From Planctomycetota bacterium (GTDB taxonomy: Bacteria; Planctomycetota; Planctomycetia; Pirellulales; Pirellulaceae): 29,820 bases of DNA. The notes under the pieces were generated by a model. That model worked only from the letters and a program-made list of their open reading frames with translations, was not told where the DNA came from and searched no databases. How positions within the stretch are numbered: the stretch's first letter is position 1; each line of letters starts with the position of its first letter. A program made the translations under genes and the position numbers. The stretch covers positions 1 through 29,820 of the forward strand of contig JAJDEH010000275.1 in the NCBI GenBank assembly GCA_029259935.1, written 5' to 3'. Below are positions 1-29,820 of the stretch, piece after piece.

Positions 1-342
1 GTTCCGGGCCGCATCGACAACCGCATGTCGCGCGGCTGTCATCAGTTAATTCGCGACGGTGCCAAATTGGTGCAGTCCATCGACGACGTGCTGGAGGAAC
101 TGGGACCGCTTGCCGAATCAACTACCGACACCGCCGGAAATGAAATTCGAAGCCCGGCCGAATTGCAACTCAACGACCAAGAAAGAGCGGTCTTGAATGC
201 GATCGGTTCCGAACCGTGCACCATCGACGAAGTGGCGTCGCAATGCGGCCTGCCGGTTCATCGCGTGTTGTCCACGATCAGCGTGCTGGAAATGCGGCGG
301 CTGATCCGCCGCCTTGATGGAAGCCAAGTGCTGCGGATTTAG
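1..342 (+). CDS. dprA: DNA-processing protein DprA, C-terminal part (5' end outside window)
   Basis: The reading frame is open from base 1, so the gene begins upstream and only the last 113 residues are visible. The first residues (VPGRIDNRMSRGCHQLIRDG) match the end of the Rossmann-like domain of DprA, where the family reads VPG.id...S.G.n.LI.dGA, followed by the usual 'A.lv.s.dDvLeEL'. After a short linker, residues about 56-113 form a winged-helix domain (DprA_WH type) with 'L...E..VL..I...P.tiDEva...gl....vls.ls.LEm..li.r..G'. By family knowledge DprA binds incoming single-stranded DNA and loads RecA during natural transformation, in the cytoplasm. An internal ATG at 25 is not the real start because homology extends before it. 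It ends 21 bp before the convergent membrane-protein gene. Confidence 0.93.
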   Translation, partial: VPGRIDNRMSRGCHQLIRDGAKLVQSIDDVLEELGPLAESTTDTAGNEIRSPAELQLNDQERAVLNAIGSEPCTIDEVASQCGLPVHRVLSTISVLEMRRLIRRLDGSQVLRI

Positions 343-363
343 ATCGGAATGGCGGCCGCCCGA

Positions 364-1041
364 CTAGCGCATCCGGCCGCGCAGAATCTCATCGACGCGT
401 AGTTTGTCGCTCACGAATAGAACGACCGAGGCTTCCGTATCACCACATTGAAGCGTGAGCATCGTTTTTCCGCTTGCGGTTCCCGGCGAGTCACCGTGAT
501 CGCTCCAACGCAAAGTCGCGATCTCGGACCAAGGCGTGAAGACGTAACCCTGGCTCACCACGCCGTGTTCACGCAGTTCGAAAATCCAGGCTCGAGCACC
601 GATCAGTAGACGAAAGGCGATCGGCGGAATGATCAAGGTGGGCGCGATGACGCCGGCACAAAAGATGATCAAGAAAACTCTTTCCTCCGCCAGCGACTGC
701 ATCCATGCGACCACCCACACCAGATTGGTGGCCAGCATTACCACAAGGATCAACGTATTCCAAATCCCCCAGCCACGCACATCGGGCGAGGCGGGTTGGT
801 ACACCAGTCCGCCAGCTCGACGCTCGGTGCGTCTGCGAAGCAGGCACAAGGCCAAGAGTAGCACGCCCATCGGGATGAATGAAACAAGCGTCGTTCCCCA
901 AAATTGGGCGTGTTGTTGTGGGTTCCAATGCCGAAGCAGCGGGGCCAACGAGGCGAAGAACGCCCCGGCGATGACGGTCGAAATGAGAACGGATCGCAGG
1001 CTGATATGGAAGGACGCAGTTTGCTCGGCTGATGTCGGCAT
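364..1041 (-). CDS. Four-helix membrane protein of unknown function
   Basis: The product is 225 aa. I see four hydrophobic stretches at about residues 15-37, 50-66, 92-114 and 123-146, followed by a soluble C-terminal domain of about 75 residues. That domain has the pattern 'I.ElREhGvvsqGyvFTPWSEIatLRWS', then a short beta-rich section. Such a 'front/back helices plus PWsEI' tail occurs in small bacterial membrane proteins of unknown function (DUF5673-like or PH-like tails); this is a resemblance, not a firm family call. The ATG at 1041 has a weak purine-rich AGGA close upstream. It is followed on the same strand, upstream, by the PQQ-propeller gene with a 93 bp gap, so it could be the second gene of that unit. 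Confidence 0.72.
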   Translation of the reverse strand: MPTSAEQTASFHISLRSVLISTVIAGAFFASLAPLLRHWNPQQHAQFWGTTLVSFIPMGVLLLALCLLRRRTERRAGGLVYQPASPDVRGWGIWNTLILVVMLATNLVWVVAWMQSLAEERVFLIIFCAGVIAPTLIIPPIAFRLLIGARAWIFELREHGVVSQGYVFTPWSEIATLRWSDHGDSPGTASGKTMLTLQCGDTEASVVLFVSDKLRVDEILRGRMR

Positions 1042-1134
1042 GATCCTGACGGCCTGATGTACCGATGGGACACGGTCGACCCCTTCAATCCTCCCTTGGC
1101 TAGGGGGAAAACCGGATTGTTCGTCGTGCCACTA

Positions 1135-2607
1135 CTACTGACCGCTACTGGCGCTCAGGTCATAACAGGCAATGCCTTGTTTTAAGCGAACATACATTTT
1201 CCCGTTGGCAATTGCCGGCGTGGTGCAGGCGACCGGACCGCTCTTGCCAATCTTGTCACGCCACAATCGTTCGGCCTGAGCCTGTCCCTCGGCGGTCTTT
1301 TCCAACTCGTCCATCTTGAGCATTTTGCGGAACGTCTGCTCGTCGGCGAGCAACCCGGTGGCGTCGACTTTGGCGTTCATCAGTTGCTGGAACTTATCAG
1401 CGGAAGCGGCGAAGGCGAGCACGCCTTCGAAGCCGTAGAACACTTTGCCGTCGGCGGCGATCAGCGAGGTATACCGCGGCCGATTCATGTCCAGGTTCGT
1501 CATCCATGCGGCCTTGCCGTCGCTAAGATTAACGCATGCCAAGCGGCGTTCGCCCTGGACATACACATGGTCGCCCACCACCACCGGGCTCGATCCCGAA
1601 TCGGCCGTGCGGTTGCAAGTCCATTGATGCTCGGCACCGCTGTCGGAAATCCGGAAGCAACGAAGTCCAGACTTGCGGCTAGAACCGTAAGTCAGCAGCA
1701 AATCGTCAACGACGATCGGAGTTGAATGGTTGGCCATCGAGTTGATTTCCCAGAGCTTGTCGCCGGTTTGCACGTCGATGCAGATTGTCTTGCCGCTGGC
1801 GATGTTGCAGATCGCCCGCGAACCTTTTTCGCTCTTCCACTCCACCGCGCTGGAATGCACTTGGCGGTCGGTATCTTCCGACGTTTGCCACAGGATTTTG
1901 CCGCTGTCAGCGTCCAGCCCAAACAGTTCGATCGCCAGAATGACGGCGACTCCGTCGATCACGGTGAACGACGATTGCAACATTTCATCGCGAAATTCAC
2001 CGGGCAACTTCTGCTCCCAAAGATCCTTGCCGGATGTGGCGTCGATGCAGCGAGCGAATCTTGCGGCACCCAAAACAAACACTTTGCCGTCGACGACGGC
2101 CGGCGATCCCGATTGCGAGAAACGCGTGTAAACGCTTTCGTTATCATTTCGCCAGATCAGCTTGCCGGTCGCCGCGTCGAGACAATACGTTGTTTCCACG
2201 AATTGAAAGAACTTGCTTTGAGCTTCTTCTTCATCACGTCGTTTGCGTTCGTAATCCTGATATTCTTCATCCGACATGCCGACCCGCTTCTCCGGGGGCA
2301 GCCAGGGAAACTTTCGTTCGGGGACCTTTTCTTTGCTGGTCTTGTTCTTCTGGTGCGTGAATACAAAGACGTGCCCATCGGCAACCACCGGACTCGACCA
2401 ACCGCCGCTCCGTCCCGCGCTGACCTCCTTGTCGGTAAGCCACAGCGGCTTCAAGCCGTCGGCGGGAAGCTGACTGATCAGCGGACGAGAATCGTCGGCG
2501 ACCCCGTTGCGTTGCGCGCCACGCCACTGGTTCCAGTCGGCGGCCACGGCAGCGGTACAAATCCATGCACAAAAGAATACGGTCACTGAGAAAACGATTC
2601 GCTTCAT
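1135..2607 (-). CDS. Secreted PQQ-binding-like beta-propeller protein
   Basis: The product is 490 aa. It starts with a signal peptide (MKRIVFSVTVFFCAWICTAA, ending near AVAA) and continues with DWNQWRGAQRNGVADDS, the 'W..wRGp.rnG' opening common to planctomycete PQQ-like proteins. Repeated blades follow, each with 'SPVV.dg.VfV......l.CldatTGk.lW' (for example 'YCLDAATGKLIWRND', 'RCIDATSGKDLWEQ', 'FGLDADSGKILWQ', 'ICIDVQTGDKLWE'), which is the tryptophan-docking motif of PQQ/BamB-like propellers. A charged insertion (about residues 85-130, rich in K, E, R) interrupts the first blades. The family includes dehydrogenases and structural BamB-like proteins; many planctomycete members lack enzyme evidence, so no substrate is assigned. 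Expected location is the periplasm. The gene is isolated from obvious partners. Confidence 0.9.
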   Translation of the reverse strand: MKRIVFSVTVFFCAWICTAAVAADWNQWRGAQRNGVADDSRPLISQLPADGLKPLWLTDKEVSAGRSGGWSSPVVADGHVFVFTHQKNKTSKEKVPERKFPWLPPEKRVGMSDEEYQDYERKRRDEEEAQSKFFQFVETTYCLDAATGKLIWRNDNESVYTRFSQSGSPAVVDGKVFVLGAARFARCIDATSGKDLWEQKLPGEFRDEMLQSSFTVIDGVAVILAIELFGLDADSGKILWQTSEDTDRQVHSSAVEWKSEKGSRAICNIASGKTICIDVQTGDKLWEINSMANHSTPIVVDDLLLTYGSSRKSGLRCFRISDSGAEHQWTCNRTADSGSSPVVVGDHVYVQGERRLACVNLSDGKAAWMTNLDMNRPRYTSLIAADGKVFYGFEGVLAFAASADKFQQLMNAKVDATGLLADEQTFRKMLKMDELEKTAEGQAQAERLWRDKIGKSGPVACTTPAIANGKMYVRLKQGIACYDLSASSGQ

Positions 2608-3196
2608 GTTTTCAGTCCACTAACAAGGAATTGATCTTGTGCCCCTCAACGACTGCCTACGCTCATTTTATACGGTCCGATGAGGCAGGTCTACTCTTCG
2701 CGAATTCCCACGGCGGCGTCTCGCACCGTTCGGTCCAAGCGGGGCAATCGCGGTTTTGTAACATACGCCAATGCCGGCAATCTTCGTCAAAGAACTCCCG
2801 ACGCAAAACGAATCAAAGCCCAGCGAATTCCACGTAAGCTGTTGGTCCCAAGCGGGCTTGCGGCAAGTCGCATATAATGAACGTATGCCTGAGGGCAGAG
2901 CATTCACGCTACTGCAACACGGGCAGTTGCGCAAACATTTTGCAAGCATTCAATTACGAGGCGCGAATGCTATGCGCCGAGCGAAGACTCGCGTGAATTT
3001 TGGTCGTTCCAGCCGCTGCGTCATGCAAAAATTCCGCAGCTTGAAAACGACGCATGGAGCCACTGGCCCCACGGATTCAGCGTGGCCATTGCGGGCGGCG
3101 GCTTTCGAGGCGGGCATGTCCTCTGCCCCTAACCCAACTTTCCCATTAAATGTCGGAAGCACCGTGTTTTCAGGGGTGGCGAGCGTGAAGTCGTCA
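2608..3196. other. Non-coding stretch of about 590 bp beside an IS remnant
   Basis: No reading frame here has recognisable protein content or a convincing ribosome-binding site. The part nearest 3197 probably includes the outer end of the truncated insertion sequence, because the transposase stop codon is at 3197, but I could not identify a terminal inverted repeat. The remainder may be decayed sequence. It also has to contain the promoter of the PQQ-propeller gene near 2608-2700. Confidence 0.5.
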
Positions 3197-3748
3197 CTAC
3201 ATTTCAGTTTGGTTTATTTTCGGCAGCCGGAGTTTGAGGTGATCGAGGAGAATCTGTTGGTGGTCGGTTGGCTTGGAGAGGCAACGTTTGCGAATGTCGA
3301 TGCCGCTACGAGTTGGCATAATGACGTCGAGCATTCTTAGCTCCGCCAACTCATCCAGAACTCGCCGTGGCTCGCTACCAAGACCTGCCCGATCACACAT
3401 CTGGCCAAGCGTCTTCCATAACACGTAAGCCAGAAAACAGACGAAGATGTGAGCCAAAACGCGATCCTCCTTCTGATGCCAAATCGGACGGATCTTGAGT
3501 TCTCTCTTGTGAATGCGAAAGGCGGCTTCCGCCTCGGTCAGTTGGATGTACGCCTTCCACAACTCTTCATCACTCCAGTCCGTTACATTGCTGCGAAGCA
3601 AGTAACAGCCCGCACTCAACGTCGCCCAGTCGCGAGCCGCTTCAACTTTCTTCCACGCAATGCGAGCATGGCCATCTTTGGATTTCTTGACGGTCACCTC
3701 GAACAACCTGGCCGCCCGCGTATTCTTGCCCAGCAGTCGACGGCACCA
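3197..3748 (-). pseudogene. 3' remnant of an IS1634-type transposase
   Basis: About 184 codons remain of a family whose members are usually around 500 residues or more. The visible part is the C-terminal end of the DDE transposase: 'RRLLGKNTRAARLFEV', then 'GCYLLRSNVTDWSDEELW', 'YIQLTEAEAAFRIHKREL', 'RPIWHQKEDRVLAHIFVCF' and 'LAYVLWKTLGQ'. The segment YIQLTEAE.AFR holds the glutamate of the DDE triad in this family. The frame is open upstream of the first start-like codon (TTG at 3706), and homology-like sequence continues to about 3748, after which the isomerase stop codon lies only about 22 bp away. The first DDE aspartates and the N-terminal half are missing, so the element cannot be active by itself. 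Confidence 0.85.
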
Positions 3749-3770
3749 GCTAACGCTGGAAGCTTGCCGT

Positions 3771-4745
3771 CTACACGTCGCAAGTCTGAGCTGCGTGCCG
3801 CAGCGCGGCGACGGGGTCGTCCCAAGTGGGCAGAAACTCCTGAGCGACGTACCCTTCGAACCCGGTCGCCAGAATTGCCTTCATGACCGCCGGATAATTA
3901 AGCTCTTGCGTCTCGTCGAGTTCCCCGCGGCCCGGCACTCCCGCCGTGTGATAGTGGGCGATGTAATCCTTGTACTGTCCAATCCGGCGGATCACGTCGC
4001 CGTTCATGATTTGAACATGATAGATGTCGAACAGGAGTTTCATGCGCGGCGAACCGACTTGCTCGATCATGCGGACACAATGATCGACGTCGTCGCCAAA
4101 ATAACCAGGGTGGCCTTTCATCGGGTGAGAGTCATCGCGCGAGTTGAGATGTTCCAGGCAAAGGTTCACCTTCTTGTTTTCCGCGTGCTTGATGACCTTC
4201 TTCCAGCCATCGACGCAGTGCTTGGTCATCTGCTGGTCGTCGAGGCCGTCGACCCGCATGCCCGTAAACGTAATCACGTTTTTATAGCCAGCCTCGGCCG
4301 CGAGGTCGATTCGCTGGCGAAGGATCTTGGCACATTCGTCGTGATACGTGGGATCGCACATTCCGCGTTTAAACCCGTGGCTGCTCACCAGCGACACATC
4401 CAATCCCATCTCTTTCAACATGGGATAGTGTTTAGGGTCGCAGCCTTCCATTGCCACCAATCCGATTTCTTTGCAGTGTTTCGCCAATTCCTCCACCGGC
4501 ATGGGCTTAAAACACCAAGCCATCACCGACTGTCGAATTCGGCCGTTGACGACTTTACCGTCATTGCCTTGCGGATCGTCGGAAGCGGTTTTATCGGCAC
4601 AGGCGGTGCCCGGAGTTGCCGTAAGCGCCAACGCGGCTCCCGCGACGGTTGCACCAGTAGCAAGACGCATCGCTTGTCGTCGAGTGACCCGGGCGGGAGC
4701 CGTTGAACTGTCCTGGCCCGAAGCGGATGGTTGTGGTTCGCTCAT
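3771..4745 (-). CDS. Tat-exported hydroxypyruvate-isomerase-like TIM-barrel protein
   Basis: The product is 324 aa from the ATG at 4745; an in-frame TTG at 4808 would add 21 residues that resemble neither a signal peptide nor the family, so I prefer 4745. Residues about 20-50 are a twin-arginine leader (TRRQAMRLATGATVAGAALA, then a small-residue cleavage region). The rest is an AP endonuclease 2-type TIM barrel. 'GELDETQELNYPAVMKAI' and 'GYVAQEFLPTWDDP' are typical of the hydroxypyruvate isomerase (Hyi) branch. Likely metal or catalytic residues are E198 (CLEHLN), D240 and H243 (LLFDIYH), H266 and E303 (AQEF). Substrate is not settled by sequence; planctomycetes have many paralogues. An IS remnant lies directly downstream. 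Confidence 0.9.
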   Translation of the reverse strand: MSEPQPSASGQDSSTAPARVTRRQAMRLATGATVAGAALALTATPGTACADKTASDDPQGNDGKVVNGRIRQSVMAWCFKPMPVEELAKHCKEIGLVAMEGCDPKHYPMLKEMGLDVSLVSSHGFKRGMCDPTYHDECAKILRQRIDLAAEAGYKNVITFTGMRVDGLDDQQMTKHCVDGWKKVIKHAENKKVNLCLEHLNSRDDSHPMKGHPGYFGDDVDHCVRMIEQVGSPRMKLLFDIYHVQIMNGDVIRRIGQYKDYIAHYHTAGVPGRGELDETQELNYPAVMKAILATGFEGYVAQEFLPTWDDPVAALRHAAQTCDV

Positions 4746-4948
4746 GAGTCTGCTTCGCCTGAAAGGTTGGGTGAACGCGAGAGTGGGGAAAACAGCGATT
4801 GTAATCAACGGACGGTGAGCGGGGCAAATCCATGAGACCTGTCAGTTCGTTTGTAAGAGCCGTGTCGCCGCGCGGCAAGATGCTGCCAAATGGCAACTTC
4901 TGGTTCTGACAAATCTCGTCCCTCGGTGTATCTGTGAGCTATGTTTGT

Positions 4949-4961
4949 CCAGACGGTCTGG
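4949..4961. promoter_or_regulatory. Perfect 6-1-6 palindrome, candidate operator
   Basis: CCAGAC-G-GTCTGG is a perfect inverted repeat in the 282-bp divergent space between the isomerase start (4745, -) and tadA (5028, +). It is 66 bp upstream of the tadA start codon. The position and symmetry fit a dimeric regulator site, but short palindromes occur by chance and no regulator gene is adjacent. Confidence 0.25.
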
Positions 4962-5027
4962 TAGGAAAAACCGGAAAACTCCCCAGACAACACGATTTCC
5001 CCTCCTTCGACGAAGATACCAAAATCG

Positions 5028-6347
5028 ATGAAAACAATGCCGCAAATCCGTTCGCCGGAAGCGAGTAAGCAACAGGAATTCGAGAACCTGAAGCGGAAAA
5101 TTCACGGCAAGCTCGTTGACAAATTGGACCTGACCAAGGTCGGCGAACTGGAAGGCGACGTCTTGCGGCGCGAGATTCGCTTGGTCGTCGAGCATTTGTG
5201 CGACACCGAAGAGACGTATCTCAACCGCAACGAACGCGACCGGCTGATCGAGGAAGTGCTGGACGAGACGTTCGGTTTGGGACCGCTGGAGTTGCTGCTC
5301 AAAGATCCCACGATCAGCGATATCTTGATCAACGGCCCCAAGAGCATCTACTGCGAACGTCGCGGAAAGATGGAAAAGACGAACGTCGAGTTTCGCGACA
5401 ACAACCACCTGTTGCAGATCATCGACCGCATTGTCTCCAAGGTGGGGCGGCGTGTTGATGAAGTCTGTCCCATGGTCGATGCCCGTTTGGCCGATGGCTC
5501 GCGTGTGAACGCGATCATTCCGCCGTTGGCACTAGACGGGGCGGCGGTTTCGATTCGGCGCTTCGGTGCCAACCCGCTCAAGCTAGAAGATCTGCTCAAC
5601 TACAAAGCCTTCACGCCCGAAATGGTGATGCTGTTGGAAGGGGCGATGAAGGCCCGGCTCAACGTCGTCATTTCCGGCGGTACCGGTTCGGGAAAAACCA
5701 CGCTGTTGAACACGCTTTCGAGCTTCATCTCGAACAAAGACCGCATTGTGACCATCGAGGACGCGGCGGAACTTCAATTACAACAAGATCACGTCGTCCG
5801 CCTGGAAACCCGTCCTCCCAACATCGAAGGCAAGGGTGCCATCACGGCGACCGACCTGGTCAAAAACGCCCTGCGTATGCGGCCCGAACGGATCATCATC
5901 GGCGAGTGCCGTGGGGCTGAAACACTGGACATGCTGCAAGCGATGAATACGGGCCACGATGGATCGCTCACCACGACGCATGCCAACTCGCCCCGCGACG
6001 CCATTGCCCGTATCGAGACCATGATCATGATGTCCGGGTTTGAATTGCCGATCAAAGCGATGCGTCAACAGATATCCAGCGCGGTACACCTAATTGTTCA
6101 AGCCAACCGCTTACAAGGCGGACCGCGAAAAGTCACGCACGTCACCGAAGTCGTCGGCATGGAGCAAGACACGGTGATCATGCAGGACATTTATCTTTAT
6201 GAGCAGGACGGGATCGATGAAAACGGCCGTGCGAAAGGCCGTTTCATGGCGACCGGCGTGCGGCCAACGTTCATGGACCATATGGAGTCCGCCGGCGTAC
6301 GGTTGCCCGCGAGCGCTTTCCGGCAACGGGTCATGATGGTGGACTAG
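5028..6347 (+). CDS. tadA: Tad/Flp pilus assembly ATPase TadA (CpaF family)
   Basis: The product is 439 aa, the usual size for CpaF/TadA. It is a cytoplasmic secretion ATPase that drives assembly or retraction of Flp-type pili by ATP hydrolysis, working against the TadB/TadC inner-membrane proteins. Visible motifs are the N-terminal domain with '[12 protein letters not shown]' (about 93-104), Walker A GGTGSGKT (217-224), an Asp box '[10 protein letters not shown]' (242-251), Walker B 'RIIIGECRG' (288-296) and a His box '[13 protein letters not shown]' (309-321). All are intact. Start ATG at 5028 lacks a strong Shine-Dalgarno; an in-frame ATG at 5037 is an alternative. tadB follows after 57 bp, so co-transcription is likely. 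Confidence 0.96.
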
Positions 6348-6404
6348 TCGCGGTTCCCGGCGACTGAATTTACATGGCTTCTATTTCAACCTAAGAACAA
6401 TCCA

Positions 6405-7376
6405 ATGTTTGTAGTTTTTGTCTGCATCGCCGCGTTTGTTTCAGTCGCCGCACTCGTAGGCGGAGTCGCGCTCCTTGTGCGCAGCAACGAGCCGAGTGCC
6501 GCCGAAGACCGTTTGCAGATGCTGACCGGCAAGGGGCCGGGACGTTCGGGACGCGAGGGCGACGGAGGACAGTCAGAACTGCTGGCCGGTGCGCTCGACG
6601 ACATGCCCGGCGCGGTCGAGACCTTCGTCGCGAAATTTCTCAATTTACGTTTGTTCATCGAGCAGGCGGGTTCCAAGATGGAACCGACCAGGTTTCTGAT
6701 GATTTGCGGCGGACTGGCCGTGGGCAGCGCCGTGGTGTGGCTGCTGACCGGAATCTATATGGGAGCGGCTCCCTTGGTCGGCCTCGTCTTTGGTGCAATT
6801 CCCTTTCCTATTTTGTTCTTTCAACGCAAGCGGCGACTGGGTGCCTTTGCCAAACAACTGCCCGAAGCCCTGGAGTTGATCTCCCGCGCACTGCGAGCCG
6901 GCCACAGTTTGGCGGCCGGCTTGAACTTGGTAGCCGAAGAGATGAAAGACCCGATTAAGAGCGAATTCGTGCGGGTCTACGAAGAACAGAACTTTGGCAT
7001 TCCGCTGGAAGACGCGCTGGAAGAAATGGTCGACCGGGTCCCCAACCTCGACCTGCGATTCTTCGTGACCGCGATCATCCTGCAACGGCAGACGGGTGGC
7101 GATTTGGCTGAGATCCTCGACAAGATCGGTGCCCTGGTCCGCGAACGATTCAAGATCTGGGGCCAAGTTCAAGCGTTAACCGGCGAAGGCCGCTTATCCG
7201 GAATCGTGTTGTTGTCCTTGCCGCCAGTCCTGGCCGTCGTGGTGTACCGGTTGAATCCAAGCTACGTCATGATGCTGTTCGAGGATCCCTTGGGCCAGAA
7301 GATGCTGGCCGGAGCGGTTGTGATGCAGATCCTCGGCGCGCTCGTCATTCGCAAAATCGTTAACATCAAGGTGTAA
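6405..7376 (+). CDS. tadB: Tad inner-membrane platform protein TadB (type II secretion F domain)
   Basis: The product is 323 aa. It has an N-terminal membrane segment (about 2-24), a short linker rich in Gly, Ser and acidic residues, two hydrophobic segments at about 100-140, the cytoplasmic T2SSF domain (about 150-275) and further hydrophobic helices near 265-320. The T2SSF core reads 'LPEALELISRALRAGHSLAAGLNLVAEEMKDPI..EF.RVYEEQNFGIPLEDALEEM..RVPNLDLRFF..AI.LQRQTGGDLAEILD', the classic TadB signature. Together with TadC it forms the inner-membrane base that TadA acts on. It ends 2 bp before the tadC start, which indicates translational coupling. Confidence 0.95.
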   Translation: MFVVFVCIAAFVSVAALVGGVALLVRSNEPSAAEDRLQMLTGKGPGRSGREGDGGQSELLAGALDDMPGAVETFVAKFLNLRLFIEQAGSKMEPTRFLMICGGLAVGSAVVWLLTGIYMGAAPLVGLVFGAIPFPILFFQRKRRLGAFAKQLPEALELISRALRAGHSLAAGLNLVAEEMKDPIKSEFVRVYEEQNFGIPLEDALEEMVDRVPNLDLRFFVTAIILQRQTGGDLAEILDKIGALVRERFKIWGQVQALTGEGRLSGIVLLSLPPVLAVVVYRLNPSYVMMLFEDPLGQKMLAGAVVMQILGALVIRKIVNIKV

Positions 7377-7378
7377 TC

Positions 7379-8356
7379 GTGGTCGCACTATTTGCCGAAG
7401 GTTTCAGCATCGTCACTATCCTTCCCTATGCGGCTTTTGGGCTCTTTGCCGCCATGGCTTGGTTGGTGCTGGAGTGGTTCTCGTCGCGCAAATCGCGCAG
7501 CGATGAACGATTGGAAGAAATACGTGATCCCGCGGCGCGTGCCCGTCGCGAAGACGGCCGGTCAGGCGCCGCCGATACCATGACTTCCCTTTTGGAAAGG
7601 GCGACGCCCGCGCTGGCGAAACCGCTACGGCCCAAGACCGAGAAGGAAGTAGGGAAACTGAAAGCCCGGCTCGCCCACGCGGGCTTCCGTCATGAAGGCT
7701 CTCAGACCATCTTCCTGGGGCTCAAGTTTTCGGGGCTGATGCTGGGACTTTTTCTGGGCGGAGGTTCCTTCCTGTTAGACCCCACTTTCACCATGGTCAG
7801 TCTTTCCAAGATCGTCGCCTTTGTCGGCGGTCTGTTTTACTTGCCGGACCTTTTGGTGTGGTTCATTGGAAGCAAGCGGAAAGAAGCAATTTTCCTGGGG
7901 CTTCCGGACGCCTTGGACCTGATGGTGGTTTGTGTGGAAGCCGGCCTGGGGCTTGATCAGGCTCTGCGAAAAGTAGCCGAGGAAATGAAGAAGTCGTATC
8001 GCGTGATCGCGGAAGAGTTCGGCATTTGCAACATGCAGTTGCAGATGGGCCGCCCCCGCTCGGAAGTGCTACACGAACTGGGCCAACGGAGTGGTGTGGA
8101 CGACCTGCGCGCGCTGGCGTCGATCATCATTCAGGCCGACAAGTTTGGATCGAGTATCGCGCAAGCCCTGCGGGTGCAAAGCGAATCGATGCGTACCCGG
8201 CGCCGGCAACTGGCCGAAGAGCGGGCGGCCAAAACCGCCGTCAAGCTGATCTTCCCTCTGGTTTTGTTCATCTTTCCTGGCATTTTCGTCATTCTCGTTG
8301 GCCCCGCTGCAATCACCATGGTCAACGAAATGCTGCCAGCCATGGGTAATCGCTAG
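7379..8356 (+). CDS. tadC: Tad inner-membrane platform protein TadC (type II secretion F domain)
   Basis: The product is 325 aa. It starts with GTG at 7379, only 2 bp after the tadB stop, which supports this start through coupling. Membrane segments are at about 12-30, 115-135, 140-160 and the C-terminus (about 290-320). The T2SSF core is 'LPDALDLMVVCVEAGLGLDQAL.KVAEEM..SYRVIAEEFGICNMQLQMGRPRSEVLHELGQRSGVDDLRALASIIIQADKFGSSIAQALRVQ', typical of TadC. By family knowledge it pairs with TadB as the inner-membrane platform. The next gene starts 137 bp downstream. Confidence 0.95.
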   Translation: MVALFAEGFSIVTILPYAAFGLFAAMAWLVLEWFSSRKSRSDERLEEIRDPAARARREDGRSGAADTMTSLLERATPALAKPLRPKTEKEVGKLKARLAHAGFRHEGSQTIFLGLKFSGLMLGLFLGGGSFLLDPTFTMVSLSKIVAFVGGLFYLPDLLVWFIGSKRKEAIFLGLPDALDLMVVCVEAGLGLDQALRKVAEEMKKSYRVIAEEFGICNMQLQMGRPRSEVLHELGQRSGVDDLRALASIIIQADKFGSSIAQALRVQSESMRTRRRQLAEERAAKTAVKLIFPLVLFIFPGIFVILVGPAAITMVNEMLPAMGNR

Positions 8357-8493
8357 CTGAATCCGGCGGATTCTTAATTCCATCCTCATTGGGACCGGAG
8401 ACGACCGCGCGCGCCGACCGATATCAAGGACGAGAGACAGACTTACCAGATGCCCGAAACCGGGCACTTCCGCCCAGCTTGGAGGCGAACCTC

Positions 8494-9066
8494 ATGCGGC
8501 GCGTTCATTTAATATTGTGTTTGACGTTTGTTCTGACGACGGTCGCGGGCACCTGCCGCGCGGAAGGCCCCAATTGGTGGCACAGCTTTTGGGGGCGAGT
8601 GAAGGTCGACTTCCATCGCAACAATGCCTTTCCCGAACCATTCCGGTATCACGACCGGCAGATTGTACGGACAGCCTACGATCCCTACATTGCTCGGGGT
8701 TGGCAAATTGAGAATACACTCTCTCATTTCGATTTCGATGCCGAATCAGGCGAACTAACGGCTGGCGGACAAGCCAAGATTCTATGGATTGCCACCCAAG
8801 CTCCGCCCCAGCGGCGCACCATTTTTGTATTGCGTGGGTCGACGTTGGATGCCACCGAAGGCCGAGTGGATCGCGTCCAACAAGCGGTCGCGTCGATGCT
8901 GCCGGCAAGTGCGATGCCCGCCGTCGTCCGCAGCGATATCGGCCCCGGTGGACTTAATGCCAAGGGCTACTACGTGAACGAAATGTGGACCAAGAATAAG
9001 GCCGCCGTGCCATCGCCCGTACTGTCAGCGGCTTCGGCCAGCAGCAGCGGTGGTGGTGGTAACTAG
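8494..9066 (+). CDS. Secreted protein of unknown function in the tad cluster
   Basis: The product is 190 aa from the ATG at 8494, chosen because GGAGG lies at 8481-8485 and the translation then opens with a clean signal peptide (MRRVHLILCLTFVLTTVAG, cleavage near CRA). The open frame begins upstream at 8389, but that extension is Arg-rich and not leader-like. The mature part has many aromatic residues ('NWWHSFWGRVKVDFHRNNAFPEPFRY'), then 'FDFDAESGELTAGGQAKI' and 'IFVLRG.TLDATEGRVDRVQQAV'. That order faintly recalls an OmpA/peptidoglycan-associated domain (FDFDS.eLt..G...L; V.GhtD..g...R...V), but the identity is weak. It ends in a Ser/Gly-rich tail. Its place between tadC and the TadD-like gene suggests an envelope accessory of the same system; this is inference. 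Confidence 0.8.
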   Translation: MRRVHLILCLTFVLTTVAGTCRAEGPNWWHSFWGRVKVDFHRNNAFPEPFRYHDRQIVRTAYDPYIARGWQIENTLSHFDFDAESGELTAGGQAKILWIATQAPPQRRTIFVLRGSTLDATEGRVDRVQQAVASMLPASAMPAVVRSDIGPGGLNAKGYYVNEMWTKNKAAVPSPVLSAASASSSGGGGN

Positions 9067-9236
9067 CACCCCCATACTAGCAGCAGTAAGATTTGTCTGT
9101 ATTCGCCAAATTACCTTCAGGGGTTGGTGAATCCGCGACGATGTTTGTTTTGAGGCTCTGCATAAGAAGCCGCCGGAACCGCGACGGATGACGGTTCAGT
9201 CGAGTGACGATAGCCACCCCTATATGGAGATACAGG

Positions 9237-10313
9237 GTGAAAACGCGACCAGCCAATTTTATCGTATTACTCGCAATGACGACCCTCGGCCTGTCAGGTT
9301 GTGGAGGGCTGTTTGGCGGTCGCATGGCCAAGAGGTCAGGGGCTCCCGTTGTCCCGCTTCAGGCCAATTCCAACGCGCCGCTGCAAGGCACCGCGTTGGG
9401 CCAGCGCGCTCCGCAAAAAAAGCCCGGACTGACCGCCGGAGTCGCGTCGGCCATGAAGCGAGCTGGCCAGTCGGTGGCGAATTCGATGCATCCAAAGCCC
9501 AAGGTCGTTCCCGCGAACGATCCCACCAGCTTGAACAGCAACTCGGGTCCGCTCAATCCGGACGTGTTCGTCGCCGCGGGTAAAATTCACGAACAGCGCG
9601 GCAACTTTGATGCCGCTCAGCAACAGTATCATAAGGCGCTGCAATCGGCTCCCCATCATCTTCCCGCGCTGCTTAGTTCCGCGCGAGTTCATGATCGGCG
9701 GGAGCAGTTCGATGAAGCCGTTGGACAGTACCAGCGGGCGATTCAAGCTCATCCGCGCAGTTCGGTGGCCCTCAACGACCTGGGCCTCTGTTATGCTCGG
9801 CAAGGAAGAAGCCGCGAGTCAGCCGACGTGTTAGCCCGGGCCATTGCCATAGATGGAACGAATAGCCGTTATCGTAACAACATCGCCGCCGTGTTAGTGG
9901 AAATGGGCCGCGCCGACGACGCCTATCACCATTTGGCCCAAGCCCATGGCCCGGCCGTCGCGCATTACAACTTGGGGGTCTTCCTCTACCAGCGCCAACA
10001 AACCGAACAAGCCGCGCATCATTTCGCCAAAGCGACGGAACTCGACCCATCGATCGCCGCTGCCCAGCAGATGGTGCAACGATTGGCCTCGCAACCGCGA
10101 TCGGGTCGCAACTTCCAGGCTCAGCGCCCGACTCAGACCAGCCCTCATCACCAAATCAAGCAGCATTCTTCGAATGTCGTGCCGGCCGGCCTGCAAAATG
10201 CACCGCGCGGAGGATCGTTCCAGCAACCGCTCCAGTCCCTTCCGGCCCCGAGCAAGGAAGAGGGACTCCAGCAGTTTCAACAGAACGCATTTAACGTCCG
10301 CATGGAAGGCTAG
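9237..10313 (+). CDS. TadD-like tetratricopeptide-repeat lipoprotein
   Basis: The product is 358 aa from the GTG at 9237, which has GGAG at 9226-9229. An upstream in-frame GTG at 9204 would add 11 residues without improving the leader. The protein opens with a lipoprotein signal whose lipobox is L19-S20-G21-C22, so it is probably anchored to a membrane. A polar linker (about 25-85) leads to four or five TPRs between about 95 and 285 ('AAGKIHEQRGNFDAAQQQYHKAL', 'HDRREQFDEAVGQYQRAI', 'LGLCYARQGRSRESADVLARAI', 'IAAVLVEMGRADDAYHHLAQA', 'LGVFLYQRQQTEQAAHHFAKAT'). The C-terminal 70 residues are Gln/Pro/Ser-rich and likely disordered. TadD lipoproteins are known partners in secretin assembly; context behind tadABC supports that role. 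It is convergent with the MFS gene, 17 bp apart. Confidence 0.88.
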   Translation: MKTRPANFIVLLAMTTLGLSGCGGLFGGRMAKRSGAPVVPLQANSNAPLQGTALGQRAPQKKPGLTAGVASAMKRAGQSVANSMHPKPKVVPANDPTSLNSNSGPLNPDVFVAAGKIHEQRGNFDAAQQQYHKALQSAPHHLPALLSSARVHDRREQFDEAVGQYQRAIQAHPRSSVALNDLGLCYARQGRSRESADVLARAIAIDGTNSRYRNNIAAVLVEMGRADDAYHHLAQAHGPAVAHYNLGVFLYQRQQTEQAAHHFAKATELDPSIAAAQQMVQRLASQPRSGRNFQAQRPTQTSPHHQIKQHSSNVVPAGLQNAPRGGSFQQPLQSLPAPSKEEGLQQFQQNAFNVRMEG

Positions 10314-10317
10314 GCTC

Positions 10318-10331
10318 GGTTGAACGCAACC
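10318..10331. terminator. Short hairpin between convergent genes
   Basis: GGTTG-AACG-CAACC is a perfect 5-bp stem with a 4-base loop in the 17-bp space between the TPR lipoprotein stop (10313, +) and the MFS transporter stop (10331, -). It lacks a U-tract on either strand, so it is at best a weak bidirectional terminator or a stabilising 3' hairpin. Confidence 0.2.
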
Positions 10332-11872
10332 TAAGGCTTCATTGGCTTATTTGATTTCTCTTCTTGGCTGCTCTTGGTGTCGTCGTAGAAGACGAGCGCG
10401 AAAAGAACCATGATCACGGCTGCAAAGCCGGCGGGCAGCGTCCAAATCATTTTCCAATTGACCGGCTTCAGTAAGAGTTCGCGGCGCAACGACTGCAACT
10501 GAGCGACCTCGGCGGAACCAGATTGAACGGACTGAAGGGCGGATTCCACCAGATCCTTCTTGGTTAAGGCCGGATTGGCCAAAAACTCGTTCAGATCCTC
10601 GACATCTTCAAGTCGAGCCTTCTGCTCCTCTCCTGCCTTGCCGTCCTTGTCCTCCAAACGTTTGATTTCGTTGCCGACGGCGATTGCGGATTTAGAAAGC
10701 AGCTCAAAATCCGCCGGCTTGAAAGTCTCTTCCACTCTTCCAGCCGTCTGCGCTCCGATCAGCATTCCCATGCCAAGCGTACAGAAAACAAGCAGCCCTT
10801 GAGCTTGCGATCGGATCTTAGAGGGAGCTGCTTTGTCGGTGTAAATCTGGCCGGTTACAAAGAAGAAGTCATAGCAAACGCCGTGCAAGATGATTCCCGC
10901 CAGAATCATCCAAACAACAGTGTCGTCGGCACCCATGGCAAATAGGGCGTACCGGGCAACCCAAGCCAACATGCCGATAAACAGCATCCACTTAACTCCG
11001 AGGCGGGCGAAAAACAGAGGCATCACCAACATGAAAAAGATCTCGGACATTTGCCCAAACGACATCTTGAATGCGGGACTAGCGATTCCGGAATTAGTCA
11101 CGAAGACAGCCGCCAACTGATAGTAGAACGCCAATGGAATGCAGATCAGGAATGAGCAAATCATGAACGCGACGAAGGCTGGTCGCTTAAACATGACAAG
11201 TGCTTTCAGGCCCAATACCTCTGAAACGGTTACTTTCTCGCCTGCGGCGGGAGGGGGAGTATGAGGTAAAGTAAAGCTGTACAAGCCGAGAACGAACGAA
11301 GTGATCGCCGCCAAAAAGAAGAAGTTGATGGACGCGTCCCAGCCCTGCCAACTCAGCGTGATTCCCGCGACAATCCAGCCAATCGTTCCGAAGACTCGAA
11401 TCAGCGGGAACTGCTTCTCGGCATTCGTCATGTTTTGTAGCGCCAGCGAATTCGTCAGCGCCAACGTGGGAAAATAGCAAAGCATATGAGCAAAGAAGCA
11501 CAGATTGATGATCCATGCCGGTTGTGGATCCTCAGAAATTGCCAACTTGGGAAAGGTAAAGAGTTCTTGCCCAAACATCACGAACGGTTCGCGACTCGCG
11601 TCACCAAGCATCGCCGCGGCGCCTAACATGGCAACGCCGCCTAAGAGGTGCATCACCCCCAGTACCCGTTCGGTGGAAAAAAAACGGTCAGCGATCATTC
11701 CCACAAAAATCGGCGAGATCATGCCCGCGATGGGACCAACGGAATAGGTCCAGCCAATGTCCGTTCCATTAAAGCCAATATTCTGCAAGAAAGGGTACGC
11801 CGTCACGTACCAAACTCCCCACAGGAAGAATTGGAGAAACATCATCACGCTGAGTCGAAGAGGAATCATCAT
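10331..11872 (-). CDS. MFS transporter, nucleoside:H+ symporter type, with extra charged loop
   Basis: The product is 513 aa from the ATG at 11872; an in-frame TTG at 11902 would add ten residues, and neither start has a clear Shine-Dalgarno. It opens with 'MMIPLRLSVMMFLQFFLWGVWYVT', the N-terminal signature of the nucleoside:H+ symporter (NupG/XapB-like) branch of MFS, and has about 12 hydrophobic helices. 'VGMIADRFFSTERVL' is the loop 2-3 motif. Compared with the usual size of roughly 420 residues it is long: a polar, charged insertion of about 85 residues (about 380-470 in this numbering, 'NEIKRLEDKDGKAGEEQKA.') sits before the last helix, probably on the periplasmic side. Substrate (nucleosides or a sugar) is inferred from the family only. 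Confidence 0.88.
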   Translation of the reverse strand: MMIPLRLSVMMFLQFFLWGVWYVTAYPFLQNIGFNGTDIGWTYSVGPIAGMISPIFVGMIADRFFSTERVLGVMHLLGGVAMLGAAAMLGDASREPFVMFGQELFTFPKLAISEDPQPAWIINLCFFAHMLCYFPTLALTNSLALQNMTNAEKQFPLIRVFGTIGWIVAGITLSWQGWDASINFFFLAAITSFVLGLYSFTLPHTPPPAAGEKVTVSEVLGLKALVMFKRPAFVAFMICSFLICIPLAFYYQLAAVFVTNSGIASPAFKMSFGQMSEIFFMLVMPLFFARLGVKWMLFIGMLAWVARYALFAMGADDTVVWMILAGIILHGVCYDFFFVTGQIYTDKAAPSKIRSQAQGLLVFCTLGMGMLIGAQTAGRVEETFKPADFELLSKSAIAVGNEIKRLEDKDGKAGEEQKARLEDVEDLNEFLANPALTKKDLVESALQSVQSGSAEVAQLQSLRRELLLKPVNWKMIWTLPAGFAAVIMVLFALVFYDDTKSSQEEKSNKPMKP

Positions 11873-12056
11873 GGAATCGGGAACACCGTCTATTGCGGGC
11901 AAGGAAACAGGGAGCGGAACAAATCGTTGCTTGGCAGCATTCTAATAGCGAATTCGCGAGTACGAAAGCATCCTCGATGCTCTACGCGAAGATTTGTTTG
12001 GGCGAGAGATTGCGGCAGTTCAACAACTTACCGCTAACGGCACGGATTGGCCGTCA

Positions 12057-13385
12057 TTAGGTGATGGCCGCCGCGGACACTTCTTGCGAAGTCGCGGGAA
12101 CGGGCGAGAAAAAGCTTTGCAAGAACTGGGGCAGCGCGGCGAAGCAGAGATGCATGCGGCTGCCGATCACCTGATGCCGGCCGATCAGCTTCATCTCGCG
12201 ACCGCCCGCCACGCGCTCGCTTGCCGGCGAGATACTCCAGCTTGAATTCAGATAACCTCGCAGCCGAGTCGTGGAACTGCCCAGCCAGTTGTCGCGGACC
12301 ATCGTGATCTGAACCGGCTTCATCGGCCGAGGCTTCGCGTTGAACCGAGCGGCGATAGGCAGCACGCCCGTCATGCGATGCTCAGAGCCATTGGGCAACA
12401 CCATTTGTCGCGCGAGATAAGCCAATCCACCGCTTTCCGCATAGATTCGCCCACCACGCCGAACGTGCGATCTTAAAGACTCCTGCATGCAATAGTTGGC
12501 GGACAGTTGCGGGCCGTATCTTTCAACGCGGCCACATCCGATATATACGACGTCCGCTTCCGCGGGAACGCGATCACCACGAAGTGGGGAAAAGTCCTTG
12601 ATCTGCGCACCGCCCGCGCTGAGCAATTCAAGCGTGTCCGGAAAGTAGCGATGAAACGCCTCGTCGTAGGCAATGGCCACGGTCAGCGGTTGGTCGTTGT
12701 GGAATTTTTTGAACAGCCGATTCGACACGGCGGGAAAGGCTCGCTGCGCCGCAATCCGCATCAGCCGGTCGACATCCACCTGTCTTTCTAATCGAGAAGC
12801 CAAGTGTTGAAGTAAGGAACCGGGGACCTCCGTGACGTTGGGATGCCGAGCAACGACCGCGCGCAGTTCGGGCGGCAGACTGAGCCATCCGACCACCGGT
12901 GCGTTCCAGAGCGTTTCCAGATTCGTTTGCCAAAATCGAGCATCCTCCGCATCTCGAACGCCGTCCAAAAAAATGCCCGATAGGTTCTTTGGCCGGTCCG
13001 GCAAATTGCATGGATCCAAAATCGAGACATCGACGACCGGGATGGCCGGCAGGTCGAGCCATTCGCAAAGCGTTTCTAGGCAACCACCGCGCGTCGGGCC
13101 CGTGGGACCACAAAAGGTGCCCTTGATGATCGACAAATCACTGCAAGCCGCTCCGTGCGCCAGAATCTCCTGGCACACCTCTGGGTTCATCAACCAGCTA
13201 TCAAGATGGCGCTGCTTTCGACCGGTAACGTGAGACCCGTCGTAGGCGGCAAAATGTGCCTGAGAGTGAAAGGTCTGAACATGAACGCAGCGCTTCTTTA
13301 AGACCTCCATGAGCCCCCATTGTAATGGTCGCTCGTCCGCAGCGCATTGCACGGTACCAATTGCCAGACGTGGCAGGTGTGCCAT
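12057..13385 (-). CDS. CbiA/CobB-family protein with degenerate active sites
   Basis: The product is 442 aa, the normal length for cobyrinate a,c-diamide synthase, and both domains are recognisable. The N-terminal half keeps the 'RHLDSWLMNPEVCQEIL' motif (59-75), but the Walker A region reads 'LAIGTVQCAADERPLQWGL' (8-25), where the family has G....GKT, so the P-loop is lost. The C-terminal glutaminase domain keeps 'IAYDEAFHRYFPDTLELL' and 'FSPLRGDRVP', but the nucleophile motif AECGG is A-E-S-G-G with Ser318 (codon AGC), and the final HLHF-like motif is MHLCF (411-415). True enzymes amidate the corrin ring using ATP and glutamine; this one probably cannot. No cobalamin gene is near. It may be a paralogue with a new role; the frame is fully intact. 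Confidence 0.87.
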   Translation of the reverse strand: MAHLPRLAIGTVQCAADERPLQWGLMEVLKKRCVHVQTFHSQAHFAAYDGSHVTGRKQRHLDSWLMNPEVCQEILAHGAACSDLSIIKGTFCGPTGPTRGGCLETLCEWLDLPAIPVVDVSILDPCNLPDRPKNLSGIFLDGVRDAEDARFWQTNLETLWNAPVVGWLSLPPELRAVVARHPNVTEVPGSLLQHLASRLERQVDVDRLMRIAAQRAFPAVSNRLFKKFHNDQPLTVAIAYDEAFHRYFPDTLELLSAGGAQIKDFSPLRGDRVPAEADVVYIGCGRVERYGPQLSANYCMQESLRSHVRRGGRIYAESGGLAYLARQMVLPNGSEHRMTGVLPIAARFNAKPRPMKPVQITMVRDNWLGSSTTRLRGYLNSSWSISPASERVAGGREMKLIGRHQVIGSRMHLCFAALPQFLQSFFSPVPATSQEVSAAAIT

Positions 13386-14002
13386 TTAGAATCCTTTGTG
13401 CCCTGGACAAATGGAAACACCGCGTAGCCATGAAACGCGATGTCATGCGATTGTGGGAAATTTATCTGCTGGGTGCATTCTTGGGAACGTCCACAACGAA
13501 GTCAACCTAGTAAATAAGACATCTCGCCGACCAACTCCTGGGACAAGGACGGTTTCGATCAAGCGATCGCCTTACCAGCGGCGGGGAACTCCTCGGCCGC
13601 GCTGGACAGGAAATTCCGCAATGCAATCGCATCCGCGAACTGGTCGGAGTGTCAGCCGATTTCTCCATGCTTGCCAAATTCCGTCGGCTGCCGATCCTCG
13701 AACCTCGGATACGTTACATTGACAAAACAGCTTGTTGCCGTTAGGTTTAGGTTAAATTCACTACAACTCGATTCGCGAATAACGGGGCTGCCTCTCCCCT
13801 GGAGGGGTGTTAAGTCGTATTTACAATCCCTCGATCCTTAGGTCGCTTGGTAAGTACTCCTTCGTGTTTGGAAGCAAGCAAACTAGGCTCCACCTCCTGG
13901 CGAGTGTAGTTACGAGAGAAAATTGCATGACCAGTCATTAGCCGGAGTGTGTCGACTTCGAATGGATGCGAGTTGTGTCGAATGATTTAGAACTTATCTT
14001 CC
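13386..14002. other. Non-coding stretch of about 620 bp upstream of rnc
   Basis: I see no convincing gene. It is a divergent space, so it should hold promoters for the CbiA-like gene (-) and for rnc (+). At 13796-13807 there is a G/C-rich palindrome, CCCCT-GG-AGGGG, followed by a short T-containing stretch, which might form a small hairpin. Sequence composition after about 13740 is more AT-rich than the neighbouring genes, which suits a promoter or leader region. No tRNA-like or riboswitch-like fold was recognisable by eye. Confidence 0.45.
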
Positions 14003-14743
14003 ATGAGCCCTTTCCTGCAGACTGAGATCGAACCGGAACTTCTGGAGCTATTCCGCCGATGCGAGGAGCGGATAGGCTACACGTTCAACGACAAGAAGTG
14101 GTTGAGGTCGGCATTGACGCACGCTTCGGGCGCTGACCATCGTTTGGCATCCAATGAGCGTTTGGAGTTTTTGGGCGACGCGATTCTTGGCTTTGTGGTT
14201 TGCGACATGCTGTTCCTAAGTTACACCGACTACCTTGAGGGCGACCTCACCAAGGTAAAGTCGGTGGTCGTCAGTCGTCAAACCTGTGCGAAGATCAGCG
14301 ATTCGCTCGGCCTTACGGAGTTCTTGCTGGTTGGGAAGGGAATGGCGACCGTTCCGAATTCTCTTTTGGCCGATGTGTTTGAATCCCTGGTGGCGGCCAT
14401 CTATCAGGACGGCGGGCTCGACGAGGCGCGCAAGTTTATCACGACCTATATTTCACCCGAGATCGATCAGGCCGTCGCCGGCGATGGAGAAGGCAACTAC
14501 AAATCGCAGTTGCAACAAATGGCCCAAAAGGATTTCGGCACGACTCCCGTTTACATGTTGCTAGACGAAAAGGGCCCCGATCATAGCAAGTGTTTTAAGA
14601 TTGCGGCGATGATCGGCGACAGCCGTTACGAACCGGCTTGGGGAAAAAACAAGAAGGAAGCTGAACAACGCGCGGCCAGTAACGCGCTTTCTGAAATCAA
14701 TGGAGAAGACCTTCCGTTTCCTGATACCAGTGACGACGGATAA
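14003..14743 (+). CDS. rnc: Ribonuclease III
   Basis: The product is 246 aa. It cleaves double-stranded RNA and is needed for rRNA maturation. The endonuclease domain (about 12-155) has the signature 'NERLEFLGDAIL' with E52, E55 and D59, and 'LLADVFESLVAAIYQDGG' with D124 and E127, so all metal-binding and catalytic acids are present. A double-stranded RNA-binding domain follows (about 164-235: 'NYKSQLQQMAQKDFGTTPVY', '...AWGKNKKEAEQRAASNAL'). The acidic tail is unremarkable. The ATG at 14003 fits the family N-terminus. The PP-loop gene starts 11 bp after the stop, which suggests an operon of RNA-processing and RNA-modifying enzymes. Confidence 0.97.
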   Translation: MSPFLQTEIEPELLELFRRCEERIGYTFNDKKWLRSALTHASGADHRLASNERLEFLGDAILGFVVCDMLFLSYTDYLEGDLTKVKSVVVSRQTCAKISDSLGLTEFLLVGKGMATVPNSLLADVFESLVAAIYQDGGLDEARKFITTYISPEIDQAVAGDGEGNYKSQLQQMAQKDFGTTPVYMLLDEKGPDHSKCFKIAAMIGDSRYEPAWGKNKKEAEQRAASNALSEINGEDLPFPDTSDDG

Positions 14744-14754
14744 CCCGAATTGAC

Positions 14755-15753
14755 ATGCGAGCAAGATGTGTAGCTTTACTTTCGGGCGGCCTGGACAGCA
14801 TGCTGGCGATTCGCATCATGCAAGAGCAAGGCGTCGAAGTCGAGGCGTTGAATTTCAAAACCGTATTTACCTGCTGCCAAGACCTTTCCGCTCAAGCCGC
14901 GCGCGACCTGGATGTTCGCCTGACGGTCATCGGTCAGGAAGACGACTATCTAGATCTGGTGAAGTATCCACAGTTTGGCCGTGGCAAGGCGGCCAATCCC
15001 TGCGTCGATTGCCGCATCTATATGTTCGAAATGGCCAAGCGGTTCATGGAGCAATCCGATTCGCAATTCGTGGTCAGTGGCGAAGTGGTGGGCCAGCGGC
15101 CGATGAGCCAGAAACGTCGCGATCTCGACGTGATCTCCCGCCACAGCCATCTGGAAGATCTGCTGCTGCGGCCGCTTTCCGCGAAACTGCTGCCACCGAC
15201 GAAGCCCGAACGGGACGGACTCGTCGATCGAGAAAAGTTGTATGACTTTCAAGGGCGGACGCGAAAAGGGCTCATCGAACTAGCCAAACAGTTTGGGCTC
15301 AAGCACATCCCGACGCCCTCGACCGGTTGCTCACTCACCGAACCGCTCTTCTCCAAGAAAGTGATGGACTTGGTGGAAATCGAACCCGATAGCCAACGCT
15401 GGGATTTTGAACTGTTAAACGTGGGCCGGCACTTCCGCTTGGATGCGCGGACCAAAGTCGTGGTAGGGCGAAACCAACAAGACAATACGCAACTTGAGTA
15501 CATGCACAAGATGGAAGACGCCAGCAGCACCGCGCTGATTGAGCCGCACAGTTTTGTCGGACCCGCCGCGCTGCTGGTCGGCCCCATCACGGATAGCAGC
15601 ATCGAATTCGCCGCGGGGCTGATCGTTCGATACTCCAAGGATCTGATTCCTGGTCAAATTCGCGTTGCCGTGACAGATCGTGACGGAACACGGATTATCG
15701 ATGCTCGTGAATCCGAGGACTCGTTACAAGCAACAACCTTGGCGTCCGCCTAA
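14755..15753 (+). CDS. PP-loop ATPase, MnmA/ThiI-like thiouridylase family
   Basis: The product is 332 aa. The N-terminus carries the PP-loop S-G-G-L-D-S (10-15), which binds ATP for adenylation, within 'ALLSGGLDSMLAIRIMQEQG'. Cysteine motifs follow: C40-C41, C83-V-D-C86 ('NPCVDCRIYMF') and G-C-S-L-T (191-195). 'VVSGEVVGQRPMSQ' (107-119) and 'TPSTGCSLTEP' are typical of MnmA-like proteins found in anaerobes and planctomycetes that are annotated as tRNA thiouridylase or ThiI-like. The C-terminal 100 residues are a separate domain without a clear match ('VVVGRNQQDN', 'LVGPIT'), possibly the NFACT-R-like (DUF814-like) tail seen in such proteins. Exact RNA substrate is unknown. It is 11 bp behind rnc. 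Confidence 0.83.
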   Translation: MRARCVALLSGGLDSMLAIRIMQEQGVEVEALNFKTVFTCCQDLSAQAARDLDVRLTVIGQEDDYLDLVKYPQFGRGKAANPCVDCRIYMFEMAKRFMEQSDSQFVVSGEVVGQRPMSQKRRDLDVISRHSHLEDLLLRPLSAKLLPPTKPERDGLVDREKLYDFQGRTRKGLIELAKQFGLKHIPTPSTGCSLTEPLFSKKVMDLVEIEPDSQRWDFELLNVGRHFRLDARTKVVVGRNQQDNTQLEYMHKMEDASSTALIEPHSFVGPAALLVGPITDSSIEFAAGLIVRYSKDLIPGQIRVAVTDRDGTRIIDARESEDSLQATTLASA

Positions 15754-15971
15754 CATCAACGACCACGTGTCCACTGAGAACTCAACCCGTTACAGCGTCG
15801 GCCGCCTCGCTAATATTTCGGATTGGTGTTTTTCGTGTTCGCGGTGGAAGAACATGTATCCCGGTAATCGAATCGGTACGTGTGCGGCAAAAATTAGTGG
15901 CGAGCATAACAACTGCCCTAATGAAGGCTTATGTCGCGACCGAACCGCGTCCATTGGTCCGCCGTTTTTAA

Positions 15972-16018
15972 AGCCGTGAAAACGGCGGCAGCATGTAGCT
16001 GCGGGTGCCAGCCCGCAG
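15972..16018 (+). repeat. Palindromic intergenic repeat, copy A
   Basis: A 28-bp core (15972-15999, beginning AGCCGTGAAAACGGCGGCAG) is followed by a hairpin, CTGCGGG-TGCCAG-CCCGCAG (15999-16018), a perfect 7-bp stem with a 6-base loop. The core matches copy D on the opposite strand at 25 of 28 positions. Core plus G/C-rich hairpin is the layout of REP-like elements. Confidence 0.75.
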
Positions 16019-16040
16019 ATTGATAGAAGATCTCTCGTCA

Positions 16041-16110
16041 AGCCGCGAGAGCGGCGAAAGCAGTTGAGTAATGTTGCTCGATTCGTCGTGCTGTCGCCGC
16101 TTTCGCGGCT
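16041..16110. repeat. Inverted pair of the same repeat (copies B and C), long hairpin
   Basis: The left arm is 16041-16062 (AGCCGCGAGAGCGGCGAAAG, then CA) and the right arm is 16089-16110. The reverse complement of the right arm agrees with the left arm at 20 of 22 positions; the loop is 26 bases. Transcribed, this would fold into a strong hairpin. The arms belong to the same family as copies A and D (AGCCGYGARARCGGCG...CAGCA). Confidence 0.75.
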
Positions 16111-16131
16111 CGGTTCTTTACGACTGACTAT

Positions 16132-16178
16132 CCGCCGGCTCACGCCAGCGGCTATATGCTGTCGCCATTTTCACGGCT
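16132..16178 (-). repeat. Palindromic intergenic repeat, copy D
   Basis: On the minus strand a 28-bp core (16178 to 16151) is followed by the hairpin CCGCTGGC-GTGA-GCCGGCGG (16151 to 16132), an 8-bp stem with one G-T pair and a GTGA loop. This mirrors copy A in layout while the hairpin sequence differs, which shows that the stem structure, not its sequence, is kept. Copy C lies 22 bp further along in the same orientation, as a head-to-tail pair. Confidence 0.75.
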
Positions 16179-16322
16179 TTTCCTCACGTTGCGGATGTCC
16201 ATCACGAGTTCGCCAGAAAAAGTTGCCGCACACATCGGTACTCAGAACTCGACTTGCTTCGCAAAGCCCTCTACACTTAATACATTCCACTCTCGCCAAG
16301 CGGCACTCGAAGGAGCCTAGCT

Positions 16323-17102
16323 ATGAAGTTTCGTTGGATAACTTGTTTGTTATGCGGTTGGGCTTTAGGTGCTTTTGCGGCAGGAGCAAACGCCGACACG
16401 ATTCAACTAATCAATGGCGACACGCTCAACGGCAAAGTTCTGTCGCTGTCCGATAAGGATCTGAAATTATCGAGCGAAGTACTCGGCGAAATTTCACTTC
16501 AACGAGACAAGGTAGTGGCCATCACGTTCGGCGACCGAAAGCCTGTATCGGTTGACACCGCTCGTCCTTCCTCGGCCCCGCCAGAGCATCAAAATCCCTT
16601 GAGTGGACCAGAGTATCAGGGAGCTACCGGCGGGCTATCTCGCGAAGAACTGAAAGCATTCGGCGTGGGGACCGAACAGTTGAATAAGGCGCTGCCGAAA
16701 CTGGGCATTGATCCTGGTCTAGGCACGCGCAAAAAAAGGGGCGAGACTCCTGAGGATATTGTTCAGAAACTGAGAACCGAGGGGATCGATTCTCGAATGA
16801 TGAAAGATCTGGAGAAGCAAATACCGCTGCTCGGTGTTCCCGGAGTAAAAGGCTATTTTAACGAACGACTGCAAGGGTTGATGTCTGGCAAGATGGATCT
16901 TTCGGACTTGCGAAAGGACGCCATCAAGGCACGAAACGGGTTGCGCGACCTTCAAAAAGACCTGGGTCCCAACGGTGCCGCGCTGAATGGATACCTGCAG
17001 ATCTTGGACGGTTTCATTGACGAAACCGAACCCGATCCGGCTGAAGATTCGAATACGCCCGCCAAGCGAATACAGCCCTCCGAGTCGCGCGGTAAGACCT
17101 AG
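16323..17102 (+). CDS. Secreted protein of unknown function with Sm-like N-terminal segment
   Basis: The product is 259 aa. AGGAG at 16311-16315 and a clear signal peptide (residues 1-24, ending GANA) fix the start. Residues 25-72 read 'DTIQLINGDTLNGKVLSLSDKDLKLSSEVLGEISLQRDKVVAITF', a beta-barrel-like segment of the kind 'l.nGd.l.G.v......l.l.t..Gei.i....v..i' that occurs at the N-terminus of many planctomycete and gamma-proteobacterial secreted proteins. A Pro/Ser-rich linker (about 75-105) is followed by a mainly helical, charged domain (about 110-235). I do not recognise a catalytic motif. It is a single-gene unit between two long spacers. Function is unknown. Confidence 0.85.
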   Translation: MKFRWITCLLCGWALGAFAAGANADTIQLINGDTLNGKVLSLSDKDLKLSSEVLGEISLQRDKVVAITFGDRKPVSVDTARPSSAPPEHQNPLSGPEYQGATGGLSREELKAFGVGTEQLNKALPKLGIDPGLGTRKKRGETPEDIVQKLRTEGIDSRMMKDLEKQIPLLGVPGVKGYFNERLQGLMSGKMDLSDLRKDAIKARNGLRDLQKDLGPNGAALNGYLQILDGFIDETEPDPAEDSNTPAKRIQPSESRGKT

Positions 17103-17565
17103 CGAGAGAGTGGCTCAAGCCTACAGCCGGCACCGACCGTGTCGATTGCCCGCCAACATTGCATCTTTAAGCAGCCTGGTAGGGATCAGTCGCATTGCGT
17201 ATGGCTGATCAGCCTACGAGTTCCTCGCATTTAGTGATTTCTTTGCCTTCCTGATCTGGCCTTTCTCGAGTCGCCCATTTATCTAGTGTATTTCGGCTAC
17301 CTAAGTTTTGAGAACGATTGAACACTCATCGCTAAACTGGTAGTCTGGGTAGATTGCGTGGGGTCGCAATGAGAACGACGCCCGCCGGTAGCATCCTTGA
17401 ATTCGGAAAAATCGCACCGATTTTTCCACGCGATTGACGGATGTGACGCCATTCGGCGGCCGACTCAATCCGCGACCCGGCCCGACTCGATAACCTATTA
17501 GTGTACAGGCGATTGGATGGAGCCTCGCTGAGACGACTGACAAGGATATTCAACGCTAGCAGCCC
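17103..17565. other. Non-coding stretch of about 460 bp upstream of the acyl-AMP ligase
   Basis: No gene is evident. At 17203-17214 there is a perfect 12-bp palindrome, GGCTGATCAGCC, whose left part also pairs with GATCAG at 17184-17189; this could be a hairpin behind the secreted-protein gene (stop 17102) or a protein-binding site. No T-tract follows, so it is not a standard intrinsic terminator. The remainder must hold the promoter of the ligase gene, which I could not locate with confidence. Confidence 0.4.
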
Positions 17566-19368
17566 TTGGGAGTTCCGATAACAGTGACGTTAGACGAACT
17601 TTTCGCGCCCTTTAGCCCGCCTGATACTCACCTCGTTGACCGTCTTCGGTATTGGGTGCAAGTCCAGCCGTCCGATGTGGCGTTCATCTATCTGGAGGAC
17701 GGCGAAGACGACGAGCGCTCGATTACGTACGCAATGCTCGACCGGCGAGCCCGCGCCATCGCGGTTCAAATCGCTACTCTCGGCTTACAGGGCCAACGCG
17801 CATTGCTGTTGTATCCCCCGGGTTTGGAATTTGTCTCCGCCTATTTCGGTTGTCTGTACGCAGGCGCCGTTCCCGTCCCCGCCTATCCACCGCGCAAGAA
17901 TCGCAACATGCAGCGGATCGAGGCGATCTCGGACAACGCCGAAGCCAGAATTGCGCTGACCGTGTCCGACGTGTTGCAACGCGTCGAAGGAAGCTTGTCG
18001 GATTCGCCGGGCCTCGAACAACTGAACTGGCTGGCGACCGACCAACTCGACACCGCTCAAGCCGACCAATGGCAGCCTCGGCAAATCAACAACGACGACG
18101 TGGCCATGCTGCAGTACACGTCGGGTTCCACGGGCGAACCCAAGGGCGTCATGCTGACTCATGGAAACTTGATGCACAATTGCGGAATCATTACGCAAGC
18201 CTTTGAGTTCAGTCGTACCGGCTGCGGCATGACTTGGCTGCCGACCTATCACGACATGGGTTTATTGGGGGGCGTGCTTAGTCCGTTGTACTTTGGCCGC
18301 CCCAACGTGCTGATTTCGCCGATGGCTTTTCTGCTCAAACCGGTTCGCTGGTTGAAGGCGATCACCCGCTATGGCGTGACAATCAGCGGCGGACCGAATT
18401 TTGCCTATGGTTTGTGCAACGAAAAGATAACGACGGAGGAGTGCGACGGGCTCGACTTGAGTTCCTGGGATATTGCGTTCAACGGTGCCGAGCCAATTCG
18501 TTCGGCGACCTTGGAAGCATTCACAGCGAAATTCCGTCCGTATGGCTTCCGGGCGGAAACGCACTACCCGTGTTACGGCATGGCCGAAACGACGCTGATC
18601 GTCACAGGAGGAACCAAGTCCGAAGCTCCGATTTGTAAATCGTTTGACGCCCGGGCGATCGACGACAACCGAGTCGTTCCCATGTCCAATGGTGAAGGAA
18701 TATCGCGAGAACTGATCAGTTGCGGTCGGGCGCTTCCGGACGAGGAGGTGGTAATTGTCGAACCCGAAACGAGGCAGCTTACCGACACGAGCCGCATCGG
18801 CGAGATTTGGGTGCGCAGTCCCAGTGTGGGCCAAGGCTATTGGAACAAGCCCGACGAGACCGACGAGACATTTCATGCCCATATCAACGGCAACGGAGAC
18901 CAACACTGGCTACGCACCGGTGACCTCGGCTTTCTGCATGACGGCGAATTGTTCGTCACGGGCCGGCTCAAGGATCTAATTATTGTCCGCGGCGTAAACC
19001 GTTACCCACAAGATATCGAGAGTACCGTCGAAGACTGCAGCGAACGAGTGCGGTCCGGCGGCTCGGCGGCCTTCGCGGTCGACCATGACGGCAGCGAGCG
19101 GCTAGTGATTGTTTGCGAAGTCGAACGCAACGGACATGATGGCTGGGATGACGTGATTCAGCTTATTCGCCGGTCCGTGAATACGCAGCACGAACTGCCT
19201 CCCGACGCGGTCATTCTCGTCCGTGCCGGGTCCGTGCCCAAGACTTCCAGCGGCAAAGTCCAGAGAAATGATTGTCGCCAGCAGTTCATGCAAGGCGGCA
19301 AACTGCGAGAAATAGCACAATGGTGTGTCTGGGACCTTGAGTCGTCGTCGGTAGCCAACAACGACTGA
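17566..19368 (+). CDS. Fatty-acyl-AMP ligase (FAAL-type adenylate-forming enzyme)
   Basis: The product is 600 aa. It activates a fatty acid with ATP to acyl-AMP, normally for transfer to an acyl carrier protein. Visible motifs: A3 'YTSGSTGEPKG' (184-194), 'TWLPTYHDMGLLGGVLSPLY' (223-242) and 'ISGGPNFAYGLC' (273-284), both characteristic of FAALs, A5 'YGMAET' (337-342), A7 'TGDLGF' (451-456), A8 'GRLKDLIIVRGVNRYPQDIE' (466-485) and A10 'PKTSSGKVQR' with Lys564. No carrier protein domain is fused and none is adjacent. The TTG at 17566 lacks a Shine-Dalgarno; an in-frame GTG at 17584 has GGGAG about 11 bases upstream and is an alternative start. A FadD-like CoA ligase remains possible, but the motifs favour FAAL. 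Confidence 0.92.
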   Translation: MGVPITVTLDELFAPFSPPDTHLVDRLRYWVQVQPSDVAFIYLEDGEDDERSITYAMLDRRARAIAVQIATLGLQGQRALLLYPPGLEFVSAYFGCLYAGAVPVPAYPPRKNRNMQRIEAISDNAEARIALTVSDVLQRVEGSLSDSPGLEQLNWLATDQLDTAQADQWQPRQINNDDVAMLQYTSGSTGEPKGVMLTHGNLMHNCGIITQAFEFSRTGCGMTWLPTYHDMGLLGGVLSPLYFGRPNVLISPMAFLLKPVRWLKAITRYGVTISGGPNFAYGLCNEKITTEECDGLDLSSWDIAFNGAEPIRSATLEAFTAKFRPYGFRAETHYPCYGMAETTLIVTGGTKSEAPICKSFDARAIDDNRVVPMSNGEGISRELISCGRALPDEEVVIVEPETRQLTDTSRIGEIWVRSPSVGQGYWNKPDETDETFHAHINGNGDQHWLRTGDLGFLHDGELFVTGRLKDLIIVRGVNRYPQDIESTVEDCSERVRSGGSAAFAVDHDGSERLVIVCEVERNGHDGWDDVIQLIRRSVNTQHELPPDAVILVRAGSVPKTSSGKVQRNDCRQQFMQGGKLREIAQWCVWDLESSSVANND

Positions 19369-19485
19369 CTCGTCGACCGTCTCATTCTCACAAGATTCAA
19401 GTCGCGGCGAGTTCGATCGTTCCGATGAAGGACGAATCCTCTTAGAACTCGCGAGATCCGTTGATGGTGCGGCGCGTTTTTCACG

Positions 19486-19494
19486 TGCTACAAT
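19486..19494 (+). promoter_or_regulatory. Candidate extended -10 promoter of the giant cytochrome gene
   Basis: TGCTACAAT matches an extended -10 element (TGnTANNNT) in the 189-bp space between the acyl-AMP ligase and the propeller-cytochrome gene. A start of transcription near 19501 would leave a leader of about 57 bases before the ATG at 19558. No well-spaced -35 is present (TTGATG at 19461 is 22 bp away), which is tolerated by extended -10 promoters. Confidence 0.35.
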
Positions 19495-19557
19495 AAGGTC
19501 GATGCAGTCGCTTTGCCTCCCCTCTATTTCCCGCGCGACACTCACCGGAATCCAATC

Positions 19558-22500
19558 ATGACACGCTGTCTGCCGCTGCTAGTTCTGTTCATTACTCTTG
19601 GTTCGCTCGTTGATCCCCACGGCTCTATCGGTGCCGACGATTTCTCGCTGCTCTCCTTCGACAAACACGTCTTGTCAGAGACTTTTTTTGGAGAAGGCGC
19701 TGCCCAGGGCGATCTCAACCAAGACGGCCATGGCGATGTGGTTTCCGGACCCTACTGGTACGCGGGTCCCGATTTCAAGAAAAAGTCTGAGCTGGACGCG
19801 GTCAAGCCCTTCGATCCGAAAGGCTATTCCGACAATTTTTTTACCTTCGTCGATGATATCAACGGTGACTCCTGGCTTGATGTTTTGGTTTATGGCTTCC
19901 CTGGAAAGGAAGCGTTTTGGTACGAGAATCCCGGCAACGAAAAGAACCGGGCTCACTGGCCGCGTCACCTAGCACTCGACACCGTCGACAACGAATCACC
20001 CGCATGGACCGATCTGACCGGTGACGGCAAGCCGGAAATTGTTTGTAGCCAAGGCGGCTTCTTTGGCTTTGCGTCGCCCGACCGTGGTGATCCAACGCAG
20101 CCTTGGAAGTTCCGCCGCATCTCGCGGCAAGCCGCGGGGGGACGCTTCACGCATGCCTTAGGGGTTGGCGACGTGGACGGCGACGGGCGGATGGACCTGC
20201 TGGAAAAGAACGGCTGGTGGCAGCAGCCGAAGAAGCTCGAAGGCGACCCCCAATGGGAATTTCGCCCTTTTCAGTTTGCCGGTCCCGGCGGGTCGCAGAT
20301 GTATGTCTATGATGTGGACGGCGACGGCGACAACGACGTCATCACGGGACTCGCCGCGCACGCCTGGGGGCTGGTCTGGTACGAACACAAGCCGGCGAAA
20401 GACGCGCCGGGCGGAATCGGCTTCGAGCAACATCTGATTCTGAATCCGAATGACAAGCCGAACGAATATGGCGTGGCCTTCAGCCAACTCCACGCGATTG
20501 AGTTGATCGATATGGACGGCGACGGACTCAAGGACATTGTCACGGGCAAAAGATACTGGGCGCACAACGGCCACGACCCGGGCGGCAACCAACCGGCGGT
20601 TCTCTACTGGTTCAAATTGATGCGAGACGGCAAGGGCGCGGACAACGTTCGCTTTGTGCCAATCAAGATCGACGACGATTCCGGCGTCGGTACGCAAGTG
20701 CAAGTGGCAGACGTGAACGGCGACAAGCTGCCAGACATTGTAGTGGGCAATAAGAAAGGGACCTTCGTTCACCTTCAACAGCGTCAACGCGTAAGCAAAA
20801 AAGAGTTCGACGCCGCCATGCCGAAAAAGGCGAAAGCCCTTCAAGCCGGCTTGCCACCGGCGGAAGCTGCCAAGGCGATGACAGTGCCCGAAGGGTTTCG
20901 TGTTCAACTAGCCGCCGGCGAACCGCAAATTCACCAGCCGATCGCCATGGCCTTCGATCATCGCGGCCGGTTGTGGGTGGCCGAAGGGTACACCTATCCA
21001 ATTCGCGCGCCGGAAGGCGCAGGCAAAGACAAGATCGTCATTCTCGAAGACACCGATCTCGATGGCACGCTGGATTCACGCAAGGTCTTTATCGAGGGCC
21101 TGAATCTTGTCAGCGGCCTGGAAGTTGGCTTCGGCGGAGTGTGGGTGGGCGCGCCGCCGTACTTGCTGTTCATTCCCGACGAAGATGGCGACGACCAGCC
21201 GGATGCAGAACCCAGAGTATTGCTGGACGGCTTTGGTTTTCAAGACACACACGAGACGTTGAACAGCTTTATTTGGGGGCCCGATGGTTGGCTTTACGGA
21301 TGCCATGGCGTCTTCACGCATTCGCGCGTCGGCAAGCCGGGAACGCCTGATGCAGAGCGGACTGCTTTGAATGCGGGAGTGTGGCGGTATCATCCGCTAC
21401 GGCACGAGTTTGATGTGTTCGCTCGCGGGTCGAGCAATCCATGGGGCGTCGACTTCAATGATCGCGGCCAGGCATTCATTACGGCCTGCGTCATTCCGCA
21501 TCTGTTTCATGTGATTCAAGGAGCCCGCTATCGACGCCAAGCGGGGCAACATTTCAATCCGCACGTCTACGACGACATCAAGACGATTGCCGATCACGTA
21601 CACTACATCGGCAACATTCGCGATCACGCCTGGTGGGGCCACGAGCCGATCGTACCCAACGACACATCGGCGGCGGGTGGCGGTCATGCTCATTGTGGGG
21701 CCATGGTCTACCTGGGCGACAACTGGCCCGACGAACATCGCAATCACATCTTCTTCAATAATATTCACGGAAATCGCGTCAATAATGATTTGCTCGAACG
21801 GGAGGGGTCAGGATATGTCGGCCACCACGGCAAGGATCTGTTGTTGGCGAACGACCGTTGGTTTCGCGGCATCAACCTTCGCTACGGCCCCGACGGTTCG
21901 GTCTACCTGATCGACTGGTACGACAAAAACGCGTGCCACCGCAGAACCCCGGAGATTTGGGATCGCACGAATGGCCGCATCTATCGGGTCGTGTATGGCG
22001 ATACGAAGCCCAAGAAGGTGGACCTCAGCAAGCTCAGCAACAAGGAGCTCACCGCACTTCAGTCGCACAAGAATGATTGGTACGGCCGCACGGCCCGCCG
22101 CATCTTGCAACAGCGCGGCCAAGACAGCAACGTCCATCAAATGCTCAGTGAGGTCATCAACAGCAGTGAATCGCCACCCACGCGGCTCAAGGCGCTGTGG
22201 ACGCTGCACGTGACCGATGGCTTCAGTGAAGTCGATGCACTGTCACGACTGGACGACCCGGACGAATACATCCGAGCATGGACAATCCAACTGCAATTGG
22301 AAGACGGCGAAGTCTCAAAGACGTTTCTCGACAGGATGAAGCAGTTGGCCGTGAAAGATCCGTCGCCGGTTGTACGGCTCTACCTTGCATCAGCGCTACA
22401 GAGGCTGCCCAACGGTGAGCGATGGCCGATTGCCGAAGCGCTTGCCAGCCACGAGGAAGACAGCCAGGATCACAACCTGCCGTTGATGTACTGGTACGGC

Positions 22501-24198
22501 ATCGAGCCGCTCGTCCAGGACGATCCGGCGCGGGCGTTAGAGCTATCACTTAGTACCGAGGTACCGCTCATTTCGCAATATTTGATCCGACGAGCCGCCA
22601 ACGATATCAAGGCGATTGAGCAGGTGGCGGAACTGCTAACCACGGTCAAGTCCGTCGAACAGGAGTTGGCTATCTTGAACGAAATGCAACGGGCATTCGA
22701 GGGCCGTGTTGGCATTCCCATGCCGCAAGCATGGACCGCTGCCTATGAAAAACTAACCACCAGCGAAAGCGCCGAAGTACGCGACCGCGCCGACCAAGTG
22801 GCAATCATCTTGGGAGATAAGCGAATTTTCCCGCGCATGCGACAGCGACTGATGGATTCCAAGAGCGGATTGACCCAACGCCGCCAAGCCTTGGAGATAT
22901 TGGTGCGAGGTCGCGATCCCGACGCGGCTTCCGCGTTTCAGGCCGTCTTGAAGGACCCTGGTCTGCGCGCGGCGGCGATTCGCGCGCTGGCCGCGCTAGA
23001 CGATCCGGGTACCCCAACGGTCGTTCTTGCCGAATACCAGAAGCTCAACGAAAACGAACGACGCGATGCAATCGGAACTCTGGTCGCACGGCCACGCTAC
23101 GCACACGCGCTGCTCACGGCGATCGAGAGCAAGGTGGTTCCTCGCACCGACCTTCACGCTTTCCATATTCGTCAACTGTTGCGATTCGAAAACGAATCGC
23201 TGAACGACCGCATCAAACAGGTGTGGGGCGAGGTCCGTCCGTCGTCGCAAGACAAGCAGCAGTTGATCGCCCGCTATCGAACGACGCTCACCGCGAAGAA
23301 TTCCCATGTTCCAAACCTCAGCAATGGTCGGCGAATATTCTCAAAGGCTTGTGGTTCATGCCACGTGCTGTTCGGTGAGGGCGGCAAGGTCGGCCCTGAA
23401 TTGACGGGGTCCAATCGAGCCAACCTGGACTACCTTTTGGAAAACATCTTGGACCCTAGCGCGGTGCTTGGTAAAGACTATCGCATGTCCGTGTTGGCAC
23501 TGGCCGATGGGCGAATCGTTTCGGGACTTGTTCAAAAAGAGACCGAAAGCGCCCTTACCGTACGAACCATCAATGACACGGTCGTCATCGCCAAGGCCGA
23601 CATTGATGACCGCCAGCTTTCCGATAATTCACTCATGCCCGACGGGTTGCTCGACCAAATGAAGCCCGAGGAAACCCGCGATCTCGCGGCCTATCTGGCA
23701 AGTCCCACGCAGGTTGCCATCACGGGTCCGCCCGCGCCGATCGACGCCAAGACCGGTCAAGTCCCTGGAGCCATCGAAGGTGAATCGATGAAGATTCTGG
23801 AAAAAACGCACGGCAGCGCGGCCAGCCAAAAAATGGGCAATTTTACGGCGGATCGGTGGAGCCGAGGGGACCAACTATGGTGGACCGGTGCCAAACCAGG
23901 GTCGCGTCTCGTATTGGAGTTACCGGTTGAAAAAGACGGGCCGTACGGGATCGAGGTCGTCATGACGCGCGCCCGCGATTACGGCATCGTTCAATTGAAG
24001 CTTGACGGCGAGAAACTCGGCGACCCCGTTGACCTATTCAACGCACCGAACGTGGTAACGACTGGTGTCATCACGATTCTGGCCCGAAAACTGACGAAAG
24101 GAAAACACCGATTGGGCGTGGAAATTCTAGGAGCTAATCCGAACGCGGCGAAAGCCTTCATGTTTGGCTTGGACTATGTGCGGCTGACTCCTGAGTAG
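19558..24198 (+). CDS. Giant secreted multidomain protein: FG-GAP propeller, PVC dehydrogenase-like propeller, HEAT-like region, cytochrome c, C-terminal sandwich
   Basis: The product is 1546 aa from the ATG at 19558, where a signal peptide begins (MTRCLPLLVLFITLGSLV); an upstream in-frame ATG at 19513 would bury that leader. Domains: seven calcium-loop repeats of the FG-GAP/VCBS kind (about 52-395: 'DLNQDGHGD', 'DINGDSWLD', 'DLTGDGKPE', 'DVDGDGRMD', 'DVDGDGDND', 'DMDGDGLKD', 'DVNGDKLPD'); a membrane-bound-dehydrogenase-type propeller (about 441-821, opening 'TVPEGFRVQLAAGEPQI'); HEAT-like helical repeats (about 830-1230); a PVC-type heme domain with C1265-G-S-C1268-H1269 and 'NSLMPDGLLDQM'; and a beta-sandwich (about 1410-1546) ending 'MFGLDYVRLTPE'. 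By family knowledge it is a periplasmic or surface electron-transfer oxidase, perhaps for sugars; the substrate is unknown. Its 3' end overlaps the convergent gene by 41 bp. Confidence 0.93.
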   Translation: MTRCLPLLVLFITLGSLVDPHGSIGADDFSLLSFDKHVLSETFFGEGAAQGDLNQDGHGDVVSGPYWYAGPDFKKKSELDAVKPFDPKGYSDNFFTFVDDINGDSWLDVLVYGFPGKEAFWYENPGNEKNRAHWPRHLALDTVDNESPAWTDLTGDGKPEIVCSQGGFFGFASPDRGDPTQPWKFRRISRQAAGGRFTHALGVGDVDGDGRMDLLEKNGWWQQPKKLEGDPQWEFRPFQFAGPGGSQMYVYDVDGDGDNDVITGLAAHAWGLVWYEHKPAKDAPGGIGFEQHLILNPNDKPNEYGVAFSQLHAIELIDMDGDGLKDIVTGKRYWAHNGHDPGGNQPAVLYWFKLMRDGKGADNVRFVPIKIDDDSGVGTQVQVADVNGDKLPDIVVGNKKGTFVHLQQRQRVSKKEFDAAMPKKAKALQAGLPPAEAAKAMTVPEGFRVQLAAGEPQIHQPIAMAFDHRGRLWVAEGYTYPIRAPEGAGKDKIVILEDTDLDGTLDSRKVFIEGLNLVSGLEVGFGGVWVGAPPYLLFIPDEDGDDQPDAEPRVLLDGFGFQDTHETLNSFIWGPDGWLYGCHGVFTHSRVGKPGTPDAERTALNAGVWRYHPLRHEFDVFARGSSNPWGVDFNDRGQAFITACVIPHLFHVIQGARYRRQAGQHFNPHVYDDIKTIADHVHYIGNIRDHAWWGHEPIVPNDTSAAGGGHAHCGAMVYLGDNWPDEHRNHIFFNNIHGNRVNNDLLEREGSGYVGHHGKDLLLANDRWFRGINLRYGPDGSVYLIDWYDKNACHRRTPEIWDRTNGRIYRVVYGDTKPKKVDLSKLSNKELTALQSHKNDWYGRTARRILQQRGQDSNVHQMLSEVINSSESPPTRLKALWTLHVTDGFSEVDALSRLDDPDEYIRAWTIQLQLEDGEVSKTFLDRMKQLAVKDPSPVVRLYLASALQRLPNGERWPIAEALASHEEDSQDHNLPLMYWYGIEPLVQDDPARALELSLSTEVPLISQYLIRRAANDIKAIEQVAELLTTVKSVEQELAILNEMQRAFEGRVGIPMPQAWTAAYEKLTTSESAEVRDRADQVAIILGDKRIFPRMRQRLMDSKSGLTQRRQALEILVRGRDPDAASAFQAVLKDPGLRAAAIRALAALDDPGTPTVVLAEYQKLNENERRDAIGTLVARPRYAHALLTAIESKVVPRTDLHAFHIRQLLRFENESLNDRIKQVWGEVRPSSQDKQQLIARYRTTLTAKNSHVPNLSNGRRIFSKACGSCHVLFGEGGKVGPELTGSNRANLDYLLENILDPSAVLGKDYRMSVLALADGRIVSGLVQKETESALTVRTINDTVVIAKADIDDRQLSDNSLMPDGLLDQMKPEETRDLAAYLASPTQVAITGPPAPIDAKTGQVPGAIEGESMKILEKTHGSAASQKMGNFTADRWSRGDQLWWTGAKPGSRLVLELPVEKDGPYGIEVVMTRARDYGIVQLKLDGEKLGDPVDLFNAPNVVTTGVITILARKLTKGKHRLGVEILGANPNAAKAFMFGLDYVRLTPE

Positions 24199-25300
24199 TC
24201 CTCAAACTATCCGCTCCGGCCAGCCGCCGGGGCGTGCCAGAGACTAACGTCTTTTGCCAGTTGACCGCCATCATCACGCAGTTGATGCCTGATCCAATGC
24301 CAAGCATGGCCAAGTTGTCGCCAGGTTGCACGAATCCGCTTTCCAAACCGACCGCCATGGTGATTGGCAAGGCGACTGAGCCGGTATTGCCCAGCCATTC
24401 GACCGTCGTGTAATCCAGTTCCGTCGGCATGCCAAGTTCATCCAGCAGCAACTTGCGATGGGCCAGCCCCACTTGGTGGCAAAATGTTCTTTGGATGTCG
24501 TCGCCAGACCAACCAGTTCGCGAGAGAAAATCCTTGAATGTCTCCACGCCCGTAGCCACGCCTTCGTACATGAGGCGTTCCGAATCGGTTTCCATTAGCG
24601 GCTGCATACCGCTGCCGACGGCTTCGTCGCAGCCGCTGTGGCACAGGTCGTGAAACTCGGTGTTCGCGCGGGCGGCGACGGCCAGCAAACGATTGTTGGT
24701 GGTGGTGATATCCGAATGCGTGAGCAAAACGGCGCAACTGCCCGATCCGATCGTCAGCGAGGCGACCGCGGTCTTGATTTGCTTTCTGGTCAGAGACGTG
24801 TTTCGATTCAGTTCGTCAATGGTCGTTTCGACCAGTTGACGGCTGCCTTCACTGCCAACGACAAGCCCTGCTCGAATCTGTCCCAGCTCGATCATATTGG
24901 CGACCTGGATCATTCCATCCAGCAAACCCAAACATGCGTTGGAAAGGTCGTAGACAAGGCAATCGCTGGACAGCCCGAGGCGATAATGAACACCGCTGGC
25001 CGTGGCGGGCTCGAGAAAGTCGCGACAGACACTGCCATGCACGAGCGCGCCAATGTCACGGCGGTCGACTTCCGAGGCGTGGATCGCCCTTTCGCCGCTC
25101 TGGACGCTCATCTCGCTGGGCATCGCCCCGACTGGCCAGAATCGTCGTTCGCGAATCCCAGTCATCAGTTCTAGTCGTCCCGCAGGTAGGCGCAGGCGTT
25201 GGTAGAGCGGATCAAGCCGCTCTTCAATTTCCGTGGAGGTTACGATCTCGTCGGGCAGCGTATAGCCGAAAGATTCTAAACAGACGTTTTGATATTGCAT
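24158..25300 (-). CDS. OleA-type thiolase / 3-oxoacyl-ACP synthase III homologue
   Basis: The product is 380 aa. It belongs to the ketosynthase III-like thiolases, and the details favour OleA, the enzyme that joins two fatty acyl-CoAs head to head. The catalytic triad is present: C123 ('NACLGLLDG'), H275 ('CHQVGLAHR') and N305 ('WLGNTGS'). E97 in 'CRDFLEPATAS' corresponds to the glutamate of Xanthomonas OleA in 'SRDYLEPSTAS', a residue special to OleA. The opening 'YQNVCLESFGYTLPDEIVTS' and 'LMTGIRERRFW' also resemble OleA, and 'AMLGIGSGINCVM' is the C-terminal glycine loop. OleB, OleC and OleD are not in the window. Its C-terminus extends about 30 residues beyond the usual end and overlaps the 3' end of the giant cytochrome gene on the other strand. 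Confidence 0.88.
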   Translation of the reverse strand: MQYQNVCLESFGYTLPDEIVTSTEIEERLDPLYQRLRLPAGRLELMTGIRERRFWPVGAMPSEMSVQSGERAIHASEVDRRDIGALVHGSVCRDFLEPATASGVHYRLGLSSDCLVYDLSNACLGLLDGMIQVANMIELGQIRAGLVVGSEGSRQLVETTIDELNRNTSLTRKQIKTAVASLTIGSGSCAVLLTHSDITTTNNRLLAVAARANTEFHDLCHSGCDEAVGSGMQPLMETDSERLMYEGVATGVETFKDFLSRTGWSGDDIQRTFCHQVGLAHRKLLLDELGMPTELDYTTVEWLGNTGSVALPITMAVGLESGFVQPGDNLAMLGIGSGINCVMMAVNWQKTLVSGTPRRLAGADSLRTTQESAAHSPSQT

Positions 25301-25458
25301 CGACGGGCACTAGGTTCGACTTGGGATATTTGAATCCCATTCAACATAGTGGGTGCCCAAGATGCCGTAAAGAAGCCTCGCCGCCTGGCGGATCCCTCCA
25401 AGGCGACGGGCGGCGGAATCAGCCACAATATTTCAGCCCGGCCGGGAAAAAAAGGGCG

Positions 25459-26310
25459 TCAGCGATTTGAATCAAACAACAGGCCGATCGCCTGGTCCTG
25501 GCTCCGTAAGCCGATGCCAATCGCTGCAAGCGTTGTTTTCATCTTAAACTGCGATCGTATGAGGCTGACCGTTTCGTTGGCAAAATCGGTATCGGCGATC
25601 AAGCTCATCGTTCGGCTGGTGAGTTCCGCGCCCTTGGCGGCTGCCACCGCGCTGGATTCGACAATGGTTCGCTGAAACGCGCCGATCGCGCCCCGCGCTG
25701 TTGACACGTCACTTTGTGCCGCGTCGACGATTTCTAGCGACAATTCCAAGTCTCCGGAATCGAGGCTGGCAACGCCGCCGCTTCCCAATTCTCTCAGCGC
25801 TTGAGTATCGGTTCCAATCGCGGAACTGCTGACTCGGGGAAGCGTTAGAGAGTCCGTCCCTTCGGCACCGACGCGAATGGTCGTCGTGCCATTGAACAGG
25901 TTCAGTCCGAGGATTTCCGTCGTACCGCCAATACGATCCAGCGAGTCGAGCGCTGCGTCAATTTCAAGCTGCAAGGCCGCTCTCTCCTCACTGGAAGTCG
26001 TCGAACTGGCCGCTGTCACCACGTTGCCACGAATTTGATTCAGCAAGGGGTTCACTTGCGACAGGGCACTGTCGGCTAGGTTCGTAAGTGCTTGCGCCCG
26101 ATTGGCCGCGGCGAACTGCGCATCGCGTTCATTCAACTCGCGGCGCAAAGCTTCCACCGCCACCAACCCGGCCGGATCGTCTTTGGCTCGCGGAATGCGG
26201 GTCTGAGTTGCCAGCCGCAAACCAGCGGTGACAAAGTCCTGAGTGGCCTGGCGCAACTGTTCTTGGGCGCTCAAGTTGAAACTTGCGAACCCGCCCCCGA
26301 CACGCAGCAT
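25459..26310 (-). CDS. Short, stand-alone flagellin-like protein
   Basis: The product is 283 aa from the ATG at 26310, which has GAGG six bases upstream; a longer in-frame start at 26358 adds residues that do not fit flagellins. The N-terminal D0/D1 region (about 12-110) matches flagellin: 'LSAQEQLRQATQDFVTAGLRLATQTRIPRAKDDPAGL' corresponds to the family's '..lsSGlRINsAkDDaAGLaI', followed by 'LTNLADSALSQVNPLLNQIR'. The C-terminal region ('GAFQRTIVESSAVAAAKGAELTSRTMSLIADTDFANETVSLIRSQFKMKT...') matches the C-terminal D1/D0 helix, ending 'QDQAIGLLFDSNR'. There is only a small central domain. No chaperone, hook or export gene is adjacent, so it may be a minor flagellin, a hook-filament junction-like protein, or a re-used relative. 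Confidence 0.87.
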   Translation of the reverse strand: MLRVGGGFASFNLSAQEQLRQATQDFVTAGLRLATQTRIPRAKDDPAGLVAVEALRRELNERDAQFAAANRAQALTNLADSALSQVNPLLNQIRGNVVTAASSTTSSEERAALQLEIDAALDSLDRIGGTTEILGLNLFNGTTTIRVGAEGTDSLTLPRVSSSAIGTDTQALRELGSGGVASLDSGDLELSLEIVDAAQSDVSTARGAIGAFQRTIVESSAVAAAKGAELTSRTMSLIADTDFANETVSLIRSQFKMKTTLAAIGIGLRSQDQAIGLLFDSNR

Positions 26311-26373
26311 AGATAACCTCGAATGAGATGTAAGATGAGCCGAACGGCCGTTTCCCATCTCAAAGATAGGTTA

Positions 26374-26832
26374 TTATTCCGCGTCAGGCGACGCTCCATT
26401 CGAAGATTTTTCGGCTGCGTCCCCCATAACCGTCACGACAACTTCACGTTGACGAGGCTTGACGTCGCATTCCAGGTGAAAAATCTGTTGCCATGTTCCC
26501 AGCACGGGCCGGGACCCAGCAACGGGCACGGAGACTGTGGGCCCTAACGTGGTCGCCTGCAGATGTGAATGGCCATTGCCGTCGTGCCAAGCTTGCTCAT
26601 GTCCATAGTCGCGACTGGGCGGCATCAGCTTATCGAGCATTTCGGGCAAATCACGTTGTAATCCCGGTTCAAATTCGATGGTCCCCACGACCGCCGTACT
26701 GCCAATGTTGAAAATTTGCGCAATTCCGATTTCGATACCGCTGTCCCTCACGATCGACGTGACATGATCGGTAATATCTTGCATATCGCGGTGGCCCGAC
26801 GTCGACAGTTGTATTCGAGATTGATAGGTCAT
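26374..26832 (-). CDS. YjbQ / UPF0047 family protein
   Basis: The product is 152 aa, slightly longer than the usual 130-140 because of a polar tail (from about residue 138). It matches the YjbQ family through 'FNIGSTAVVGTIEFEPGLQRDL' (40-62), 'YGHEQAWHDGNGHSHLQATTLG' (about 76-97; H78, H83, H88 and H90) and 'GSRPVLGTWQQIFHLECD' (106-123). The family is reported to have weak thiamine-phosphate-synthase activity in Escherichia coli, but its real role is unsettled. It starts 2 bp after the stop of the HDAC-like gene, so the pair is almost certainly translationally coupled. The flagellin gene follows 63 bp downstream on the same strand. Confidence 0.92.
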   Translation of the reverse strand: MTYQSRIQLSTSGHRDMQDITDHVTSIVRDSGIEIGIAQIFNIGSTAVVGTIEFEPGLQRDLPEMLDKLMPPSRDYGHEQAWHDGNGHSHLQATTLGPTVSVPVAGSRPVLGTWQQIFHLECDVKPRQREVVVTVMGDAAEKSSNGASPDAE

Positions 26833-26834
26833 GA

Positions 26835-27764
26835 CTACGCGCCTAGCAATTCCGTCAAATGTGCTTCCAACGAGTCTGCCAGGGCTTGAGGGTTGTAGCC
26901 GCCTTCCAAAACACTGATCAACCTGCCCTCGGCGCAGACATCCGCCATGTCAATTAAGAGACGCGTTAGCTTGCCAAAATCCTCTGCCTCAAGGCCCAGC
27001 GAGCCGACCGGATCCTCCCGATGAGCGTCGAACCCCGCGCTGATGATGATCAATTGCGGATTGATTTTCGCCACGAAGCCACCCAGCGCGTTGGTGAACT
27101 GGCCTAGATAGTCGTCGCGGGACGTGCCGAATTCCAGCGGTAAGTTACACGTCGTTCCAAGCCCTTTACCGCTTCCCGTTTCTTGCCGCGCGCCGGAACC
27201 GGGGTAGAAGGGCCAGCGATGAGCCGAGAAGAAACCGACTTGTTCGTCTTCCCAAAACGAGTCCTGGGTTCCGTTTCCGTGATGGACGTCCCAGTCGACG
27301 ATCAGCACCCGGTCCAGCCCATGCTGGTTAATCGCCTCGCGCGCGGCAATCGCGGCATTATTAAACAAACAAAAGCCCATCGGGGCGGCGGCCAGCGCAT
27401 GATGCCCGGGCGGCCGAACTAGGCACAGAGACCGTTTTTCGGCCCCACTGGCAACCTTTCCAACAGCATCACAGACCGCTCCGGCGGCGTGCATGGCGAC
27501 CTCGTACGACTTCGGACAGGCCACCGTGTCGGCCTCGATCCGCCCGCCCCCCTGACGAACGAAAGAATCCACCCAATTGACATAATCCGGTTGGTGAATT
27601 CGTGTTACTTGCTCCAGCGAAGCGGCTGCCCAGGTAGGCTGTTCGCAGCGGCCAGTTAGGCCGGATTCGGAAAGGCGATCGACCGCCGTTTTCAGCCGGA
27701 AAGCCCGCTCGGGGTGATCTCCGGTGTCGTGCTCCAAAAACAAGTCGTCGGTGTACAGCAGCAT
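26835..27764 (-). CDS. Histone-deacetylase-superfamily amidohydrolase (AcuC/HDAC-like)
   Basis: The product is 309 aa from the ATG at 27764; an in-frame TTG at 27776 would add four residues. It is a zinc-dependent deacetylase fold. Visible motifs: 'YTDDLFLEHDTGDHPERA' at the N-terminus, 'RPPGHHA' with tandem His121-His122, 'VDWDVHHGNGTQD' with zinc ligands D159 and H161, 'SAGFDAHREDP' with zinc ligand D246, and 'LEGGYN' with catalytic Tyr290. All active-site residues are intact. Bacterial members remove acetyl groups from small molecules (polyamines, acetoin-related compounds) or proteins; the substrate cannot be told from sequence. It leads a tight two-gene unit with yjbQ. Expected location is the cytoplasm. 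Confidence 0.93.
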   Translation of the reverse strand: MLLYTDDLFLEHDTGDHPERAFRLKTAVDRLSESGLTGRCEQPTWAAASLEQVTRIHQPDYVNWVDSFVRQGGGRIEADTVACPKSYEVAMHAAGAVCDAVGKVASGAEKRSLCLVRPPGHHALAAAPMGFCLFNNAAIAAREAINQHGLDRVLIVDWDVHHGNGTQDSFWEDEQVGFFSAHRWPFYPGSGARQETGSGKGLGTTCNLPLEFGTSRDDYLGQFTNALGGFVAKINPQLIIISAGFDAHREDPVGSLGLEAEDFGKLTRLLIDMADVCAEGRLISVLEGGYNPQALADSLEAHLTELLGA

Positions 27765-27815
27765 GATGGTCGACAATCTACAATCCGTCGGCGCAACTTG
27801 TCAATTATCAACACT

Positions 27816-27845
27816 TTAGATTGACACGGATTAGATTGACACGGA
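27816..27845 (+). repeat. Exact 15-bp tandem direct repeat
   Basis: TTAGATTGACACGGA occurs twice without a gap, at 27816-27830 and 27831-27845. Each copy contains TTGACA, the consensus -35 hexamer. It may be a slippage duplication or a paired binding site for a regulator. Confidence 0.8.
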
Positions 27846-27865
27846 GCCGAGATCAGGATTATGCT
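27836..27865 (+). promoter_or_regulatory. Candidate sigma-70 promoter overlapping the second repeat copy
   Basis: TTGACA at 27836-27841 is followed after 18 bases by TATGCT at 27860-27865, a reasonable -35/-10 pair on the + strand, pointing to the gene that starts at 28125. The leader would be about 250 bases. The first repeat copy contributes another TTGACA 15 bp upstream. Confidence 0.35.
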
Positions 27866-28124
27866 ACAGAGTGTGTTGGATGCGTGTTGCGACTTCAATG
27901 ATAAAGGCTCTCAGTGGGCCGTCTAGGAGTTGGCAGTGTCCATCACAAACCGGAACAGGGGGTGAGTGACGGTTTGCCGGGTCTTTTCAATGGAATTGCC
28001 TTGTCACAAATCGTTGCTCATAAAATTGTATTTCTTAAATGCGCGTTGTTGGCACGTGTTCGAGTATTCTGTTGGTCCATTCAGCGGCCACTGCCACGTG
28101 CGGCAATAAGGGAGGCGTTCGCCA

Positions 28125-29820
28125 TGTCCAAAATTTCTTTTCGATCTTGCTTTGATTCTGCTCGCGCGCGACGGTTCGCGATCGTCTTTTCGGCTGTGGC
28201 CGTTCTGATCAGCGTACTCGGGCCGGTCCAACAGGCCCGTGCTCAGATCGAGTCTGGCAAAACGTACAAGACCATCCCGCTTCACCCCAATTTTGACATC
28301 CGGATGCCCGCCGGCGTTTCAAAGGAAACCAGCCCTGAAGAGTTCAAGACGGCGCTTGGACGCAAGAACGATGCCACGAAAAACCGCCGAAACGCCAAAT
28401 CGCTTATGAACAAGATCTTCAATGGGCAAGAGTCCCTGGGTGCGAATGCCACGAAATTCAATCTGTGGTTCGATGAGGTTGTGTTTGCCGAGATGACGCA
28501 AGCCGACGAAGAATCATTGGAAGAATTGGCAAGAAACCGTGTTCGGTTTTTTCGCGACTACTTCGAGAAGCCCAAAGACGAAGTCCCTGCCGACGTGCAT
28601 CGGACCCTTTTGGAAAAGACACAAGCCCGCATGTTGCAGATTGCAACGGAAGACTATCACCCAGCGTGCCGCTACAACGCGATGCTCATTTTGGGAAAAC
28701 TCAACTCCAGAGAGGCGGAGTCGATTGGCGCGGGCAAGGCGGCTCCAGTTCCCTACTTTGACGCAATCAACCATCTTGTCCGAACATTCGCCGACGAATC
28801 ACAAATCGAGCCGGTTCGGGTGGCGGCTTTGCTCGGAATCAAGCGCCACGTGGAACTGGATGGGCAGCGTCCAGCCCAACAGCGGATGGATTTGGATACC
28901 TATCGCCAGGGAATCGGGGAACGCATGATCACCCTGATCAATTCCCCTTCACCGTCCAGTCGAACCGAAGAAGGCCATCTGTGGATGAAGCGCCGCGCGA
29001 TCGAGATTCTTGGTGCCATGCGAGATCTAGGGCCGGGTAATGTCGTGCCAAACACTTTGATTGCGATTATCGACAACGAAGAACTTCCTTATTCGTATCG
29101 TTGCACGGCGGCGTCCGCATTCGGTCGCTTGAATTTTCCCGATATTGCGTCGGCGGACCCTTCCGTTAACGTCAACAAATTCGCAACATTGGCTTCGCGG
29201 ATTTGTCGCGCCGAAGTGTCTCGGCTGAAAAACGAGCGGGCAGAATACTTGAAAAAACTCAAGAAGCACACCAACAAAGGTGATCGGCGGCCTCAGCCTG
29301 GCGGAGCGAGAGGGTTCGCCGGCGGCGGCGACCGCCGAGGGAAAGCGGATGTCGACGATGAGGCACTTCCCGACTATCGCCTGCAGGCTTCGCGCCGCGT
29401 GCTGAAAGCCTATATCGATTGCCTTCAACACGCCATCGGCACGGACGACCAAAGCGGCTTGCGGCGGTTCAGTGGAGCGGCGCCGCATAATGTCTACGTA
29501 AAAGGAGTCTCGGACTCGATGAGAAGTTTGATGAGCGCCACGGACAAACCCAAGCGGGTTGTCGGTGCCACCCAGGAGGAAGAGCTTACCGTGGACCGAT
29601 TGGTCGATGCGATGGAATTCAATCTTAACGAGTTTGAAAAAATTGCGCGCGTCGAGCCGCCGAAGAGAGTCACGCCGGCACGGAAGGATGCGGCCGGTCC
29701 TGGTGGACCGGGCCCCGTGGTTGCTCCGGATTCCGGACCTGCTGGACCGGGCGGCCCTGCTGAGCCCGGCGGCCCTGCTGGGCCCGGTGGTGATGCTGGG
29801 CCTGGTGGTGATGCTGCGCC
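28125..29820 (+). CDS. Secreted protein with helical repeat-like body and Pro/Gly-rich repeat tail (3' end outside window)
   Basis: The frame runs open from the ATG at 28125 to the window end: 565 complete codons without a stop. GGGAGG at 28111-28116 supports the start. Residues about 1-45 are a signal peptide with a long basic N-region ('SARARRFAIVFSAVAVLISV', then 'QQARAQ'). The body (about 50-500) is charged and mostly helical; stretches such as 'YHPACRYNAMLILGKL', 'VRVAALLGIKRHVEL' and 'SYRCTAAASAFGRL' resemble irregular HEAT-like repeats. A Gly/Arg-rich segment (about 385-410) interrupts it. From about residue 528 the chain becomes Pro/Gly/Ala-rich with six-residue repeats (PAGPGG-type) and continues beyond the edge. 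I recognise no enzyme motif; a scaffold or surface role is a guess. Confidence 0.85.
29738..29820 (+). repeat. In-frame 18-bp tandem repeats coding PAGPGG-type units
   Basis: Four complete 18-bp units (29738-29755, 29756-29773, 29774-29791, 29792-29809) and part of a fifth run in frame, coding PAGPGG, PAEPGG, PAGPGG, DAGPGG and DAAP. The array is cut by the window end. Such arrays vary in copy number by slippage. Confidence 0.85.

Follow-up and report, generated by a model that had tools for sequence, protein, structure and literature searches.

The window, the stretch of 29,820 nucleotides of planctomycete DNA analysed here, encodes on its minus strand a homologue of CobB that belongs to a distinct family. 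Sequence comparison clearly points to this family as a selected offshoot of CobB/CbiA that arose by one split and has lost its amidation residues. The family probably does a job other than B12 synthesis, since it lacks the residues for the chemistry and selection keeps its gene intact, mainly in genomes where the B12 synthesis genes that we looked for are absent. Such a clade of CobB homologues, apparently dead in both halves and selected mostly where CobB and CobQ were not found, provides a clean setting in which to ask what role an amidotransferase fold takes on after losing its chemistry.

The window gene and its protein

The gene and the parts of its product discussed below are as follows:

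12057..13385, minus strand: CobB/CbiA-like putative pseudoenzyme gene, 442 aa, complete frame open from ATG to stop
12744..13382, minus strand: N-terminal domain, residues 2-214, dethiobiotin-synthetase/MinD-like fold; former ATP/synthetase half
13329..13358, minus strand: place of the lost P-loop, residues 10-19; Lys in 26/26 canonical-type relatives, 0/172 family members
13188..13211, minus strand: RHLDSWLM, residues 59-66, strongly conserved N-domain motif; R59, D62 and W64 each 172/172
12096..12701, minus strand: C-terminal domain, residues 229-430, class I glutamine-amidotransferase fold
12531..12539, minus strand: Gly-Cys-Gly, residues 283-285, with Cys284 at the oxyanion-hole Gly position (aligned with GatD Gly60); Cys in 162/172 family members, Gly in 26/26 canonical-type relatives
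12426..12440, minus strand: AESGG, residues 316-320, former nucleophile elbow; Ser318 codon AGC at 12432-12434
12285..12287, minus strand: Trp367 codon; Trp in 172/172 family members, mixed in canonical-type relatives (mostly Leu, Phe, Pro)
12237..12260, minus strand: RGYLNSSW, residues 376-383; Tyr378 in place of the glutaminase His, and Trp383 new

A sequence-only reading of this DNA had described the gene as a full-length, intact frame with family motifs, which is what we found: the start Met is kept in 94% of the 172 aligned family members, and the protein also carries YDEAFHRYFPD, FSPLR, GGRIYAESGGLAYL and MHLCF. The two-domain CobB/CbiA architecture (P-loop-type domain plus class I GATase domain) is present, and the predicted structure keeps both folds (pLDDT 93.9). 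The protein passed the Pfam model GATase_3 (PF07685; 67.2 bits, gathering cut-off 27); at E up to 1, Pfam returned no CbiA domain and, besides GATase_3, a single match below cut-off. The NCBIfam CobB model NF002204 matched residues 22-414 (E 2e-48, 165.3 bits), under its 254-bit cut-off, and the CfbB model matched residues 21-378 with 152.7 bits, short of its cut-off of 560. The GATase_3 and CobB scores put homology well outside what chance would give. Sequence searches of the PDB gave six weak matches for P0001 (best E 0.16) and none up to E 0.01 for one canonical-type planctomycete CobB; with the family profile there were seven, the best being GatD (E 0.078).

Extent and descent of the family

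The protein search yielded 304 matches among 7994 scored candidates, the best 52% identical to the window protein, and the search-derived sequences used here come from 120 of them. A scan of genome contigs, relying on two family motifs and therefore blind to members without them, found 51 family loci, all under planctomycete titles that included Pirellulales, Thermogutta/Thermoguttaceae and Isosphaeraceae. Matches occurred in 66 of 296 genomes from the order of genome G001, and 58 of these carry the family (best E 1e-60 or better). The remaining eight have weaker matches only, and one genome, G330, has both kinds; at the motif positions the weaker matches of all eight and of G330 are of canonical type (that of G334 lies in two pieces). 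A phylum-wide draw matched in 49 of 292 genomes, four of these above 370 bits.

The final alignment held 172 family sequences (166 at 95% identity), comprising 116 search matches, window included, and 56 loci; the comparison set was 26 canonical-type planctomycete relatives. Dropped before these counts were the fragments P0091, P0098, P0100 and P0107, the duplicates L054-L061, L048 (two frames), L041 and L030 (cut by contig ends), L097 (same stretch as L034), the partial L049-L051 and L072, and the partial canonical sequences L053, L070 and L071.

A quick maximum-likelihood tree, built from 69 family and 26 canonical-type rows (95 in all) and rooted on the latter, places the family on one side of a branch with an SH-aLRT support of 100. 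Its earliest split separates eight rows, Isosphaeraceae-type titles among them, from the other 61. The family is one clade marked by Tyr378, Trp367, RxLDxW and no P-loop Lys, and the window protein has all of these. Among the literature matches listed, no title or abstract concerned a planctomycete CobB-like pseudoenzyme family. An excerpt of PMC3444138 describes a planctomycete-specific insert of 10-11 aa in a 'cobyrinic acid ac-diamide synthase', a name that would suit a ParA-type ATPase or a canonical CobB as well as a member of this family.

Residues lost and gained

The loss of Walker A, already claimed from the sequence, holds for the whole family. In alignment with canonical-type relatives the window protein has GTVQCAADER in place of the P-loop, and no family member has the Lys there. 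Each Asp of the GPDYID pair is present in all 26 canonical-type relatives, whereas the first occurs in 0/172 and the second in 3/172 family members; the window protein has His44 and Ala47 at these positions. It also has Lys88 where the Glu of an EG motif is kept in 130/172 family members.

In the glutaminase half, canonical-type relatives have Cys (25) or Ser (1) at the nucleophile position and His (25) or Ile (1) at the catalytic His position, the latter being Tyr378 in all 172 family members. At position 318 the family has 138 Gly, 19 Cys, 11 Ser, 3 Ala and 1 Val, and at least 12 changes at this position are needed within the family on the 95-row tree. All 19 Cys-bearing members have Tyr378 and lack the P-loop Lys, so that the loss of the His is fixed across the family while the Cys position is variable; aligning homologues, as the earlier reading had proposed, thus turned up no member combining an intact P-loop with the Cys. 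That reading had AECGG become AESGG through replacement of the glutaminase Cys by Ser. Ser318 and its AGC codon are indeed there, but the Cys-to-Ser swap does not stand: the closest relatives in the tree, P0002 (support 99) and P0003 (support 90), have Gly, and Ser318 is therefore a late change from Gly, with Ser itself incidental. Tyr378 at the glutaminase His and Cys284 at the oxyanion-hole Gly had both gone unmentioned.

Several residues are new and near-invariant in the family: Trp367 (172/172), Trp383 (168/172, against 1/26 in canonical-type relatives), Cys284 (162/172), Cys299 (162/172) and Arg313 (168/172). Others are kept, namely R59, D62, W64 and D241 (each 172/172) and Glu317 (167/172). 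An obligate Cys284-Cys299 pair, as a disulfide or metal site, was considered and rejected: ten members have lost one Cys, ten others the other, and none both. Cys284 is replaced by Gly or Ser in its ten exceptions, all of which have Tyr378.

None of the 172 sequences retains the P-loop Lys, the first GPDYID Asp or the glutaminase His; 169 also lack the second Asp, and 153 the glutaminase Cys. With these residues missing, the family protein should neither use ATP in the fashion of CobB nor hydrolyse glutamine.

Selection and conservation by domain

The ten closest pairs gave dN/dS values of 0.110-0.202, and the 25 pairs listed 0.11-0.38; dS was high (0.8 and up), which makes these values rough. 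Given the low ratios of the ten closest pairs, the gene is under purifying selection and shows no decay. With the residues of both chemistries absent family-wide, this supports the earlier proposal of a repurposed, non-amidating paralogue, and the core of that interpretation stands.

In folds of this type, the active sites are lined by loops at the C-terminal ends of the core strands. Both domains of canonical-type CobB conserve these active-site-end loops more strongly than the opposite ends. The family retains this difference in the GATase domain (3.26 vs 2.49 bits, p 0.010), whereas in the ATP domain the excess conservation is gone (1.97 vs 2.44 bits); the 56 loci alone gave the same outcome (3.19 vs 2.50, p 0.019, and 1.86 vs 2.30, respectively). 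The split by domain was made after a pooled test of strand-tip conservation, both domains together, that was not significant (p 0.35). The former ATP-site loops have lost constraint, and the former glutaminase-site loops have not. RHLDSWLM, in the N domain, is conserved as highly as anything in the C domain.

Genomic context

We searched 35 family genomes, selected from the 51 loci, for a canonical CobB elsewhere in the genome, a check that the sequence-only reading had called for. CobB was over cut-off in two, CobQ in the same two, and neither in the other 33. Most of these genomes are metagenome drafts of unstated completeness, and the joint absence of CobB and CobQ from 33 of them is hard to put down to gaps. 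No CobB was over cut-off in 20 genomes of the order without the family (the first 20 listed).

The same reading had noted no cobalamin gene nearby, and none of 17 of the 21 other called window genes, scanned with Pfam, NCBIfam or both, matched a cobalamin-synthesis family; the scan covered all but the genes at 1-342, 364-1041, 7379-8356 and 8389-9066. Nor was there any cob gene among the identified recurrent neighbours (16 representatives from other loci scanned). The genes flanking the window gene are as follows:

14003..14743, plus strand: RNase III gene (Pfam), divergent neighbour across a 617 bp gap
14755..15753, plus strand: ThiI-like PP-loop protein with an NFACT-R_2 RNA-binding domain (Pfam), adjoining RNase III
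10331..11902, minus strand: nucleoside:H+ symporter-like MFS gene, downstream; clusters with no other gene of the 57 loci

Counts over the 57 family loci are lower bounds, owing to contig ends, and each cluster is named from one or two members. A divergent RNase III gene lies within two genes upstream in at least 25, window included, and the ThiI-like/NFACT-R_2 cluster is near the family gene in at least 13. The HtrA protease occupies position -1 in 20 loci, MgtE position +1 in 13, and PdxJ is near in 13; the window has neither HtrA nor MgtE beside the gene. A short conserved protein of about 110-190 aa, for example L002:3876-4280 on the minus strand, occurs near the family gene in 12 of the 57 loci; its two representatives had no Pfam match.

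The locus L093 (G050:C72, 2380-3762, plus strand) encodes a CobB homologue of 331 bits, over the curated cut-off, that keeps the P-loop Lys but carries Ser and Ile in place of the glutaminase Cys and His, respectively. This is a separate glutaminase loss with the ATP site kept, perhaps giving a CobB that uses ammonia.

Comparison with known systems

Human CPS1 has an amidotransferase-like domain without the Cys, glutaminase-dead but kept by selection, and its synthetase half is active; unlike CPS1, the window protein has lost the residues of the synthetase half too. BioD, the dethiobiotin synthetase, has no amidotransferase domain, and the window protein differs from it also in having no P-loop.

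CobB/CbiA, the cobyrinic (hydrogenobyrinic) acid a,c-diamide synthase, has the same two-domain order as the family over nearly the whole length and shares with it the LD of RxLDxW, DxAF, SP and several Gly positions. Unlike CobB/CbiA, the window protein lacks the P-loop, the GPDYID Asp pair and the glutaminase Cys and His, and most family genomes searched have neither CobB nor CobQ over cut-off. The likeness to CfbB, the Ni-sirohydrochlorin a,c-diamide synthase, is a match below cut-off; an excerpt of PMC7242693 sets out the CobB and CfbB reactions. In GatD of the MurT/GatD lipid II amidotransferase, Cys94 and Gly60 align with residue 318 and Cys284 of the window protein (E 0.08), Gly60 being the oxyanion hole according to an excerpt of PMC5871853. 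The correspondence of GatD His189 to Tyr378 is indirect, through canonical CobB. Unlike GatD, the window protein adds a dethiobiotin-synthetase-like N domain in one chain.

Possible functions

The reading that we prefer, at a little short of even confidence, is a non-amidating pseudoenzyme whose former glutaminase pocket would be a small-ligand site, the protein acting as a sensor, carrier or partner. Both domains would still fold, with the N domain as scaffold or transmitter, and the working site would be the pocket rebuilt with Cys284, Trp367, Tyr378 and Trp383, the two Trp being predicted to line it. We infer this location from the by-domain loop result and the new invariant residues of the C domain. 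The rebuilt pocket may bind a small ligand without hydrolysis, perhaps an amino-acid-like one since the ancestral pocket bound glutamine. Against this reading, the conserved pocket loops may instead serve folding, interdomain or protein contact; the conservation of RHLDSWLM in the N domain is left unexplained by a pocket; Cys284 is missing from ten members; and the pooled loop test was null.

A less probable explanation, though one to be taken seriously, is a scaffold or regulatory partner that binds no ligand and acts through a protein interface, the conserved face of the C domain being a docking surface. The loss of residues from both catalytic sites would suit such a role, and some family loci show recurrent synteny with RNase III, HtrA and MgtE, which would be in keeping with a fixed partner. 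However, constraint in the C domain falls on the loops of the former active site, where the fold would suggest a cavity rather than a surface patch, and HtrA and MgtE recur in only a minority of loci and are not beside the window gene.

A more far-reaching reading, unlikely in our view, is that a class I amidotransferase pocket was converted into a new functional site, the elbow Cys being given up, Cys284 gained on the oxyanion-hole loop and the His exchanged for an invariant Tyr. Planctomycetes would then have a receptor or enzyme that, to our knowledge, has no described counterpart in this fold. Also distinctly unlikely is that the family is a new enzyme using the pocket, for example with Cys284 or Tyr378 as a catalytic residue. 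The near-invariance of Cys284 at the oxyanion-hole place, near the old nucleophile, and the strict invariance of Tyr378 and Trp367 might suggest one, but Cys284 is Gly or Ser in ten members that all retain the Tyr, and the gained near-invariant C-domain residues include no new His/Asp/Glu set, Glu317 being a retained one.

The earlier suggestion that the protein binds a corrinoid or tetrapyrrole, with the substrate site of CobB surviving so that it could sense, store or carry B12, fared poorly and appears quite improbable. Descent from CobB and the universal RxLDxW would be consistent with it, and 19 of the 20 family genomes examined (of the 35) encode B12-binding domains, but so do 20/20 order genomes without the family. 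Among 296 order genomes, methyltransferase corrinoid proteins (TIGR02370, best E 1e-45 or better, chosen to exclude MetH) occurred in 12 of 58 with the family (best E 1e-60 or better, both thresholds being set by us) against 64 of 238 others (p 0.40). They occurred in seven of the nine genomes with canonical-type relatives, a figure examined after the fact, and the test can therefore reveal an expected link. Searches of 14 sources, namely the window and 13 of the 51 loci, turned up two tRNAs but no cobalamin riboswitch; the identified recurrent neighbours include no cob gene; and the ATP-side loops, which would border the corrin site, have lost constraint. An enrichment of short, strong B12-binding proteins in family genomes (15/20 vs 3/20, p 0.0003), counted by eye from match tables already seen, was discarded, as it was gone in the 296-genome test; 17 such short frames, judged by eye, divide into methyltransferase corrinoid proteins and mutase subunits, which are unrelated to each other. 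Beyond descent from CobB and the kept RxLDxW, nothing here favours a corrinoid link, which is unsupported.

A decaying relic or sequencing artefact is hardly credible, for although the family gene L048 (genome G035, about 4755-6072) is broken into two frames (376 and 226 aa open), through a frameshift or assembly error, and one further match (G030) has a TAA inside the matched stretch, the closest pairs are under purifying selection and the losses and new invariant residues are common to 172 sequences from many assemblies.

Other features of the window

Elsewhere in the window, a 169-aa frame at 3197-3706 (minus strand) resembles, by eye, the C-terminal part of a transposase and had no Pfam match at E 0.001. 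A flagellin-like gene lies at 25459-26358 (minus strand; Flagellin_N, 66.9 bits), and the 17 window genes scanned gave no match to any further flagellar family. The gene at 24158-25300 (minus strand) encodes a ketosynthase III of the PRK09258 type (446 bits, cut-off 285), with a putative OleA-type role.
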